64,000 nt of DNA. Source: Bacillota bacterium. Lineage in GTDB: Bacteria; Bacillota; Sulfobacillia; Sulfobacillales; Sulfobacillaceae. The notes below the pieces were generated by a model, which saw nothing but the letters and a program-made list of their open reading frames with translations, searched no databases and was not told the origin of the DNA. The translations under genes and the position numbers were made by a program. Of the stretch, positions 1 to 64,000 are shown one piece after another. The stretch covers positions 1 through 64,000 of the forward strand of contig JAJYHT010000080.1 of assembly GCA_021784595.1 (NCBI GenBank), read 5' to 3'. Position 1 is the stretch's first letter. The number at the start of each line of letters is the position of its first letter.

Positions 1-2
1 AT

Positions 3-257
3 GAGGCCGAGGCGGAAGCCACTCCCGCGCTCGAGCCGGCCACTGAAACCATCACGTATGAACGCAAGAAAAAAGTCCCGGGTCAACGGGACGCGCAACT
101 CGCGCTTCTGCCGGTAGAACGCCGGGTACAGCAAATAAAGGCTAATGTCGCAAATGACACGCAGGGCATGAATGGCGCGTTGAATCAAGCGCAGCAGATG
201 GTCACTACGGCCAAGGGATACGAACAGACCGCAAACCAGGTTGCAACTGCGCACTGA
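3..257 (+). pseudogene. IS66-like transposase fragment, 5' end outside the window
   Basis: An open frame enters from the left edge and stops with TGA at 255-257, giving about 84 residues. Residues 1-40 are Glu/Ala/Pro-rich and then read ETITYERKKKVPGQRDAQLA followed by LLPVER. This matches the region just before the zinc-binding part of IS66-family TnpC transposases. After residue 40 the similarity ends abruptly: the rest (Gln/Ala-rich, ending NQVATAH) does not look like TnpC, so the transposase is truncated and joined to unrelated sequence. The family call rests on the linker region only, so it is moderate. The 191 bases between this stop and the next gene hold nothing I recognise. Confidence 0.5.
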
Positions 258-448
258 CGGGCCTTCGACTGGCATACCAAAGAGATTCGACGCTGCCCTC
301 TGCGTCCACCAAAATTCTCTATCACGCTGTATTTGGTTCGTGAATACCGCTAAATTCTACACATACAATTAGCGCGTGGAGAAGTATGGCGGAATCAGAG
401 CAATGCCTAGCCATAAACCTCATGCTGGATACGACGAGAAATATCTGC

Positions 449-1567
449 TTATAAGTATTCAATCCAAACCCGGTCTCCTTGTGGTTGAAGTTTGGTGCCA
501 TCCCATCGGATGTCTAGGCTATCGCGAATATGGTTCGCTAATCGGTCTTTGACGTGTGAGCCATTACCTAAAGTGTTCGTGTAACGATTGACCGTGCCGC
601 TGAATAGATCGGCTAGTTGAAGACCTTTGAGCTCTCTGGAGTTGAAATGAGAAATTCTTTCGATTCGTGCCACATCTTGAAGGCCCTGTCTACGAATATC
701 GTCAGTGATTGCGTTGTGAATCTTGTCCCGTAGGATTGCATCTTTGAGGGAATCTTCTTCGTCTACAAGGACATTGATATTAGTATATGTAGTAGGCGCA
801 CGCCCGGTACTCCACTCATGTCGCAGTCCGTGCACAATGTAGAGTGTGTATAATTCATGAAAGGTTTCCTGAATTTTACGGTTCAGTTTTTGGGAATCGA
901 TAATGACAGCTTTGAATCCCAAGGATACGAAGTTATCCATGACCCAATCCCAATAAGCCATATAGCTATCGATAGAGCTTGGAGAAACGTCAACAAAATG
1001 AAATTCATGCGGGCCACGATGAGACTCAAGCCACTGGGTCGATGCGCCTTGGAACTTAAACAACTCGTGTCCATCTCCTGACCATACTCCTGCGATAATC
1101 TTGCAACGGTCAGTCTTACCGGATTCATCAGCATACACCGAAATCGATGGAATACCGGGCTGATCTTGCAACATGGCCTCTTTCGTCCAATCTTCTTGCG
1201 CTCTGCGTCCACGTCTAATAACCTCGTCAGCTCGAAATAATCCGTATTCATTCTGAATTTTTGCGCGGGACCGTGCAATGGACGTGAGACGAGTGCCTTG
1301 GTAGAGAGTGTTAGGGTTAAAGTCCTCAAGGACTTCTGGTTCAAAGTGTTCCCAGTACTTCAACTGGAGGGTCACATCAGAATTTCTACTGGCGGGATAC
1401 GTGTTCAGGATAAATGCTACTCCAGTGCGTAGCGTAGAAAAATCCGAGGTGCTCAAAGAGTTTTCGAGATTTTCTGTTTCCGCCTGAAGCCTAAGCTGAC
1501 GTGGTGTCAGGACTTTGGAGCTTGAACTGGAATCGTTGGAATTATTAAATTCTTCGTCACTGGCCAT
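449..1567 (-). CDS. DUF3800 family protein (predicted RNase H-fold nuclease)
   Basis: The 372-residue protein carries the DUF3800 signature: ISVYADESG near residue 143, whose Asp-Glu pair would be part of the acidic active site, and LKGLQLADLFSGTVNRY near residue 317, the usual C-terminal signature. DUF3800 proteins are predicted RNase H-like nucleases of unknown substrate and are common in mobile and defence-rich DNA. The first 140 residues, Ser/Asn-rich at the start, are an extension I do not recognise. ATG at 1567 is preceded on the minus strand by TAGGGGTG at good spacing. Base composition is visibly more AT-rich than in the housekeeping genes to the right, and the gene sits between transposase and recombinase remnants, so it was probably acquired horizontally. 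No partner gene (methylase, helicase, toxin) is adjacent. Confidence 0.75.
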   Translation of the reverse strand: MASDEEFNNSNDSSSSSKVLTPRQLRLQAETENLENSLSTSDFSTLRTGVAFILNTYPASRNSDVTLQLKYWEHFEPEVLEDFNPNTLYQGTRLTSIARSRAKIQNEYGLFRADEVIRRGRRAQEDWTKEAMLQDQPGIPSISVYADESGKTDRCKIIAGVWSGDGHELFKFQGASTQWLESHRGPHEFHFVDVSPSSIDSYMAYWDWVMDNFVSLGFKAVIIDSQKLNRKIQETFHELYTLYIVHGLRHEWSTGRAPTTYTNINVLVDEEDSLKDAILRDKIHNAITDDIRRQGLQDVARIERISHFNSRELKGLQLADLFSGTVNRYTNTLGNGSHVKDRLANHIRDSLDIRWDGTKLQPQGDRVWIEYL

Positions 1568-1635
1568 CTTTTTACACCCCTAGTTGGTTTACATACTCAA
1601 CTTTCTCAGGTAAAAACAGAACCTTTTGCCTTGAG

Positions 1636-1920
1636 CTATGCCGCTTTGCGGGCTTTTTGATCGGGGCTTGACTTCTGGAGGCCGTCGATCCGGTCGCGGA
1701 GTGGATCCGGAAGTTTTTGCAGAAAGGCTTGATAGAGCGCCTCCACTTGGTCGGGTGTCAAATCGAGAGTGTCGTGCAGCGCCGCCTCGAAGGCGGCCTG
1801 ACAACGTTTTCGGACACTTTCCTCCTGAGAAAGTTGAATACATATACCATTCGACGATGTGAGTGAAATTTCCTTTAAATTCAGCAAAATATGGTGGAAT
1901 CTTTGGACACAATACGTCAC
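1636..1920 (-). CDS. Small hypothetical protein, possibly a gene remnant
   Basis: I do not recognise this family. The last 60 residues look like real protein: an amphipathic helical stretch (DLTPDQVEALYQAFLQKL) followed by PDPLRDRIDGLQ and a basic tail. The first 35 residues are low-complexity and AT-rich, so the true start is unclear. The 3' part is clearly more GC-rich than the DUF3800 gene beside it. It may be the C-terminal remnant of a mobile-element gene. No convincing ribosome binding site was found. The bases between it and the recombinase (1921-2129) show nothing else. Confidence 0.3.
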   Translation of the reverse strand: MTYCVQRFHHILLNLKEISLTSSNGICIQLSQEESVRKRCQAAFEAALHDTLDLTPDQVEALYQAFLQKLPDPLRDRIDGLQKSSPDQKARKAA

Positions 1921-2129
1921 ATGTCTGACGTCTGAGCTTGGAATGCTCGCCCCCCGAGAGGGATATCACCGCTGATAACCCCATGACCCAGCCCCCGACT
2001 GCCTCTCACAGTGCACCCCCGTCCGCCACTCTCGTTAATTCTTCGCACAGAGTGGACAACCTCCTCATCTTTCGATCATACTAGGATCATTACATCACCC
2101 TACCGGCACCATAGAAAGGATGACCGCTC

Positions 2130-4057
2130 TTGAGCCGTGCTCAATGGATTCCAGCACCCGAGAACACTGTGGCTCTCTATGCACGCGTCTCGGCGGTGGA
2201 ACAAGTGTCAGGACTGTCGATTGACAAACAAATCGAGGACATGAAGCACTACAGTGAGCGCAAGGGTTGGACGGTGATCGGTGAATACGTGGATGCGGGG
2301 CTATCGGGATCCAACGATGACCGGCCTCAGTTCCAGAAAATGATGGTGGAGGCGTTTTCGAGCAAGTTTGATCGTATCCTCGTGGCCTGGCAGGACCGGT
2401 TTGCACGGAACTCTGCAGAAGAGGCATGGCACCGAGAGAAGTTAGAACCCATCGGAGTGTTCGTCTACAGTGTTCGGGAGGAGTACGACCCCCAGACCCC
2501 GTCTGGCAAGATGCAGATTGGCATCCAGTCCAACGTCAGTCAGTTTTGGTCTACGGTCACGGCTCAAAAGATCAAGGATTCTCTGCGGTATGGGGCAGAA
2601 CAAGGCTATTGGATGGCTTCTCATGCCCCCTATGGTTATAGGATTGAAACTGTGGACGTGATGGATGGGCAGAAACGCCTTCAGTCCCGCAGGAAGCTCG
2701 TCTTCGGAGATCCGGAAGCTGTGGAGACGGTGAAGAAGATTTATGACTGGTACGTGAATCAAGGCATTGGACTCAAAGGGATTGCCACGCGTCTGAATGA
2801 CTTGAAGATGCCTTCTCCCGGAGGCAAGGGACCCTGGAGGGACTCCGCTGTGCGCGTCATACTGCATAACGAGCATTACACTGGCACCATGATTCAGGGC
2901 CGATGGATCGGGGCATTGCAGCGGAAGAAAATGCCTCCGGGGGTCAAATATAGACCGGAGCCCCAACAGTATCGTAAGGAACACTCCCATCCCGCGATCA
3001 TTCCCATAGAGCTCTTTGATCAAGTCAAGGAGCGGGCTCAATCGAGGACTCGGGGGAATGGATTGCCGGCCACACCTCAGCGCGCCTTGTATCTTCTCAG
3101 TGGGAAACTGATTTGTGATGCCTGTGGAGAGCACTGTACGCACCACGGATGTGGAGCGGGCTGATGGATCCAAGCGGGAGTCCCCCCGATATCGGTGCCG
3201 GGGAGTGGGGATGCACAACTGTACGGTGTGCACCCTCTTAGCCTTTGATATTGAACCGGTCCCGATCCGTGCGCTCGGAGACTGGGTAGCGCAGGGAGAG
3301 GATCCGCAACTCGAATCCCAGGTAGCCGAGCATCTCCAGCATGTGGAGTCCGAACAGATTGCCTGGCATCACAAGCGTGAGGCCGTGGCTAAAGAGGAGA
3401 ATAAGCTCCAGAAGCAGTTTGATCTGGTGCTGGACACTGTAGGGGGAGGGCTCCTTGGATTTCATCAAGGAGAAACTCCAAAATCTTGGTCTGCAACTCG
3501 ATGCGCTGAAGGTGCAGATCGATGCGCATGAACGGCAGCAGGCGAGTGGAGTGACCCTATCACAGGTCCAAGAAGCGTTTAAACACTGGCGCGATGCCTG
3601 GCAGTCGTTTTTTAACCGGTATCCTCCGGATGTGCACTCGTTGGTTTGGTTGCGTGCCATTCAAGCGGTGGTGTCGGAAATGCGTGTGGCTCCCGATCAA
3701 AAATCTGCGTCGGTGCTCTTCCAGATTCCGGTCTTGGTGCCGGAGACTATTGCGGAGTGGATAAGGACGTGGGTGGTGGCAGACCGGCCTATGCCTGCGG
3801 TCCAAGATCTTGGAGTCCCCGTCTTTACCGTCATGCTCAAGGACCGTCCGATTGTGCGATCCGAAGTCCGGTCAGAGATTCGAGCACAAGATGGACAGTT
3901 GACGCGACGCCGAGCCCGTTTGGTCTCGGAACCGCAACAGATCCCGACCTCACCGAACAAGGAGCCGGTGCCAGCCTTCCAGCTCCGCAAGCCCCGGGCA
4001 GATCGCGGTCAGGCACGCACGGCCACGAAACCCCCATCAAACCGCGACAAACGATAA
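2130..4057 (+). pseudogene. Large serine recombinase, broken by two frameshifts
   Basis: The gene starts at TTG 2130 behind AGAAAGGA. Its first frame (to 3164) has the resolvase catalytic domain: VALYARVS with the nucleophile Ser, then DKQIEDM, GLSG, and AWQDRFARN. A recombinase domain (NDLKMPSPGGKGPW) and the first half of a zinc ribbon (LICDACGEHC) follow. The ribbon's second half (YRCRG, CTVC) is in another frame, ending at 3531. The coiled-coil and C-terminal part is in a third frame (about 3455-4057). Joined, the pieces give about 640 residues, normal for large serine integrases. Two frameshifts, near 3150 and 3455, are therefore needed, and the enzyme is probably inactive. Sequencing error is a possible alternative. 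Its position next to tRNA-Leu suggests it once integrated an element here. Confidence 0.85.
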
Positions 4058-4226
4058 AGTGTGAGCACTTTCTAGAACGTGTGGGATAGGCTGATCTCAT
4101 GGTGTTGGACAGAGACACCATCGTCAAGAAACGGGATCGAGCCCTGTTTTCTGCACGGTGGGCGGGGAGCCGACACCCACCATCACGCTACGGACGGAAT
4201 CGATAAGTGTGAGTCAATTCTAGCAC
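4052..4226. repeat. Pair of imperfect direct repeats after the recombinase
   Basis: Copies lie at 4052-4078 and 4201-4226. Both share CGATAA, then GTGTGAG, then TTCTAG, then AC, about 21 of 27 positions with one gap. The first copy overlaps the recombinase stop codon. Between them is a 7-bp inverted repeat, ATGGTGT (4099-4105) with ACACCAT (4115-4121). They could be relics of an attachment site or of an element end, but this is not shown. Confidence 0.45.
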
Positions 4227-4231
4227 AATAC

Positions 4232-4273
4232 AAAAAACCCCCAGAAATCACCAGCCTTTTATGGTGTCGGGTT
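4232..4273 (-). terminator. Rho-independent terminator of tRNA-Leu
   Basis: Read on the minus strand, AACCC pairs with GGGTT and an inner CACCA pairs with TGGTG. The hairpin is followed directly by a run of six T. It lies 60 bases beyond the CCA end of tRNA-Leu. Confidence 0.5.
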
Positions 4274-4332
4274 CTTTGCTTTGCACAGGTTATCTAAAAA
4301 TTAAGTTGTGACTATGTGCTCAAATAGGTTTA

Positions 4333-4419
4333 TGGTGCCGAAGGTGGGACTTGAACCCACACGAGCTGTCGCCCACGGCGCCCTGAACACCGCGTGTCTG
4401 CCTATTCCACCACTTCGGC
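4333..4419 (-). tRNA. tRNA-Leu (anticodon CAG)
   Basis: The minus strand folds as an 87-nt class II tRNA with encoded CCA. The acceptor GCCGAAG pairs with CTTCGGC. The D-arm contains TGGTGGAATAGGCAGACAC, typical of tRNA-Leu. The anticodon stem CGGTG/CGCCG carries the loop TTCAGGG, so the anticodon is CAG. A variable arm of about 14 nt and a T-arm with GGTTCAAGTCCC complete it. tRNA genes are common integration sites, and a recombinase relic lies on its 3' side. Confidence 0.95.
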
Positions 4420-4439
4420 AATTCCCACATGCAGGACAT

Positions 4440-4468
4440 AGTTTATCAGGTTTGAGTGTTTGGCGCAA
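4440..4468 (-). promoter_or_regulatory. Weak candidate promoter of tRNA-Leu
   Basis: On the minus strand TTGCGC is followed 17 bases later by TAAACT, about 20 bases before the tRNA 5' end. Matches to the sigma-A consensus are 3/6 and 4/6, so spacing is the main support. Confidence 0.3.
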
Positions 4469-4631
4469 CCTCAGCTGACAAAGTAAACACAGGCAAAAAA
4501 GGTTTTGACTAAGGGCATAGGGCCGTTTTGAGGAAGATTTGGACACCCAAGAGCTCAGTACAATATTTCTAGTATTTCGGGTTAAATTATATCTTAGGCT
4601 AAGTGAAATTTCAGTCAACCAACTAAGACTG

Positions 4632-4640
4632 TGATATAAT
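4632..4640 (+). promoter_or_regulatory. Extended -10 promoter of the ccm operon
   Basis: TGATATAAT is a perfect TATAAT with the TGN extension, 51 bases before the ccmE start. No good -35 is visible, as expected for an extended -10 element. Confidence 0.55.
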
Positions 4641-4691
4641 CCGGCTTGAACGCGATTAGCTCCGAAACGGTGTTTGTGAGTGAGGTGTGCC

Positions 4692-5090
4692 ATGACAAAA
4701 AAGGTGCGGTTGCAAATCGGAACTTTGGTTATCCTAGCAGCCTTAGTCTATATTGTGTTGCAAGGGTCGCATTTTTCTAATTATTTTGTCCCAGTGAATC
4801 AATTTCGCAGCCAGATTAGCCGCTACGACAATCAAGTGGTTAAGGTGCAAGGCACCTTATTGAGTAGTACCGTTAAATATAACGCAGTCAACAGCACCTT
4901 GCGATTTAATTTGGAGGCCAAGGGGCAGACTTTGCCAATATTGTACCAAGGACCTATGCCGGACGAGCAGTTCAAAAACGCCAGCGCCATTGTTGAGGGA
5001 AAAATGGGATCAAATGGCGTGTTTGATGCGCAAAAGTTGATGATTCAATGTCCGGACCACTATTCTGCGGCGACATCAACAAACAGTTAG
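4692..5090 (+). CDS. ccmE: CcmE-type haem chaperone with CxxxY motif
   Basis: CcmE holds haem at the outer membrane face before its transfer to apocytochrome c. The protein has an N-terminal membrane anchor (residues 7-25), an OB-fold segment (YDNQVVKVQGTLL, ILYQGPMPDEQF, AIVEGKM) and then CPDHY near the C-terminus. Classical CcmE binds haem covalently through the His of HxxxY. Here the residue is Cys (CxxxY), the variant known from Desulfovibrio and archaea (System I*). ATG at 4692 is preferred because it follows GTGAGG at proper spacing; an upstream in-frame GTG at 4680 overlaps that site. At 132 residues it is within the family range. It is the first gene of the operon and is followed at once by ccmF. 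Confidence 0.85.
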   Translation: MTKKVRLQIGTLVILAALVYIVLQGSHFSNYFVPVNQFRSQISRYDNQVVKVQGTLLSSTVKYNAVNSTLRFNLEAKGQTLPILYQGPMPDEQFKNASAIVEGKMGSNGVFDAQKLMIQCPDHYSAATSTNS

Positions 5091-5106
5091 AAATGAGGTG
5101 CACCGG

Positions 5107-7140
5107 GTGACGATGCCTTTATTAGGGCGTTATGCGCTACTCTTAGCCGGTTTGTCTGCGCTTTATACTGTGGGCATGGGGTGGTGGGCGAATCACCACC
5201 ATAATCAGCGGTTGCAAGAGACCGTGCGCGGCGCGGCGGTGGCTATTGCGGTTAGTCTAACGGCTGCTGTTTTGGTTTTGGAGTATTTATTAGTCACAGG
5301 GGACTACTCGGTAATTGCGGTGTTTAACCATAGTGACCGTGCTTTGCCTCTTCTTTACAAAATGGGTGCACTGTGGGGGGGAGATTCTGGCTCCGTACTT
5401 TTTTGGGGCTGGATTCTTTCGATTTATATAGCTTTTGTGGCATGGAGGGGCTGGCCGCGTGAGGGCCAAATGACTCCAATGGTGGTCCCGTTGTTGGGGG
5501 CCGTGCTTCTTTTTTATACAGGCATGTCTAATTTCGTGGTGGATCCATTTCGATTGGTGGCAGGCAGCCCAACCAATGGCAACGGCCTCGATCCCTTGTT
5601 GCAGAATTTAGTGATGACTATCCATCCGCCGGTCATGTACACGGGACTGATTGGAATGGCGGTCCCTGCGGCGTACATTTTATCGGCACTATGGACCCGA
5701 GTGCCATCTCGAGAATGGGTGCCGGTCGTCCGTCGATGGATGCTGGTAGCCTGGCTGTTTTTGTCCGTAGCCATAGTGCTGGGTGGAATGTGGGCATATA
5801 TGGAATTGGGATGGGGCGGATATTGGGAGTGGGATCCGGTTGAAAATGCGGCATTATTGCCTTGGTTGCTCGCTACCGCCTTTTTACATTCCATCCAACT
5901 AGAAGAGAAACGTGGAATGTTTCGATGGTGGACAGCATTTTTGGGTGTAGGCAGCTTTTTAATGACCTTAATTGCGACTTACATTACCCGGAGCGGCGTC
6001 TTAAAGAATTCAGTTCATTCATTTACTGGCACTGGTGTAGGCCCGTATTTTGTTGTGCTGTTTTGGTTTTCCTTGGTTGGGAGCGCGGTCGTGTTCATAT
6101 TGCGGCGCGATACCTTGCGTGACCGTATGGCGATGGACAGCACTTTCTCCAAAGAAGGCATCTACTTGCTGTTGAATGCCTTTTTTGCAGCTATTGCGGC
6201 AGTTGTGCTGTTCGGGACATTTTATCCGATTATTTCCAAGGCGTTCTTAGGCACTTCTGTAGTATTAACGGTGCACTTCTTTAACGCAATGACGGCTCCC
6301 ATGTTTCTGGCACTGGTATTGCTTCTCGGTACTGCTCCTGTGGTGGGATGGCGCAGTGCCAAGTGGCAGTCGGTTATAAAGCGCTTATGGAAACCTTGGG
6401 TGTTAGGATTGGCGGTAGGCATTTTTGCATACGTGCATGGATATCACTCGGTTCTTGAGTTTTTTGGGGTTGTAATCGTTGCCTTTTCGCTGGGTTCGAT
6501 GATCCAAGAATTTTATCGTGCAGCTCGTCTCAAGCATATTGCCACGAAGGCTTCCTGGTTGAAATCGTTAGGGAGTGCTGTGATGGGAAACCGCCGCAGA
6601 TACGGGGGTTATCTGGCGCACATCTCCTTTCTAATCATCGTCTTGGGCGTTATTGGGTCTCACACTAACAACCTGACTATCACGCGTGTAATGTCGCCTG
6701 GCCAGACGGTTTCGGTTCGTGGATATCAAATTAGGTATCAAGGCTTGCGGGCAACCACCCACCCCGGGTACCAAATGACCGAGGCCAACATGGTGGTGAA
6801 TCAAAACGGCCATACCTATACGGAGACACCGGGCTTGTCCTTTTACCCGGGCTCGGCGCAACCTGTAGCCACGGTGGCTATTAGGAGTGGGGTGATGCGT
6901 GACCTTTATATGGTGCTTGAAGGCAGCCCGGGACACAACCAAGCGATTGTGGAGATCTTCATCAATCCGATGGTGTCTTGGATCTGGATGGGCATGTACA
7001 TTCTCGCATTTGCTACCCTGATTGCCATTGGAGCCCCGATTGGAGGCGACTCCGCTCCGGCCCGCAGCTGGGAGTTTGGCAATAATGCCGCCGAGACTAG
7101 AAGAAGGCTGGTGACCGCAGAGGGGAGGGACCACGCGTGA
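5107..7140 (+). CDS. ccmF: Cytochrome c haem lyase subunit CcmF
   Basis: CcmF is the multi-spanning membrane protein that attaches haem to the CxxCH motif of apocytochromes. The tryptophan-rich haem-handling motif reads WGGYWEWDPVENAALLPWL near residue 240, preceded by a hydrophobic bundle with conserved histidines (TIHPPVMYTG, HSIQLEEKRG). The C-terminal part has the expected external domain and a last membrane helix. Length of about 677 residues is normal. GTG 5107 is chosen because GAGGTG at 5095-5100 fits it as a ribosome binding site; GTG 5098 lies inside that site and ATG 5113 is also possible. The 3' end overlaps the next start (GTGA), so translation is probably coupled. Confidence 0.93.
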   Translation: MTMPLLGRYALLLAGLSALYTVGMGWWANHHHNQRLQETVRGAAVAIAVSLTAAVLVLEYLLVTGDYSVIAVFNHSDRALPLLYKMGALWGGDSGSVLFWGWILSIYIAFVAWRGWPREGQMTPMVVPLLGAVLLFYTGMSNFVVDPFRLVAGSPTNGNGLDPLLQNLVMTIHPPVMYTGLIGMAVPAAYILSALWTRVPSREWVPVVRRWMLVAWLFLSVAIVLGGMWAYMELGWGGYWEWDPVENAALLPWLLATAFLHSIQLEEKRGMFRWWTAFLGVGSFLMTLIATYITRSGVLKNSVHSFTGTGVGPYFVVLFWFSLVGSAVVFILRRDTLRDRMAMDSTFSKEGIYLLLNAFFAAIAAVVLFGTFYPIISKAFLGTSVVLTVHFFNAMTAPMFLALVLLLGTAPVVGWRSAKWQSVIKRLWKPWVLGLAVGIFAYVHGYHSVLEFFGVVIVAFSLGSMIQEFYRAARLKHIATKASWLKSLGSAVMGNRRRYGGYLAHISFLIIVLGVIGSHTNNLTITRVMSPGQTVSVRGYQIRYQGLRATTHPGYQMTEANMVVNQNGHTYTETPGLSFYPGSAQPVATVAIRSGVMRDLYMVLEGSPGHNQAIVEIFINPMVSWIWMGMYILAFATLIAIGAPIGGDSAPARSWEFGNNAAETRRRLVTAEGRDHA

Positions 7141-7400
7141 TTATATGGTCTCTTGCGGTAATTTTAACGGCTGGAGTACTGGCGATAATCTATCTCCCTT
7201 ATCGTGCGCTAGGCTCGAGTCTGGGGGGACCACTGCCGGACATCGATGGCCAGGATAAACCCCTCAACGTTGAGCATCAAATCAACCATGTTCTGCACTT
7301 GTGGTACTGCCACACTTGTGGCGGCCGGTTGGACAAACTCGACCAAAAGGTCTGTAGCCATTGCGGAGCTAGTCTAGGAGAGGAAGGGGGGCCGATCTGA
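7137..7400 (+). CDS. Membrane-anchored zinc-ribbon protein in the ccm operon
   Basis: This 87-residue protein has one N-terminal membrane helix (residues 2-22) and a C-terminal four-Cys zinc ribbon, YCHTCGGRL and VCSHCGASL. The position of the ribbon relative to the membrane is not certain. It occupies the place where other clusters encode the thiol-redox proteins CcmG or CcmH, but it lacks the CcmH motif LRCxxCQ and any thioredoxin fold. I do not know its function. Its start overlaps the stop of ccmF by four bases and its stop overlaps the next start by one, so it belongs to the ccm translation unit. A structural or haem/metal role in maturation is inference from context only. Confidence 0.75.
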   Translation: MIIWSLAVILTAGVLAIIYLPYRALGSSLGGPLPDIDGQDKPLNVEHQINHVLHLWYCHTCGGRLDKLDQKVCSHCGASLGEEGGPI

Positions 7401-8239
7401 TGCTGAGGCGACTGTTTTCATGGGTGGCCGTGCTAGGAATTATCTTGGCCGCATCCCCGTTCACCTACGCAGCCTCGGTGCCGGGCAAGATTGGGATGGA
7501 AATGGTGGTTTTGCTTCCGTCTCACGGGAAACTAGCGGTATTTGAGCAGGTAGACATGTCCACCCTGACACCCAATCCGGTCATTGGCATTATTCCCCAC
7601 GCTGAAGGTTTGGAAGGTGTCGGCGATGGCATTATTAAAACTTCCGGAAACTATGTGGTCATGAATGGCACCCCCAAACAATTCGCCATTAAATACGATG
7701 TGGGGTGGAACGGGAAATCGGCGAATCTGTTGCTTCCCGCCTATTTGGCCACCAACGCATTAGTCATATTGGCTCCATCAGACCTGTCGTTGCCGGAAGT
7801 CCTTAATCCTTCGTTGGTGCCGGCTGGCAAAGGGAAATTGCCAGGCATACCCAACAGTCCCTTGTTTTACGAATACGCTACATCCAATCTTCAGGCGGGG
7901 CAAGGTTTTCAGGCAGTAATTGAATCCAAAGTTATTGCTCAAAGCAGCAACGCGCTGTTGTTGCCGTCTGGCGGGTCATACCCCGTAGTGGGCTCCATCT
8001 TTCAAGCCTTGTTGGTGATATTGGGATTAGGTGGGATATTCATTGGGATGAATTGGCGCCCACTTAGTCAATATTCGAGACGGCAAGCAATTCGAGATCA
8101 GTTGCTCAGTGAATTGGCAGTTTTGGAGGCTAGTCATCGGCGCGGCGAGGTAGCCGAAAATGCCTATGAGACCATCAGACAGGAACTCTTAGTCAATCTT
8201 TCAACTGTGTGGGATGCCCACGAATCCCGTGTCGGATAA
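7400..8239 (+). CDS. Secreted membrane-anchored protein of the ccm operon
   Basis: I do not recognise this 279-residue protein. It has a signal peptide (MLRRLFSWVAVLGIILAASP then a Tyr-Ala-Ala region), a beta-rich external domain of about 170 residues, one membrane helix around residues 198-218, and a charged helical tail (RDQLLSELAVLEASHRRGE, AYETIRQELL). That tail resembles the short helical linkers seen in CcmI/CcmH-like proteins. No Cys pair or haem motif is present in the external part. It overlaps the gene before it by one base and ccmA by about 26 bases. An apocytochrome-handling role, replacing CcmI/CcmH, is plausible but unproven. Confidence 0.75.
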   Translation: MLRRLFSWVAVLGIILAASPFTYAASVPGKIGMEMVVLLPSHGKLAVFEQVDMSTLTPNPVIGIIPHAEGLEGVGDGIIKTSGNYVVMNGTPKQFAIKYDVGWNGKSANLLLPAYLATNALVILAPSDLSLPEVLNPSLVPAGKGKLPGIPNSPLFYEYATSNLQAGQGFQAVIESKVIAQSSNALLLPSGGSYPVVGSIFQALLVILGLGGIFIGMNWRPLSQYSRRQAIRDQLLSELAVLEASHRRGEVAENAYETIRQELLVNLSTVWDAHESRVG

Positions 8240-8969
8240 TGGGGCATTAAACGATATTGTCGTGCGCGCCTTGCACCTTGAAAAGAAAATAGGGGATAAA
8301 GTTGTTCTGCGAGATGTGTCGCTAGAGGTGGGAGCTTTTGGCTCGCTCGCGATACTGGGGCCCAATGGGGCCGGGAAAACGACTTTGTTGCGTATTTTAT
8401 CAGGCATATGGGGGCCAACCCGCGGGGAGCTCTGGCGTTTTGGAAAAAAAGTCGATCGCGAAGGACGTAGCGACCCGCGGATCGGTTACTTGGGCCACCA
8501 GTCTTTTTTATATCCCAGCCTCAGTGCACTGGACAATCTAATCTTTTATGCACGACTTTGGGGGTTAGAACATCCTTCGCAGCGTGCTGAGGAAGTCCTA
8601 AAGCAAGTCGGCTTAACCTGGTCGCAAACAGACCCAGTGAGAACCTACTCACGGGGCATGTTGCAACGGGCTGCCATTGCCAGAGTGCTGATGCCCCGCC
8701 CCCTATTGCTGCTGCTTGACGAGCCCTATACAGGACTCGACATGGCGGCCCAAGAATTTTTAGACCAGACTTTGCGAAGCTTCCAAGCGTCTGGGGGTGC
8801 ATTAATCTTAATAACCCACAATGTGCAAGAGGCATTAAGAGTTTCTCAGGGAGTGACAATCTTGGTGCGCGGGCGGTTGGTGTGGTGGTCTGATACCAAA
8901 GGCTGGGCGGCTGACCGTTTGGCGCTGGAGTACCAACACTGGCTGCAGGGAGGCGCCCGTCATCCGTAA
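8214..8969 (+). CDS. ccmA: ABC transporter ATPase CcmA
   Basis: CcmA powers the CcmABCD complex that releases holo-CcmE. The Walker A is GPNGAGKTT (near residue 50), the Q-loop follows at YLGHQSFLYP, the ABC signature is degenerate (YSRGMLQRAAIARVL), Walker B is LLLLLDEPYTGLD, and the switch His is in LITHNVQEA. Length of 251 residues is slightly above the usual 200-230. The start is uncertain: ATG 8214 lies inside the end of the upstream gene with no clear ribosome binding site, and GTG 8262 is an alternative. Directly followed by ccmB and ccmC. Confidence 0.88.
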   Translation: MPTNPVSDNGALNDIVVRALHLEKKIGDKVVLRDVSLEVGAFGSLAILGPNGAGKTTLLRILSGIWGPTRGELWRFGKKVDREGRSDPRIGYLGHQSFLYPSLSALDNLIFYARLWGLEHPSQRAEEVLKQVGLTWSQTDPVRTYSRGMLQRAAIARVLMPRPLLLLLDEPYTGLDMAAQEFLDQTLRSFQASGGALILITHNVQEALRVSQGVTILVRGRLVWWSDTKGWAADRLALEYQHWLQGGARHP

Positions 8970-8976
8970 GTACTGG

Positions 8977-9627
8977 TTGATCGTGCAAAAAGACTTTCTC
9001 GTTGAGTGGAAGACTAAAGACATGTGGGTGACCATGATGGCGTTTGTCATCATGATAGTTTTCATGTTTGCTTTTGCAGTGGATGCTGGTCAGGTCCGCT
9101 TAAGTTTGGTGTTTCCCGGGATTTTGTGGATGGCATTCCTATTCGCGGGTATGATAGGGATCAGTCGAACCTATGCGCATGAGGTACCAGAGGATACTTT
9201 GACCGGATTGATTCTGGCACCGGGCGACAGAATGGCAATCTTTTTAGCTAAGCTGACCACCGCTTTTCTGTTTATGATGGGTATGGAATTGATTGCCACC
9301 CCGATATTTTTTGCTCTGTTCAATGAACCGTGGAATGGCGCATGGGGTTCCTTGCTTTTGGTTTTAGCCTTAGGTGCCCTAGGCATCGTCGAACTTGGCA
9401 CTCTATTATCGGCCATCAGTGCAAATTTAAAATCAGGCGAAATGATTTTCACTATGCTGATGTTCCCCTTTGAAATTCCTGTGTTGATTACCACAGTGGA
9501 AGGGACTCACGCCATTTTATCTCAGCCGGCTGGAAATCCGTGGCTGTGGCTTCACGGATTAATGGCTTATGACGCAATCTTTTTGGCGCTACCCTTGCTG
9601 TTGTACGATTATTTATGGGAGGTGTAA
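8977..9627 (+). CDS. ccmB: Haem exporter permease CcmB
   Basis: The protein has six predicted membrane spans and CcmB hallmarks: a cytoplasmic N-terminus (VQKDFLVEWKTKDMW), the short loop EVPEDTLTGLILAPGDR after the second helix, and a C-terminal helix pair. It forms the permease of CcmABCD together with CcmC. Length of 216 residues is typical. The start is uncertain. TTG 8977 lacks a good ribosome binding site, while AGGGAGG at 8947-8953 sits too far upstream, so a rare non-ATG start a few codons earlier is possible. The next gene begins three bases after its stop. Confidence 0.88.
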   Translation: MIVQKDFLVEWKTKDMWVTMMAFVIMIVFMFAFAVDAGQVRLSLVFPGILWMAFLFAGMIGISRTYAHEVPEDTLTGLILAPGDRMAIFLAKLTTAFLFMMGMELIATPIFFALFNEPWNGAWGSLLLVLALGALGIVELGTLLSAISANLKSGEMIFTMLMFPFEIPVLITTVEGTHAILSQPAGNPWLWLHGLMAYDAIFLALPLLLYDYLWEV

Positions 9628-9630
9628 TCG

Positions 9631-10323
9631 GTGAGACGTGTGTTCGCAAAAGACTGGTGGATTTGGACGGTTTTGCCAGTAATGCTAATCGCTTTGTATT
9701 TTGATTTTGTGGGTAGCCCCAACGATGCGCAACTGGGCGCGAGTGCGCGCATCTTGTACTTTCACATTGGATCCGCCAGTGTGGCTGGAATTGCCTTTAC
9801 GGTTACGGCCATTGCGAGCATTGGCTACCTTATACAGCGCACCGTGGTGTGGGACATCTGGGCAGCGGCTTCCGCGGAGATTGGCACCGTATTTACGACG
9901 ATGATTCTGGTCAGCGGCACCATTTGGGGCCGTGTAGCCTGGGGTGCATGGTGGACCTGGGATCCCCGACTGACGGCGACACTCATTTTATGGATAATCT
10001 TTGCCGGTTATCTGCTGTTGCGCGAGTGGTCCGACAACTTTGAGCGTCGGGCAACCTACTCGGCGATCATTGCGTTGATTGCCTATGTCGATGTGCCCAT
10101 CGACTATATGACTATTCGCTGGTGGCGATCAATTCATCCCGTGATCTTTACCAATCAGGGCATTAACATGCCCGTGTCCATGCAAATTCCTATGTTTTTG
10201 TCGATGGGGGCCATGACCTTGGTGTTTATCGTGTGGATGGCGGTCAGGATGCGATTAATGCGTGCCGAATTAGGAGTGGGCGATTTAAAGAATGCGATCC
10301 GAGCTCACATTGAAGGGCAATAA
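9631..10323 (+). CDS. ccmC: Haem-handling membrane protein CcmC
   Basis: CcmC binds haem and loads it on CcmE. The sequence shows six hydrophobic spans, a periplasmic-side His early on (YFHIGSASVAG), the tryptophan-rich motif GAWWTWDPRLTATLILW, and a later conserved His (RWWRSIHP) that would be the second axial ligand. Length of 230 residues is usual for the family. GTG 9631 follows GGGAGGTGTAAT. Part of the ccmA-B-C-D run, so probably co-transcribed from the promoter before ccmE. Confidence 0.92.
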   Translation: MRRVFAKDWWIWTVLPVMLIALYFDFVGSPNDAQLGASARILYFHIGSASVAGIAFTVTAIASIGYLIQRTVVWDIWAAASAEIGTVFTTMILVSGTIWGRVAWGAWWTWDPRLTATLILWIIFAGYLLLREWSDNFERRATYSAIIALIAYVDVPIDYMTIRWWRSIHPVIFTNQGINMPVSMQIPMFLSMGAMTLVFIVWMAVRMRLMRAELGVGDLKNAIRAHIEGQ

Positions 10324-10359
10324 CGGCTAGATAATTAGGAGAAAAGGAGGGTTCACCAC

Positions 10360-10593
10360 ATGACACCATTGCAGCACGAATATTTGCTGGCGCTATTTGG
10401 AGCGTACACGGGATTATTTATCATCATGTTTGGATTTATGTACCGGATGTTGCAAAAGAGTCGAAAATTGGACCATGATGTCAAACTGCTCAAGGACGAA
10501 TGGCTCGGACAATCTGAGGCGCCGATGGAATCCGACGATGCTGACTCATCGGTAATGCCCACGGTACGAGGACACGGGATGCAGGACGCTTAG
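10360..10593 (+). CDS. ccmD: CcmD-like small membrane protein
   Basis: This 77-residue protein has one membrane helix (YLLALFGAYTGLFIIMFGF) followed by a basic, coiled-coil-like stretch (MLQKSRKLDHDVKLLKDEW) and a short acidic tail. That is the layout of CcmD, which stabilises CcmC-CcmE contact. CcmD sequences are too variable to call by motif, so position after ccmC is the main support. The ribosome binding site AAAAGGAGG is excellent. Its last 48 bases overlap the end of a gene on the other strand. Confidence 0.7.
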   Translation: MTPLQHEYLLALFGAYTGLFIIMFGFMYRMLQKSRKLDHDVKLLKDEWLGQSEAPMESDDADSSVMPTVRGHGMQDA

Positions 10594-10788
10594 CGTCCAG
10601 TGCTGCAGGAGAAGCCGAGCCGTTTCGGTAGGGGTTAGGCGGATGACCTCCGCCAACCCAGTGATGTAGCGACGGCGGCTCAAGACTTCTTCGACGTAAA
10701 GAGCGTGTGGGCGACTCTTTAAAACCTGGCATACCACGGTGGATTTGGCCTCTGTTAAGACATATTCGCCAGGGCTGATGAGATGCAT
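10546..10788 (-). CDS. Hypothetical 80-residue protein overlapping ccmD
   Basis: I do not recognise the family. The start ATG at 10788 is preceded on the minus strand by CAAAGGAGGAGATTGT, one of the best ribosome binding sites in the window, which is the main reason to accept the gene. The protein begins MHLISPGEYVLTEAKSTVV and continues with mixed strand and helix segments. It has no Cys motif or membrane helix. It converges on ccmD and the two coding regions share 48 bases at their 3' ends. Confidence 0.6.
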   Translation of the reverse strand: MHLISPGEYVLTEAKSTVVCQVLKSRPHALYVEEVLSRRRYITGLAEVIRLTPTETARLLLQHWTLSVLHPVSSYRGHYR

Positions 10789-10907
10789 ACAATCTCCTCC
10801 TTTGGTCCCTAATGAATTTTAGTGTATGGTATGTGGTAGCGAGGTGTATGGTGAAGACACTTCTGAACGGCGTCTGGGCGATTATTTGATGAAAGAAGGT
10901 TGTTTGC

Positions 10908-11594
10908 ATGGCGAGTATGCTATTTTGGGCGGCGGCCCTATTGGCGCTGATATTTGCAGCGAATTTAGTCAGTCGTTATCGCAGCAAGAAGTCGCCATTT
11001 TATCTTTGGTGGAGTGTGTCCTTCTTTTTATATGTGATTGCGTTTGGCATGGAAGCTCTGACTGTAGGCAGCAATTGGAATGTGAAATTTGAATATCAAT
11101 TGTACATCATCGCTTCGGCCGGTTTGGTGGGCGCAATGTCGGTGGGCACCACCTATCTAGCATTGCCAAAGTCCAAGTTCGCCGTGGGTTACGCGGTGTA
11201 CTTTGTGGTGGTTGAGGTGTTGCTGGCGGTGTTTGCCTTTGTTTTTCCTCCCGTGCTGCATGGCAGCTGGGCAGCCTTGAATGGCGGCAAAGATGCGATT
11301 GTAGGGGCCACCCAGGTGATGTACTTGTTATTGGCGGCAGTGGGGGGGCCCATCGTGGTGTTGGGCGCTTTGTGGTCTTGGTGGAAGTCTAAGCGCTATT
11401 ACAATCTGCTGATTGCGGTCGGTGCCCTCATTCCTAGTTCGGCTGGGGCATTAGTGTCCCAAGGGATTGGAGCATCGATTTTCCCGATTATGAACATTCT
11501 CGGACTGGTTTTGATATTTCTTGGTTACGTATATTCGCGGTCGAGCAATCAAGGACGGGCTATCCAAGGTCAGCATCAGGCGCGCGGCGCCTAA
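10908..11594 (+). CDS. Seven-span integral membrane protein of unknown function
   Basis: The 228-residue protein is almost entirely hydrophobic, with seven predicted membrane helices. They start at MLFWAAALLALIFAANLV and end near IFPIMNILGLVLIFLGYVYS, followed by a short basic Gln-rich tail. No enzymatic motif or conserved His pair is visible. ATG 10908 follows AAAGAAGGTTGTTTGC. It stands alone between the ccm operon and the B12-dependent genes and has its own terminator. I cannot assign a function. Confidence 0.75.
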   Translation: MASMLFWAAALLALIFAANLVSRYRSKKSPFYLWWSVSFFLYVIAFGMEALTVGSNWNVKFEYQLYIIASAGLVGAMSVGTTYLALPKSKFAVGYAVYFVVVEVLLAVFAFVFPPVLHGSWAALNGGKDAIVGATQVMYLLLAAVGGPIVVLGALWSWWKSKRYYNLLIAVGALIPSSAGALVSQGIGASIFPIMNILGLVLIFLGYVYSRSSNQGRAIQGQHQARGA

Positions 11595-11617
11595 AGCAGG
11601 TTTTGGTTTTCTGACGA

Positions 11618-11646
11618 GGGAGGCCCACTTAGGGTCTCCCTATTTT
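11618..11646 (+). terminator. Terminator after the seven-span membrane protein
   Basis: GGGAGGCCC (11618-11626) pairs with GGGTCTCCC (11632-11640) with one G-T pair, followed by TATTTT. Confidence 0.55.
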
Positions 11647-11653
11647 AGAGACA

Positions 11654-11662
11654 TGGTACACT
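11654..11662 (+). promoter_or_regulatory. Candidate extended -10 promoter of the B12/MeaB operon
   Basis: TGGTACACT fits TGN plus a 4/6 -10 hexamer, just after the terminator and 88 bases before the GTG start. A second possible -10, TATAGT, lies near 11704. Confidence 0.35.
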
Positions 11663-11749
11663 AGCGAAGAAAGATCAATATCGATTCGGAAAAAATTCCA
11701 TAATATAGTGATTGCGGAGATAGACCAGGAGCATAGGGAGGAATTGATT

Positions 11750-12139
11750 GTGATTCGAGTGCTGGTTGCCAAGCCAGGTTTAGATGGGCATGACCGTGGA
11801 GCCAAGGTCATTGCGCGGGCTTTGCGTGATGCGGGGATGGAGGTGGTTTATACCGGTTTGCATCAAACTCCTGAGCAGGTGGTAGACGCGGCTTTGTCCG
11901 AGGATGTGGATGTGTTAGCCCTGTCGATCTTGTCGGGAGCTCACCCAACACTGGTGCCACGCATCATGGAGCTGGTCCGGGAGAATGGGATGGATGATTT
12001 GCTGATCTTGTTGGGCGGCATTATTCCCGAGGATGACGTCGAGAATATGTTATCCGCAGGAGTTGCGAAAGTGTTTGGCCCAGGAACCGACACTAACGAT
12101 ATCGTGCGTTTCATCCGTGAACGGGTGAAGGACGAATGA
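11750..12139 (+). CDS. Cobalamin-binding small subunit of methylmalonyl-CoA-type mutase
   Basis: The 129-residue protein is a stand-alone B12-binding domain. The DxHxxG motif, whose His ligates cobalt, reads [19 protein letters not shown] at residues 9-27. Later SILSGAH and LGGIIPEDD match the mutase small-subunit fold. Family members pair with a separate catalytic large subunit (methylmalonyl- or 2-hydroxyisobutyryl-CoA mutase), which is not in this window. GTG 11750 is chosen because AGGGAGGA ends 7 bases before it; the frame is open upstream to GTG 11708 but without a site. The stop overlaps meaB (ATGA). Confidence 0.9.
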
Positions 12140-13089
12140 AAGATCTTGATGAGTTGAGGCAAGGCATTTTCCACGGCCAGAAGCGGGCCATTGCGCGCGG
12201 TCTGACCTGGATAGAGCAAGGCCGGTACGAAGGTAAGCTCTTGGCTCAGCAATTGTTTTCTCATGCTGGGCACGCCCATGTGATCGGCATTACGGGCGCC
12301 CCGGGTGTTGGCAAGTCCACCCTAGTCAACACCTTAACCCTTCACTTGCGAAATCAAGGGTTTAAGGTGGGGATTTTGGCGGTCGACCCGTCCAGCCCTT
12401 TTACTGGCGGGGCGATCTTAGGTGATCGCATTCGCATGCAGGACTCGGTTATGGATACGGGCGTCTTTATGAGGAGTTTGGCTAGTCGCGGACATTTGGG
12501 CGGCTTATCGAGGGCGACCTTCGGGGCCCTGACGCTATTGGATGCGGCAGGATTCGATAAGATTCTGATCGAGACCGTGGGCGCAGGCCAATCGGAAGTG
12601 GAAATTATGGAAATGGCCCATACTACCATGGTTGTTTTGGCGCCAGGTATGGGAGACGATATTCAAGCCATTAAGGCGGGAATTTTGGAGATCGGGCAGG
12701 TCTTTGTGGTGAATAAGGCAGACCGTGATGGGGCTGACCATACGGTGCGGTCCATACGCAGCATGCTGGCACTCTCTAGTGAACATCCCGATTGGATGCC
12801 CCCAATCATTAAGACGGTGGCAGAAGATGGCCGAGGTATGGAGGAAGTCAGCCAAGCCTTGGAGCGGCATCATCAATATCTTATAGAGCATGGATTAATG
12901 GACCGCTACCGGTGGTCACAGACTGAACACGTCATTGAGCAAGCCGTATCCGATTTAGGCGAGCGCCTGATCCGCCAGGCTAGGCTCAATAGCGATTGGG
13001 CCAAGCGGGTAATTGATGTCGGTGAAGGCAAGATTGACGCTGATCGGGTGGCGGAGCAAATTTGGCATCAGTCAGTTCAGGAGGAGTAG
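12136..13089 (+). CDS. meaB: Mutase-associated GTPase MeaB (ArgK family)
   Basis: MeaB is the G-protein chaperone that protects and reloads B12-dependent acyl-CoA mutases. Motifs are Walker [15 protein letters not shown], the family signature [20 protein letters not shown], the metal-binding [14 protein letters not shown] region, switch [11 protein letters not shown], and the guanine motif NKAD. Length of 317 residues is normal. Four-base overlap with the B12 subunit implies coupled translation and a shared target enzyme. The acyl-CoA dehydrogenase follows three bases after its stop. Confidence 0.95.
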
Positions 13090-13091
13090 CC

Positions 13092-14255
13092 GTGGGATTA
13101 AGCCTACTGACAGAGGACGAAAACGCGATTCGCGACGCGATTCATGATCTAGTTCGGGAGACCATCGCGAAGACTTCTGCGGAATTTGATCGTCTCCAAA
13201 AATTTCCCCGAGAAAATATTGAGTTGTTGGGGAAGCAAGGCTACTTAGGCATGATTGTCGATCCGGAATTTGGCGGGGGCGGCGCTAGTTATTTGGCGCA
13301 AACTCTGGTGGTGGAAGCGATTGCGGCAGCCGATCCGGCCACCGCGGTCATTTATGAGGTGCACAATTCCCTGCACATCGAGGCCATTTGGCGATATGGG
13401 ACCCCGGAGCAAAAGTCCCGATACTTGCCGGACTTATGCCGAGGGCTCGCCATTGGCGCCTTTGCCATAACGGAAGCGCATGCCGGATCAAACGCCGCCG
13501 CATTACACTGTCGGGCCGTACGCACGGGAGACCGTTATATTTTAACCGGACGAAAAATGTTTATCACCAGCGCCGGAGAAGCCGATCGCTACCTGGTATT
13601 TGCCACCTTGGATCCTGCTTTGGGAGAAAAGGGAATTACAGCATTTTTGGTGGATAAAAATGCAGCTGGACTGTCTTTTGGAGCGCCGGAAGATAAAATG
13701 GGGATTCGCGCCTCGCGCACGTCAGAACTGATTTTGGACCAGGTGGAAGTGCCTCTGGATCAGCGGATTGGGGCAGAAGGCCAAGGCTATAAAATAGCGC
13801 TTTATCTGCTCGATGGCGGACGGATCGGCATTGCCGCCCAGAGTGTGGGAATCATGTCGACTGCGCTGGATCGGTCCTTGGCGTACGCGCGCCAACGTGA
13901 ACAGTTCGGGGACACTATCGGTCACTATCAGGGCGTGCAGTGGAGATTGGCTGACATGGCGACCGATTTGCATGCCGCCCGTATGATGACTTATGAGGCG
14001 GCACGAAGGCGCGAAGAGGGACCTAGTCAACGTCCGCTTTTCGCGATGGCGAAGCTGTTTGCCTCGGAAAAGGCGGTTCAGCACGCAGCCGATGCCATTC
14101 AGATCTTTGGAGGTTATGGCTATATGCGCGAATATGGTGTAGAAAGGCTGCTGCGCGATGCCAAGGTGACGGAGATCTATGAAGGCACGTCAGAAATGAT
14201 GCGCTTAATCATCGCCTCTAGGCTGCTGAAGAATTACGATTTAGACAACATTTGA
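13092..14255 (+). CDS. Acyl-CoA dehydrogenase
   Basis: FAD-dependent alpha,beta-dehydrogenation of an acyl-CoA. The sequence has the three-domain family layout. FAD-binding residues are in AFAITEAHAGSNAAA and RKMFITSAGEADRYLVF. The C-terminal helical domain has RQREQFGDTIGHYQGVQW and QIFGGYGYMREY. The catalytic base is the Glu of EIYEGTSEMMR near the C-terminus, as in short-chain and butyryl-CoA dehydrogenases. GTG 13092 is preferred: AGGAGGAG lies five bases upstream, and it avoids overlap with meaB. Context with the mutase subunit suggests branched- or odd-chain acyl-CoA metabolism, but the substrate cannot be read from sequence. Confidence 0.93.
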   Translation: MGLSLLTEDENAIRDAIHDLVRETIAKTSAEFDRLQKFPRENIELLGKQGYLGMIVDPEFGGGGASYLAQTLVVEAIAAADPATAVIYEVHNSLHIEAIWRYGTPEQKSRYLPDLCRGLAIGAFAITEAHAGSNAAALHCRAVRTGDRYILTGRKMFITSAGEADRYLVFATLDPALGEKGITAFLVDKNAAGLSFGAPEDKMGIRASRTSELILDQVEVPLDQRIGAEGQGYKIALYLLDGGRIGIAAQSVGIMSTALDRSLAYARQREQFGDTIGHYQGVQWRLADMATDLHAARMMTYEAARRREEGPSQRPLFAMAKLFASEKAVQHAADAIQIFGGYGYMREYGVERLLRDAKVTEIYEGTSEMMRLIIASRLLKNYDLDNI

Positions 14256-14270
14256 CAGGGGCGACCGACG

Positions 14271-15020
14271 ATGAGCGGACCGATTCAAGTAGTCTTGGCG
14301 GGCGCTTCGGGCCGGACTGGGCGGGAAGTCGGCAGGGCCATCTTATCCGCTGATGACATGACGCTGGCTGGAGCGATTGGCAACACCCAAGTAGGAATGC
14401 GTTTAGACTCCCTGTGGCCCGGTCAGTCCGGCGACCTGGAAATCACTGCCGCTTTGCCCTGGGTAGAGGGAAACCCGGTCGTTTTAGTCGATTTTACGGA
14501 GCCAAAGTCGTCTTATTCTCGAGTTCTTGAGGCTATCGATCGAGGATGGCATGTGGTGGTGGGCACCACAGGGTTTACCAGTACAGAGCGCCAATCGATA
14601 CGTGACCGAGTGCAAGAACGGGGAGTGGGGGCGGCCTTGATTGCCAACTTCTCGCTCGGGGCTTGGTTAATCGAAAGGCTGGTGGAAGAGGCTGCCCGCT
14701 ATTTTTCCGAAGCCGAGTTGGTGGAGGCGCATCATCCCCATAAAAAAGATCGGCCCTCAGGTACCGCCAAACGTTTGGCGGAGCGATTAGCGCACCAGTG
14801 GGGACGCGATCTTGAGCAAATTCCCGTTCATGCCATTCGCCTGCCTGGCATGGTAGCGCATCAGGAGGTGCTGTTTGGCGCCCCTGGGCAAGTGTTGACG
14901 ATAAGGCACGACGTCCATGATCGCAGTGCCTATACCGAGGGCGTGTTGAGGGGAATCCGCCGAATTGAGGGATTTGCCGGCCAGCTTATTGAAGACCCGG
15001 GTCCTATTATGATGGACTAG
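14271..15020 (+). CDS. dapB: 4-hydroxy-tetrahydrodipicolinate reductase
   Basis: DapB catalyses the NAD(P)H-dependent step to tetrahydrodipicolinate in lysine and diaminopimelate synthesis. The dinucleotide fold starts VLAGASGRTGREVGRAI. VDFTEP and VVGTTGFT follow, then the catalytic motif EAHHPHKKDRPSGTAKRLAE with the conserved His and Lys (an Arg replaces the usual Ala before PSGT). At 249 residues it is of normal length. It follows the acyl-CoA dehydrogenase after 15 bases and converges with the small minus-strand gene, overlapping it by 14 bases. Confidence 0.95.
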   Translation: MSGPIQVVLAGASGRTGREVGRAILSADDMTLAGAIGNTQVGMRLDSLWPGQSGDLEITAALPWVEGNPVVLVDFTEPKSSYSRVLEAIDRGWHVVVGTTGFTSTERQSIRDRVQERGVGAALIANFSLGAWLIERLVEEAARYFSEAELVEAHHPHKKDRPSGTAKRLAERLAHQWGRDLEQIPVHAIRLPGMVAHQEVLFGAPGQVLTIRHDVHDRSAYTEGVLRGIRRIEGFAGQLIEDPGPIMMD

Positions 15021-15177
15021 GCGGATCCTCCAGGTCCTCCGCCATCTTGCGCGCAATGGTTAAGAACTGGTTGCGAAATGGAGTGGCGGGGGGCAAGACT
15101 TCGGGGCGCACGCGTCGTCTCAATTCATCGAGCCCGGCTTGTGCCCCGTCGACCAACGGTTTTTTTCGACGAGCCAT
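15007..15177 (-). CDS. Small basic protein resembling alpha/beta-type spore proteins (SASP)
   Basis: The 56-residue protein begins MARRKKPLVDGAQAGLDELR, which resembles the start of alpha/beta-type small acid-soluble spore proteins (basic residues, LV.GA...LD.LK/R), and ends with a helix FLTIARKMAEDLED. The central Gly-rich DNA-binding signature of true SASPs is not evident, so this is resemblance rather than proof. The ribosome binding site AGAGGAGGTGAGC before ATG 15177 is very strong. The frame stays open far upstream, but that part is antisense to cysK and has no start signal. Convergent with dapB, with 14 shared bases. Confidence 0.6.
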   Translation of the reverse strand: MARRKKPLVDGAQAGLDELRRRVRPEVLPPATPFRNQFLTIARKMAEDLEDPPSPS

Positions 15178-15215
15178 TTGGCTCACCTCCTCTCTCCTAG
15201 TATGGCCAGCAGATG

Positions 15216-15224
15216 TGCTACAAT
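15216..15224 (+). promoter_or_regulatory. Candidate extended -10 promoter of cysK
   Basis: TGCTACAAT matches TGN plus TACAAT (5/6) and lies 47 bases before the cysK start, in the gap shared with the divergent small gene. Confidence 0.5.
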
Positions 15225-15271
15225 AATGGTAAGTTTTGATATAGGGATTACGGAAGTATGCGGTGGGGTGA

Positions 15272-16213
15272 ATGATGAGAGTATACGAATCAGTCGATGA
15301 ACTCATTGGTCGTACTCCTTTGGTACGGTTACGCCAACTTTCCTCTGACAGTGGCTGTTCGGTATATGGGAAGTTGGAGTCCCGCAACCCAGGCGGCAGT
15401 GTCAAGGACCGTCTGGGCTTGGCTATGATATTAGACGCGGAGGCCCATGGACTTTTGGTTCCGGGTGGCACCATCGTAGAGCCTACATCCGGCAATACCG
15501 GCATTGGTTTGGCGATGGTGGCAGCGCACCGAGGATACCGGGTGTTGTTGACCATGCCGGAAACCGCATCCTTAGAGCGGCGCATGCTGTTTATGGCTTT
15601 TGGAGCGGAATTGATTCTTACTCCTGGGCGGCTCGGAATGGTGGGGGCGATACAAAAAGCCGAGGCATTAGTGCGGGAAATTGCCGGAGCGGTGACCTTA
15701 AGACAGTTTGACAATCCCGCCAATGTCGCTATTCATCGGGAAACTACCGGACCCGAGATCTGGCAGGACACCGACGGCAAAGTGAGCGCGGTGGTGGCGG
15801 GAGTCGGGACAGGGGGCACCATTACCGGAGTAGGGGAATACCTGAAATCAAAAAACCCCAAAATCTCGGTGATCGCAGTCGAACCTAAAGAATCTGCGGT
15901 GCTCAAGGGGGAAGAACCGGGACCGCATAAGATCCAAGGACTCGGGGCGGGATTTGTACCAAAAATTTTGAATCGGGACATTATCGATGGCGTGATTGCG
16001 GTATCCAGTGAAGATGCTATGATGGCAGCACGCCAGCTAGCGCTTGAGGAAGGCGTTTTAGCGGGAATTTCGGGAGGAGCAGCCCTGATTGGCGCAAGCC
16101 AATGGCTATCTGGACAACAACCGCGCCATGGTCTGATCGTCGTCATCTTGCCGGACTCGGGAGAGCGCTACTTGAGCACGTCATTGTATCAAGGACAGGT
16201 GCCGCATGTTTAA
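15272..16213 (+). CDS. cysK: O-acetylserine sulfhydrylase (cysteine synthase)
   Basis: PLP enzyme making cysteine from O-acetylserine and sulfide. The PLP lysine is in NPGGSVKDRLG, the substrate loop is EPTSGNTGIGLAM, and the phosphate-binding loop is GVGTGGTITGVG. Early GRTPLVRL is the family N-terminal signature. Its 313 residues are typical. ATG 15272 is immediately followed by a second ATG. The end overlaps the Rrf2 regulator by eight bases, so sulfur assimilation and its probable regulator are translated together. Confidence 0.95.
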   Translation: MMRVYESVDELIGRTPLVRLRQLSSDSGCSVYGKLESRNPGGSVKDRLGLAMILDAEAHGLLVPGGTIVEPTSGNTGIGLAMVAAHRGYRVLLTMPETASLERRMLFMAFGAELILTPGRLGMVGAIQKAEALVREIAGAVTLRQFDNPANVAIHRETTGPEIWQDTDGKVSAVVAGVGTGGTITGVGEYLKSKNPKISVIAVEPKESAVLKGEEPGPHKIQGLGAGFVPKILNRDIIDGVIAVSSEDAMMAARQLALEEGVLAGISGGAALIGASQWLSGQQPRHGLIVVILPDSGERYLSTSLYQGQVPHV

Positions 16214-16667
16214 GCTGTCTTCTGGATTTAAGGCAGGCCTGAGGGCTCTGACCATATTAGCTCGCAATCCAATGGGTACACCCGTGCCTATTAGTGAAAT
16301 GACTCCCGAATTGAATTTATCGGACAAATATTTAGAACAACTGTTGATGGCCCTAAAACGCGCGGGCTTGGTACGTTCGACGCGTGGGGCCAACGGTGGG
16401 TTCACCCTCGCACGCTCAGCGACAAAAATTACCTTGCTGGATATTATGACGGCATTGCAAGGGCCGATTGCTTTTTGCGATTGCGATGTCCACGCATGTC
16501 CAGACTGCATACGGCCGGAAATTTGGGGCGCCTTGGAACTGTGCATTGGGGCCACGCTGTCAACCATTACGCTGCAACATCTGATCCTCACCGAACCCTT
16601 TCAGGTTATGGCGCATTCCGTGGTGTTGCCGGATTCCCCGCTATGGCAAGATGGGGCTGGCATCTAG
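16206..16667 (+). CDS. Rrf2-family regulator (CymR/IscR type)
   Basis: The 153-residue protein has an N-terminal winged helix (FKAGLRALTILARN, DKYLEQLLMALKRAGLVRS, GANGGFTLAR), diagnostic for Rrf2. The central Cys cluster FCDCDVHACPDC could hold an Fe-S cluster or be a redox switch, but its spacing is tighter than in IscR. In Firmicutes, CymR controls cysteine genes together with CysK, and the overlap with cysK here suggests the same. The stop is four bases before cbbR, which ties this regulator to the CO2-fixation regulator. Confidence 0.88.
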   Translation: MFKLSSGFKAGLRALTILARNPMGTPVPISEMTPELNLSDKYLEQLLMALKRAGLVRSTRGANGGFTLARSATKITLLDIMTALQGPIAFCDCDVHACPDCIRPEIWGALELCIGATLSTITLQHLILTEPFQVMAHSVVLPDSPLWQDGAGI

Positions 16668-16670
16668 TGT

Positions 16671-17627
16671 ATGGATTCTGAGGGATTTCTGACCAATCTT
16701 CACCCACTTCGCGTGTTCTTGGTAGTAGCGCGTCTGATGAGTTTTTCACGGGCGGCAGAGGAGTTGCATATCAGTCAATCTGCTGTGTCCATGCATGTGA
16801 AAAACCTGGAGCAACGCGCCGGAGTGCCGCTTTTTGAAAAGCGAGGTCGACACATGATGCTGACGGATGCCGGCCAAACGCTGGTGGATTATGGGCAGCG
16901 CATTTTTTCTGTGTTGGAAGAAACCGAACAAGTTATGACGGCACTCAAAGGGGGACGTTACGGGAAATTGCGGGTAGCGGCCGACACCACCGCTGGTGTT
17001 TATATAGTGCCCGCTTATTTAGGAATATTTCGCCAGAAGTTTCCCGACTTGGCTATCTCGTTAGACGTTGTCAACCGCAGTCAGGTGGTGGAACGATTGC
17101 GTCTGCGGCAGGCGGACCTGGCTGTGATGGGACAAGTGCCCGACCCACCATGGGAATGGGATGCGGTGCCGTTTTTAGACAATGAATTGGTTGTCATCGC
17201 CAACCCGGGGCATGAGTGGCGTACAAGAGACGCAATTCGGTTGGACGAACTGGCAAATACTCCGTTGCTGGTGAGGGAGCCAGGATCAGGCACCCGCAAG
17301 GCGTTGGAGCGATTGTTGGCGCAACGCGGGTTGGGCCTTCAAATCGCTATGGAATTAGGCAGCAACAGTACGATAAAACAAGCTGTGATTCATGGCCTTG
17401 GTCTTACGGTGATATCGCGCCGGGTGATTGAACTGGAATTAAGTACAGGGCGATTGGTCGTGTTGAATGTAGAGGGATTTCCCATTCGACGGTCGTGGTA
17501 TGTCGTGCATTTAGACAAGGGATATTTGGTGCCCCCTGCCCAGGCATTCAAACAATTGTTGCTAACTGGAGCATCGCAGTTGGAACATGGTGCGGGGGTG
17601 GCTAAACCGCCCCCGCCTCCGCAATAG
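16671..17627 (+). CDS. cbbR: LysR-family regulator, probable CbbR
   Basis: The 318-residue protein has a LysR helix-turn-helix (FSRAAEELHISQSAVSMHVK) and a substrate-binding domain. Features shared with CbbR include ADTTAGVYIVPAYLG, LVREPGSGTRKALE and the C-terminal WYVVHLDKGYLVPPAQAF. CbbR senses metabolites such as RuBP or NADPH and activates cbb operons. Here the gene is tail-to-tail with rbcS, with no base between the stops, instead of divergent from rbcL as in most autotrophs. It appears to be the last gene of a cysK-rrf2-cbbR unit. A CysB-like role is the main alternative, but location favours CbbR. Confidence 0.8.
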   Translation: MDSEGFLTNLHPLRVFLVVARLMSFSRAAEELHISQSAVSMHVKNLEQRAGVPLFEKRGRHMMLTDAGQTLVDYGQRIFSVLEETEQVMTALKGGRYGKLRVAADTTAGVYIVPAYLGIFRQKFPDLAISLDVVNRSQVVERLRLRQADLAVMGQVPDPPWEWDAVPFLDNELVVIANPGHEWRTRDAIRLDELANTPLLVREPGSGTRKALERLLAQRGLGLQIAMELGSNSTIKQAVIHGLGLTVISRRVIELELSTGRLVVLNVEGFPIRRSWYVVHLDKGYLVPPAQAFKQLLLTGASQLEHGAGVAKPPPPPQ

Positions 17628-18056
17628 CTATTCCGTGTACCGTTCTCCTTCGGGCTTCATGGTGGCATAGCTTTCGATGGTGTAGTGAATTTGGCGGTCA
17701 GGTCCTTCTTGACGCAATAATCGGAAGCCTGGCTCTACCCCAGGCCGCTGCACGATAAACGACAGGGCGACCGTTTGTCGGCCTAGATGCCGGTCATAGG
17801 CGTTGAGCCGAATGTAATGATAAGGGTATGCCTTGCGACATTGTTGGACTTCATAAAAAATTGCTGCAGGATCTTTTTGGTCGAACATAGGCAACTCCCA
17901 CATCAGCCAATAAGTGTTGCGAGGATGCGGGTCGTCGGTGTACTCCACACTAAGCGGCCAGTCGTGGTCCAGCGCATATTGTATTTGGCGCTTAATCTGA
18001 TCATCGCTTAAGGGCGGCAAATATGAAAAGGTGCCTTGTGTCAGGTGAAAAGCCAT
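17628..18056 (-). CDS. rbcS: RubisCO small subunit (red type)
   Basis: The small subunit of form I RubisCO. It opens with [17 protein letters not shown], has [23 protein letters not shown] split over the core sheet, and continues with [16 protein letters not shown] and a C-terminal extension ([12 protein letters not shown], then RLLRQE). The extension and the residues around it are those of red-type (form IC/ID) small subunits. Length 142 residues. ATG 18056 follows AAAGGAGG at ideal spacing, 18 bases after rbcL. No cbbX activase gene follows: the next gene is the convergent cbbR. Confidence 0.96.
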
Positions 18057-18074
18057 GGGAGACCTCCTTTAAGT

Positions 18075-19619
<1,545 letters not shown>

Positions 19620-19829
19620 TCAGCAAATAGTTATAGATTGACGCTTTTGGTGCATGCTTCAGCAGGTCTTTATCCTTCGGCAATAGTTTCGCAACAGTGG
19701 CGCTGTTTAATACACATGGGTTGAAATGGGCGAGGAGATGTAAGCATGCCACCCAAGAAGTAAATGGTAAAAATGCCAGCAAGCGTGATGGCTAAACAAC
19801 GGGAGATTTCCTAAGGGAGCGTGTAAAAT

Positions 19830-20249
19830 ATGTTCGCTAAAGCCTTCGTTTTATTAGCGGCAAGTGGATTGGTAGCCGGCGGTGCGACCGGCCAGGTAGC
19901 CGCAGCACCCGTTAACAGTCATATAGCATCGTCTCACTGGTCACGCAATAACGTCATGCAACGAATAGCGCAGGATTTGCATGTGACGGCAGCGAGCTTA
20001 AAAGCGGATCGCCGAGCGGGTGAAAGTTTGGCCAGCATTGCCCAAGCGCACGGCAGCAGTGCGAGCGCCTTGGAAGCGACGCTGTTGGCACAAGCCCAAG
20101 CGCGTCTGAATCAGGCTGAGGCCGCGGGTCACATGACCGCCGCCCAAGTAAGCGCCCGCAACAGCCATTTGAGCACCATGATCGACCACCTGGTGACGAT
20201 GACGCCACGATCGCATGGTAGGCACCAAGGTGGGTTCATGCATCAATAA
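19830..20249 (+). CDS. Secreted DUF2680-like protein
   Basis: The 139-residue protein has a signal peptide (MFAKAFVLLAASGLVAGGAT, cleavage probably near AAAP). It is followed by a helical domain resembling DUF2680: MQRIAQDLHVTAASLKADRR, GESLASIAQAHG, then ALEATLLAQAQARLNQAEAA and MTAAQVSARNSHLSTMI. These proteins are small extracellular helical proteins of unknown function, frequent in spore-formers. A His-rich tail (RHQGGFMHQ) ends it. It lies 309 bases from rbcL in divergent orientation and has a very strong terminator. Confidence 0.7.
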   Translation: MFAKAFVLLAASGLVAGGATGQVAAAPVNSHIASSHWSRNNVMQRIAQDLHVTAASLKADRRAGESLASIAQAHGSSASALEATLLAQAQARLNQAEAAGHMTAAQVSARNSHLSTMIDHLVTMTPRSHGRHQGGFMHQ

Positions 20250-20262
20250 TCAGAAGAGGCGG

Positions 20263-20309
20263 AGAGAAGCAGGAGGCATGATTGCCATGCCTCCTGCTTC
20301 TCTTTTATA
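20263..20309 (+). terminator. Strong terminator of the secreted-protein gene
   Basis: A perfect 18-bp stem, AGAGAAGCAGGAGGCATG (20263-20280) with its complement at 20286-20303, has a five-base loop and is followed by TTTATAT. Confidence 0.9.
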
Positions 20310-20605
20310 TGCGGCAGACGGGCGGAACTGAATTGTTGAGTTGCGCATCATAGCCGCCGAACTATGAATGGTGTCCCCCTTCAGGATTGCTTTCTTGTAT
20401 AGGTCAAATGATATGGAGTCAAGCGCCTATCAAAATGTGGGCTAGTTGTTGAAATATGAACAAGTGAAAGAAATTAGCGATTACTTGAACTATGTACGCA
20501 GGACGCAATTCGTTTCTATTTTTATCCGATAGAGAACGACACTCGCATTGCAGTTGGGGGTTTTTAAGCGCGTGTACAGTAGATATAGGGAAATCTTTCG
20601 CTTCG
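20310..20605. other. Gene-free stretch, nothing recognised
   Basis: These 296 bases between the terminator and tRNA-Pro contain no open frame with a ribosome binding site, no tRNA-like fold and no clear repeat. Confidence 0.5.
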
Positions 20606-20682
20606 TGGTCGGAGAGACAGGATTCGAACCTGCGACCTCCTGCTCCCGAAGCAGGCGCGCTACCAAGCTGCGCTACTCCCCG
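20606..20682 (-). tRNA. tRNA-Pro (anticodon CGG)
   Basis: On the minus strand a 77-nt cloverleaf with encoded CCA: acceptor CGGGGAG pairs with CTCTCCG (one G-U), and the D-arm is GTAGCGCAGCTTGGTAGCGC. Anticodon stem CCTGC/GCAGG carries loop TTCGGGA, so the anticodon is CGG. The T-arm is GCAGGTTCGAATCCTGT. The C1-G72 pair is typical of tRNA-Pro. Confidence 0.96.
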
Positions 20683-20695
20683 ACGACCGTAAATT

Positions 20696-20725
20696 ATTGT
20701 ATGCTGTAAGGAGAGATTATGTCAA
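20696..20725 (-). promoter_or_regulatory. Sigma-A promoter of tRNA-Pro
   Basis: On the minus strand a consensus TTGACA is followed after 18 bases by TACAAT (5/6), 14 bases before the tRNA 5' end. Confidence 0.75.
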
Positions 20726-20797
20726 GTCATCGAAACTTGGCAGCCGCCGACTGGTTTATAATACAATAGCTGAGACTCAGCGAGAGATTGGGGTAGT

Positions 20798-21868
20798 GTG
20801 AACACATTGAAGGGATTATTGCTAGCGGGTGGCACCGGGAGTCGACTTAGGCCGCTAACCTATACGGGAGCCAAACAACTGATTCCGGTGGCCAACCGGC
20901 CAATTTTGTTTTACGCCATTGATGCTATGGTGGCGGCGGGCATTACGGATATTGGGGTCATTATCGGAGACACTGGTGAAGAGGTTCAAGATGCATTGGG
21001 CGAAGGAAGCCAATTTGACTGCCACTTCACGTTCATACCTCAAAGTGCGCCGCTCGGCTTGGCGCATGCGGTCAAAGTTGCCCGAAATTTTTTGAGTGAT
21101 TCGCCATTTTTGATGTTTCTCGGAGACAATTTACTGCGTGGCGGATTGACGAGGTTGGTTGATCGCTTTCGTCAAGGTGACTTCGCTGCGTCTATTCTTT
21201 TAACGGAAGTCGACAATCCGGAACATTTTGGAGTCGCCGTGGTGGATCATGGCCGCGTAATCCATTTGATTGAGAAGCCACAGAATCCCCCTTCGAAATT
21301 GGCGCTGGTTGGGGCATATTGCTTTACACCCCTGATCCACCAAGCTATTGAGCGCTTAAAGCCCTCTTGGCGGGGAGAATATGAGATCACCGATGCGATT
21401 CAGGGTCTCCTTGACGCCGATTTGCCAGTGGATGCCACTCTAGTTGAAGGGTGGTGGAAGGACACTGGGCGGCCGGAGGATGTTTTGGAAGCCAATCGTT
21501 TGGTGTTGGAAGACATCCAGACTGCAGTGCATGGAGAAGTCGATAATGATAGCCGCATCGAGGGGCGCGTGGTTATCCAAAAGGGAGCTCAGATTTGGCG
21601 GAGCACCATTCGCGGCCCAGTCAGCATTGCGTCGGGTGCCAAGGTGGAGGATAGTTATGTGGGTCCATACACCTCAATTGGCCCAGGGGTGCACATCATC
21701 CATACGGAAATTGAAAACAGTGTGGTGTTGTCAGACAGCCACATAATTGATGTGTCTGAACGTATCGATCAGAGTTTGGTTGGACGCGGTGTAATCGTAC
21801 AGGGCATACGGTCCAGACCTCGAGCTGTCCATTTGATTTTGGGAGATCAGAGTCGAATTGATCTATAG
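20798..21868 (+). CDS. rmlA: Glucose-1-phosphate thymidylyltransferase, long form
   Basis: Makes dTDP-glucose from glucose-1-phosphate and dTTP. The nucleotidyltransferase signature is LLLAGGTGSRLRPLTYTGAK near residue 8, followed by KQLIPVANRP. DNLLRGG carries a metal-binding Asp, and WKDTGRPED is the C-terminal family motif. Beyond residue 240 there is a left-handed beta-helix with hexapeptide repeats, as in the long (about 355-residue) RmlA/StrD-type proteins. GTG 20798 follows GGGGTAGT. A TATAAT-like box at 20757-20762 may be its -10. rmlC- and rmlB-like genes follow. Confidence 0.92.
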   Translation: MNTLKGLLLAGGTGSRLRPLTYTGAKQLIPVANRPILFYAIDAMVAAGITDIGVIIGDTGEEVQDALGEGSQFDCHFTFIPQSAPLGLAHAVKVARNFLSDSPFLMFLGDNLLRGGLTRLVDRFRQGDFAASILLTEVDNPEHFGVAVVDHGRVIHLIEKPQNPPSKLALVGAYCFTPLIHQAIERLKPSWRGEYEITDAIQGLLDADLPVDATLVEGWWKDTGRPEDVLEANRLVLEDIQTAVHGEVDNDSRIEGRVVIQKGAQIWRSTIRGPVSIASGAKVEDSYVGPYTSIGPGVHIIHTEIENSVVLSDSHIIDVSERIDQSLVGRGVIVQGIRSRPRAVHLILGDQSRIDL

Positions 21869-21911
21869 CACGATGGGCTAGCTTGAAAATTGGGAAGAGG
21901 AGTTTTGATCC

Positions 21912-22382
21912 ATGAGCCACTTTGGCCATATCGAAGGTGTCAAAATCAAAAAACTGATACGCCATCCCGATGACCGAGGGTTTTTCCAAGAAATATTGCG
22001 AGATGACGATGAATTATTGCGTCGATTTGGACAGGCTTCGCTGTCTATGAGTTATCCAGGCGTCATTAAAGCCTTTCATTATCACGAAAGGCAAGATGAT
22101 TTGTGGTTCTTTCCCGTAGGTTCCGCTCAGGTGGTATTGTACGATCAACGATCGAGCTCTGCTACTCGCGGGATCACCCAAGTACTGTACCCAGGCCATG
22201 ACAACCCGCTTTTGATCGTGATTCCAGTTGGCGTCTTGCATGGTTATCGAGTTTTGGGACAAACCCCTTTAATGATTGTCTACTTTACCACCGAGTCCTA
22301 CCGCCCCGACCAGCCTGATGAAAAACGAGTGGCTTGGGATGATCCCACGGTTGGATTCGATTGGACTACCCAACACCGTTAA
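21912..22382 (+). CDS. dTDP-4-dehydrorhamnose 3,5-epimerase-like cupin
   Basis: The 156-residue protein is an RmlC-type cupin: HPDDRGFFQEILR at the substrate-binding N-terminus, then IKAFHYHERQDDLWFFPVG and the second strand set VVLYDQRS. The canonical RmlC RG(L/F)HFQ segment is replaced by KAFHYH, as in a divergent subgroup. It may therefore be a 3,5-epimerase or another dTDP-sugar isomerase. It lies between rmlA and rmlB, so a dTDP-4-keto sugar substrate is likely. rmlD (reductase) is not in the window. Confidence 0.82.
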   Translation: MSHFGHIEGVKIKKLIRHPDDRGFFQEILRDDDELLRRFGQASLSMSYPGVIKAFHYHERQDDLWFFPVGSAQVVLYDQRSSSATRGITQVLYPGHDNPLLIVIPVGVLHGYRVLGQTPLMIVYFTTESYRPDQPDEKRVAWDDPTVGFDWTTQHR

Positions 22383-22398
22383 CGGAGGAACACTCAAC

Positions 22399-23409
22399 AT
22401 GCGGGTAATGATTACAGGCGGCTTAGGGTTCATCGGCTCTCATCTCGTGCGGTGGATTTTGCAACATGAACCCGAGGTGGATATTATCAATGTCGATGCG
22501 TTAACCTATGCTGGCAATCCAGCCAATTTAAGGGATTTGGAAGAGGATCCGCGATATCAATGGCATCGGGTCTCGATCACCGATGAAGCCGCCATCGATC
22601 AGCTATTATCGTCCTACCCAGTCGATGCCATCATGCATTTGGCGGCAGAGTCCCACGTCGACCGGAGCATCCAGTCGGGCATGCCTTTTGTGCAAACCAA
22701 TGTGATGGGAACTCAGGTTTTGCTGGAGGCTGCTCGCCGGCACCGAGTCGGGCGCTTTATTCAGGTTTCTACTGATGAAGTATACGGCAGCTTAGGACCC
22801 ACCGGATATTTTAGCGAAGACTCGCCGCTTGCGCCCAACAGCCCCTATTCCGCTAGCAAGGCTGGGGCAGACTGGTTGGCGCTGGCGGCTTTTCATACTT
22901 ACGGCCAAGAAGTGATGGTGACCCGTTGCAGCAACAATTACGGTCCGTATCAATTTCCTGAAAAACTGATTCCCTTGTTTGTCACCAACGGATTGGAAGG
23001 AAAACCCTGGCCCCTGTATGGGGATGGACTCAATATTCGGGATTGGCTGCATGTGGTTGATCATGTGAGGGCATTATGGATGGTGCTGCAAAGCGGACAA
23101 CCTGGGCAAGTGTACAATATTGGGGGACACAATGAGCATACCAATCGCCAAATCGCCCAGACACTTGCGGAGCTGATGCAGCTGCCGTCCTCGATTATTG
23201 TTCCTGTACCGGACCGCTTGGGGCACGATCGCCGCTATGCGATTGACGCACAAAAGATTCGCCGCGAACTGGGATGGGAACCAGAGATCTCTTGGATGCA
23301 GGGATTGTCGGGAACTGTGGCTTGGTATCACGCTCATAGCGATTGGTGGCAACCTATCAAATCCGGTGCCTACCTAGAGTACTACCGCACTCAATATGGA
23401 GATTTGTAA
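22399..23409 (+). CDS. rmlB: dTDP-glucose 4,6-dehydratase
   Basis: Short-chain dehydrogenase-family enzyme that converts dTDP-glucose to its 4-keto-6-deoxy form. The NAD-binding motif is ITGGLGFIGSHLVRW. Catalytic residues are in STDEVYGSLG (Thr-Asp-Glu) and the Tyr-Lys pair of YSASKAGAD. SNNYGPYQFPEKLIP and DGLNIRDWLHVVDH are RmlB hallmarks. ATG 22399 follows GGAGGA; the frame is open further upstream into rmlC but without start signals. 336 residues is typical. Confidence 0.94.
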   Translation: MRVMITGGLGFIGSHLVRWILQHEPEVDIINVDALTYAGNPANLRDLEEDPRYQWHRVSITDEAAIDQLLSSYPVDAIMHLAAESHVDRSIQSGMPFVQTNVMGTQVLLEAARRHRVGRFIQVSTDEVYGSLGPTGYFSEDSPLAPNSPYSASKAGADWLALAAFHTYGQEVMVTRCSNNYGPYQFPEKLIPLFVTNGLEGKPWPLYGDGLNIRDWLHVVDHVRALWMVLQSGQPGQVYNIGGHNEHTNRQIAQTLAELMQLPSSIIVPVPDRLGHDRRYAIDAQKIRRELGWEPEISWMQGLSGTVAWYHAHSDWWQPIKSGAYLEYYRTQYGDL

Positions 23410-23421
23410 GGTGGCGGGCCG

Positions 23422-24807
23422 ATGATGAGACTATGGGTCGCGGTATGGGCGGCGCGTTTGGTGGGGCTGGTGAGCCGCATTAGTGGGCGGGGTGGAAGTT
23501 CACTGCCAGGAATGGTGGCTCGTCGCATCGACCCTCTGGTGTTGTCGAAATTAGTGTCGCGGCTGTCAAAAGGTGTCATCTTGTTGACCGGTACCAATGG
23601 AAAAACCACTACAGCCGCCCTGGCTGCTTCGTTGCTTCAGTGCGATGGCCATCCGATAGTGCATAATCAAGCAGGGGCCAACTTGATCGTAGGACTGACC
23701 TCAACCATGGTTCAGGCCGAGAAGTGGCGCGTTTATCCTCGAGCAGCACTGGCGTTGTTGGAAACCGATGAGGCTTCTATGCCGCGCGCCGGACAAGAAA
23801 CGCATCCCAGAGCCATCGTTGTGACCAATTTCTTCCGAGATCAATTAGATCGGTATGGTGAACTTTCCACCACCGTGGGCATGGTCCGAAAGGCAATAAG
23901 CCAAATGGCTTCCGACGGTTGGCTGGTATTGAACGCCGACGACCCCCAGGTCGCGTTTTTGGGCCAAGACCAACAGCACGTGATATACTTCGGGCTGGAT
24001 TTGCCGGTGAACGCGACTTTAGAGGAAACCGGTGACGATGTGGTGGATGCCCGATTCTGTCCCCGGTGCGGCCAAGCCTTGCGGTATAGGCAGCGCTACT
24101 ACGCTCATTTGGGCGACTATAGCTGCCCTAATTGCGGGTGGAGTCGCCCTATCCCACATTGGACGGCGACACTATGGGATAAGCAGAGTCACATCGTGAC
24201 GGTAAGGCATGGAAACGACCTGATGGAACTGCCCATGAATATGCCCGGGATTTATAATGTCTATAATTTAGTGGGGGCTGTGGCCGCCGCTATGACTCAA
24301 GGCTTGCCAGCCCACGAGATGGGGCGATGTTTAGAGCATTTTGAACCAGCGTTTGGGCGGATGGAACAAGTCATGATACGGGATCATCAAATCTGGTTGG
24401 CTTTAGTAAAGAATCCTGTCGGCTTTACCCAAGTTTTGGAGGCCGTGGGGGACTGGCCGGAGTCATCCAAGTGGGCGCTGATTGCGATTAATGACCGTTA
24501 TGCTGATGGACAGGACGTATCCTGGTTGTGGGATGTTGACTTCGAAACCCTGGGACCCCGGTTAGGCATTGATCAATGGTGGGTCAGTGGGATGCGCGCC
24601 TATGACATGGCCTTGCGCCTAAAATATGCAGGGATTCCGGATGAGAAGGTCCATGTAGTGGAAAATCCCAATATTGCCCTCGATATGATGGTGGACCAAT
24701 CTACCCGTACGGTGACAATTTATGTGATGCCTACATACACCGCCCTACTGGATTTGCGTCAGCATCTGACGCAAAAAGGATATACACGCCATTTTCGTGA
24801 AGGATAG
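23422..24807 (+). CDS. murT: MurT-like Mur ligase (lipid II isoglutaminyl synthase subunit)
   Basis: The 461-residue protein has the Mur ligase ATP loop [20 protein letters not shown] and the [12 protein letters not shown] region. A zinc-ribbon insertion (CPRCG then CPNCGWSRP) and the C-terminal DUF1727 domain ([15 protein letters not shown]) define MurT. MurT with the glutaminase GatD amidates the D-Glu of lipid II. GatD normally adjoins murT, but here selB follows 12 bases later and nothing GatD-like is present. The N-terminal segment before the ATP loop is hydrophobic and basic, as in homologues. Confidence 0.9.
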
Positions 24808-24819
24808 GAGGTCAGCGCT

Positions 24820-26730
24820 GTGAGCCAAAATATGGCAGTGCCCCGTCCGGTAATCTTCGGAACTGCTGGCCACATTGACCACGGCAAAACCACATTGGTC
24901 CGCGCATTGACGGGAGTGGACACGGATCGATTGCCGGAAGAAAAAACTCGCGGCATTTCCATCGATTTGGGATTTGCCGATATGACGTTGCCGAGTGGAC
25001 GGCATGCCGGATTTATTGATGTGCCGGGTCATGAGCGGTTCATCCGAAATATGGTGGCTGGCGTTCACGGGATGGATGCGGTACTCCTGGTGGTCGCTGC
25101 CGACGAAGGGGTCATGCCGCAAACTAGAGAGCATCTGGACATCTTGGGGCTGTTGGGAGTGCGTTGGGGATTCACCGTCATTACCAAGACCGATTTAGTA
25201 GATGAAGAGTGGCTGATGCTTGTGGAGGAAACGACCCGAGAAGCCTTGGCGGGCACTTTTCTGGTTGACCGCCCTATTGCGCTGGTGGATGCGGTCAGCG
25301 GCCGCGGACTGCCTGAGCTGCAAGAACTTTTGGACCGTACTGCTGATGACATTCCTGGACGCAGTGCGGTGGGGCCTGTTCGGCTGCCGGTTGACCGAGT
25401 GTTTACAGTGCGGGGATTCGGGACTGTGGTGACCGGCACACTGGTGCAAGGAAGCATCCACAGTGATCAAGCGCTAGAGCTGATGCCAGGTCGCTTGGGA
25501 GTTCGGGTACGGGGTTTGCAGGTCCACAATCATAGTGTGGGGACCGCCCAATCCGGACAACGGGTTGCGGTGAATTTGTCTGGCGTCGACAAAGATAAGG
25601 TGCGCCGCGGGCAAGTGCTGGCGACCCCCAATATTGTACCCGCGGTGACGTCTCTGGTGGGCGAGGTTCGCCTTTTGGAATCAGTGCCTGGGCCGGTGGA
25701 AGAAAAGACCCGTGTTCACTGCCACATTGGGACGGCCGATGTATTGGCCCGAATCTATTTTTATGACCGCGATGAATTAGGGCCGGGTCAGGCGGCGTTT
25801 GCTGAACTGCGATGTGAAGAACCCGTTGCGGCCGTGCGGGGTGATCGGTTTTTATTGCGCTCCTACAGCCCTATGACCACTATTGGGGGAGGTCAGGTGA
25901 TTGAGCCTGGGGGGCATCACAGGCGCCGCGAACCGGGCTTGATGGAACGACTGGCACAACGCGCTTCAGGTGACGTGGCGACCGTGGTGCGCGAGATCGT
26001 GGGAAATAGTCCAGTTCCACTTCGTGTAGACGAAGTATTGGAAAGAGTGCATTGGTCTTCGGATCAACAAGGAGAAATGGAGGAAGTGCTCAAACAGTGC
26101 GCTCGTGGTGGAACGGAGGCCGGCTACTATTTGTCGGATGCGCTATGGCAACAAACCGAGCAGGCTGTCGAACAATTTGTCAAGCAATTTCAGAGCCTTC
26201 ATCCATTATTGCCCGGAGTGCCCCGCGAGCGGTTAAAGTCAGAAACGCTCCCCGCATGGCCGACGCGAACTATGGCATGGTTTATGGATCAGCTGGATTA
26301 CTTGGCCACAGATCGAGAGTGGGTACGGACGCTGGATTTTAGGCCGGGACCGGTTTCGCAAACAGAACGTGATTTACTCATGACCCTGCAAACCTTATGG
26401 GAAGACAGCGGGCTTCGACCGCCAACGCTAGACCAAATGCGAGAAAAAGTAAGCAGTCCGGAGGGATTATTTTTCGACGCGGTCCACTACTTAACTGAAC
26501 ATCAGGTGATCGTAAGACTGGAAGAAGGACTGTACGTGGCCAAGACCGCGTTGGACCGTGCCCTTTCCCTTGTTCGCCAGGCGCTGGCTCAGCACCCTGA
26601 GGGACTTAGCACGGCGGAGTTGCGCACGGCCCTGGATACTAACCGGCGATTTGCGGTTTTGGTGCTGGAATGGCTCGACACGCAACGTGTGACCAGGAGA
26701 ATTGGGGATAAACGGTTATGGATGGGATAA
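24820..26730 (+). CDS. selB: Selenocysteine-specific elongation factor SelB
   Basis: SelB carries Sec-tRNA to the ribosome at UGA codons followed by a SECIS hairpin. The GTPase domain has [19 protein letters not shown], the [20 protein letters not shown] effector loop characteristic of Sel[10 protein letters not shown] and TKTD. Three beta-barrel domains follow ([17 protein letters not shown]), and the C-terminal 250 residues form the winged helices that bind SECIS RNA ([11 protein letters not shown] near the end). Length 636 residues. GTG 24820 follows AGGAGGTCAGC. selA, selD and tRNA-Sec were not found in the window. Confidence 0.95.
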
Positions 26731-26742
26731 GGGGGTGGCGTG

Positions 26743-27444
26743 ATGCGGATCGAAGTCGCTTGGGCTAAAATGCCCAAAGGGGGATTTGGAGAAAGCGGAG
26801 ACAGCATTGAGTTGGTCGAAAGGCCACTGGGGGGTGTGACGTTAATTTTGGCCGACGGACAAGGCTCAGGCCCCGCAGCCCGGCGGATTAGCCGTATGGT
26901 GGCTATGAAAGCCGTGAGCCTGATTGCCGACGGTTCTCGTGACGGCGCGGTGGCCAGGGCTGTGCAGGACATGTTGTATACAGCACGGGAAGGGCGAGTC
27001 ACCGCGACTTTGGCCTTGTTGAGCGCGGATCTTCATACGGCCACGATGGTGGTGGCACGCAATTCTCCCACCCCTGTGGTAGTTAGGCAGGGAGGCCAGG
27101 TGTTTCGGCTAGAAGGGCATGCTGAAGTGATTGGAACCTACCGTCGGACCAAACCGGCTATGACTGAGCTTCCTCTGGATGCTCAGACCATTCTCTTGAC
27201 CTATTCGGATGGTTTAGCAACCGCTGGCAAGCGTTACGGGAAAAGTTTACCGTGGGAAAGCATTGACCAGCAGTTGGTTGAGCTCCCTGTATCTCAATTA
27301 GGCGGTTGGGTGGACGAACTAATTGCTCATGCGATAGACTTAGACCAGGGTAGACCGTCGGATGACATTAGTGTCATGGCGTTAGGAGTGGTCATGGATG
27401 AGTCAAGCGCATTACGAAAGCTTACGGCCAGCATTCCCTATTAA
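26743..27444 (+). CDS. PP2C/SpoIIE-type serine phosphatase
   Basis: A compact 233-residue phosphatase with no sensor domain. Metal-binding Asp residues are in LILADGQGSGPAARRIS, YSDGLATAGKRYG and the C-terminal PSDDISVMALG, the three blocks of the SpoIIE/RsbU family. Such enzymes dephosphorylate anti-anti-sigma factors. No anti-sigma or STAS gene is adjacent. ATG 26743 is five bases after GGGGGTGG; GTG 26740 is too close to that site. The 3' end overlaps the next gene by 47 bases. Confidence 0.85.
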   Translation: MRIEVAWAKMPKGGFGESGDSIELVERPLGGVTLILADGQGSGPAARRISRMVAMKAVSLIADGSRDGAVARAVQDMLYTAREGRVTATLALLSADLHTATMVVARNSPTPVVVRQGGQVFRLEGHAEVIGTYRRTKPAMTELPLDAQTILLTYSDGLATAGKRYGKSLPWESIDQQLVELPVSQLGGWVDELIAHAIDLDQGRPSDDISVMALGVVMDESSALRKLTASIPY

Positions 27445-27925
27445 TGGGGTGGTGCTGGTGGGTGTTTGCGCCTCGGGGAAAACAACCGCAAGTCAAGGTC
27501 TGGCGAACTATGGGATCGTGTCTCGTGCCGTGGCCCAAGAACACTCCATGGTGGCTGGTCTCTACCGAAAAGGCGGGCTAGGACTGGTTGTGCTTTTGGT
27601 GGCCAGCTGGGCGACCGTGCACCGCCGTCGCCACTTAGCATGGGAACCCGAATTTTATCGCACCGAATGGATGAGATTGCAGGGTGCGCGAAAGGATGCC
27701 CATCTCATTTTGCATACTGACGAACTCAATCGAAAAGAGGTGGTGGACACTATCGTACGCTGGTGGGATCAACGCTTGGGACTGGAGACGCTATGGTTGC
27801 GCTATCCCCACTGGCGTCAAGCTGAGCAGGCGCATATTCGTCGTGCAGTGGCCTCGGGTGTCCCACTGGCCGATGCGGTGCAAAGTCTCCTGGGAGGACC
27901 TAGCATAGCGGCGACCGTCTTGTAA
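27398..27925 (+). CDS. P-loop NTPase of unknown function
   Basis: A 175-residue protein with a kinase-like Walker A, VVLVGVCASGKTTASQGL, near residue 18, and a possible Walker B further on (DAHLILHTDELNRKE). Size and P-loop resemble small adenylate-kinase-like enzymes, but no lid or substrate motif identifies it. The gene overlaps the phosphatase end by 47 bases in another frame and has no strong ribosome binding site, so translation coupling is likely. The start could be later. Confidence 0.6.
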   Translation: MSQAHYESLRPAFPINGVVLVGVCASGKTTASQGLANYGIVSRAVAQEHSMVAGLYRKGGLGLVVLLVASWATVHRRRHLAWEPEFYRTEWMRLQGARKDAHLILHTDELNRKEVVDTIVRWWDQRLGLETLWLRYPHWRQAEQAHIRRAVASGVPLADAVQSLLGGPSIAATVL

Positions 27926-27940
27926 CTATATTCAGTTGCA

Positions 27941-27970
27941 TTGACAGGGTTTTTGACCGCGGCATATAAT
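27941..27970 (+). promoter_or_regulatory. Sigma-A promoter of secDF
   Basis: Consensus TTGACA (27941-27946) and consensus TATAAT (27965-27970) with an 18-base spacer. The predicted transcript starts near 27977, which rules out an in-frame ATG at 27969 as the secD start. Confidence 0.8.
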
Positions 27971-28001
27971 GAAACGATTTTGGGACAGGAGGCAGTGCGA
28001 C

Positions 28002-29213
28002 ATGCGCCAACGGAGCCGTGTCCAATTTTTTGCGCTCATCGCAATATTGTTGGCAGGTATATATTATTTTACTACGGTTAATCCAATTGCAGACCATCTT
28101 CGCTATGGATTGGATCTAAAAGGCGGGGTTACTGCTACTTATCAGGCGGAGCCGTCACCTGGGGCACCCGTCAATGCAAATACGATGGCACGGGCAATGG
28201 AAATCATGAGTTTTCGAGTCAATGCGCTTGGCGTATCGGAACCTCTGATCCAGCAAGTCGGTAACAACCGGATTACCATTGATTTGCCGGGAGTAAAAAA
28301 TCCCGAGCAGGCGCTTCAATATTTAGGCCAAACCTCGCAATTGATCATCAAGAGCCCTAAAGGCCAAGTTTTGTTGACCGGGGCGGACTTGTCCAATGCA
28401 CAAGCGGCAATAGTCAACGGATCTTATGTGGTTAATCTGACATTCAACGGCAAGGGCACCGCATTGTTTCGGGAAGCCACCACCAAATACTTCGGACAGC
28501 CGCTTCCCATTTATTTGAACGGCAAACTCGTCGAGGCGCCTTATGTCAAAGCGGTTATCGCTAATGGACAGGCGCAGATGAGTGGCAATTTCACTTCGTT
28601 GAAACAAGCACAACAAACAGCATTGCTTTTGCAATCGGGTGCCTTGCCGGTCAACCTTAAAGTGCTCGATGTGAGAACCGTCAGCGCTACCCTGGGGGCA
28701 GCCTCAGTGCGCGCCAGTAAATTGGCAGCTGCTATTGCGATAGCGCTTATTGCCATTATCATGGTGGTTTGGTACCGTTTGGCGGGGTTTGTGGCAGATA
28801 TAGCCTTGGCTATTTATCTGATGCTTATTTTGGGGGCCCTGTGGGCACTTCATGCGGTCATTACGGTGCCGGGGATTGCGGGTCTGATTTTATCGGTTGG
28901 GATGGCGGTTGATGCCAACGTGATAATATTTTCCCGCGTGCGAGAAGAAATCTTGAATGGAAAAACGCCTAGAGCCTCGGTGGCGGCAGGATTCCGACAT
29001 GCCATTCGCGCGATTTTAGACTCTCATGTGACGACGTTTGTGTCATCGCTTATCTTGTTTTATCTTGGCTCCGGAGAGGTTCGGGGATTTGCGCTAACCT
29101 TGATGATAGGCACGGTGATATCGTTGTTCACTGCGGTGTCCGTCACCGGCGTGGTGATACGGTGGGTGGCGGATGCTGGATGGGCCAAAGTTCGCCAGGT
29201 GTTCGTGGGATAG
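28002..29213 (+). CDS. secD: Protein translocase subunit SecD
   Basis: SecD assists SecYEG-driven protein export using the proton motive force. The first membrane helix follows the basic start MRQRSRVQFF. YGLDLKGGVTATYQ is the P1 signature, FRVNALGVSEP and NRITIDLPGV follow, and the C-terminal six-helix region holds GIAGLILSVGMAVDANVIIF and REEILNGKTPRASV. The external domain is short, giving 403 residues. ATG 28002 is chosen because AGGAGG lies nine bases upstream and the promoter -10 overlaps the alternative ATG. secF follows after 21 bases. Confidence 0.95.
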   Translation: MRQRSRVQFFALIAILLAGIYYFTTVNPIADHLRYGLDLKGGVTATYQAEPSPGAPVNANTMARAMEIMSFRVNALGVSEPLIQQVGNNRITIDLPGVKNPEQALQYLGQTSQLIIKSPKGQVLLTGADLSNAQAAIVNGSYVVNLTFNGKGTALFREATTKYFGQPLPIYLNGKLVEAPYVKAVIANGQAQMSGNFTSLKQAQQTALLLQSGALPVNLKVLDVRTVSATLGAASVRASKLAAAIAIALIAIIMVVWYRLAGFVADIALAIYLMLILGALWALHAVITVPGIAGLILSVGMAVDANVIIFSRVREEILNGKTPRASVAAGFRHAIRAILDSHVTTFVSSLILFYLGSGEVRGFALTLMIGTVISLFTAVSVTGVVIRWVADAGWAKVRQVFVG

Positions 29214-29234
29214 ATTGACGGCAGGGGGAGAAAT

Positions 29235-30149
29235 ATGACGATGCGATTTCACTTTCGCTTCATTCCGCACTGGAAGACCTGGCTTATGGTTTCAGGTTTA
29301 GTGGTGATATTGGCCATAGGGGCATTCTTTGTGCGCGGATTGAACTATGGAATTGACTTTACCGGCGGCAGCCAAATGAACTTGAAGTTTCACCATGCCG
29401 TGACCACCACGACCATCAAGACCGTGCTGAACCAAAACCACATAGCGGGAAGTACAGTGGTATTTGTGGGGACTGGCCGACAAAACGTGTTGGTGACCAC
29501 CCCTACCATTTCGGAGCATGAGCGAGGCGCGTTGCTGACTCAATTCCGCCAAAAAGTGGGGCAGTTTACTGAAATATCGACCACCAGGGTATCGTCGATC
29601 ATTGGCCAACAAACGGAACAGCGAGCCCTTTTAGCGGTATTGATCGCCATTGTGGCCATCATCCTCTATATCACGGTGCGGTTCGAATGGAAGTTCGCGC
29701 TGTCTGGAATTGTCGCCATGATCCACGATGTCATCATTACGGTGGGACTTATCGCCTTGATTCATATTCAACTCTCCGAGTATTTCATCATGGCGGTTCT
29801 AACTATTTTCGGATATTCCATCACGGATAAAATTATTGTCTTTGACCGGATTCGCGAAAATCTCAAGAAAAAGAAAAAGAATGATCCATTGGACGAGTTG
29901 GTCAACACCAGCTTGAATCAAGTGCTGGTCCGTTCGATAAATACATCGACCACGGTGGCTATTGCATTGCTTGCGCTCTTAATCTTTGCCGGCAGCAGCA
30001 TTAGAGATTTTGCTCTCACCATGCTCATCGGGGTTATTGTAGGAACCTACTCCTCCATCTTCGTGGCCAGTCCTATCTGGCTGCGATGGCATCTCGCCGA
30101 TGAAAACAAGCGCCGGAATCCCCATGCGCGTCCAGCCCCCCGCACATGA
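29235..30149 (+). CDS. secF: Protein translocase subunit SecF
   Basis: Partner of SecD. An N-terminal helix is followed by GLNYGIDFTGGSQMNLKF, the SecF P1-type signature, and the C-terminal bundle contains SEYFIMAVLTIFGYSITDKI and VFDRIRENLKK. NTSLNQVLVRSINTSTTVAI matches the SecF C-terminal block. 304 residues is normal. ATG 29235 follows GCAGGGGGAGAAAT; an ATG two codons later is also possible. Confidence 0.95.
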   Translation: MTMRFHFRFIPHWKTWLMVSGLVVILAIGAFFVRGLNYGIDFTGGSQMNLKFHHAVTTTTIKTVLNQNHIAGSTVVFVGTGRQNVLVTTPTISEHERGALLTQFRQKVGQFTEISTTRVSSIIGQQTEQRALLAVLIAIVAIILYITVRFEWKFALSGIVAMIHDVIITVGLIALIHIQLSEYFIMAVLTIFGYSITDKIIVFDRIRENLKKKKKNDPLDELVNTSLNQVLVRSINTSTTVAIALLALLIFAGSSIRDFALTMLIGVIVGTYSSIFVASPIWLRWHLADENKRRNPHARPAPRT

Positions 30150-30186
30150 CTTCTAGCCACGCGCGTTCCCTTCGACCTCCGGGCTC

Positions 30187-30216
30187 AAGGTGCATCCGTG
30201 GCGCAGAACCTTTTTT
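30187..30216 (+). terminator. Possible terminator after secDF
   Basis: AAGGT (30187-30191) pairs with ACCTT, the latter running into a six-T tract ending at 30216. The stem is short with a long loop, so support is weak. Confidence 0.35.
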
Positions 30217-30252
30217 GTCAGGATGGGCATCCTAGGGGTGGAGGTGTCTATT

Positions 30253-30651
30253 ATGACGTTATCGCGATATGGGCCCGAACATGAGTGGGAGTCTGTAGAA
30301 AATCAAGCACGGCATTTTTGGAACAGTCCTTGGGCTATGGTGTCACAATGGCGGCCTGGGCAAACGCGGGACGTCTACGTGTATGAAAATGACGATGACA
30401 TCATCATCGATGTGGATTTGGCTGGCATCAGCCCCCAAGATGCTTTGGTGGAGATGGATGACACCCACGTGAATCTTGAAGTGCGACCCGATCCAAAAGG
30501 ACGATGGGGTGGGGACGAAATCGTGATTCCGTTGCCCTTCCATGTCAATCCCGACACCGCACGGGCCAATTGGCATCATGGACTGCTTGAGATTCAAGTG
30601 CAGCGCCAATTGACCAAATCACGTTCCTTCAAACCTACAATCCGGCAATGA
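30253..30651 (+). CDS. Small heat shock protein, Hsp20 family
   Basis: ATP-independent chaperone with an alpha-crystallin domain. The domain runs from DVYVYENDDDIIIDVDLAGI to the end, with the family GLLEIQVQ motif (here HHGLLEIQVQ) that forms the dimer strand. The N-terminal arm is Trp-rich (FWNSPWAMVSQW). 132 residues is typical. ATG 30253 follows GGGTGGAGGTG. No CIRCE-type operator is visible upstream. The stop overlaps the next start by four bases. Confidence 0.9.
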   Translation: MTLSRYGPEHEWESVENQARHFWNSPWAMVSQWRPGQTRDVYVYENDDDIIIDVDLAGISPQDALVEMDDTHVNLEVRPDPKGRWGGDEIVIPLPFHVNPDTARANWHHGLLEIQVQRQLTKSRSFKPTIRQ

Positions 30652-31082
30652 ACTCCATAATTTGGGCGTTGGCCTGGATTACTGCGGGGCTTTCTTTAGT
30701 CAATGATTGGCCCTGGTTTTGGGCAACTTTCGTGCTGACCTGGACTTTTGGCATGAATCGGTTGCCTCACGCCCTCTGGTGGTTGTGGGGCGGGCTGGTG
30801 GTCCTATTCGCCGTGGAGGGCCTACTAAGAAACTATTTGCCCGACCCGCCTGTGGCTCGTTCGATGAAACGGCTATTGACGGAGTCGCTGCCGCTACTCT
30901 GGTTTTCGCTGTTATTGGGTCCGGTGCCGGGCATCGTAGCCTGGCAGGGGACGGTGGGGTTCGACGCCGGGATTCGACTGCGGGGATTTTTGCGCGATGC
31001 CAAAAGGCGCGCCCTCATAAGGTCAGCGCGCTTGGCCGTTGCGCTGGCTATCGTGTTCTTTCTGCCGTTGGGATTTCGATAA
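30648..31082 (+). CDS. Small integral membrane protein of unknown function
   Basis: A 144-residue protein with about four hydrophobic segments (IIWALAWITAGLSLV, FWATFVLTWTFG, WWLWGGLVVLFAVEGLL, ARLAVALAIVFFLPL) and a basic loop (RGFLRDAKRRALIRSAR) near the C-terminus. No family motif is recognised. The four-base overlap with hsp20 (ATGA) implies co-translation. An open frame in another phase covers the same bases but lacks a ribosome binding site. Confidence 0.6.
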   Translation: MNSIIWALAWITAGLSLVNDWPWFWATFVLTWTFGMNRLPHALWWLWGGLVVLFAVEGLLRNYLPDPPVARSMKRLLTESLPLLWFSLLLGPVPGIVAWQGTVGFDAGIRLRGFLRDAKRRALIRSARLAVALAIVFFLPLGFR

Positions 31083-31095
31083 GATGGGAGTCTTC

Positions 31096-31104
31096 TGGTA
31101 CAAT
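31096..31104 (+). promoter_or_regulatory. Candidate extended -10 promoter of the CDF gene
   Basis: TGGTACAAT fits TGN plus a 5/6 -10 hexamer, 42 bases before the CDF start. Confidence 0.5.
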
Positions 31105-31146
31105 CATTGCGTGTGTGTTAACGCGACGGATTGAGTTAAACGGGGC

Positions 31147-32040
31147 ATGAATATGGTTGACGTTGAGGGAGAGTTGCGCACCAGCACCCGGAGTGCATGG
31201 TGGGGAGCCTTAGGAAACTTATTGTTGACAGTGCTCAAGGTGTCAGTGGGGATTTTTGGCCACTCACGAGCATTAATTGCTGATGGCGTCCACTCGGGAG
31301 CCGATCTGGTGTCGTCCTTAGCAGTCGTGGTGGGCCTTAAGGTGTCTCGTTTACCTCCCGATGCCGGCCACAACTACGGTCACGCCAAGGCTGAGGCCGT
31401 CGCTCAAAAAGTGGTGGCATTGTTATTAATTCTGGCCGGATTTGAACTCGGCAACAATGCACTCAGCGCGTTTCAACATCCGAGTCGCACACGGCCCACT
31501 ACCCTTACCTTAGGGGTGGCGCTCGCAGTGATGGGGTTTAAGTGGGTCATGTACCATCGCCAGCGTAAGGTGGCGTTGCAAACCGGCAGCCACAGCCTGA
31601 TGGCTGCCGCCTTAGACAGCCGTATGGATGTGATTTCATCCCTTGTGGCAAGTGCGGCTATTTTTGGCGCGCAATTGGGGTTGCCCCATTTTGATGCGAT
31701 TGGGGCGCTGGCGGTCGCCGTGTTAGTGGCATGGCTAGGCATTGAAATTTTTTCTGAAGCCGCCAATGACTTAATGGACAGAGCAGCTTCGCCGGAGATG
31801 GTGCGCGATATGAAAAATACGATTGCCCAGGTGCCAGGCATCATAGGAATTTCTGAATTGCGAACCCGGATTTCCGGCACACAGGCCCTGGTAGACGTTA
31901 AAATAGAGGTGGATCGTCAACTGTCTTTGGTAGAGGCTCATGAAATCTCGCATCGAGTCAAGGACGCTTTAATGACGTTGCCCCGTGTTCAGGACGTGAT
32001 GGTGCATGTCAATCCCGCGTCCCCATCCCAGCACTCTTAA
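31147..32040 (+). CDS. Cation diffusion facilitator transporter
   Basis: Proton-coupled divalent metal exporter of the CDF family. Six membrane segments and a C-terminal ferredoxin-like domain (GISELRTRISGTQALVDVKI, then HEISHRVKDALM) give the standard 297 residues. The transport site in helix 2 is ADGVHSGAD (His49, Asp53), and in helix 5 it is LDSRMDVISS (Asp157, Asp161) where most zinc carriers have His-xxx-Asp. The interhelix signature is HNYGHAKAEA. Metal choice cannot be read with certainty, and His/Asp/Asp/Asp is unusual. recJ follows after 12 bases. Confidence 0.92.
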   Translation: MNMVDVEGELRTSTRSAWWGALGNLLLTVLKVSVGIFGHSRALIADGVHSGADLVSSLAVVVGLKVSRLPPDAGHNYGHAKAEAVAQKVVALLLILAGFELGNNALSAFQHPSRTRPTTLTLGVALAVMGFKWVMYHRQRKVALQTGSHSLMAAALDSRMDVISSLVASAAIFGAQLGLPHFDAIGALAVAVLVAWLGIEIFSEAANDLMDRAASPEMVRDMKNTIAQVPGIIGISELRTRISGTQALVDVKIEVDRQLSLVEAHEISHRVKDALMTLPRVQDVMVHVNPASPSQHS

Positions 32041-32052
32041 GGAGTCCTTTGA

Positions 32053-34329
32053 TTGAAGAGCCATCAATATCCAGTATGGACCGTTCGCGATGCCCATGAA
32101 CTGCAATTGCTGTCACAGTTTGCCAAAGATACAGGAATATCATCGATTACAGCACAAGTCTTGTGGCGTCGTGGCATAAAAACCAAAGGCGCGTATGAGG
32201 AATTAATTGCTGGGTCGAAAACTTTGTCGTCGCCATTTGACCTGCCTGACATGGAACAGGCGGTAGCTGCTCTAACGGAGGCCAAGGGCCGTCAAGAGCG
32301 GATTCGGGTTTATGGCGACTATGACGCTGATGGAGTGACCGCCACCGCCGTAATGGTTAAAGGACTGACGGCATGGGGCGTAGGGCATCTAGTCGATTAT
32401 TACATTCCTAATCGCTTTGATGAAGGCTACGGCTTGAATGTGGAGGCAGTACAGCAAGCCGCGGTCGATGGGGTGTCCTGGCTGATAACTGTTGACTGTG
32501 GATCAAGCTCGCCTGAAGCCGCTGAAGTGGCCCGCCAATTGGGAGTTAGGTTGCTGATTACCGATCACCATGGATTGCCTGACCGTCTGCCCCAAGCGCG
32601 GGCATTGGTCAATCCAGAACGGATGTTGCGCCCTAACCGGCTGTCAGGAGCTGGTGTGGCCCTTCAAGTCATTCGCGCGCTTTTGGGGGACGATACTCCC
32701 CAATGGTGTTATGGCGTGGCCGCGATAGGGACGGTAGCCGACGTCGTGCCTCTGCGGGGAGACAACCGTCTTTTAGTCCGCTTGGGCCTGGACGTCTTGC
32801 AACAGGGCCAAGTGCTTGGGGTCAATGCGCTAATGGCGGTACGAGACCGTACCACGACCCACATTAATGCAGACGACTTAGGGTATTCGATTGGACCTCA
32901 GTTGAATGCGGCCGGCCGAATGGGCGATGCTGACTTGGCGGTTCAGGTGCTGTTGTCAATGGACGAGCCCAGTGCGATGACGGCCGCTTTGTCCTTAAAT
33001 TCCATCAACCAACAGCGTCGGGAATTGGAACGAGACATTACCCAACAAGCATGGGAATGGCTTAGCCAACACTGGGAAAGTGAGTTGCCAGCTTTTGTGG
33101 TGGTTGCTGGCGATGGATGGCATCACGGCGTCATCGGGATTGTGGCGTCCCGGCTGAAAGAAGCTCTGCGCCGACCGGTGGCGGTTATCGGATGGGATAA
33201 AGAAGAGGGCAAGGGTTCGGGGCGCGGCATCGAAGGCCTTCACCTTTTAAAACACATGCGCCAGCATGCCGACCAGTTCACCAAATTGGGCGGCCATCAG
33301 GGAGCCGCCGGATTTAGCCTGCTCAAGCAGGATCCCATGATCTTAAGTCACCTCTTGTCGCAACAGATTCCCCTGGATGTGCGGCGGCAGTCCAGGCGCG
33401 GTCCCTTGGTCGATTGGCAAGGCATGGCCAGCCAAATTGATCAGAATGTGCTGAGAGAATTTGCCGTTTTGGAGCCCTTTGGCCATGGATTTGAGCGACC
33501 GCGATTTTTGCTGAGCGGTGAAATTGGAGATGTATGGACCATGGGGGCTCAGCACCAACATTTGGCCATGACGTTCAAACATAGCACGATGCGGACTCTT
33601 CTTTTTCAGCAGGGCCCATTGGCTGAACCTCTTTCCGATGCTTCGTTTACCCGGGTGGTAGCGAAGTTGGAGTGGAATACGTTTCGCGGCCGAACCAATC
33701 CCCAATGGTTGGCGGAAGAAATTTTGGAACCGAGACCAACAGCGGATATTAAGGGTCGGGTAGTGTGGCAGCGCGCACCTTCCGATCTCAATGGGCGGGT
33801 AATCTGGATAGTTTCAGGCCGCCGGGCTGCCTGGCCTTCTCCGTTTGTAGGGGTCAACTATGTGATGCAAGAAGCTGCTCAAAGAGGGCATCTAACGAAC
33901 TTGGCGATTGATGCGTGGCGGCCTTGGCCACGTCTGGAGAATTGGGCAGATCATGTGGTGTGGTTGATTCATCCTCCCTCGCGATGGTGGCTCCAGGCTA
34001 GTGCGAGGCTGTTAAACGCCGAGGGGACACTGTGGGTGGATCCTGACGCACCTAAAGAACCGGTTGCTCGATTTATGGAGAAATTGACGCCAAACCGAGA
34101 CAAAATGGCTCGTCACTGGCGAAATTGGAAGCGAGGTGGCTCTCCTTTGGTGATTGGCCGTAGTATCTTTCGGGAGCTGGGTCTTGATCCTAACGACCCC
34201 GCCACCACAAAATCTGATTTGCAAAACAGCGTGCTGTACCAGGACGCCGTGCGACGATGGCAGGAACATGAATATTGTTGGCAGTATCCTCTCACCCTTT
34301 GGGAAGATTTGCCCGACCGTGCGCCATAG
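32053..34329 (+). CDS. recJ: Single-stranded-DNA exonuclease RecJ
   Basis: 5'-3' ssDNA exonuclease of recombination and base excision repair. DHH phosphoesterase motifs are YGDYDADGVTATAVM (motif I), LITVDCGSSS, the DHH itself in LITDHHGLPD, and the DHHA1 motif near GKGSGRGIEGLHLL and GGHQGAAGFSL. An OB-fold region follows and the C-terminal 200 residues are the less conserved Firmicute extension. Length 758 residues. TTG 32053 is preceded by TAAGGAGTCC. Apt and Rel follow, the usual recJ-apt-rel order of Firmicutes. Confidence 0.95.
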   Translation: MKSHQYPVWTVRDAHELQLLSQFAKDTGISSITAQVLWRRGIKTKGAYEELIAGSKTLSSPFDLPDMEQAVAALTEAKGRQERIRVYGDYDADGVTATAVMVKGLTAWGVGHLVDYYIPNRFDEGYGLNVEAVQQAAVDGVSWLITVDCGSSSPEAAEVARQLGVRLLITDHHGLPDRLPQARALVNPERMLRPNRLSGAGVALQVIRALLGDDTPQWCYGVAAIGTVADVVPLRGDNRLLVRLGLDVLQQGQVLGVNALMAVRDRTTTHINADDLGYSIGPQLNAAGRMGDADLAVQVLLSMDEPSAMTAALSLNSINQQRRELERDITQQAWEWLSQHWESELPAFVVVAGDGWHHGVIGIVASRLKEALRRPVAVIGWDKEEGKGSGRGIEGLHLLKHMRQHADQFTKLGGHQGAAGFSLLKQDPMILSHLLSQQIPLDVRRQSRRGPLVDWQGMASQIDQNVLREFAVLEPFGHGFERPRFLLSGEIGDVWTMGAQHQHLAMTFKHSTMRTLLFQQGPLAEPLSDASFTRVVAKLEWNTFRGRTNPQWLAEEILEPRPTADIKGRVVWQRAPSDLNGRVIWIVSGRRAAWPSPFVGVNYVMQEAAQRGHLTNLAIDAWRPWPRLENWADHVVWLIHPPSRWWLQASARLLNAEGTLWVDPDAPKEPVARFMEKLTPNRDKMARHWRNWKRGGSPLVIGRSIFRELGLDPNDPATTKSDLQNSVLYQDAVRRWQEHEYCWQYPLTLWEDLPDRAP

Positions 34330-34362
34330 GACCAATTACGATGCAGCGAGGAGGAGAAAACA

Positions 34363-34881
34363 ATGGCGTGGACTGATTTGTTGCGTGAAATTCCAGACTT
34401 TCCGATGCCGGGTGTATTGTTTCGCGATGTACTGCCAGTGATGGCCAATGCCGAGGCGTGGCATGAAGCGTTGGATGGGTTGGAACATCTGATACGACCA
34501 CTGGGAGCACAAGCCGTAGTGGCTCCTGAGGCACGGGGATTTCTGATCGCGGCGCCACTAGCCGATCGTCTTAGGATAGGATTGATTCCCGTTCGCAAGC
34601 CGGGCAAATTGCCAGACCCTATTCTCCGCGAGGCATATTCGTTAGAATATGGGGATAACCAGCTGGAAATCGAGGAGAACACCCCGTTGGACGGATTACG
34701 GGTGGTGATTGTCGACGATGTGCTAGCGACCGGGGGGACCGTGGCGGCATGTGCCCGATTGGTGGAGCGTCTCTCGGCAAATGTGGTGGGCTATGCGTTT
34801 TTAATTGAATTGCAGGGATTGCAGGGACGTCAACGCTTAGATCTGCGTACCGCCGACATCATCACGTTGTTGACGCTATAA
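34363..34881 (+). CDS. apt: Adenine phosphoribosyltransferase
   Basis: Salvages adenine to AMP with PRPP. The PRPP-binding motif reads VVIVDDVLATGGTVAAC; FPMPGVLFRDVLP and APEARGFLIAAPLADRL are Apt hallmarks, as is RKPGKLPDPI. 172 residues is standard. ATG 34363 follows GAGGAGGAGAAAACA. Lies between recJ and rel, the common Firmicute arrangement. Confidence 0.96.
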   Translation: MAWTDLLREIPDFPMPGVLFRDVLPVMANAEAWHEALDGLEHLIRPLGAQAVVAPEARGFLIAAPLADRLRIGLIPVRKPGKLPDPILREAYSLEYGDNQLEIEENTPLDGLRVVIVDDVLATGGTVAACARLVERLSANVVGYAFLIELQGLQGRQRLDLRTADIITLLTL

Positions 34882-34910
34882 AGGGCTATGCGCCAAAAGG
34901 GGGAGTGGGC

Positions 34911-37061
34911 ATGACCGAATTAGAAATGGTGGAGCAATTAGGATTTGATGCCGATTCTCCCGAAGCGCAGCAAATTGCGGAAGCCATACGTTTTTCCGCG
35001 TCAGCCCATCTTGGGCAGAGTCGGGCGTCTGGCGATCCCTATGTAGCCCATCCCCTGGCTGTAGCATCGATTTTGGCCGATTTGAAGATGGATTCGCCGA
35101 CGATTATTGCGGCTTTGCTGCATGACGTCGTAGAAGATACCTCTTATACGTTGCAAGATATTGAGGCGCGGTTCGGCAGTGAGGTAGCGCAACTAGTCGA
35201 CGGGGTGACCAAACTGGACCGGTTGGAGGTTCGTACCCGCGAGGAAGAACAGGCCGAAAATCTTCGCAAAATGTTGTTGGCTATGGCCAAGGACATTCGG
35301 GTCATCTTGATCAAGTTGGCGGACCGCCTTCATAACATGCGCACTCTAAAACATCTAACCGCCGATCGGGTACAGCGAATTGCGCGGGAAACCATGGATA
35401 TATACGCTCCCTTGGCCCATCGTCTGGGCATTTTTCGAATAAAGTGGGAACTCGAGGACTTGGCGTTTCAACACTTGCAGCCCGATGCCTATCAACAAAT
35501 GAAGGAACGGGTGGCGAAAAAGCGCAAGGAACGAGAAGCGGCGGTCGATGCCGTAACCAATGAACTGAGCCACCGTCTGGAGTCTATGGGCATGGTGTTT
35601 GAAGTGTCGGGAAGAGCCAAACATCTCTACAGCATTTATCAAAAAATGGTAAAACAAGGGAAGGATTTTGGCGAAATTTACGATTTAGTCGCGGTGCGGG
35701 TTTCGGTGGAATCGGTCAAGGACTGCTATGCGGTGCTAGGACTGGTCCACTCGCTATGGAAGCCGGTTCCCGGTCGTTTTAAGGACTATATTGCCATGCC
35801 TAAGTCCAACCTTTATCAGAGTCTGCACACTACCGTCATGGGGCCGGCAGGAGAACCTCTGGAAGTTCAAATTCGCACTTTTGAGATGCATCACACGGCG
35901 GAATACGGGATCGCGGCGCATTGGCGTTACAAAGAGGGAACCAAAGAGGACCGCGAATTTGAACAAAAGCTTTCCTGGCTGCGCCAATTGCTTGAGTGGC
36001 AACGCGACATGCGTGATGCCCGCGAATTTATGGAAACCCTAAGGGTGGATTTGTTCAGCGACGAAGTGTTTGTCTTTACCCCTAAGGGGGATGTGCTGGA
36101 TTTGCCCGCAGGATCGACGCCTATAGACTTTGCGTATCGGATTCATACCGATGTGGGCAATCACTGTGTGGGGGCCAAGGTCAACGGACGCATTGTTCCT
36201 CTGGCCACCTCATTGGAAAACGGTGATATTATCGAGGTGCTAGTCAATAGGAAATCGCCGGGGCCCAGTACAGATTGGCTCAACATAGTGCGTACCTCGC
36301 AAGCCAAGACGAGAATACGGCAATGGTTGAGGAGGGAACGGCGACAGGAGCATTTGGCCCGGGGCCAGGAAATTCTTGACCGCGAACTACGCAGGGCGGC
36401 AGTGGAAATCCATGCCGACCGTTTGGCAGACGAAGTGCGCCGACTGGGGTGGGGAACTCCGGAAGAATTGGCGATTGGCATCAGTGACGGCAGTGTCAAC
36501 CCCGTACAAGCGGTTTCTCGAATTAAAGAGGACATCACCCGTCAGATGACTCCCATCGTCACCTCCACCACGCCGAAAAAACCCAAACCGGTGGTTCCCG
36601 CGAACGGGTCGGAAATATTGGTCCGCGGCCAACGCCGAATGCTTACACGCTTGGCGCGGTGTTGTCAGCCGGTGCCTGGAGATCCGATAATTGGCTATTT
36701 AACGCGCGGACGGGGGGTTTCGGTCCATCGTTTAGGGTGTCCCAATGAGATAGAACTAAGCCGTGATACGGAACGGCTGATTGAAGTTAGTTGGGACCAA
36801 GACGAAGCCGAAATGGCTCCACATCCGGTGGAGTTGGCGGTATACGCATGGGACCGTGCGGGGCTTTTGGCTGACGTGGCCAATGTGGTGGCTGATTCCA
36901 ACATCATTTCGGCAAAGGCGAGAGGGTTTCGGGATCGCACAGCGGTGGTCAATGTCAGGCTTGAAGTAAAAAATTTAACTCAATTGACACGCATCATTGG
37001 GCGTTTGGAAAATCTGCCCTATGTGCAGCGAGTTGACCGTGTCAGCCACGAACGTATTTAA
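34911..37061 (+). CDS. rel: Bifunctional (p)ppGpp synthetase/hydrolase Rel
   Basis: Stringent-response enzyme. Domains in order: HD hydrolase (residues 40-190, with LLHDVVEDTSYT and LADRLHNMRTL), synthetase (near residue 240, GRAKHLYSIYQKM, then YHSLHTT-like YQSLHTTVMGP), TGS (VFVFTPKGDVLDLPAGSTP), a helical/zinc-finger part (ARCCQPVPGD) and ACT (VELAVYAWDRAGLLADVANV). Both catalytic sites look intact. ATG 34911 is six bases after GGGGGA; GTG 34905 is too close. The stop overlaps the dtd start by one base (TAATG). Confidence 0.96.
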   Translation: MTELEMVEQLGFDADSPEAQQIAEAIRFSASAHLGQSRASGDPYVAHPLAVASILADLKMDSPTIIAALLHDVVEDTSYTLQDIEARFGSEVAQLVDGVTKLDRLEVRTREEEQAENLRKMLLAMAKDIRVILIKLADRLHNMRTLKHLTADRVQRIARETMDIYAPLAHRLGIFRIKWELEDLAFQHLQPDAYQQMKERVAKKRKEREAAVDAVTNELSHRLESMGMVFEVSGRAKHLYSIYQKMVKQGKDFGEIYDLVAVRVSVESVKDCYAVLGLVHSLWKPVPGRFKDYIAMPKSNLYQSLHTTVMGPAGEPLEVQIRTFEMHHTAEYGIAAHWRYKEGTKEDREFEQKLSWLRQLLEWQRDMRDAREFMETLRVDLFSDEVFVFTPKGDVLDLPAGSTPIDFAYRIHTDVGNHCVGAKVNGRIVPLATSLENGDIIEVLVNRKSPGPSTDWLNIVRTSQAKTRIRQWLRRERRQEHLARGQEILDRELRRAAVEIHADRLADEVRRLGWGTPEELAIGISDGSVNPVQAVSRIKEDITRQMTPIVTSTTPKKPKPVVPANGSEILVRGQRRMLTRLARCCQPVPGDPIIGYLTRGRGVSVHRLGCPNEIELSRDTERLIEVSWDQDEAEMAPHPVELAVYAWDRAGLLADVANVVADSNIISAKARGFRDRTAVVNVRLEVKNLTQLTRIIGRLENLPYVQRVDRVSHERI

Positions 37062-37501
37062 TGAGAGCCCTAGTCCAGCGTGTAAAAACCGCTACGGTCA
37101 CAGTAAACGGAGCTCTATGGGGACAGATAGGAATCGGCCTGGTGGTGTTTTTAGGCGTTTCTCCCACCGACACCGACGAGCAAGCTCTCTGGCTCAGCCA
37201 AAAGATATCGCGTCTGCGGGCGTTCGATGATGAAACTGGGAAAATGCAGCGTGATCTTAGCGAAGTGGGAGGGAGTTTGCTGGTGGTGTCTCAATTTACA
37301 CTGTATGCGGAAGTCCGCCGCGGCAGGAGACCCGATTTTACCAAGGCGGCGCCGAGTGGTTATGCAGAACCCTTGTATAATAAATTTGTCACAGCATGTC
37401 GGAAATGGGTGCCGCAGGTGCAGACGGGTGCGTTTGGCGCTGATATGGACGTTTCCCTTACTAATTGGGGTCCGGTGACGCTATGGATCGAAACTCCCTG
37501 A
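37061..37501 (+). CDS. dtd: D-aminoacyl-tRNA deacylase
   Basis: Removes D-amino acids from tRNA. It has the family start MRALVQRVKTATVTVNG, the catalytic-pocket motif SQFTLYAEVRRGRRP, and the cross-subunit Gly-Pro motif in NWGPVTLWIE. 146 residues is standard. Coupled to rel by a one-base overlap, as in many Firmicutes. The 110 bases to hisS contain a short hairpin (TCCCT/AGGGA) but no T-box leader. Confidence 0.96.
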   Translation: MRALVQRVKTATVTVNGALWGQIGIGLVVFLGVSPTDTDEQALWLSQKISRLRAFDDETGKMQRDLSEVGGSLLVVSQFTLYAEVRRGRRPDFTKAAPSGYAEPLYNKFVTACRKWVPQVQTGAFGADMDVSLTNWGPVTLWIETP

Positions 37502-37611
37502 TTTGCTCGCGGGCAAAGCATCACATCAAAATTGTAGGTGTGTGGAAACGTTCCGTCCCTCTTTTAGGGAATCCATAAGGATAAAAAAATTCTTTTAGAG
37601 GAGATTTGGCG

Positions 37612-38892
37612 ATGAACGCCGATTTGCAAAGGCCTAAAGGGACACAAGATATACTGCCTCCAGAATCGTGGCGCTTTGACAAAATGCGCCGAATTGCTTT
37701 AGACACGGCCCGTCTATATGGATTCGAATTGTTGGAGACCCCGATTTTCGAACAAACGCAAGTTTTTATGCGGGTTGGAGAATCAACCGACATTGTACAG
37801 CACGAACGTTATTCGTTCATCGATGCTGGCGGAGTCGATCTGACCCTGCGGCCGGAGGGGACGGCGGCGGTGGCGCGAGCCTACGTCCAAAACGGCATGT
37901 ACAATTGGCCTAAACCCTTAAAGTTGATTTACTGGGGCCCGATGTTCCGCCGCGAGCGTCCGCAAGCGGACCGTTATCGACAGCATACGCAATTTGGGGC
38001 GGAATTGTATGGTTCCGAGGACCCTGGGGCGGATAGCGAAATCATTCTACTGGCCTGTCGGGTAGTGGAACAGGTTGGACTGACCAATCCCGATGTACGG
38101 ATCAATTCGATAGGGTGCGCGATCTGCCGTCCAAATTATCGTAAGGCGCTGGTGGACTACTATTCAGCACGCCGGGATGAATTGTGCCAGGATTGTCAAA
38201 ATCGGTTGGAAAAGAATCCTTTGCGCCTTTTGGACTGTAAAGTCGACGTGGCGATCCGGCAAACAGCGCCTGATTTGGCAGATTACTGGTGTGATGACTG
38301 CAAGTCCCACATTGAATCGGTGATGGCCCAGGTGAGTCAAGTCGGTCGACCGATTCGTCGGGATCCCTACTTGGTACGTGGTTTGGATTATTACACCCGC
38401 ACGGTATTCGAAGTAGGACACCCGAGCCAAGGGCCCAATACGGCATTGTTCGGCGGCGGTCGGTATGACGGGCTTAGCGCGTCGTTTGAGGGTCCGGGCG
38501 CACCAGCGGTGGGATTTGGAATGGGTATTGAGCGAATTTTGTCCGCTGTGGGGGACCAGTTCCCACCAGACGAAGCGCCGCTGATTTATGTGGCGCACTT
38601 GCCTGGCTTTATGGGGCAGGCACAGATAATGGCAGAGCAATTGCGCAATCAGCAGTTAGCGACCGAATCAGACTTATTGGACCGCAGTCTGAAGGCTCAA
38701 TTGCGGGAAGCGGGCAAAAAGGCGAGGCTGGCGCTTATTGTGGGCGGTCGGGAATGGGAGCAAAAAACGGTGCAGGTTAAGGATTTCGCCAATGGCCAGC
38801 AGCACATTGTAGAATTGGAAAATCTTCCTTTGTTTCTGAAGGACCGATTAAGGGACGAAAGCCAAGACACCAATGGAGGGAGTAATTTATGA
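37612..38892 (+). CDS. hisS: Histidyl-tRNA synthetase
   Basis: Class II synthetase. The start RPKGTQDILPPES is the family N-terminus. Motif 2 reads GPMFRRERPQADRYRQHTQF, LTLRPEGTAAVARAY contacts ATP, and VRGLDYYTRTVFEV is the histidine-A motif. The C-terminal anticodon-binding domain ends the protein. 426 residues is usual. ATG 37612 follows TAGAGGAGA at nine bases; TTG 37606 is too near. The stop overlaps aspS (ATGA), the common hisS-aspS pair. Confidence 0.96.
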   Translation: MNADLQRPKGTQDILPPESWRFDKMRRIALDTARLYGFELLETPIFEQTQVFMRVGESTDIVQHERYSFIDAGGVDLTLRPEGTAAVARAYVQNGMYNWPKPLKLIYWGPMFRRERPQADRYRQHTQFGAELYGSEDPGADSEIILLACRVVEQVGLTNPDVRINSIGCAICRPNYRKALVDYYSARRDELCQDCQNRLEKNPLRLLDCKVDVAIRQTAPDLADYWCDDCKSHIESVMAQVSQVGRPIRRDPYLVRGLDYYTRTVFEVGHPSQGPNTALFGGGRYDGLSASFEGPGAPAVGFGMGIERILSAVGDQFPPDEAPLIYVAHLPGFMGQAQIMAEQLRNQQLATESDLLDRSLKAQLREAGKKARLALIVGGREWEQKTVQVKDFANGQQHIVELENLPLFLKDRLRDESQDTNGGSNL

Positions 38893-40628
38893 GCTTTCGA
38901 ACGGAGTGGGCTAGCCAGGTGACAGCAACGCTCACGGGGACGATGGTCACTATAGCCGGATGGGTGCAGCGTCGCCGGGATCATGGCGGCTTAATATTTG
39001 TCGACGTGCGAGATCGAACCGGCATTATACAAGTGGTGGCAGACCCTAAGGGAGCGGCTTTTGCCACGTTGGACACGGTGCGCGCGGAATATGTGGTGAG
39101 TGTTACCGGAATGGTTCGCCGACGGCCTGATGGGATGGTGAATTTGGACATAGCGTCTGGAGAAGTGGAGATTGTCCCCAGTCAGGTGGTTATTTTATCG
39201 CAATCCAAGACACCGCCGTTTATGCCGCAAGAGGCCGAGACGGTCGATGAACTGGTGCGGCTAAAGTACCGTTATTTGGACCTTCGGCGCAGCAGTCTGC
39301 TGCACAATTTTGAGCTGCGTGACCGCGTTTTGTATTCCCTGCGAAACTTCTTTCACGAGCACGGATTCTTAGACGTGGAAACCCCGGCCCTGGCTCGTTC
39401 TACGCCAGAAGGGGCCCGTGACTTTCTGGTGCCCAGTCGGGTCCAACCGGGAACTTTCTATGCTTTGCCACAAAGTCCCCAGATTTTTAAGCAGTTGCTG
39501 ATGGTGGCTGGTTTTGAACGTTATTATCAAATTGCCAAGGTGTTCCGGGACGAAGATCTGCGGGCGGACCGACAACCAGAATTCACTCAAATTGACGTAG
39601 AAATGTCCTTTATGGATCGCGAAGAAATTCTCTCTCTTATGGAAGAGATGGTTAAGCGTATTTTTAAGGATGCATTAGGCGTTGCGTTGCAGACATTTCC
39701 GCGCTTATCGTGGGAAGAGGCCTTGCACCAATATGGTTCAGACAAGCCCGACTTGCGGGCGGGAGAGCCCTTGGTGGATCTGACATCGCAAGCGCGCAGC
39801 GTATCATGGGAAATCCTGGCCAGTGCTCCGCACGTGGTGGGTGTGATTTGTCGGCAATATCGGCCGTCGCGTAAGATGCTTGAGCAATGGACAGAATTTG
39901 CGCGGGAGCGTGGGGCTTCGGGCTTAATATGGATTATGAAATCCGAAGATGGGATCAAGTCGTCGGCGGCTAAGTGGTTGGACGGAGAGGAACTCTTGGC
40001 ATTGGCAACCAATGCCCGTCTTCAGCCTGGAGACACGTTATTGGTGGTGGCAGGGCCCAAACCTCTAGCCTATGTGGTTGCGGGGCAAATCCGGCTGGAA
40101 TTTGCGCGGCAGGAAAATCGGTTAGAGCCGGGATGGCGGTTTTTATGGGTGACCGAATTTCCGTTATTCGAATGGTCGGAGGAGGAAGAGCGCTTGGTGT
40201 CAGCTCATCATCCGTTCACCATGCCGGTCGCCCAAGACTTTGAACTCTTGGAAAGCAATCCGGCCGCCGTGCGCTCCGAAGCATACGATGTAGTGTTGAA
40301 TGGCATTGAACTAGCTTCAGGCAGTTTACGGATATATCGCCCAGATCTGCAAGAACGCATATTTTCGGTATTGGGACTCACTCAGGATGAAATTTCTGAG
40401 AAATTCGGATTTTTGATTCAAGCTTTTCAGTATGGAGCTCCACCACATGGGGGCATCGCTTTTGGCTTGGATCGGATTGTGATGCTGATGGCTGGCGCTA
40501 AATCGCTGAGGGAAGTGATCGCATTTCCCAAGACTGCTCGAGGTACCGATCCGTTAATGGATGCCCCGTCACCTGTCGATGTACGGCAGCTGGACGAGTT
40601 GGGAATTCAACTCAAGCCCAAAACTTAA
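38889..40628 (+). CDS. aspS: Aspartyl-tRNA synthetase, bacterial type
   Basis: Class IIb synthetase with an N-terminal OB-fold (VTIAGWVQRRRDHGGLIFVD), catalytic motif 2 (FRDEDLRADRQPEFTQID) and the bacterial GAD insertion (about residues 300-410). Motif 3 is in GGIAFGLDRIVMLMAG. 579 residues is normal. Whether it also charges tRNA-Asn cannot be told from sequence. Translation is coupled to hisS. A terminator follows within five bases. Confidence 0.96.
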   Translation: MSFRTEWASQVTATLTGTMVTIAGWVQRRRDHGGLIFVDVRDRTGIIQVVADPKGAAFATLDTVRAEYVVSVTGMVRRRPDGMVNLDIASGEVEIVPSQVVILSQSKTPPFMPQEAETVDELVRLKYRYLDLRRSSLLHNFELRDRVLYSLRNFFHEHGFLDVETPALARSTPEGARDFLVPSRVQPGTFYALPQSPQIFKQLLMVAGFERYYQIAKVFRDEDLRADRQPEFTQIDVEMSFMDREEILSLMEEMVKRIFKDALGVALQTFPRLSWEEALHQYGSDKPDLRAGEPLVDLTSQARSVSWEILASAPHVVGVICRQYRPSRKMLEQWTEFARERGASGLIWIMKSEDGIKSSAAKWLDGEELLALATNARLQPGDTLLVVAGPKPLAYVVAGQIRLEFARQENRLEPGWRFLWVTEFPLFEWSEEEERLVSAHHPFTMPVAQDFELLESNPAAVRSEAYDVVLNGIELASGSLRIYRPDLQERIFSVLGLTQDEISEKFGFLIQAFQYGAPPHGGIAFGLDRIVMLMAGAKSLREVIAFPKTARGTDPLMDAPSPVDVRQLDELGIQLKPKT

Positions 40629-40632
40629 AGAC

Positions 40633-40680
40633 TGGACGAGGCAGTCTGCGATGGTTGGGACAGCCTCGTCCAATTCTTCT
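40633..40680. terminator. Terminator between aspS and the convergent holin-family gene
   Basis: TGGACGAGGC (40633-40642) and GCCTCGTCCA (40663-40672) form a perfect 10-bp stem with a 20-base loop, followed on the plus strand by ATTCTTCT. It may serve both convergent genes. Confidence 0.65.
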
Positions 40681-41012
40681 CAACGAACGGCAGTGGGAAT
40701 GAAAAGGTCCACCAATCCGATGATAAAGGCAGCAATTAAAGCGCCTAGAATAGTGACGTGCATGCCGGGAACCACAATTTGTGTAAGATAAATGACCAAC
40801 GCAGACACTAAGAAACCGACCAAACCCCGTCCATATGGTGAGACCGATTTGCCGAACATCGCTTCGACCACATAGCCGACTAAAGCGATGACCAACGCGG
40901 CCAAAAGCGCAGACCAAAAACCCAAATGGGAAAAGCCCGGGACGATATATCCCAACAGCATCAGGACCAAGGCTGCAACAATAAAGCGAACAATGGCACC
41001 CACCCAATTCAA
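40680..41012 (-). CDS. Phage holin family 4-like membrane protein
   Basis: A 110-residue protein with four hydrophobic segments (FIVAALVLMLLGYIVPGF, WSALLAALVIALVGYVVEAM, LVGFLVSALVIYLTQIVVPG, ILGALIAAFIIGLVDLFI). This is the layout of the YvlD/phage_holin_4 family of chromosomal membrane proteins, whose function is unclear despite the name. TTG 41012 is preferred as start: AAAGGAGG lies eight bases upstream. A GTG at 41021 overlaps that site. Nothing phage-like surrounds it. Confidence 0.8.
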   Translation of the reverse strand: MNWVGAIVRFIVAALVLMLLGYIVPGFSHLGFWSALLAALVIALVGYVVEAMFGKSVSPYGRGLVGFLVSALVIYLTQIVVPGMHVTILGALIAAFIIGLVDLFIPTAVR

Positions 41013-41157
41013 TAGGCTCACCTCCTTTGACAGACAGTGCTATTGTGGGAGAATTCGCCGTGCAATATTCGTCGTAGATTATGATATTTTGAGCGAATCA
41101 GCGAAGACTATACCGTAGGAGCTAAGGCTCCGATAATCATCGAGGGAGGGATTCGCT

Positions 41158-41409
41158 TTGGCTAAAGGTGTACCTCAATCCTTTCAGGATCTGAAATCCC
41201 GAGTCAAGCAACGACTGCAAAATGGCGATTCAAACGTCAAACAGGATGTGATTGACATGGGCAATGCCATGCAGCAATCCGGGGTTGAAGCCAAGTCGCC
41301 CCAGGACCGCTTAGCCAAGAAAGTCTGGCAGTCCAGCGGCCCGAAACAAAAGGAGATGCTGGCGAATATGGTCTCTGACATGGCCAAAGACGACGAGGAC
41401 CTCTCGTAG
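41158..41409 (+). CDS. Small DUF3243-like protein
   Basis: An 83-residue, soluble, highly charged helical protein. The C-terminal half (DRLAKKVWQSSGPKQKEMLA and NMVSDMAKDDEDLS) resembles DUF3243 (Bacillus YmfJ-like) proteins, which have no assigned role. The N-terminal half (FQDLKSRVKQRLQNGDSNV) fits more loosely. TTG 41158 follows GAGGGAGGG at seven bases. It stands alone upstream of the 6S RNA candidate. Confidence 0.65.
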   Translation: MAKGVPQSFQDLKSRVKQRLQNGDSNVKQDVIDMGNAMQQSGVEAKSPQDRLAKKVWQSSGPKQKEMLANMVSDMAKDDEDLS

Positions 41410-41457
41410 ACTATCGCCCACCAGAGCCATAATTGGGTCTGGTGGGCTTCTTTCCCA

Positions 41458-41486
41458 TTGCGGGCGTTTAATGCAGGATCTATAAT
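41458..41486 (+). promoter_or_regulatory. Sigma-A promoter of the 6S RNA candidate
   Basis: TTGCGG (41458-41463) and consensus TATAAT (41481-41486) are separated by 17 bases, and no open frame follows. The transcript would start near 41493. Confidence 0.75.
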
Positions 41487-41492
41487 AAAGGC

Positions 41493-41687
41493 AATCACCC
41501 TGCGGTGTGCGTGTTATCGCTCGATATGTTTTGAGCCAACACCAAAACATAGGGAGCCTGATCCTTAGTCTCGTGGCCGTCCTGCCCCCACTTCGGTGAA
41601 GGGGACTGCGAAAGCGAGCGGGAGGCACCCACCTGCTTTCGAGCAGGTTCAAAACGTCGAATCTTCACGGCACAGGCGGGGATTGCT
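41493..41687 (+). ncRNA. ssrS: 6S RNA candidate
   Basis: 6S RNA binds sigma-A RNA polymerase by mimicking an open promoter. This gene-free stretch folds as a rod. The end stem is CCCTGC with GCGGGG, continued by GTGC-GTG with CAC-GGCAC. Then GTTTTGAGCC pairs with GGTTCAAAAC over ten pairs. A large central bubble has a small hairpin on its 3' strand (CCTGCT-TTCG-AGCAGG). The 5' part CCCTGCGGTGTGCG resembles Bacillus 6S RNA starts. Promoter, length of about 195 nt and terminator fit. Placement between aspS and rarA matches the B. subtilis 6S-1 locus, as I recall it. No covariance search was run. Confidence 0.75.
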
Positions 41688-41688
41688 A

Positions 41689-41722
41689 AAAGAGAAGGCA
41701 CTCGTGTCTTCTCTTTAGTGTT
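41689..41722 (+). terminator. Terminator of the 6S RNA candidate
   Basis: AAAGAGAAG (41689-41697) pairs perfectly with CTTCTCTTT (41708-41716), followed by AGTGTTGTT. The T-run is weak. Confidence 0.6.
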
Positions 41723-41763
41723 GTTCCCTGGTAAGATCGGGGAGGAAATGGGAGGGATGACGT

Positions 41764-42084
41764 GTGTCTAATAACGTGGTAGTAGCAAATCAAGATAACT
41801 TTGCTACGTTGATAAACTCAGCTCAAAACCCAGTAATCGTAGATTTCTGGGCATCTTGGTGCGTGCCTTGCCGCATGATTAGTCCCATTTTGGAAGAAGT
41901 AGCCAACGAGCGGGTCGGCGCTGTGACCATAGCCAAGCTTAATGTGGACGAAAACCCGAATTTGGCGGCAGAATATGGGGTCATGAGTATTCCGACTTTG
42001 ATCAGATTTCAAAACGGCCAGGAAACGAGCCGTGTTGTCGGGGCCTTGCCCAAGGCGCAACTTCTCAAGCGGTTGGGTTTGTAG
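41764..42084 (+). CDS. trxA: Thioredoxin with CVPC active site
   Basis: A 106-residue single-domain thioredoxin: [20 protein letters not shown] carries the redox pair, and [13 protein letters not shown] supplies the cis-Pro. The dipeptide between the cysteines is Val-Pro rather than the usual Gly-Pro, which would be expected to alter the redox potential. GTG 41764 follows GGGAGGGATGACGT. Threonine aldolase and rarA follow closely, so the three probably form one operon. Confidence 0.93.
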
Positions 42085-42086
42085 CG

Positions 42087-43115
42087 ATGATGGCAGATCT
42101 CCGATCGGATACAGTAACCAAGCCAACAATATCTATGCGTGAAGCCATGATGCAAGCTCCAGTCGGCGATGACGTATATGGGGAGGACCCAACCGTCAAT
42201 CGATTGGAAGCCATGGCGGCCGAAATGCTGGGCAAAGAAGCTGGCCTCTTTGTGCCTAGTGGCACGATGGCCAATCAAGTCGCAATTCTGGCTCACACGG
42301 AGCGCGGGGATGAAGTGTTCATCCATCGTGACAGCCATGCCTATTATTATGAAGGTGGCGCGGCAGCCATGTGGAGTGGCATAACTTGGAATTTGTTGGA
42401 CGGCATTGAAGGGACTCCCTCTCCAGAAGTCTTGCGCCAAGCCATACGTCCTCAAAATATCCATCACCCCCACCCCAAACTGCTTAGCTTGGAAAATACA
42501 CACAATCGAGCTGGTGGCGCAGCGATTGATTTGCAAAGATTGGATCCTGTGATTTCCCAAGCTCGGTCTGAAGGCTTATCTGTTCATTTGGACGGAGCTC
42601 GTTTATTTAATGCGGCGGTGGCTCTGGGGGTGACGGCAGATCAATTGGCCGATTCCTTTGATTCGGTGTCGGTTTGCCTATCAAAAGGCCTCGGTGCCCC
42701 AGTGGGATCACTGTTATTAGGAACTCATCCTTTCATTGATCGAGCTCGAATATTTCGCAAGTGGCTGGGTGGAGGAATGCGGCAAGCCGGTATTTTGGCG
42801 GCGGCGGCAATTTACGCCTTGACACATCACATTGACAGATTAGCCGATGACCACGCCCGGGCCAACCATCTGGCTCGTTCCCTGAGGGAGATGGGGTTCG
42901 CCGTGTCGCAGCCTTCGAATCCTACCAACATGGTGATGGTTGACTTGCCGATTGCGGCCGACCAGGCGATTTCGCAATTGAAAGCTGATCAGGTTTTAGT
43001 GGGGGCGATGGGGCCACAAAGACTGCGATTGGTGACTCATTTGGATGTGGATGATGACAACATAGAAACTGCTCTCTACGGATTTGGCAGACTGGCGCAA
43101 ACGCTCTATGCCTAA
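42087..43115 (+). CDS. ltaE: Low-specificity L-threonine aldolase
   Basis: PLP enzyme cleaving threonine to glycine and acetaldehyde. It starts with [11 protein letters not shown] and has the family motifs [27 protein letters not shown], and [12 protein letters not shown] (the Asp contacts PLP). The PLP lysine is in [14 protein letters not shown]. 342 residues is typical. Two adjacent ATG codons occur at the start, and no clear ribosome binding site is present, so coupling to thioredoxin is likely. It overlaps rarA by eight bases. Confidence 0.94.
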
Positions 43116-44427
43116 AGGAAGCCGAGAAGACCTTTTCTCGCAAGCTGGAGACCGTGATCGCGAGCAGTCTGCGCCCTTGCCTTGGCGCCTCAGACCGCTC
43201 CGGATTGAAGAGTTGGCCGGCCAAGAGCACTTGACCGGTCCTAAGGGCGTGTTGCGGAATTTGTTGGAGCACCGACTGCGGTCAGCTATTTTTTACGGGC
43301 CTGCGGGTACCGGGAAGACCACGGGTGCGAGAATCTTAGCCGGCGCGAGCGGGATGCGTTTTGTTTCTCTGTCGGCCATTGATTCTGGCGCGGCTGATAT
43401 TCGCAAGGCTGCGGAGGAATCCCGGCAACTGTGGAACGCGGATGGGCGAGGCACTGTATTATTTGTAGACGAAATCCATCGTTTCAACAAAGGGCAGCAA
43501 GATGTGCTGTTGCCGTACGTTGAAGACGGCACGGTCATTTTAGTGGGCGCCACCACTGAAAATCCTTGGGCGGCGCTAAATAGTGCTTTGGTGTCTCGCT
43601 GTTTGCTCGTGCAATTCAAAGCATTGTCAGAAGAAAGCATTGTTGCCATTTTGGATCGAGCCTGGCAACGTCGTCACGAATGGTGGCATCAAGGCTCCCT
43701 GGCTCCTGAAGTCTTAGAGCAGATTGCGGCCCGGGCTGGCGGTGATGGTCGCCTGGCGTTAACCCTGCTGGAGCGGGTCGCCTGGGTTGCTGATGCTGAT
43801 GGCGCAAATGAGATTGAGGTTGCCCATTTGGACCGGGTATGGCAGGATTCCGCCCACTATCACGACACTACCGGCGATCGGCATTATGATATTGTTTCTG
43901 CCATGATTAAAAGCATCCGCGGGTCCGATCCCGATGCCGCGCTGTATTGGATGGGCCGTTTATTGGCAGGGGGGGACGATCCGCGATACATTGTGCGGCG
44001 AGTGCTGGTGCATGCGGCGGAAGATATCGGTCTGGCGGACCCCCAGGCATTGGTAGTAGCTGCGGCGGCGTGGACGGCACTTAATGCGGTAGGGTTGCCT
44101 GAGGCTCGAATTCCCATTGCTGAAGCCGTGATTTACCTAGCTGCTGCGCCTAAATCCAATGCGGTGGTGGCAGCCTTAGGGCGGCTTGATGCTATTTTAA
44201 AGCGGTGGCCGACCTTGGAGGTTCCGGATCACCTGCGGGACCGCCATTTCCGGCCCGACATCACAGATCCCTATCGTTATCCACACGACGTGCCCGGACA
44301 TTTTTTGGCTCAACGGTATCGGCCGCCGGAACTCGATGCGATGGTGCTATATGAACCGTCGGACCAAGGAATAGAGAAGCAGGTGAAAGATCGCTTGCGG
44401 CAATGGTGGCATCCAGGCAAATCCTGA
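43108..44427 (+). CDS. rarA: Replication-associated AAA ATPase RarA (MgsA)
   Basis: RarA acts at stalled replication forks. The N-terminal REDLFSQAG and LRPLRIEELAGQEHLTGPKG are typical. The Walker A is FYGPAGTGKTTGARILAG, Walker B FVDEIHRFNKGQQDVLLPYV, sensor 1 GATTENP, and the C-terminal tetramerisation region includes DPDAALYWMGRLLAGGDDP and AEDIGLADPQAL. 439 residues is normal. ATG 43108 overlaps ltaE by eight bases; TTG 43084 is an alternative. Confidence 0.95.
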   Translation: MPKGSREDLFSQAGDRDREQSAPLPWRLRPLRIEELAGQEHLTGPKGVLRNLLEHRLRSAIFYGPAGTGKTTGARILAGASGMRFVSLSAIDSGAADIRKAAEESRQLWNADGRGTVLFVDEIHRFNKGQQDVLLPYVEDGTVILVGATTENPWAALNSALVSRCLLVQFKALSEESIVAILDRAWQRRHEWWHQGSLAPEVLEQIAARAGGDGRLALTLLERVAWVADADGANEIEVAHLDRVWQDSAHYHDTTGDRHYDIVSAMIKSIRGSDPDAALYWMGRLLAGGDDPRYIVRRVLVHAAEDIGLADPQALVVAAAAWTALNAVGLPEARIPIAEAVIYLAAAPKSNAVVAALGRLDAILKRWPTLEVPDHLRDRHFRPDITDPYRYPHDVPGHFLAQRYRPPELDAMVLYEPSDQGIEKQVKDRLRQWWHPGKS

Positions 44428-44484
44428 ATCATTTCTGAATTTTTAGTTTAGACTGAGAGTGGGTTCATCAAGTGATGGCTGCGT

Positions 44485-44490
44485 TATACT
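44485..44490 (+). promoter_or_regulatory. Candidate -10 box of the sdh operon
   Basis: TATACT (5/6) lies 62 bases before the sdhC-like start. No good -35 is visible at the right spacing, so this is tentative. Confidence 0.35.
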
Positions 44491-44552
44491 GACGATGTGC
44501 GGTATCGCGCGACACGCTTTGTCGCGATCAATGCCTCAAGAGGGGGATTGCA

Positions 44553-45317
44553 ATGGCGCAACCAGTGCAAGCCGCGGTCGAAGGACGAAAACAGGCTGAG
44601 AAACATTTGCCCTATTGGGTAGAGCCGGCGTTTACGATAGTGGCTTTAGGCGGATTTGTGATTTATGCAATATGGGAAGTTCTAGCGCACAATAATGGTA
44701 CGTATCACAATTATGTGTCGCCGTTTTTCTCCCCGGGAGTGGCCGGGTGGTTTGGGATCCACGTTTTGACAGCGCTCTACGTTGTATGGGTGCCTTTTAT
44801 CTTTCGATTTTCCTGCTACTATTACCGCAAGGAATATTTTCGCGGATTTTTCTTTCATCCCGCTGGGTGCGCGGTATCGGAGCCAGCTTCTCACAAAAAC
44901 AAGCGATACACCGGAGAGCGCCGCTTTCCGTTTAATCTGAACAATCTTCATCGGTACGCCTGGTATCTTGCCGTGATCGTGTTGATTTTCCTCTGGAAGG
45001 ACACGGTACAAGCCTTTATTTTCAAAAATGGTTTTGGTGTAGGCCTCGGGTCGATTATTCTGTTGATAAATGCGGTATTGCTGACCGGCTATACGTTTTC
45101 TTGCCACGCTTTTAGGAATATGATCGGCGGTCGCAAAGACTGTTTTTCGTGTGCCAACGGCAAACCGTCAACAGGATATAAATGGTGGCGCCGAGTGTCG
45201 GTTTGGAATCAATTTCACGGGGCGTGGGCGTGGGCTTCGCTTTTTTCGGTGTGGGCCGCCGACTTGTATATTCGCCTGCTGATTAGTGGCGTATTCAGCG
45301 ATCCGAGGTTGTTCTAA
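44553..45317 (+). CDS. sdhC: Succinate dehydrogenase membrane anchor, cytochrome b type
   Basis: A 254-residue membrane subunit with five to six hydrophobic spans. Candidate haem or quinone histidines occur in WFGIHVLTALYV, NLHRYAWYLAVI and NQFHGAWAWASLF. The sequence is not of the B. subtilis SdhC type but resembles the single large anchor subunit of actinobacterial Sdh1-like complexes, for example Mycobacterium Rv0249c. A central Cys pair occurs in RKDCFSCANGK. It feeds electrons to the quinone pool. ATG 44553 follows AGAGGGGGATTGCA. sdhA starts two bases after the stop. Confidence 0.8.
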   Translation: MAQPVQAAVEGRKQAEKHLPYWVEPAFTIVALGGFVIYAIWEVLAHNNGTYHNYVSPFFSPGVAGWFGIHVLTALYVVWVPFIFRFSCYYYRKEYFRGFFFHPAGCAVSEPASHKNKRYTGERRFPFNLNNLHRYAWYLAVIVLIFLWKDTVQAFIFKNGFGVGLGSIILLINAVLLTGYTFSCHAFRNMIGGRKDCFSCANGKPSTGYKWWRRVSVWNQFHGAWAWASLFSVWAADLYIRLLISGVFSDPRLF

Positions 45318-45318
45318 T

Positions 45319-47100
45319 ATGGCGGCGCAAGAGTTGGCGACATTGGAGTCGCATCAATATGACGTGCTGGTGATCGGTTCGGGTGGCGCGGGTCTTCGTG
45401 CGGCGGTGCAGGCTGCGGCAGTGCCCGGCGTCTCAGTGGGAATTATCGGGAAGTCGCTTTTAGGAAAGGCGCATACGGTGATGGCCGAAGGTGGAGTGGC
45501 CGCTTCACTAGGCAATCTGGACCAATGGGACGGGTGGGAAACCCACTTCTATGACACTATGCGCAGCGGACACTTCATTAACAATTATCGAATTGTGGAA
45601 GTGTTCGCCAAAGAAGCAGCGGAGCGAGTATTGGAATTGGAAGAATGGGGCGCGGTCTTCGATCGAACGCCGGACGGCAAGATTATGCAACGGCCGTTTG
45701 GTGCGCATACGTTTAGGCGTTTGGCCCATATTGGCGACCGCACTGGGATGGAGCTTTTGCGGACATTGCAGTACAAAGCGATCAGCCAAAACATTGATGT
45801 ATTTCAAGAAGTGACGGTAACCAAACTGTTTCGTGATGAAAATGGCGCTGTTTCGGGAGCTTTGGCATATTACCGGGCGACTGGCAAGTTCGTACTGTTC
45901 CGGGCTAAGGCCGTTGTACTCGCTACTGGTGGCTGGGGCAAGCTTTACAAGGTCACATCCAATTCGTGGGAGAGTACCGGAGATGGCGCTGCCTTGGCAT
46001 TTCGCATCGGAGCCGAACTTATGGACATGGAAATGGTGCAGTTTCACCCAACCGGGATGGTGTGGCCGCCGGGAGTGCGCGGCCTTTTGGTCACTGAAGG
46101 TGTGCGTGGTGAAGGCGGGTTGCTCTACAACTCCGAGGGTGAGCGATTTATGCTGACTTATGACCCTGAGCGCAAAGAACTCTCGTCGCGGGACGTGGTC
46201 GCGAGATCTATCTACAAAGAAGTGCAGGCCGGTCGTGGTACGCCGCACGGAGGAGCCTGGCTCGATATTACCCATCGAGGCCCCGAGTTCATTAAACGCA
46301 AATTGCCGGGGATGTATGAGCAATATTTGACCTTGGCCGATGTGGACATTACCAAAGAGAAATTTGAAGTGGCACCGACCTGCCATTACACTATGGGTGG
46401 AGTTCGAGTAGAGCCCGAAACGTGTGCCACCAATATTCCGGGGCTGTTTGCGGCAGGTGAGGTGGCGTGTGGTCTACATGGCGCAAATCGCCTCGGTGGG
46501 AACTCTTTGGCCGACCTGCTGGTCTTTGGCCGTCGCGCCGGCGATGGAGCCCTGGCCTATATTCAAGGCCGTGATGATGTGGCTGACGTTCCGGGATCAG
46601 AGATTGAGGCCGAAATGCAGAGGGTCTTGCGACCATTTTCCATCTCACAGGGAGAAAACCCGTACCAGATTCACGAAGATTTGCAGGAAATCATGTCTAA
46701 TCACGCCGGCATTGTGCGCGACCAGGGGATGCTGGAAGAGGGACTGGCCAAGTTGCTGGAGCTTAAAGAACGGGCGCAGAACATGGCCATTACAGGATCT
46801 CAAGTCTACAATCCGGGTTGGCATGCGGTATTTGATGTGCAATCGATGTTGACGATTGCGGAACTGATATTCCGTGGGGCGTTGGCCCGTAAGGAGAGTC
46901 GTGGAGCGCACTGGCGCACCGATTATCCCGACGAGCTTCCAGAAATGGGGCAATGGAATTTTGTTCAGGATCTGGACGGGGATGCCGTGCGAGTTCGAGA
47001 AGTGGCGGTACCGGTGATGCCCCAAGAGTTGGCTCAACTTTTTGAGCGCGGCATGGCGCCGGGAGTATACGCATCGCAGCAGCAAGCAAAGGAGAAATAG
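45319..47100 (+). CDS. sdhA: Succinate dehydrogenase flavoprotein subunit
   Basis: The FAD-binding subunit oxidises succinate to fumarate. The dinucleotide motif is VLVIGSGGAGLRAAVQAA. Covalent FAD attachment would use the His of GKAHTVMAEGG. Active-site residues are in QFHPTGMVWP, TEGVRGEGG and LHGANRLGGNSLADLLVFG. Length of about 593 residues is normal. ATG 45319 is chosen; the frame is open 33 bases upstream into the previous gene. sdhB follows after two bases. Confidence 0.95.
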   Translation: MAAQELATLESHQYDVLVIGSGGAGLRAAVQAAAVPGVSVGIIGKSLLGKAHTVMAEGGVAASLGNLDQWDGWETHFYDTMRSGHFINNYRIVEVFAKEAAERVLELEEWGAVFDRTPDGKIMQRPFGAHTFRRLAHIGDRTGMELLRTLQYKAISQNIDVFQEVTVTKLFRDENGAVSGALAYYRATGKFVLFRAKAVVLATGGWGKLYKVTSNSWESTGDGAALAFRIGAELMDMEMVQFHPTGMVWPPGVRGLLVTEGVRGEGGLLYNSEGERFMLTYDPERKELSSRDVVARSIYKEVQAGRGTPHGGAWLDITHRGPEFIKRKLPGMYEQYLTLADVDITKEKFEVAPTCHYTMGGVRVEPETCATNIPGLFAAGEVACGLHGANRLGGNSLADLLVFGRRAGDGALAYIQGRDDVADVPGSEIEAEMQRVLRPFSISQGENPYQIHEDLQEIMSNHAGIVRDQGMLEEGLAKLLELKERAQNMAITGSQVYNPGWHAVFDVQSMLTIAELIFRGALARKESRGAHWRTDYPDELPEMGQWNFVQDLDGDAVRVREVAVPVMPQELAQLFERGMAPGVYASQQQAKEK

Positions 47101-47102
47101 CG

Positions 47103-47852
47103 ATGAGCGAGGAAATCGTCTTAAGTATCTATCGGGGCGATGCGGACGGAGGCCAAGAGGTCGAATATTCGGTGCCGCTGACCCCGGGCATGGTGGTATT
47201 GGATGCTGTTCACCAAGTGCAGGCCCATCAAGCCCAGGACTTGGCCGTTCGGTGGAATTGCAAAGCCGCACATTGCGGATCGTGCAGCGCCGAAATTAAT
47301 GGGCGACCTAAATTACTTTGCAAAACTCGATTGGACGATTATGTTGGGCAAACGGTGCACATTTTACCCATGCAAACGTTTCCCATTATTAAAGATTTAG
47401 TGTCTGATGTATCCTGGAACTATGAAGTGGCAAAAAAGATTCCGGCCTTCAAGCCAGCTACCGCGGTGCCGTTTCGGATGCAGCAGTTTGATGTGGATCG
47501 CGTTCAAGAGTTCCATCATTGCATTGAATGCTTTTTGTGCCAAGACGTTTGCCACGTATTGCGCGATCATGATGCCAAAGACGAGTATTTCGGTCCTCGA
47601 TTTATGGTGAAAATTGCGGAATACGAGATGCATCCCCGTGAAGGGGGAGATCGGATACCGCTCTTGGCTCACGAAGCCGGACTTAACATGTGCAACGTGA
47701 CCAAATGTTGTACAGAAGTTTGTCCGCAGCATATTCGCATTACCGATAACGCTATCATTCCATTGAAGGAACGGGTAGCCGACCAATATTGGGATCCCCT
47801 GCGCGCTTTGTTTCGACGCAAGAAGGAATCCCCCACCAATCAATCTGTCTAA
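47103..47852 (+). CDS. sdhB: Succinate dehydrogenase iron-sulfur subunit
   Basis: Carries three Fe-S clusters. The [2Fe-2S] site is NCKAAHCGSC with a later Cys in KLLCKT. The [4Fe-4S] and [3Fe-4S] ligands are in CIECFLCQDVC and CNVTKCCTEVCPQ. Unusually for SdhB, a second Cys directly follows the first in KCCTEVCP. 249 residues is typical. Third gene of sdhCAB, in the order used by actinobacterial-type complexes. Confidence 0.95.
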   Translation: MSEEIVLSIYRGDADGGQEVEYSVPLTPGMVVLDAVHQVQAHQAQDLAVRWNCKAAHCGSCSAEINGRPKLLCKTRLDDYVGQTVHILPMQTFPIIKDLVSDVSWNYEVAKKIPAFKPATAVPFRMQQFDVDRVQEFHHCIECFLCQDVCHVLRDHDAKDEYFGPRFMVKIAEYEMHPREGGDRIPLLAHEAGLNMCNVTKCCTEVCPQHIRITDNAIIPLKERVADQYWDPLRALFRRKKESPTNQSV

Positions 47853-47883
47853 CGTCTTCGGACGTAAGTTCCTAAACGAAGGT

Positions 47884-47922
47884 GATGCCCTGCTGGATTT
47901 ATCCAAAGCGGGGCATCAGTTA
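47884..47922 (+). terminator. Terminator after sdhB
   Basis: GATGCCCTGC (47884-47893) pairs with GCGGGGCATC (47908-47917) with one T-G pair, followed by AGTTATT. Confidence 0.5.
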
Positions 47923-48050
47923 TTAGCGGCCCGCGCCTAAGTCTCAGTTGGTCGAACTTCACGGGTCATCTTGCGGTTGCGACAGCCCAGGAATTTGCCA
48001 TAAACGCAATTTTTCGCTATTTTTTGCAAAAATCTTTGCATTAACGTTGG

Positions 48051-48074
48051 TTTGCGAACTCAAGAGTTTGCAAA
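48051..48074. repeat. Inverted repeat upstream of the second Rrf2 gene
   Basis: TTTGCGAACTC and GAGTTTGCAAA are 11-base arms with one mismatch around AA. They sit 80 bases before the Rrf2 start, just ahead of a possible promoter (TTGACC near 48094 and TACGCT 17 bases on). It could be an operator. The rest of the gap 47923-48153 shows nothing else. Confidence 0.4.
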
Positions 48075-48153
48075 TCTTATCGAGGACGGCATTTGACCAA
48101 TGGCGGCGCCGATGATACGCTAATAGTAGAGAGATCTAAAGGACGGTGCCAAG

Positions 48154-48612
48154 ATGATCAAAGTATCAAGCAAGGGCCGTTACGGCGTTAAAGCTGTCTA
48201 TGAATTGGCGTTACGGTATGGGCAAGGTCCTGTTGCCGTAACGACGATCGCCAGGGCCCAAAACATGTCTGAACAATATTTAGAACAACTGATGCCTTCA
48301 TTGAAACGGGCTGCCATTGTGGTTGGCATGCGGGGAGCGCAAGGAGGATACATGTTGGCTAAACACCCCTCGCTGATTTCAGTGAATGATGTGGTAACAG
48401 CGGTGGAGGGGCCGATTATTTTGACAGACTGCAGCAGTGAAGAATCGATCGGATGCTTGGATATGGATAGTTGCGTAGGTCCAGACGTTTGGAGTCGGGT
48501 GCAAGAAGCGGTGACGGATACAATGGTTGCCATGTCTTTTGAGATGTTGATAGCTATGCAGCGGGGTATGGGAAAACGCCGATTGGGACACTTGTTGGAA
48601 AGTAGGGGATGA
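48154..48612 (+). CDS. Rrf2-family regulator, IscR-like
   Basis: A 152-residue Rrf2 protein: VSSKGRYGVKAVYELALRYG, SEQYLEQLMPSLKRA and MRGAQGGYMLAKHP give the winged helix. Cysteines in LTDCSSEESIGCLDMDSC have the spacing of IscR Fe-S ligands (C-x6-C-x5-C), so an Fe-S sensing role is likely. In many Firmicutes rrf2, a cysteine desulfurase and mnmA are consecutive; here the desulfurase is missing and mnmA starts two bases after the stop. Confidence 0.9.
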   Translation: MIKVSSKGRYGVKAVYELALRYGQGPVAVTTIARAQNMSEQYLEQLMPSLKRAAIVVGMRGAQGGYMLAKHPSLISVNDVVTAVEGPIILTDCSSEESIGCLDMDSCVGPDVWSRVQEAVTDTMVAMSFEMLIAMQRGMGKRRLGHLLESRG

Positions 48613-48613
48613 C

Positions 48614-49681
48614 GTGGGCAAGACCGTGGTTGTCGGATTAAGCGGCGGCGTCGATTCCTCGGCAGCCGCCGTTTTGCTTCAGCAGCAGGGATTTGAGGTG
48701 CTCGGAGTCACCATGCGGCATTTACCGGCTGAGACCACTAACAGTTGCTGTTCTTTGGAAGCGATTGTGGACGCGCGCAGAGTCGCGAAGAAACTAGGTA
48801 TTGCCCACCAGGTGGTAGATGTCGAAGCACCGTTTTACGAACAGGTGATTCGGCCTTTTGAAGAGGGATATTTGGCAGGAACCACGCCCAATCCTTGCGC
48901 GATGTGCAACCGCCACATAAAATTTGGTGCTATGTGGGACTGGGCAAAGAGTCAAGGGGCCGACTTTTTGGCTACAGGACACTATGTTCGGGTGCAAAAG
49001 ACCGACGGCGGCTATCAACTGCTTCGTAGCCGAGACCGGGCCAAAGACCAAAGTTATTTGATGTATACCTTGGGGCAAGAGGATCTGGAGCATTTATTGT
49101 TCCCGCTTGGGGAATACTTAAAGGAGGACAGCCGTCGGATTGCCCAAGAAGCGGGTCTCTTAACCGCCAATAAACCTGACAGCCAAGAGTTGTGTTTTGT
49201 CCCTAAGAATGATTATCAAGGGTATTTGGTGTCGCATCGGCCAGAAGCCAGCCATCCTGGCGAAATTGTGGATAGCTCAGGAACTGTCGTCGGTTCGCAT
49301 AATGGCATTGCCTTTTACACCATTGGCCAACGTCGGGGGTTAGGACTGTCAGCTAGCGAACCGCGCTATGTAGTGGGGCTTGACCGTACGCAAAACAGGG
49401 TGGTAATTGGGTCGCGCGACGAGGTGCAGGCCTCGGAAGTCCACGTGTATGACACCCATTACGTGGCTGGGGAGCCACAGGGTGCAAGTATACTCCGGGG
49501 ACAAGCAAAGATTCGCTACAACATGGAGCCGGCGCCCGCTTCTTGGAATGTGCAGTCTTCTAGCGCGGCTTTTATTTCGTTTGATTTGCCGCAATGGGCG
49601 GTTTCGCCGGGACAAGTGGCAGTACTATATCAGGATGAGGTATTAGTTGGCGGGGGGAAAATTCTCACCTCCTCCCGCTAA
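48614..49681 (+). CDS. mnmA: tRNA-specific 2-thiouridylase MnmA
   Basis: Installs 2-thiouridine at wobble position 34. The ATP pyrophosphatase loop is VGLSGGVDSSAAAVLL. The two catalytic cysteines are in TPNPCAMCNRHIKFG and SQELCFVP. YTIGQRRGLGL is the C-terminal domain hallmark. 355 residues is standard. GTG 48614 follows the Rrf2 stop. It needs a sulfur donor, and no desulfurase gene is nearby. Confidence 0.95.
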   Translation: MGKTVVVGLSGGVDSSAAAVLLQQQGFEVLGVTMRHLPAETTNSCCSLEAIVDARRVAKKLGIAHQVVDVEAPFYEQVIRPFEEGYLAGTTPNPCAMCNRHIKFGAMWDWAKSQGADFLATGHYVRVQKTDGGYQLLRSRDRAKDQSYLMYTLGQEDLEHLLFPLGEYLKEDSRRIAQEAGLLTANKPDSQELCFVPKNDYQGYLVSHRPEASHPGEIVDSSGTVVGSHNGIAFYTIGQRRGLGLSASEPRYVVGLDRTQNRVVIGSRDEVQASEVHVYDTHYVAGEPQGASILRGQAKIRYNMEPAPASWNVQSSSAAFISFDLPQWAVSPGQVAVLYQDEVLVGGGKILTSSR

Positions 49682-49698
49682 TGGGGGAGGTTTCCAAG

Positions 49699-50205
49699 AT
49701 GGTGACCCGTTGGCATTTGCTACGGTTGCCGGTGCGGGTTGAGGGACACCAGCGGCACTTGACGTTGGTCAAAAATGTCGTCGTGGATTGGTCAGACCTG
49801 GTCCTGCAAGGTTTTGTGTTGGAATCCGGACCCTTTCGCACGTTGTTTTTGCCGGCCGACGCTGGGGTGCGCATTACGACCACCGGAATTGAGATGGCGA
49901 GTAGAAGTTTAGTGCAGCGAAGAAACCGGCGGTGGCGTAAACAATGGGTGCAGTCCGATTGGATTTATGGACGCCTGTTGGTACATGATCCGCAGGACCG
50001 CGTGGTGGGTATGGTCAAAGACCTGATCATCGATGAAGATACCTTGCAGGTTCAGTCTGTGGTGGTGTCCCGGGGATTATTGGCGGACTTGCTGTATGGA
50101 GCGTTGGTGGTGTCTGCCCCAACCATATGGCAAGACGTTTCCGGGAAGATTAAAATTGACAGCCTTGGGTACGCTAAAAACGGGGACATTATTGATGTAA
50201 AGTGA
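49699..50205 (+). CDS. PRC-barrel domain protein
   Basis: A protein of about 168 residues with two PRC-barrel-like halves: LVKNVVVDWSDLVLQGFVLE, then WIYGRLLVHDPQDRVVGMVK followed by DLIIDEDTLQVQSVVVS. It resembles the YrrD protein encoded after mnmA in Bacillus. Function is unknown; PRC barrels often bind RNA or proteins. ATG 49699 is preferred because GGGGGAGG precedes it by seven bases; an earlier ATG overlaps the mnmA stop. Confidence 0.75.
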   Translation: MVTRWHLLRLPVRVEGHQRHLTLVKNVVVDWSDLVLQGFVLESGPFRTLFLPADAGVRITTTGIEMASRSLVQRRNRRWRKQWVQSDWIYGRLLVHDPQDRVVGMVKDLIIDEDTLQVQSVVVSRGLLADLLYGALVVSAPTIWQDVSGKIKIDSLGYAKNGDIIDVK

Positions 50206-50222
50206 GGCGCAGGAGAGTGACA

Positions 50223-50411
50223 GTGGATCCAATGTGCCCCGGATGCCTAGGCCGCAATGTGGGGAAAGTGGGGACAGGACAATATTACTGTTGGGAATGT
50301 TTTATCGAGTTTCAAGTGGGTCATCGGGGCATCCGGATGTATCGGGTTGAGCCCGATGGAGAATTGTCGCGGATTGAACCTGAATCAGGATTGGAGGGGG
50401 TGACGTCGTGA
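50223..50411 (+). CDS. Small zinc-ribbon protein
   Basis: About 62 residues with a four-Cys zinc ribbon, MCPGCLGRNVGKVG and YYCWECFIEFQVG, then a strand-rich tail. Such ribbons bind RNA or stabilise complexes; the role here is unknown. GTG 50223 follows CAGGAG at seven bases, although the frame is open slightly upstream. The stop overlaps the next GTG start (GTGA). Confidence 0.7.
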   Translation: MDPMCPGCLGRNVGKVGTGQYYCWECFIEFQVGHRGIRMYRVEPDGELSRIEPESGLEGVTS

Positions 50412-50608
50412 AACGCTATATGAACGGCATGATGACGGGTGCATTAGTGGGAGCGGTTATGGCCGGTGTGTGGCTTCTCAATCGGCCGCGTCCTAGTTGG
50501 GCGCAAGTGGCGGTCCGAGGAGCGCGCCGGATAGGCCCCCGGGTGTGGCGGGTAGCGCGGGTTGGCAGTAAAGGGTTGGTGCATATGGCTCGCCGTCGCC
50601 TCAGTTAG
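50408..50608 (+). CDS. Small YtxH-like membrane protein
   Basis: 66 residues: one N-terminal membrane segment (GMMTGALVGAVMAGVWLLN) and a strongly basic tail rich in Arg (RGARRIGPRVWRVARV). It resembles small YtxH-type proteins, a weak assignment. Translationally coupled to the zinc-ribbon gene. Confidence 0.6.
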   Translation: MKRYMNGMMTGALVGAVMAGVWLLNRPRPSWAQVAVRGARRIGPRVWRVARVGSKGLVHMARRRLS

Positions 50609-50632
50609 ACGGGATGAGATGGGGAGGGCTTT

Positions 50633-51676
50633 GTGAAATTGGAAGCGCGACTTAGCCCCTTGCGATGGTATCGCTGGGGGCTTTTGGTCGTTTTAAGCGG
50701 GGGCAGCATACTTCTCTTATGGTACACCCGAGCCATATTGCTGCCTTTTGTGCTGGCGTTGGTGCTAGCATATCTGTTGGCGCCGCTGGTGGAATCCTTT
50801 GTGCGGCATGGCTTGAATCGCATTGTGTCAATCATGGTGGTTTATATTCTGGTCGGATTCGTGATTGCGGCTGCGATCATTTATATGGTGCCTCTATTGA
50901 TCCAAGAAAGCATCCATCTGATTCGCATGGTACCGGGTTTTGCCAACGAATTGCAGTCCACCTGGAGTATCTGGTTGGGCCGTTTGCATCAAGCACCCAT
51001 TCCTTCCTCTGTGCGCAGTGCGATTAGTGCTACTGGGATGCATTTGGAAAACCAACTATTTGGCCTTTTAAGGGCATTAGTGGGGGCAATTTTCGGATTG
51101 GTTCCCGGAGTGGTGAGTGTCATCGTGGCCCCTGTACTGGGGTTCTATGTCCTTAAGGACCTGGATCGGATTCGCATGCGTTTTTGGGACGTTGTGCCGT
51201 TAAAGTGGCGCTCTTCGATGTTTAAATTGGGATTTGACATGGACCGCGCACTAAATGGGTTCATCCGCGGACAATTGATTGTGGCGCTGGCAGTAGGAGC
51301 GCTTTCAACCATTTTAGTGGTTATCCTCGGCATACCGTTTCCCTTGCTGATCGGGGCGGTGGCCACCGTGACCGACATTATACCCTATGTTGGGCCCATT
51401 GCTGGCGCGTTACCTGCGGTCGTACTGGCGTTGAACATTTCTCCACTGATTGCCCTGGACACTGTTGTGGGATTTGTTGCCATTCATCAATTGGAAGGCA
51501 CGGTGATTGGACCTAAGGTGATGGGAGAATCTGTCGGACTGCATCCCTTAGTGGTGGTGTTCGCTATTTTGGCGGGAGGAGAGTTGGGCGGGGTTGTGGG
51601 ATTGTTATTGGCAGTGCCCACAGCTGCCGTCTTAAAAGTGTTTTTGAGCCACTTATATCGGCGATTTACAATCTAG
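50633..51676 (+). CDS. AI-2E family transporter (YtvI/PerM type)
   Basis: A 347-residue multi-spanning protein of the AI-2E/PerM family. The N-terminal pair of helices (ILLPFVLALVLAYLLAPLVE) leads to a soluble loop, then GFIRGQLIVALAVGAL, ATVTDIIPYVGPIAGALPAV and HQLEGTVIGPKVMGESVGLH, the family signatures. Substrates are poorly defined; homologues include sodium/proton exporters. GTG 50633 follows GGGGAGGGCTTT. It closes the mnmA cluster, and alaS with its own promoter follows. Confidence 0.9.
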   Translation: MKLEARLSPLRWYRWGLLVVLSGGSILLLWYTRAILLPFVLALVLAYLLAPLVESFVRHGLNRIVSIMVVYILVGFVIAAAIIYMVPLLIQESIHLIRMVPGFANELQSTWSIWLGRLHQAPIPSSVRSAISATGMHLENQLFGLLRALVGAIFGLVPGVVSVIVAPVLGFYVLKDLDRIRMRFWDVVPLKWRSSMFKLGFDMDRALNGFIRGQLIVALAVGALSTILVVILGIPFPLLIGAVATVTDIIPYVGPIAGALPAVVLALNISPLIALDTVVGFVAIHQLEGTVIGPKVMGESVGLHPLVVVFAILAGGELGGVVGLLLAVPTAAVLKVFLSHLYRRFTI

Positions 51677-51678
51677 CC

Positions 51679-51708
51679 TTGACCGTTACAGACTGGGATC
51701 GGTACAAT
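51679..51708 (+). promoter_or_regulatory. Sigma-A promoter of alaS
   Basis: TTGACC (5/6) and TACAAT (5/6) with an 18-base spacer. Transcription would start near 51715, so a TTG at 51717 cannot be the alaS start. Confidence 0.65.
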
Positions 51709-51758
51709 GAAACACATTGGATCTAGCTATTTCCAACGAGGGCAAGGTGGGGAACCTA

Positions 51759-54377
51759 ATGCGATCCGCAGACATTCGACAACGATTTATTGAATATTTT
51801 CAAGAACGAGGCCATCAGCGAGTACCTAGTTCGCCTTTGGTACCAGCGCAAGATCCCACTCTGTTATTCACCAATGCAGGAATGGTGCAATTTAAGGATG
51901 TCTTTATCGGCGTCGAGGAAAGGCCCTACCATCGTGCGGTTTCGGTTCAAAAGTGCATGCGGGCGGGTGGAAAGCACAATGATTTAGACCAGGTTGGGAA
52001 GACGGCTCGTCATCAGACGTTTTTTGAGATGTTGGGGAATTTTTCATTCGGTGATTATTTTAAGGCAGAAGCGATTCGCCTTGCTTGGGGCTTTCTTACC
52101 GAAGAAATGAAGATTTCTCCCGACGTACTCTGGGTTACCGTATTTGAAACGGACGACGAGGCATTTCAATTATGGCAGGAGATAGCGCATGTCAGCCCAG
52201 ACCGTATCGTGCGAATGGGAGAAAAGGACAATTTTTGGGCTATGGGCGACACGGGTCCTTGCGGGCCATCTAGCGAGATTTTTGTCGACCGAGGTCAGGC
52301 CTTAGCTTGTGGACCCGATTGCGGATTAGGACGTTGTGAATGCGATCGGATCCAAGAGATTTGGAATCTAGTCTTTATGCAATACAACCGATCGTTGGAC
52401 GGCACCTTGACCCCATTGCCCAAACCCAGCATCGATACGGGTATGGGTTTGGAACGTATTGCCGCCTATTTGCAGGGGGTAGACTCCAATTTTGAGACCG
52501 ACCTCTTAAAACCTTTGATTGACGAAGTGGCCAGTCTATCGAAACACCCTTATGACGCGGGAGCAAAAGGCATGCCGCATAGGGTCATTGCAGACCATAT
52601 CAGGTCCATTGTGTTTTTGTTGGCTGAAGGGGTATCTTTTAGCAACTCTGATCGCGGGTATGTGATGCGGCGAATATTGCGGCGCGCGGTGCGCTATGGG
52701 ATGTTGTTAGGATTTGACGGGACGTTCTTATGGCGTTTAGTACCTACTGTGGGGCAAATCATGGGGGGCGCCTATCCCGAAGTGGTAGAGGGACAGTCGT
52801 TGATTCAAGACTATATTCGTGAAGAAGAAGAGCGCTTTGCGATGACATTGAACACGGGCATGAAAGTGTTGAATGATAAAATGGCTGTCTTAAGTCCCGG
52901 GGCCACGCTGTCTGGACAAGACGCATTTTTGTTGGCGGATACATATGGATTTCCTTTGGACTTAACCCTGGATGCCGCCGAGGAGCGGGGCATCCTGGTG
53001 GACCAAGTGGGATTTGAGCACGCTATGGAAGAACAGCGCGAGCGAGCGCGCCGGGGTCGGCTTAAACCGGGACAGTCCTTGCCTTCCATGGGAACGGCGC
53101 ATTTTGAGGGCTATAGCCATCTTAACTGGGAGCAGGAACCGATTAGGGCAATCTATATCGGGGAAGATCGGGTTGGCCGTTTGGTGACGGGCGAGACCGG
53201 ATGGGTTTGGCTGGCTCGAACCCCGTTCTATCCCGAAGGCGGGGGCCAAGTGGCTGACACAGGGTGGCTTACGGCATCAACAGGCAGCGCGCGGGTGCTC
53301 GAAGTGACCAAAAGCGGGCATGACATATGGCACTTGGTCGAAGTTGTTGAAGGATATATTGAAAGTGGACAACCGGTTGATCTAGCCGTTGATAAGGATG
53401 CGCGCTGGGGTGCTATGCGCAATCATACCGGGACCCATCTCTTGCATGCTGCGCTGCGCCGAGTCTTGGGAGAAGGTGTGCATCAGACGGGGTCCTATGT
53501 ATCCCCTGACCGGTTGCGATTCGACTTTTCCTATCCCCGACCTTTGACCCCACAACAGATTGCTCACATTGAGGATCTGGTCAACCAGTGGATTTTAGAG
53601 GACCGTCCAGTAGATATTGCGCAGATGAGCCGTGATGACGCACTGGACGAGGGAGCATTGGCGTTTTTCGGGGACAAATATGGTGACGTGGTGCGGGTAG
53701 TCAGTGTGCCGGGGGCATCCAAAGAACTGTGCGGCGGGACCCATTGTGCGCGGACCGGTGAAATTGGCCTCTTTGCAGTAATGGAAGACATTAGTGTAGG
53801 GGCTGGATCTCGTCGGTTAGAGGCGGTGACCGGGCTCAATGCGCTCAAGAGCTTTCGAATGCAAAAGGAGCTGTTAGAGAATATTCAGGGTGTAATACGG
53901 GCACCATTGGAATCTTTGACTGACCGGATTATGGAACTGTCCGAGGCTCTACGTCAGAAAGAGAGTGCACTTGAACAGTTGCAAAGACAGCAGCGCGAAT
54001 CGCTGGGCAGAGACTTGGCGGTCAGTCCTTGGGTTTTGGAAGGACTGAGATTGTTGGTTGCCGAGGTTGAGGTTTTGTCCGTTGAGGCCTTGCGTCAGGT
54101 GCTGGATGGCGCCAAACCGAGTTTGGATGGGGCTATTCTTGCAGCTAGACATGGTGACCGCGCCTCGTTCGTTGTATATTTAGGGAGAACCCTTACCGAT
54201 CGGGGCTTGAATGCTCAAACCTTGGTCAGAATACTTGCCCCCATCATACAAGGCGGGGGCGGTGGGAAACAAGACATGGCGCAAGCGGGCGGAAAGGATC
54301 CCAACGGCGTACCCTTGCTACTGGAGGAAGCGCGCCGCATCTTAACCGAACGCCTGGTAGTCGCAGGACAGGGATAA
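51759..54377 (+). CDS. alaS: Alanyl-tRNA synthetase
   Basis: Class IIc synthetase of 872 residues. The catalytic domain has FTNAGMVQFKDVF, the motif-2 region GGKHNDLDQVGKTARHQTFF, and GMGLERIAAYLQG. The editing domain has the zinc-binding HNHTGTHLLHAAL and CGGTHCARTGEIG. The C-terminal oligomerisation domain ends GGGGGKQDMAQAGG, a typical AlaRS tail. ATG 51759 follows AAGGTGGGGAA. Followed by ireB and ruvX, the usual Firmicute order. Confidence 0.96.
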   Translation: MRSADIRQRFIEYFQERGHQRVPSSPLVPAQDPTLLFTNAGMVQFKDVFIGVEERPYHRAVSVQKCMRAGGKHNDLDQVGKTARHQTFFEMLGNFSFGDYFKAEAIRLAWGFLTEEMKISPDVLWVTVFETDDEAFQLWQEIAHVSPDRIVRMGEKDNFWAMGDTGPCGPSSEIFVDRGQALACGPDCGLGRCECDRIQEIWNLVFMQYNRSLDGTLTPLPKPSIDTGMGLERIAAYLQGVDSNFETDLLKPLIDEVASLSKHPYDAGAKGMPHRVIADHIRSIVFLLAEGVSFSNSDRGYVMRRILRRAVRYGMLLGFDGTFLWRLVPTVGQIMGGAYPEVVEGQSLIQDYIREEEERFAMTLNTGMKVLNDKMAVLSPGATLSGQDAFLLADTYGFPLDLTLDAAEERGILVDQVGFEHAMEEQRERARRGRLKPGQSLPSMGTAHFEGYSHLNWEQEPIRAIYIGEDRVGRLVTGETGWVWLARTPFYPEGGGQVADTGWLTASTGSARVLEVTKSGHDIWHLVEVVEGYIESGQPVDLAVDKDARWGAMRNHTGTHLLHAALRRVLGEGVHQTGSYVSPDRLRFDFSYPRPLTPQQIAHIEDLVNQWILEDRPVDIAQMSRDDALDEGALAFFGDKYGDVVRVVSVPGASKELCGGTHCARTGEIGLFAVMEDISVGAGSRRLEAVTGLNALKSFRMQKELLENIQGVIRAPLESLTDRIMELSEALRQKESALEQLQRQQRESLGRDLAVSPWVLEGLRLLVAEVEVLSVEALRQVLDGAKPSLDGAILAARHGDRASFVVYLGRTLTDRGLNAQTLVRILAPIIQGGGGGKQDMAQAGGKDPNGVPLLLEEARRILTERLVVAGQG

Positions 54378-54413
54378 TCACAGACCACAAGGGCAAGGAG
54401 AGGAAGTGAAGCC

Positions 54414-54689
54414 ATGGGGCCATCGGATGAAACCCGCAGACTCTGGGGACATCAAGAGGCAGAAAATCAAGCCGATGCCATTCTGCGCGAAGTCTACAGC
54501 GCATTGAAAGATAAGGGATACAACCCGATAAGTCAATTGGTTGGCTATCTGTTGTCCGGGGATCCCGCCTACATTACCAGTCACCAAGGGGCGCGCAATT
54601 TGGTTCGCCGGGTCGAACGGGATGAGCTTTTAGAGGAGCTGTTGCGACAGTACGTCAATCAATTGGAGCGCCAATCCACTGATGTCTGA
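54414..54689 (+). CDS. ireB: IreB family regulatory protein (UPF0297)
   Basis: 91 residues matching the YrzL/IreB family: [40 protein letters not shown] and [17 protein letters not shown]. In Enterococcus IreB is phosphorylated by the PASTA kinase IreK and affects cephalosporin resistance; no kinase gene is in this window. The Thr cluster phosphorylated in Enterococcus is only partly visible near the N-terminus. The stop overlaps ruvX by eight bases. Confidence 0.93.
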
Positions 54690-55428
54690 ACGCATAATGG
54701 GTTTAGACGTAGGGGATAAATGGATAGGGGTGGCGCTTAGCGATGAGCTAGGCATTCTGGCTTCTGCCAAACCTACGTTGCGCCGGACCAAGATGAGCGA
54801 AGATGTTCGAACATTGGCTCTGTTGGCCGAGGAGTGGAATGTAAGTGAAATTGTGGTAGGATTGCCATTGAACATGAATGCGAGTGTGGGGCCTCAGGCA
54901 GAGCGCACCATGGCTTTGGTGAATCGCTTGCGCGAGGCGGTGGCCTGCCGCGTTGCCACATGGGACGAGAGGTTATCCACCCGGCAGGCGGAGCGGTTAC
55001 TGATAGAGCAAGATGTTCGCCGCGAAAAGCGGAAAAAATTAGTTGATGGGGTAGCGGCGGCGCTGATATTGGAGTCGTATCTTAACTCCCGGGCGCACTC
55101 GCGAAGAGAGGAGACGCACATGGCCGATAACGATAAGGACCTCATGGGAACAATGGGTGAGGAAGACGACGAGATAATCACGCTGACCGACGAAGATGGC
55201 AATGAGCATGAATTCGTGGTAGTGGATGTCATTGAAGTGGAAAGTCAGGAGTATGCCATTTTGTTGCCAATCGACGCCGAGGATGATGAAGAGGCTGAGG
55301 CGGTCATTCTACGATTGGAAAAGGATGCTGACGGAGACGACATCTTGGTTGACATCGAAGCGGAAGAAGAGTGGGAGAAAGTTGCCCAAGCATACGAAGA
55401 CCTACTGGAAGACGAGTCCGAAGAGTAA
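54682..55428 (+). CDS. ruvX: RuvX (YqgF) Holliday junction resolvase fused to DUF1292 protein
   Basis: Residues 1-140 are RuvX: the RNase H-fold start [20 protein letters not shown] with the catalytic Asp, [29 protein letters not shown] and the final catalytic Asp in [15 protein letters not shown]. RuvX also processes 16S rRNA ends. From residue 147 the same frame continues, without a stop, into a DUF1292 (YrzB-like) acidic protein: [20 protein letters not shown] and [15 protein letters not shown]. Bacillus encodes these as two genes. An ATG at 55120 is preceded by AGAGAGGAG, so a separate 102-residue DUF1292 protein may also be made by internal initiation. Confidence 0.9.
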
Positions 55429-55504
55429 ATGACGAAAAAGTCCTTCATGCCTTCTTATGGGGTTATTAGGGGGAGGACTCTTTTATCAAGAGGGGATTCC
55501 TGGG

Positions 55505-56542
55505 GTGGTAGTGTCTGAACTGAAACCTGGGGGGAGATTGCGCCGCCCGTGGGGACGTTGGGTGGGGACGGGGGCAATGGCCGCCGTCCTCTTGGTAATA
55601 GGATACGCATGGTACCAGCTTGCCCCGGCTGCTCCGCACAGCCAACGATATGACTATGTCCGCGTGTCGCCAGGACAGTCAGCATCCGAAATTGCGGCCA
55701 CTCTGGTTCATCGCGGCATTATCCGTTCTGCGTTGGCCTTTAATATTCTGAGTCGCCTGGACCATTTGTCACGCAGTCTAAAGAGTGGAGTCTACCGCTT
55801 GTCTCCTCACGACAGTCTAGGCACCATATTACGGGTCATGCGGTCTGGACAGGTCGTCGTCATTAAAGTGGCTATTCCGGAAGGGTTTACCGCGCAGCAG
55901 GTTGTGGCCCGATTGGTGAGAGCTCACATTGGGACGTTTGAACAATATCAAAAACTGGAGCGCACTCCCCCGGCTGGCATGCCAAAACCCCTGCCGGGCG
56001 TACGGGATGCTTTAGAAGGGTTTTTGTTTCCCGCCACCTATTCATTTCCTTGGGGCACCACGGCTCCGCAAGCGATCTCGATTATGTGGAGAAATTTTCA
56101 AACTCAGGCGATTCAACCTTTGTATCGTCGAGCGCACACCCAACTTACCTTAACAGCCTGGGTGACCATGGCTTCGATTATCCAGCAGGAAAATCGAAGT
56201 CCTAAAGACGCCCCAGATATTGCCGCAGTGTTTTTCAATCGAATGGCCTTAGGCATGCCCTTTCAATCCGACGCGACGGTGCGCTATGCGCTAGGACATG
56301 TCGTGATGGGAGGGCTGAGTTACCAAGACCTTCAGGTGATTTCTCCTTACAATACCTATTTGCACGCCGGCCTGCCTCCGGGTCCGATTGCCAATCCAGG
56401 CTTAGTGGCGCTGTCTGCTGCACTGCATCCGGCCAAGGTGCCCTACTTATATTTTTTAACTATGCGTAATGGCCGCGTCTTATTTGCCACGACTTACCCA
56501 CAACATTTAGCCAATATTGCCTATGCTAATGCTCATCCTTAA
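55505..56542 (+). CDS. mltG: Endolytic transglycosylase MltG
   Basis: Cleaves nascent glycan strands at the membrane. One N-terminal helix (GAMAAVLLVIGYAWYQLAP) precedes a LysM-like part (VSPGQSASEIAATLVHRGII) and the YceG catalytic domain: VAIPEGFTAQQVV, ALEGFLFPATYSF, MASIIQQENRS, and FFNRMALGMPFQSDATVRYA. In the usual ASIVEKE(T/A) motif the second Glu, probably catalytic, is kept and the first is Gln. The start is uncertain: an in-frame ATG at 55457 precedes a possible hairpin (AGTCCT/AGGACT), whereas GTG 55505 follows AAGAGGGG. YrrL-type MltG follows ruvX/yrzB in Bacillus, as here. Confidence 0.93.
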   Translation: MVVSELKPGGRLRRPWGRWVGTGAMAAVLLVIGYAWYQLAPAAPHSQRYDYVRVSPGQSASEIAATLVHRGIIRSALAFNILSRLDHLSRSLKSGVYRLSPHDSLGTILRVMRSGQVVVIKVAIPEGFTAQQVVARLVRAHIGTFEQYQKLERTPPAGMPKPLPGVRDALEGFLFPATYSFPWGTTAPQAISIMWRNFQTQAIQPLYRRAHTQLTLTAWVTMASIIQQENRSPKDAPDIAAVFFNRMALGMPFQSDATVRYALGHVVMGGLSYQDLQVISPYNTYLHAGLPPGPIANPGLVALSAALHPAKVPYLYFLTMRNGRVLFATTYPQHLANIAYANAHP

Positions 56543-56613
56543 CGAATGCGTCTAAAATTCAATATTTTGGGAAAAACTTCCTCTAGAAGAATTGTTTAGA
56601 GGGGGAAATTGCA

Positions 56614-57855
56614 TTGCAATGGGATCGACGTGTGGCACTGGGTTCGTCAGCAACCGTGGCGATATTGGCCGCATTAAGCGTCTGGTATGTTTTTGGTCGC
56701 ACGCCACCGCAGATAACCTATTTGCGCAAGCCTACCTATGCCTCATCACCGCTGTTCGCCGACGCGGCCATGGGCGATTTAGGAATTCCGTTGACTACCA
56801 AAGTTTTAGAGCCGGCCTTGGTCGTGGTCCCGTCTGAGTTGCCCGCCTGGGCGCGCGCACAGATTGAGCACCAACTAGGTGCGTCATTGATGCGCCAGAC
56901 CCAATTCATATGGGACGGGCACTCGGCGCTTTTTCAAAAGGCTCGGGGGTGGGCCATCACTGGGCTATATCCCGCCACGGTGAAGACTTGGACGCCCGTG
57001 CTGGGCATGTCGCGCACGGTGTTGCAAGCGGCGGCCGGCGCTACACAATATACGCGGGGCCCTTTGACACTCAAAGGGTCAGATTGGAGCATTCCGGTAG
57101 CGCGCGAAGAGAAATTGGCCTGGAATCTTGCATTAACCCGGTCGTTGCAACCGCTTTTGGGCACTGGAGGGGTGGTTGCGGCAATTGATGGCCAAGGCCA
57201 GCTTATGACCTTATTAGGCAATCCCTCAGACCGAGGTCTCGCTTGGCAGCCTCATCCCGTGGGGCTGGGATTGGTGCCGTGTTTAATGGCTGAAGCATTG
57301 GCGGAACCTCGCCTGCTGAACGAGGTCAAGAATGGACAAAACATGCTCAAGCAACTGTCAGATGCGTGGGGATCCTCAAAAATCCAGCGTGCGCTGCAGC
57401 GATTAGGGTTAGGCGCCCCTCAATCGATTAAAGGACAACCGGTGACAAATCCACCTCTGCCTCATCCGTCGCCCGAGGTGATGAGTCAAGGCCATGCCTT
57501 ATGGGCCACGCCGCTGGAGATGGCTCGAGCCTATTTACCGTTCATTCGGCACGGAGCCATCGCGCCGCTCACGCCCTACCTGGCGACACAAGCTATTGAG
57601 CCAGGGCAGCCCTTGGTAGCCCCACCTAGTACTCTCTTAGAGGTAACACAGGGTTTACCGATTTTGGTCATTGGCGGTATACGATTTTCAGTGTGGCGGC
57701 CTGATGGCAACTTTGCCGTTGCCTATACCGCTACGGATGGGGGCTTGATTGTGGTGGTCGAAGGACCAGCTACCAATAATACGATCGCGCTGATACATGC
57801 GGCGGGTGTCTGGCTTAACCAACTTCATGGGCAAAAGAAGGGAATTTCCGGATAG
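56614..57855 (+). CDS. Degenerate penicillin-binding-protein-like protein
   Basis: A 413-residue protein with one N-terminal helix and a fold-level match to PBP transpeptidase domains: GGVVAAIDGQGQLMTLLGNP resembles the start of the domain, and GHALWATPLEMARAYLPFIR resembles the (V/A)TPLQMARAYA block near its end. The catalytic SxxK is not there: where PBPs have PGSxFKP this protein reads HPVGLGLVPC. A KTG triad is also absent. It is therefore probably an inactive, structural or regulatory paralogue. TTG 56614 follows GAGGGGGAAA. It lies directly after mltG, so a cell-wall role is likely. Confidence 0.7.
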   Translation: MQWDRRVALGSSATVAILAALSVWYVFGRTPPQITYLRKPTYASSPLFADAAMGDLGIPLTTKVLEPALVVVPSELPAWARAQIEHQLGASLMRQTQFIWDGHSALFQKARGWAITGLYPATVKTWTPVLGMSRTVLQAAAGATQYTRGPLTLKGSDWSIPVAREEKLAWNLALTRSLQPLLGTGGVVAAIDGQGQLMTLLGNPSDRGLAWQPHPVGLGLVPCLMAEALAEPRLLNEVKNGQNMLKQLSDAWGSSKIQRALQRLGLGAPQSIKGQPVTNPPLPHPSPEVMSQGHALWATPLEMARAYLPFIRHGAIAPLTPYLATQAIEPGQPLVAPPSTLLEVTQGLPILVIGGIRFSVWRPDGNFAVAYTATDGGLIVVVEGPATNNTIALIHAAGVWLNQLHGQKKGISG

Positions 57856-57885
57856 AGTGCGAACATTCCAGATGAGGTGTTCGCG

Positions 57886-58662
57886 ATGTGGCAAGAGCGT
57901 CGGGTTTTGACCCTAGGGCTTGGCGGTTGGACGTGGCTGGGATTTTGGATTTGGTTGTGGCCCGGCGTAATGGTTATGCTGTGGCACGGACTGATGGGGT
58001 TTAGGCTGTTAGTGGCGCTTTTGGCGGGCCGCGCCCTAGGGATGGCGGTCTACAATAGGTTAGCCTTCTGGCACGGTGGGGTGCGCATGGTGTACGACGC
58101 GGGTTCATTGATTCGCGTGCCGCTGCAAACTTCGTGGCGGGCCCTTACGGTTTATTCTGCCATCATGGGAGTGGTGCTGGGAGTCGGGCTAATGTGGGGC
58201 GGGCCGTTGAGCCCAGGGTGGGCGATTTCTTTATGTGTGGTGCTGTCCGTGATGGCGACCCATCTTACGATAATCTTGTATAATCACGTAGTGGTGCCAT
58301 TTTATGGCGGATGGCAATGGCAGGAGGAACGGGGCGTCCATCGCATCCGTATTGTTGGTTTGGTGCCCAATCAAACCCGATTGATGTTTTCCACCTTAGT
58401 CTATGCTTGGGTAGTGGTGGCGCTGGTTGTGATGGTATTGGCGTTGAGCATCCTACTAGCATTTATGGCCAGAGTCTTGCCCAAGGGATTTTTCAGCATA
58501 GGCATTGTTGTCTTTGCTGCATTTGTGATGGCTATTTTCGGGTTTTTGCTAGCGGTTTTGGCTGGCTGGTGGTTTTATTGGGGCGCCTATTGGTATAACC
58601 GGTGGGCTCAGCGTGGAGGTGGGATATCGTTTGATGTGCGTATTTTGGAGGTCTCTCTGTGA
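57886..58662 (+). CDS. Integral membrane protein of unknown function
   Basis: About 258 residues with at least six hydrophobic segments, including GGWTWLGFWIWLWPGVMVML near the N-terminus and a long pair around VVALVVMVLALSILLAFMAR and VVFAAFVMAIFGFLLAVLAG. A soluble stretch between them (GGWQWQEERGVHRIRIVGLV) is strand-like. No family is recognised. The stop overlaps the next start by four bases (GTGA). Confidence 0.65.
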   Translation: MWQERRVLTLGLGGWTWLGFWIWLWPGVMVMLWHGLMGFRLLVALLAGRALGMAVYNRLAFWHGGVRMVYDAGSLIRVPLQTSWRALTVYSAIMGVVLGVGLMWGGPLSPGWAISLCVVLSVMATHLTIILYNHVVVPFYGGWQWQEERGVHRIRIVGLVPNQTRLMFSTLVYAWVVVALVVMVLALSILLAFMARVLPKGFFSIGIVVFAAFVMAIFGFLLAVLAGWWFYWGAYWYNRWAQRGGGISFDVRILEVSL

Positions 58663-59396
58663 AACGCATCAAGTATCAAGCAGCTATTGCCAGGTCTCCG
58701 CTGATGGTATTTCGCGAAGAAATTATTTTATGGTACCGCAAGCAGGGGCGAGACTTGCCGTGGCGGGCAACACAAGACCCTTATCATATCGTCGTTTCGG
58801 AAATATTGCTCCATCAAACCACAGTCCGCTCCGTGATTCCTGTCTACGCCGCATTTCTGGAACGATTTCCCACGGTTCAGGATTGTGCGGAGGGACCTTT
58901 AGAGGACATTAAAGCTATTACCGACCCTTTGGGATATAAGATTCGCGGAGAATGGCTCTATCGCATTGCCCGCTATGTGATGGAGCACTGCCAAGGGCGC
59001 TTTCCTGACACCTTGGATGCACTCATGGCATTGCCTGGTGTGGGACGATATACCGCGGGGGCTGTATTGTCTTTTGCTTTTGGACAGGATGCGCCTATTT
59101 TGGATACCAATGTGAACCGGCTCTTAGGTCGCTATTTTGGCTTGAACTACAAGGACAAGAGCGCTGAAGTGCAGCATCGTTTGTGGTCGTTGGCGGAGGC
59201 GGTTATACCTCCCGGCGCGGGCAGTGAGTTTAATCAAGCTCTGATGGATATGGGAGCCATGGTTTGCACGGCTAGAAAACCATCCTGTTTGCTGTGCCCA
59301 ATTTCTCACAATTGCGCCACGGGATTAGAGGCAGAAAAGAACGAGTGGGGAACATCAGCGGCTGAGGAACGGGTAACGTACAGAAATCGGGAGTGA
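58659..59396 (+). CDS. MutY-like HhH-GPD DNA glycosylase lacking the C-terminal domain
   Basis: A base-excision glycosylase of the endonuclease III superfamily. The adenine-glycosylase-type Glu is in VVSEILLHQTTVRSVIP, the helix-hairpin-helix is ALPGVGRYTAGAVLSFAFG, and the catalytic Asp is in ILDTNVNRLLGRYF. A [4Fe-4S] site follows (CTARKPSCLLCPISHNC). MutY proteins are about 350 residues with a NUDIX-like domain that recognises 8-oxoG. This one stops at 245 residues, just after the cluster, so it may have different specificity, such as mismatched T or U. GTG 58659 overlaps the previous stop. Confidence 0.82.
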   Translation: MKRIKYQAAIARSPLMVFREEIILWYRKQGRDLPWRATQDPYHIVVSEILLHQTTVRSVIPVYAAFLERFPTVQDCAEGPLEDIKAITDPLGYKIRGEWLYRIARYVMEHCQGRFPDTLDALMALPGVGRYTAGAVLSFAFGQDAPILDTNVNRLLGRYFGLNYKDKSAEVQHRLWSLAEAVIPPGAGSEFNQALMDMGAMVCTARKPSCLLCPISHNCATGLEAEKNEWGTSAAEERVTYRNRE

Positions 59397-59417
59397 ATAC
59401 AAAGGGGGCAGGATTTG

Positions 59418-60464
59418 ATGAAAAAACTTCGAGCCGCAGTAATTGGCATGGGATTCGGAGCCAGAGTGCATGTGCCGGCTTACCAGCTGCATCCGCAATA
59501 TGAGTTGGTTGGCCTGGCCGCAATGCGGCCGGGACGGGCAAAAGAGATAGGCGCATCGCTGGGGGTGCCGGGGTTTTCCGATTGGAAAAAGCTCTTGCAT
59601 GAGGTGCCCCTGGATGTGGTCAGTATCGCCACGGATCCATCGTGGCATCGCGAAATGGCCGTGTATGCTATGGAGCGCGGCATTCATGTTTTATGTGAGA
59701 AACCCATGGCTTTGTCGCTGGCCGAAGCGGCCTCAATGGTCAGAGCTGGCGCATATCACGAACGCGCGGCGTTTATTAATCATGAATTTCGTTACTTTAA
59801 AGCACGCCAGCTAGTGAAGGAATGGATTGACACGGGAAGGCTCGGAGTGCCTATTTCTGTCGTAATGGAAGGCGGCGGCGGGGGCTATGACGCCGTATAC
59901 CAACGCTCGGTCAATTGGTTGGCGCAAGAAACGCACGGTGGCGGATTTTTGGGCGCGATTGGCTCGCATTGGATTGATACCCTGCGCTGGTGGTTGGGTG
60001 ATGTGCAATATGTGGCGGGTGAATTGCTACGGGATGTGCCGCTCCGGGCGGAGGGAACTGCGCGCGCCGACGACGGTTTTGCCGGATTTCTTCGGCTGGC
60101 GTCGGGGGCGTCGGCGTCCTTGGCGTGGCGTGCGGCATCGCCGCCGGCCCGTGGCACCAGGTTCGAAGTGATGGGCACTGATGCGACTTTGCGGGTAGAC
60201 AACGATGAAACCGTATGGGTCAGCCGCGAAAGCGTCTGGGAACCGGTCGCGTTGCCTAATGTCCAGTGGCCAGCTGCTGTGCCTGCAGATGCACCGCGCC
60301 TGTTGGGCAATCTCGTGGCCTTGCTGGATGACATGGCGCGAGTCATTGAAGGAGAAGCCCCTAGTCCCTTGCTGGTTCCTTTTTCCGAGGGCTATGAGGT
60401 GATGCGGGTGATGGACGCCTGGATCAAATCATATCAAAGCGGCATTCGGCATTTTCTGCTCTAG
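59418..60464 (+). CDS. Gfo/Idh/MocA family oxidoreductase
   Basis: NAD(P)-dependent oxidoreductase of sugar- or inositol-like substrates. The Rossmann motif is AAVIGMGFGARVHVPAY, and the family Glu-Lys-Pro motif is in GIHVLCEKPMALSLAEA. The C-terminal alpha/beta domain includes HGGGFLGAIGSHWIDTLRWW with the catalytic-region His. 348 residues is typical. Substrate unknown. ATG 59418 follows GGGGGCAGGA. A terminator follows. Confidence 0.92.
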   Translation: MKKLRAAVIGMGFGARVHVPAYQLHPQYELVGLAAMRPGRAKEIGASLGVPGFSDWKKLLHEVPLDVVSIATDPSWHREMAVYAMERGIHVLCEKPMALSLAEAASMVRAGAYHERAAFINHEFRYFKARQLVKEWIDTGRLGVPISVVMEGGGGGYDAVYQRSVNWLAQETHGGGFLGAIGSHWIDTLRWWLGDVQYVAGELLRDVPLRAEGTARADDGFAGFLRLASGASASLAWRAASPPARGTRFEVMGTDATLRVDNDETVWVSRESVWEPVALPNVQWPAAVPADAPRLLGNLVALLDDMARVIEGEAPSPLLVPFSEGYEVMRVMDAWIKSYQSGIRHFLL

Positions 60465-60477
60465 TTATAGGTTCTTG

Positions 60478-60511
60478 GCCCGAGGCCATGCACCTCGGGC
60501 TTTTGTTTTGC
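60478..60511 (+). terminator. Terminator of the oxidoreductase gene
   Basis: GCCCGAGG and CCTCGGGC form an 8-bp stem with a 7-base loop, followed by TTTTGTTTTG. Confidence 0.85.
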
Positions 60512-60689
60512 ATACAATGTGGTGGCGACACTACTGATTAAAGGGACAAGGGTTTACATGGCGGGGGCCGTCAGAGCATGGAGAAGATCTTGAGGATACG
60601 GCAGGAGGAAGGCAGGGCACCCGTGCCTAGAACGCTTAGGACGGGTTCAGCACAGTCAAAACAGACATTGGGGCAGGGAGACGACATAT

Positions 60690-61058
60690 ATGTTGACAAG
60701 TTTGGGAATATGGCTGTTAGCGGCAGCAGGGGCGTTGCAGGGAGTCTTATGGCTAACGGGGTACATCGGCGGCAACGCATTTCCCCAACCGCTCAGCGAT
60801 GTGGAAGAAGAACGGGCCTTGGCCGCTATGCAAGTGGGGGACCTTGATGCGCGCCGCCGGTTGATAGAACATAACCTGCGCCTGGTGGCCCATGTCGTAA
60901 AAAAGTATGGCAATAAGGGAGTGGAGCCTGATGACCTGATTAGCATAGGCACGGTGGGGCTAATCAAGGGGGTAGACACGTATAACGTGGGGAAGGGCAC
61001 GCGGTTGGCCACTTATTGCGCACGATGCATCGAGAACGAGTGGTTGCTGACCTACTAG
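60690..61058 (+). CDS. sigK: N-terminal half of pro-sigma-K, split gene
   Basis: Sigma-K directs late mother-cell sporulation transcription. The hydrophobic pro-sequence (MLTSLGIWLLAAAGALQGVL) is followed by region 1.2-2: NAFPQPLSDVEEERALAAM, RRLIEHNLRLVAHVVKKYG, DDLISIGTVGLIKGV and GKGTRLATYCARCIENE. Similarity ends exactly after IENE (codons 114-117). The frame then reads WLLTY and a stop, and no other frame continues the sigma factor. B. subtilis sigK is interrupted by the skin element at the same IENE codons. The C-terminal half, with regions 3 and 4, is not in the window. ATG 60690 follows AGGGAGACG. A CATACAAT box near 60520 could be a sporulation-type -10, with no clear -35. Confidence 0.88.
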   Translation: MLTSLGIWLLAAAGALQGVLWLTGYIGGNAFPQPLSDVEEERALAAMQVGDLDARRRLIEHNLRLVAHVVKKYGNKGVEPDDLISIGTVGLIKGVDTYNVGKGTRLATYCARCIENEWLLTY

Positions 61059-61179
61059 GGCGGAAAAAGCTGTAATAAAGCATTGGCGCGGGGTCTCGTT
61101 GCCAGTGGTGAGTTTGTGCAAGACGGGGGGACATTGGTGTATAGTAATAGGCAGAGTCGTGGCAATTACGAGGTGAACA

Positions 61180-61530
61180 ATGATGACCCAAGCGTCGGAT
61201 ATCGCATGTCCCATTCAACGTGCGGCGATGTTGTTTGCGGACGTCTATATCATAATTATCTTGAGAGACTTAATGTCTGGCCCCAAGAGATTTACGGCGT
61301 TGCAACAATCGGGAATTAATCCACGCATATTGAGCCAACGTTTGAGAAAATTAACCCGGGAAGGTGTTATTGCTCGGACACGATTTGCTGAAAGACCCCC
61401 GCGTGTGGAATATGCGTTGACAGAAAAGGGCAGCGCTCTGTTGCCGGTGCTTGACGCGCTTAAGAACTTCGGAGAAAAGTTTTTAGCGATACCCGAGATT
61501 ACAGAGGATTCGCAGACAATTCTTCAGTGA
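61180..61530 (+). CDS. HxlR-family transcriptional regulator
   Basis: A 116-residue winged-helix protein. The family N-terminus carries a conserved Cys (DIACPIQRAAMLFADV), then ILRDLMSGPKRFTALQQSGI, RILSQRLRKLTREGVI and the wing RVEYALTEKGSALLPVL. HxlR proteins with this Cys sense aldehydes, quinones or reactive oxygen and usually repress a neighbouring gene. ATG 61180 follows GAGGTG. A TATAGT box at 61140-61145 may be its -10. The DsrE-like gene follows with its own promoter. Confidence 0.92.
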   Translation: MMTQASDIACPIQRAAMLFADVYIIIILRDLMSGPKRFTALQQSGINPRILSQRLRKLTREGVIARTRFAERPPRVEYALTEKGSALLPVLDALKNFGEKFLAIPEITEDSQTILQ

Positions 61531-61534
61531 GAGA

Positions 61535-61563
61535 TTGCCTACTGCAACTTGCAGTTGTATAGT
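61535..61563 (+). promoter_or_regulatory. DsrE promoter with palindromic operator in the spacer
   Basis: TTGCCT (61535-61540) and TATAGT (61558-61563) are 17 bases apart. The spacer holds a perfect palindrome, ACTGCAA-C-TTGCAGT (61541-61555). A regulator bound there would block RNA polymerase, and the upstream HxlR protein is the obvious candidate. Confidence 0.7.
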
Positions 61564-61612
61564 AATAAGCGATGAAATTGATATAGCAGTGAACAAAAAG
61601 GAGCACATTAAA

Positions 61613-61951
61613 ATGGCGAAAATTGCATTTTGGATAACTGCTGGCCCAACTCTTCAAGACAAGGCGCTGGCAAATACCGTTTTGGCGGGTCGATTAAAAA
61701 TCCATCGCAACCAGGATGTCCAAGTATACTTCTTTGGACCCGGTGTGCAACTGGCAGGACAAACGGAGGGCCCGATGGCCGAAGCCTTGAAAACTTTGTC
61801 CGACAGCAGTGTGCCGATGGGAGCCTGTCCATTCAACGCCGAACAGTATGGGGTAACTGCCACGGTTACCGATAAGGGAATAGTGATGGAACCGGCCGGT
61901 GAAGCACTTGTGCGGCTGATTGACGAAGGGTATCAGATTGTGGGTGTGTAG
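61613..61951 (+). CDS. DsrE-like sulfur-relay family protein
   Basis: 112 residues with the DsrE/F fold: MAKIAFWITAGPTLQDKALA, DVQVYFFGPGVQLA, and the Cys in VPMGACPFNAEQYG, at about the position of the sulfur-carrying Cys in this family. DsrE-type proteins pass persulfide sulfur or sense redox state. ATG 61613 follows AAAAAGGAGCACATTAAA. The frame is open to 61535, but that part holds the promoter and operator. Regulation by the adjacent HxlR is inferred. Confidence 0.8.
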   Translation: MAKIAFWITAGPTLQDKALANTVLAGRLKIHRNQDVQVYFFGPGVQLAGQTEGPMAEALKTLSDSSVPMGACPFNAEQYGVTATVTDKGIVMEPAGEALVRLIDEGYQIVGV

Positions 61952-61965
61952 GATAATGATAGGGA

Positions 61966-61995
61966 AGAGCCCTAGGTTTGGGGGGCTTTTTTTTT
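61966..61995 (+). terminator. Terminator of the DsrE-like gene
   Basis: AGAGCCC pairs with GGGCTTT (with a G-T pair), and the tract continues as about nine T. Confidence 0.75.
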
Positions 61996-62000
61996 ATGAC

Positions 62001-62052
62001 CCTTAACCGAATCTTTATGCGATCCCCATCAAACCTTAATCGATTTTTAGGA
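62001..62052 (+). promoter_or_regulatory. PhoP-box-like direct repeats before uppP
   Basis: TTAACC-N5-TTTATG (62003-62019) and TTAATC-N5-TTAGGA (62036-62052) have the 6+5+6 geometry of Firmicute PhoP boxes. A GATAAT -10-like box follows at 62051. Positions 62001-62028 match 23 of 28 bases upstream of surE. The regulator is inferred. Confidence 0.4.
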
Positions 62053-62088
62053 TAATGGGACAATATGAGTCAGGATGGAGGGGACACA

Positions 62089-62907
62089 TTGTCGCTTAGC
62101 ACGGCGGTGTTTCTAGGCATTTTGCAAGGATTTGCGGAATTGTTTCCGTTTTCCAGTCTCGGATTATTGGTGATTTTGCCTCATGTTGTGCACATGACGG
62201 TGCCCACTTCCGGCGCCCGATATTTGCCTTTTGTGGTGGCGCTTCATTTAGGCACGGCACTGGCCTTGCTATGGTATTTCCGGGTCGAGTGGATGGCCGT
62301 TGTGAAGGGTTGGTTGGCATGGTGGCGTGGCAAGAGAACATCGGAAGGCCGTCTCGGTTGGCTTTTGATTTGGGGCACGATACCGGCCGGAATAGTCGGC
62401 CTCTTGCTCAAGCACCCCATTGCCACTCTGTTTGCCAAGCCCTTGTTGGCAGCGGTGTTTCTCATCATCAATGGTGGACTGATGCTATGGGGAGACCGAT
62501 GGCAAAAATCGGCCTCTCGTCATGTCGCCTCGGTTGGGTCGCTGTCGATTGGTCAAACACTTAAAATTGGTTTGTTTCAAATTCTGGCGTTAATACCTGG
62601 GATGTCGCGTTCTGGAGCTACAATCAGTGCCGGCGTAAGTGTCGGCCTCTCGTTTGAAGAAGCGGCTCACTTTAGCTTTTTGCTGGCAACACCAATAATT
62701 TTGGCGGCAAGTCTGATCGAAATTCCCAAATTGCACGGAGGGTTGCATGGTTTGGCTCTGCAAGCCTTGGTTGGAGGCGTTTTAGCCGCAATTACGGCTT
62801 GGCTCTCGACACGGTTTTTGATGCGATATTTTCAGGTTCACAACTTGTTTCGTTTGGCTCTCATCTCTATCGGATTGGGAATTGTATCATTGATTTTGGT
62901 CCATTAG
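62089..62907 (+). CDS. uppP: Undecaprenyl-diphosphatase-like protein (UppP/BacA family)
   Basis: UppP recycles the cell-wall lipid carrier by removing a phosphate. The protein has about eight spans. The second motif GMSRSGATISAGV with the catalytic-site Arg is intact. In the first motif, ILQGFAELFPFSSLGLLVI, the second Glu and the Ser pair are kept, but the first Glu is Gln (residue 13) and the His that normally follows SxG is Leu (residue 26). Activity may be altered. TTG 62089 is chosen because GGAGGGGA precedes it; ATG 62065 lacks a site. 272 residues. Confidence 0.88.
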   Translation: MSLSTAVFLGILQGFAELFPFSSLGLLVILPHVVHMTVPTSGARYLPFVVALHLGTALALLWYFRVEWMAVVKGWLAWWRGKRTSEGRLGWLLIWGTIPAGIVGLLLKHPIATLFAKPLLAAVFLIINGGLMLWGDRWQKSASRHVASVGSLSIGQTLKIGLFQILALIPGMSRSGATISAGVSVGLSFEEAAHFSFLLATPIILAASLIEIPKLHGGLHGLALQALVGGVLAAITAWLSTRFLMRYFQVHNLFRLALISIGLGIVSLILVH

Positions 62908-62935
62908 TCTGCCGACCACGATGAGGATCCCCAGC

Positions 62936-62991
62936 GGCGTGTGGAGCGTCTTCTTTTATCCTTAACCGAACGTTAACGCGATCCACACGCC
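62936..62991. repeat. Inverted repeat between uppP and surE
   Basis: GGCGTGTGGA (62936-62945) and TCCACACGCC (62982-62991) are perfect complements. The 36-base loop contains the PhoP-box-like repeat. No T-run follows, so it is not an ordinary terminator. Confidence 0.45.
62960..62987 (+). promoter_or_regulatory. PhoP-box-like direct repeat before surE
   Basis: TTAACC (62962-62967) and TTAACG (62973-62978) are separated by five bases, the spacing of Firmicute PhoP boxes. The 28-base block matches 23 of 28 bases at 62001-62028. Confidence 0.4.
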
Positions 62992-62993
62992 AG

Positions 62994-63015
62994 AGTAAAC
63001 CAAATCTGGTTTACT
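62994..63015. repeat. Palindromic element upstream of surE
   Basis: AGTAAACCA and TGGTTTACT are perfect 9-base arms around AATC, 77 bases before the surE start. It could be an operator or a small RNA hairpin. Confidence 0.4.
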
Positions 63016-63091
63016 GAGCATGGGCACAGAATTCCCTGCGAGCGCTGTGCTCCACACAAAGGATTCTAGTCTAAGCGAGGAGGGGTGGATA

Positions 63092-63817
63092 GTGCGCGTA
63101 TGCGTTACGAATGATGACGGGATTGGTGCGCCGGGAATTGCAAGTTTGGTGGTGGCTCTCCAATCGCTCGGGCATGACGTGATGGTGGTTGCCCCTGATT
63201 CCAACCAAAGCGGGAAATCGCAATCGATTTCACTGAATCAAACATTGTCGGTACGGCCTTATTCAATGACAGTCGTAGCAGAGGCTTTTGCCGTATCAGG
63301 CACACCTACCGACTGTGTCCGTTTGATATGTGCTGGAGCATTTGGTGATTGGCCGGCCATAATACTGTCCGGAGTAAACGATGGTGCCAATTTAGGCAGT
63401 GATCAATATCTGTCGGGAACAGTCGGTGCCGCGAGAGAAGCAGCTTTGCATAAGATTCCCAGTATTGCCTGGTCCACCGAAAATATGGACTCGAGACAGC
63501 TTGCCCATTTGTTGCGACAATATCTACCACCGCTTACGGCATTAGCTTTGGGGCACCCCGGAGCATTTTACAACGTTAACTTCCCGGCGGCGGGGGGCGA
63601 GGACTCCGCGTTCACCGTACCTAGTCCGCCTTGGTTCCAAGACAAAGCAGTCGCCGTGGGTTCGGACCAGATTGTGCTGTTGCGGGAAATGAATGAGCAA
63701 GTTGAAGAAGGGACCGATGTAGCGTGTGTCATGGCGGGGTTGACATCGATATCGCCAGTCGTGGCAATAGCGCACCGGCGGTCTAGCATCAGCCAACAGG
63801 CCAGCATGGTGATTTAA
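63092..63817 (+). CDS. surE: 5'/3'-nucleotidase SurE
   Basis: Metal-dependent phosphatase acting on nucleoside monophosphates. The family start CVTNDDGIGAPGI supplies the metal-binding Asp pair, then APDSNQSGKSQSIS, and SGVNDGANLGSDQYLSGTVG holds the conserved Asn and the substrate loop (Leu replaces the usual Tyr before SGTVGAA). 241 residues, normal length. GTG 63092 follows AGGAGGGG at six bases. An upstream in-frame start at 63020 would add 24 residues before the conserved N-terminus. Confidence 0.93.
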   Translation: MRVCVTNDDGIGAPGIASLVVALQSLGHDVMVVAPDSNQSGKSQSISLNQTLSVRPYSMTVVAEAFAVSGTPTDCVRLICAGAFGDWPAIILSGVNDGANLGSDQYLSGTVGAAREAALHKIPSIAWSTENMDSRQLAHLLRQYLPPLTALALGHPGAFYNVNFPAAGGEDSAFTVPSPPWFQDKAVAVGSDQIVLLREMNEQVEEGTDVACVMAGLTSISPVVAIAHRRSSISQQASMVI

Positions 63818-63839
63818 AGATGGCCCTAATTAAGCGTGT

Positions 63840-63865
63840 CCGAACCGCTGTGGTTCGGTTTTTTT
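63840..63865 (+). terminator. Terminator of surE
   Basis: CCGAACC and GGTTCGG form a 7-bp stem around GCTGT, followed by seven T. Confidence 0.92.
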
Positions 63866-63883
63866 GCGGACTCAATAGAACCT

Positions 63884-64000
63884 TTAATCTGATAAAGGCT
63901 GGCATCCATAAAAACGATATCCTACCCGGCGGACTCGTTGAATATGGCGTGGCCCCAAGTGCTCTCGGACTGTGTGAATCACCCATTGCAAACTGCCTTT
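63884..64000 (-). CDS. C-terminal end of an OmpR/PhoB-type response regulator (partial)
   Basis: The minus strand reads 38 codons from the right edge to TAA at 63886-63884. The residues WVIHTVREHLGPRHIQRVRR followed by VGYRF are the end of the winged-helix DNA-binding domain of OmpR-family regulators (recognition helix, then the RGVGYRF wing, here RRVGYRF). The rest of the gene lies beyond the window. It converges on surE. The PhoP-box-like repeats upstream of uppP and surE make a phosphate-type regulator an attractive guess, not a conclusion. Confidence 0.8.
   Translation of the reverse strand, partial: KGSLQWVIHTVREHLGPRHIQRVRRVGYRFYGCQPLSD

Follow-up and report, generated by a model that had tools for sequence, protein, structure and literature searches.

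A single-Cys HxlR regulator and a predicted operator over the dsrE promoter as a probable thiol-switch module in a Sulfobacillaceae bacterium

In the window, i.e., the whole stretch of 64,000 nucleotides that was analyzed, the adjacent genes hxlR and dsrE probably form a thiol-switch module, a reading to which we assign a probability of roughly two in three. The HxlR-type regulator would repress dsrE from a dyad centered at position 61555 and would be released by sulfane sulfur or an electrophile, and its operator would recur at sulfur genes of related genomes. We infer binding, repression, sensing by the Cys, and the inducer from the conservation of promoter and operator, the gene context, and the co-occurrence of HxlR and operator. 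The original prediction had described a complete switch, which was too strong a term, as operator, sensing, and inducer remain predicted features.

The Regulator HxlR and Its Neighbor DsrE

The gene hxlR (61180-61530, plus strand) encodes a regulator of the HxlR/DUF24 family with 116 amino acids (PF01638, E 4e-21), in which the winged-helix HxlR domain PF01638 spans residues 25-102. It contains a single cysteine, Cys10, which bears out the original prediction of an HxlR protein with a redox Cys just upstream of dsrE. By sequence, the protein matches the PDB structure of YodB (5hs7, E 1.8e-10), and the YybR and HxlR structures match as well. A tree of 30 HxlR matches with their loci and four paralogues, a subset of all matches, placed the window protein in clade A (six genomes) and 14 proteins in clade B; the membership list of both clades was taken from this tree. 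The N-terminal column corresponding to Cys10 is kept as Cys in all 20 clade A/B proteins. Regarding gene order, hxlR immediately precedes dsrE in 6/6 clade-A genomes (G002, G003, G004, G020, G029, and G000, the genome of the window), and several clade-B hxlR genes sit downstream of an MFS gene. The genome of the window also carries an HxlR pseudogene with four stops (G000:C16:31396-32009), which lies opposite a thioredoxin gene; a dyad site separates the two.

The downstream gene dsrE (61613-61951, plus strand) encodes a DsrE/DsrF-like protein of 112 amino acids and predicted sulfur carrier. The match to PF02635 (E 1.3e-6; 29.0 bits versus a cut-off of 22.7) agrees with the sulfur-relay target named at the outset. 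A Cys-Pro motif is invariant in 30/30 aligned orthologues, and the conserved Cys is predicted to be able to carry a persulfide. The 3' side of dsrE shows a terminator-like stem with a T run, of the intrinsic type (61970-61990, plus strand; 2 found by the scan versus 1.1 expected).

A Predicted Operator Across the dsrE Promoter

The dsrE promoter consists of the -35 element TTGCCT (61535-61540, plus strand) and the -10 element TATAGT (61558-61563, plus strand). As originally noted, with exact coordinates, the 17-base spacer between them is filled over its first 15 bases by the perfect palindrome ACTGCAACTTGCAGT (61541-61555, strandless; 7-bp arms and one central base), which is followed by TG at 61556-61557. 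A promoter scan of 61000-62100 returned the dsrE promoter as the sole promoter-like site (1 versus 1.1 expected from shuffles). The arrangement TTGnnn-N17-TATAGT is kept in 10/30 dsrE loci, i.e., the window and nine others from genera g1, g2, g5, and g9, and judged by this conservation across genera, the dsrE promoter is real.

Conservation extends into the spacer, where these 10 loci carry CT at a fixed place in 10/10 cases and ACT in 9/10. We aligned the 10 promoters with two perfect dyads, one located upstream of dsrE in G023 and the other between the divergent hxlR and dsrE genes of G008. In these 12 sites, CT and TATAGTA are the invariant columns, and the -10 element TATAGT is accordingly unchanged in 12/12. 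The symmetry axis of 11 related sites falls on 61555, where 62% of the pairs are complementary (8 pairs per site), 7 bp downstream of the palindrome axis at 61548. We therefore place the predicted HxlR operator at 61545-61565 (strandless), with the degenerate left half CAACTTGC, which keeps ACT, 5 bp, and the right half TATAGTAA, which includes the -10 element; the operator thus overlaps both spacer and -10 of the promoter. The left half of the window site matches the consensus at only 3/8 bases, and the axis of this site scores 0.38 versus 0.62 in the relatives. Model R1, which was built from the 12 sites and scanned across all 34 family genomes, has its best match in the genome of the window at 61546-61568 (18.6 bits, E 0.011), itself a site of the training set, followed by sites at MFS and thioredoxin loci.

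Upstream of hxlR, TATAGTAATA (61140-61149, plus strand) represents the half-site and -10 common to the dsrE promoter, and the left half-site is absent from this block. In 6/6 clade-A genomes, TATAGT lies ahead of the matched hxlR reading frame at a distance of 40-58 bp. A weak autoregulation of hxlR through the half-site alone is possible.

The Dyad and Its Predicted Regulon in Related Genomes

The full dyad WTACTATANNNNNTATAGTAW (WTACTATA-N5-TATAGTAW) was found with ≤1 mismatch at 30 sites in 18/61 genomes, compared to four sites for the reversed pattern in the same 61 genomes, the pattern having been framed after some of its 30 sites, including those of G023 and G008, were known. In 27 genomes outside the family of the window, no site was found. 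Genomes with a clade A/B HxlR contain the dyad in 16/19 cases and other genomes in 2/42 (Fisher p 6e-10, overstated by the non-independence of relatives). Restricted to family genomes, the proportions are 16/17 with and 2/17 without such an HxlR (p 2e-6, likewise overstated by kinship). Exceptions occur in both directions: G002, G038, and G039 have a clade A/B HxlR and no dyad site, and G010 and G014 have a dyad site and no such HxlR. Furthermore, G006, G018, and G026, which encode a clade-B HxlR, have dsrE orthologues without a dyad site. The conserved dyad and its co-occurrence with the HxlR clades argue that the single-Cys HxlR probably represses dsrE.

A recurrent gene class starts downstream of 27/30 dyad sites (nearest within 0.4 kb), where the class reference proteins came from the window and the site contexts themselves, and two self-reference matches (G029:C1:1751462 and G025:C1:1172777) and one site without a match (G003:C149) were counted as misses. 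The classes at the 30 sites comprise MFS transporters (17), DsrE (4, including two at 0.6 and 0.8 kb), CoA-disulfide-reductase-like proteins (3-4), TusA (3), thioredoxin (3), TauE (2), and HxlR at several sites, whereby one site may serve two genes. Pfam and NCBIfam agree with these gene classes; for the CoA-disulfide-reductase-like protein, the NCBIfam equivalog score of 412.8 lies below the cut-off of 578.8, and its substrate is only putative. One dyad site is located near an FMN-reductase/WrbA-like gene. The composition of this gene set suggests that the relatives use HxlR for a sulfur/thiol regulon.

Two individual loci may be mentioned. In the genome of the window, a dyad site, an MFS transporter gene, and a CoA-disulfide-reductase-like gene stand in a row (G000:C46:81418-84203). 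At L106 (G003:C149:1858), a perfect dyad is flanked by a transposase-like gene on one side and by the 3' end of a gene resembling mercuric reductase on the other (both assigned by eye), and no target class is present downstream.

Proposed Mechanism and Alternative Readings

In the proposed module, an HxlR dimer would bind the dyad at 61555, whose ideal form would be AATACTATA-N5-TATAGTATT and of which only the right half is good in the window. At the dsrE promoter, apo-HxlR would cover the spacer together with the -10 element and thereby block RNA polymerase. HxlR would be released once its lone N-terminal Cys is modified, for which sulfane sulfur or a related electrophile is the most likely agent, i.e., thiolation or persulfidation of the Cys would free the promoter, and the DsrE then made could carry away persulfide sulfur. 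In the relatives, the same operator would control genes for MFS transporters, CoA-disulfide-reductase-like proteins, TusA, TauE, and thioredoxin. We prefer a sulfur signal mainly because the set of DsrE, TusA, TauE, and thioredoxin matches a sulfane-sulfur cluster in B. licheniformis, in which dsrE, tusA, tauE, and thioredoxin genes are repressed by the sulfane-sulfur sensor YrkD, according to excerpts of PMC9918477. In addition, excerpts of PMC6943732 state that allicin S-thioallylates the sensing Cys of HypR and CatR and that exposure to allicin or diallyl tetrasulfane switches on both regulons; sulfur chemistry at the Cys of the window HxlR is therefore plausible.

A serious rival is that HxlR senses quinones, aldehydes, or another electrophile, with the sulfur genes acting as general thiol-stress genes, as for YodB, CatR, and HypR; we consider this a real possibility, if short of an even chance. 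Characterized members of the family respond to quinones, diamide, and HOCl (PMC8063818 and PMC6943732, in excerpts), and the commonest target at the dyad sites, the MFS transporter, would together with the WrbA-like neighbor also fit quinone or electrophile stress. The genome of the window contains hydroxyphenylacetate breakdown genes ~7-11 kb downstream. However, the genes named for the 30 sites include no recurrent azoreductase or nitroreductase class, and the recurrent classes are instead DsrE, TusA, TauE, and thioredoxin. Of the earlier idea that the switch responds to reactive sulfur, the part on sulfur handling thus gains from the regulon content, whereas the signal itself is still contested by quinones and other electrophiles.

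We regard it as unlikely that the conserved block is a promoter alone, on which another regulator or none acts. The coincidence of the right half-site with the -10 element and the occurrence of the half-site only at hxlR's own block would fit such a reading, but the enrichment of the full dyad over the reversed control and its tracking of HxlR presence would not, and the left half is part of the spacer, where a promoter needs no conservation.

The palindrome ACTGCAACTTGCAGT as the HxlR operator, which was the original proposal, is very improbable and was rejected, as it is absent from the 29/29 other dsrE upstream regions that were read, its axis at 61548 yields only 12% complementary pairs in 11 related sites, the exact 15-mer is single-copy in its own genome, where near copies with ≤2 mismatches are not in excess (13 versus 12 for the reversed control), and the window holds a background number of such palindromes (18 versus 16.3, sd 4.7, simulated; perfect arms ≥7, loop 0-3). 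Its one distinction is its placement, with one palindrome lying wholly within a TTGnnn-N16..18-TAnnnT spacer on the plus strand versus 0.05 per simulated strand (minus strand, 0), in a test picked only after the feature had been seen, and the palindrome is probably incidental. What held from the original reading is the promoter, an HxlR with an N-terminal Cys beside dsrE (also in other genera), a dyad overlapping the promoter, and, judged by the regulon content, a link to sulfur handling; the 15-mer as operator did not.

Comparison with Known Systems

The module resembles YodB, CatR, and HypR of Bacillus subtilis in the HxlR/DUF24 family, the N-terminal sensing Cys, and a TACT...AGTA inverted repeat at the target promoter. 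The operator spacing differs, as the conserved dyad reads TACT-N11-AGTA, whereas YodB prefers TACT-7-AGTA (PMC8063818, in excerpts). Furthermore, Cys10 is the sole Cys of the window HxlR, whereas YodB also uses a second one, Cys101, and the predicted targets are sulfur-relay genes here and azoreductase and nitroreductase genes for YodB, CatR, and HypR.

CstR and YrkD are CsoR-type repressors using two Cys, unlike the linked regulator here, which is of the HxlR type. The regulon of CstR/YrkD (S. aureus and B. licheniformis) is similar in its targets DsrE, TusA, TauE, and thioredoxin (PMC9918477, in excerpts), but neither sqr nor pdo figures in the classes named for the 30 dyad sites. BigR, SqrR, sHdrR, and SoxR, as described in partial sources, share with our proposal a sulfur-gene repressor released by sulfane sulfur and differ in protein family, being of the ArsR type. 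Excerpts of a Sulfobacillus acidophilus transcriptome study (PMC5114278) and of PMC4378227 do not mention HxlR, and the dsrE genes described there are hdr-linked, so that transcriptome support was not found in these texts. Among the matches listed from open-licence PMC literature, none joined HxlR with persulfide, sulfane sulfur, DsrE, or TusA. On the basis of these partial sources, HxlR switches and sulfane-sulfur regulons are each known kinds, and their combination and the TACT-N11-AGTA operator appear to be new.

Sulfobacillus grows at low pH with sulfur and metal sulfides as its livelihood; the portions of the literature covered contained no account of how it senses intracellular reactive sulfur. 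More tentatively, Sulfobacillus-type acidophiles might possess a dedicated reactive-sulfur regulon, comprising DsrE, TusA, TauE, thioredoxin, a CoA-disulfide/persulfide reductase, and an MFS exporter, in which a one-Cys HxlR would detect sulfane sulfur. In the sources as excerpted, this task otherwise falls to CsoR- and ArsR-type proteins. In one genus, sensor and carrier would reside in a possibly excised sigK element. The predicted operator and regulon make the idea of sulfur sensing testable via one small protein.

A sigK-Splitting Element Around hxlR and dsrE

The sigK gene at 60690-61058 comprises only the N-terminal half and ends after RCIENE, a split point that we take to be the skin position of B. 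subtilis. The C-terminal half follows 14.5 kb further on (G000:C12:75527-75895). Between the halves, just outside the window, lies a serine recombinase gene (~G000:C12:64858-66369) whose product has Resolvase, Recombinase, and zinc-ribbon domains; in total, the 14.5-kb insert holds hxlR, dsrE, bacA, surE, the large serine recombinase gene, and the hydroxyphenylacetate genes. Given the split sigK and the recombinase, hxlR and dsrE are therefore located inside a skin-like element in the genus of the window (also in G003 and G004), and this element may be excised during sporulation. No sigK half was found beside hxlR-dsrE in G020 and G029, for which flanks of 1.5 kb only were covered.

Further sigK elements differ in size and content. 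Those of G003 and G004 are shorter (~5 kb), with the recombinase gene before the C-terminal half, and G008 has a 2.7-kb sigK insert with Dps- and Fur-like genes. In G005 (G005:C101:31539-31901 and G005:C131:31225-31563), the N-terminal half of sigK departs from the family sequence after RCIENE, and the C-terminal half is found on a separate contig.
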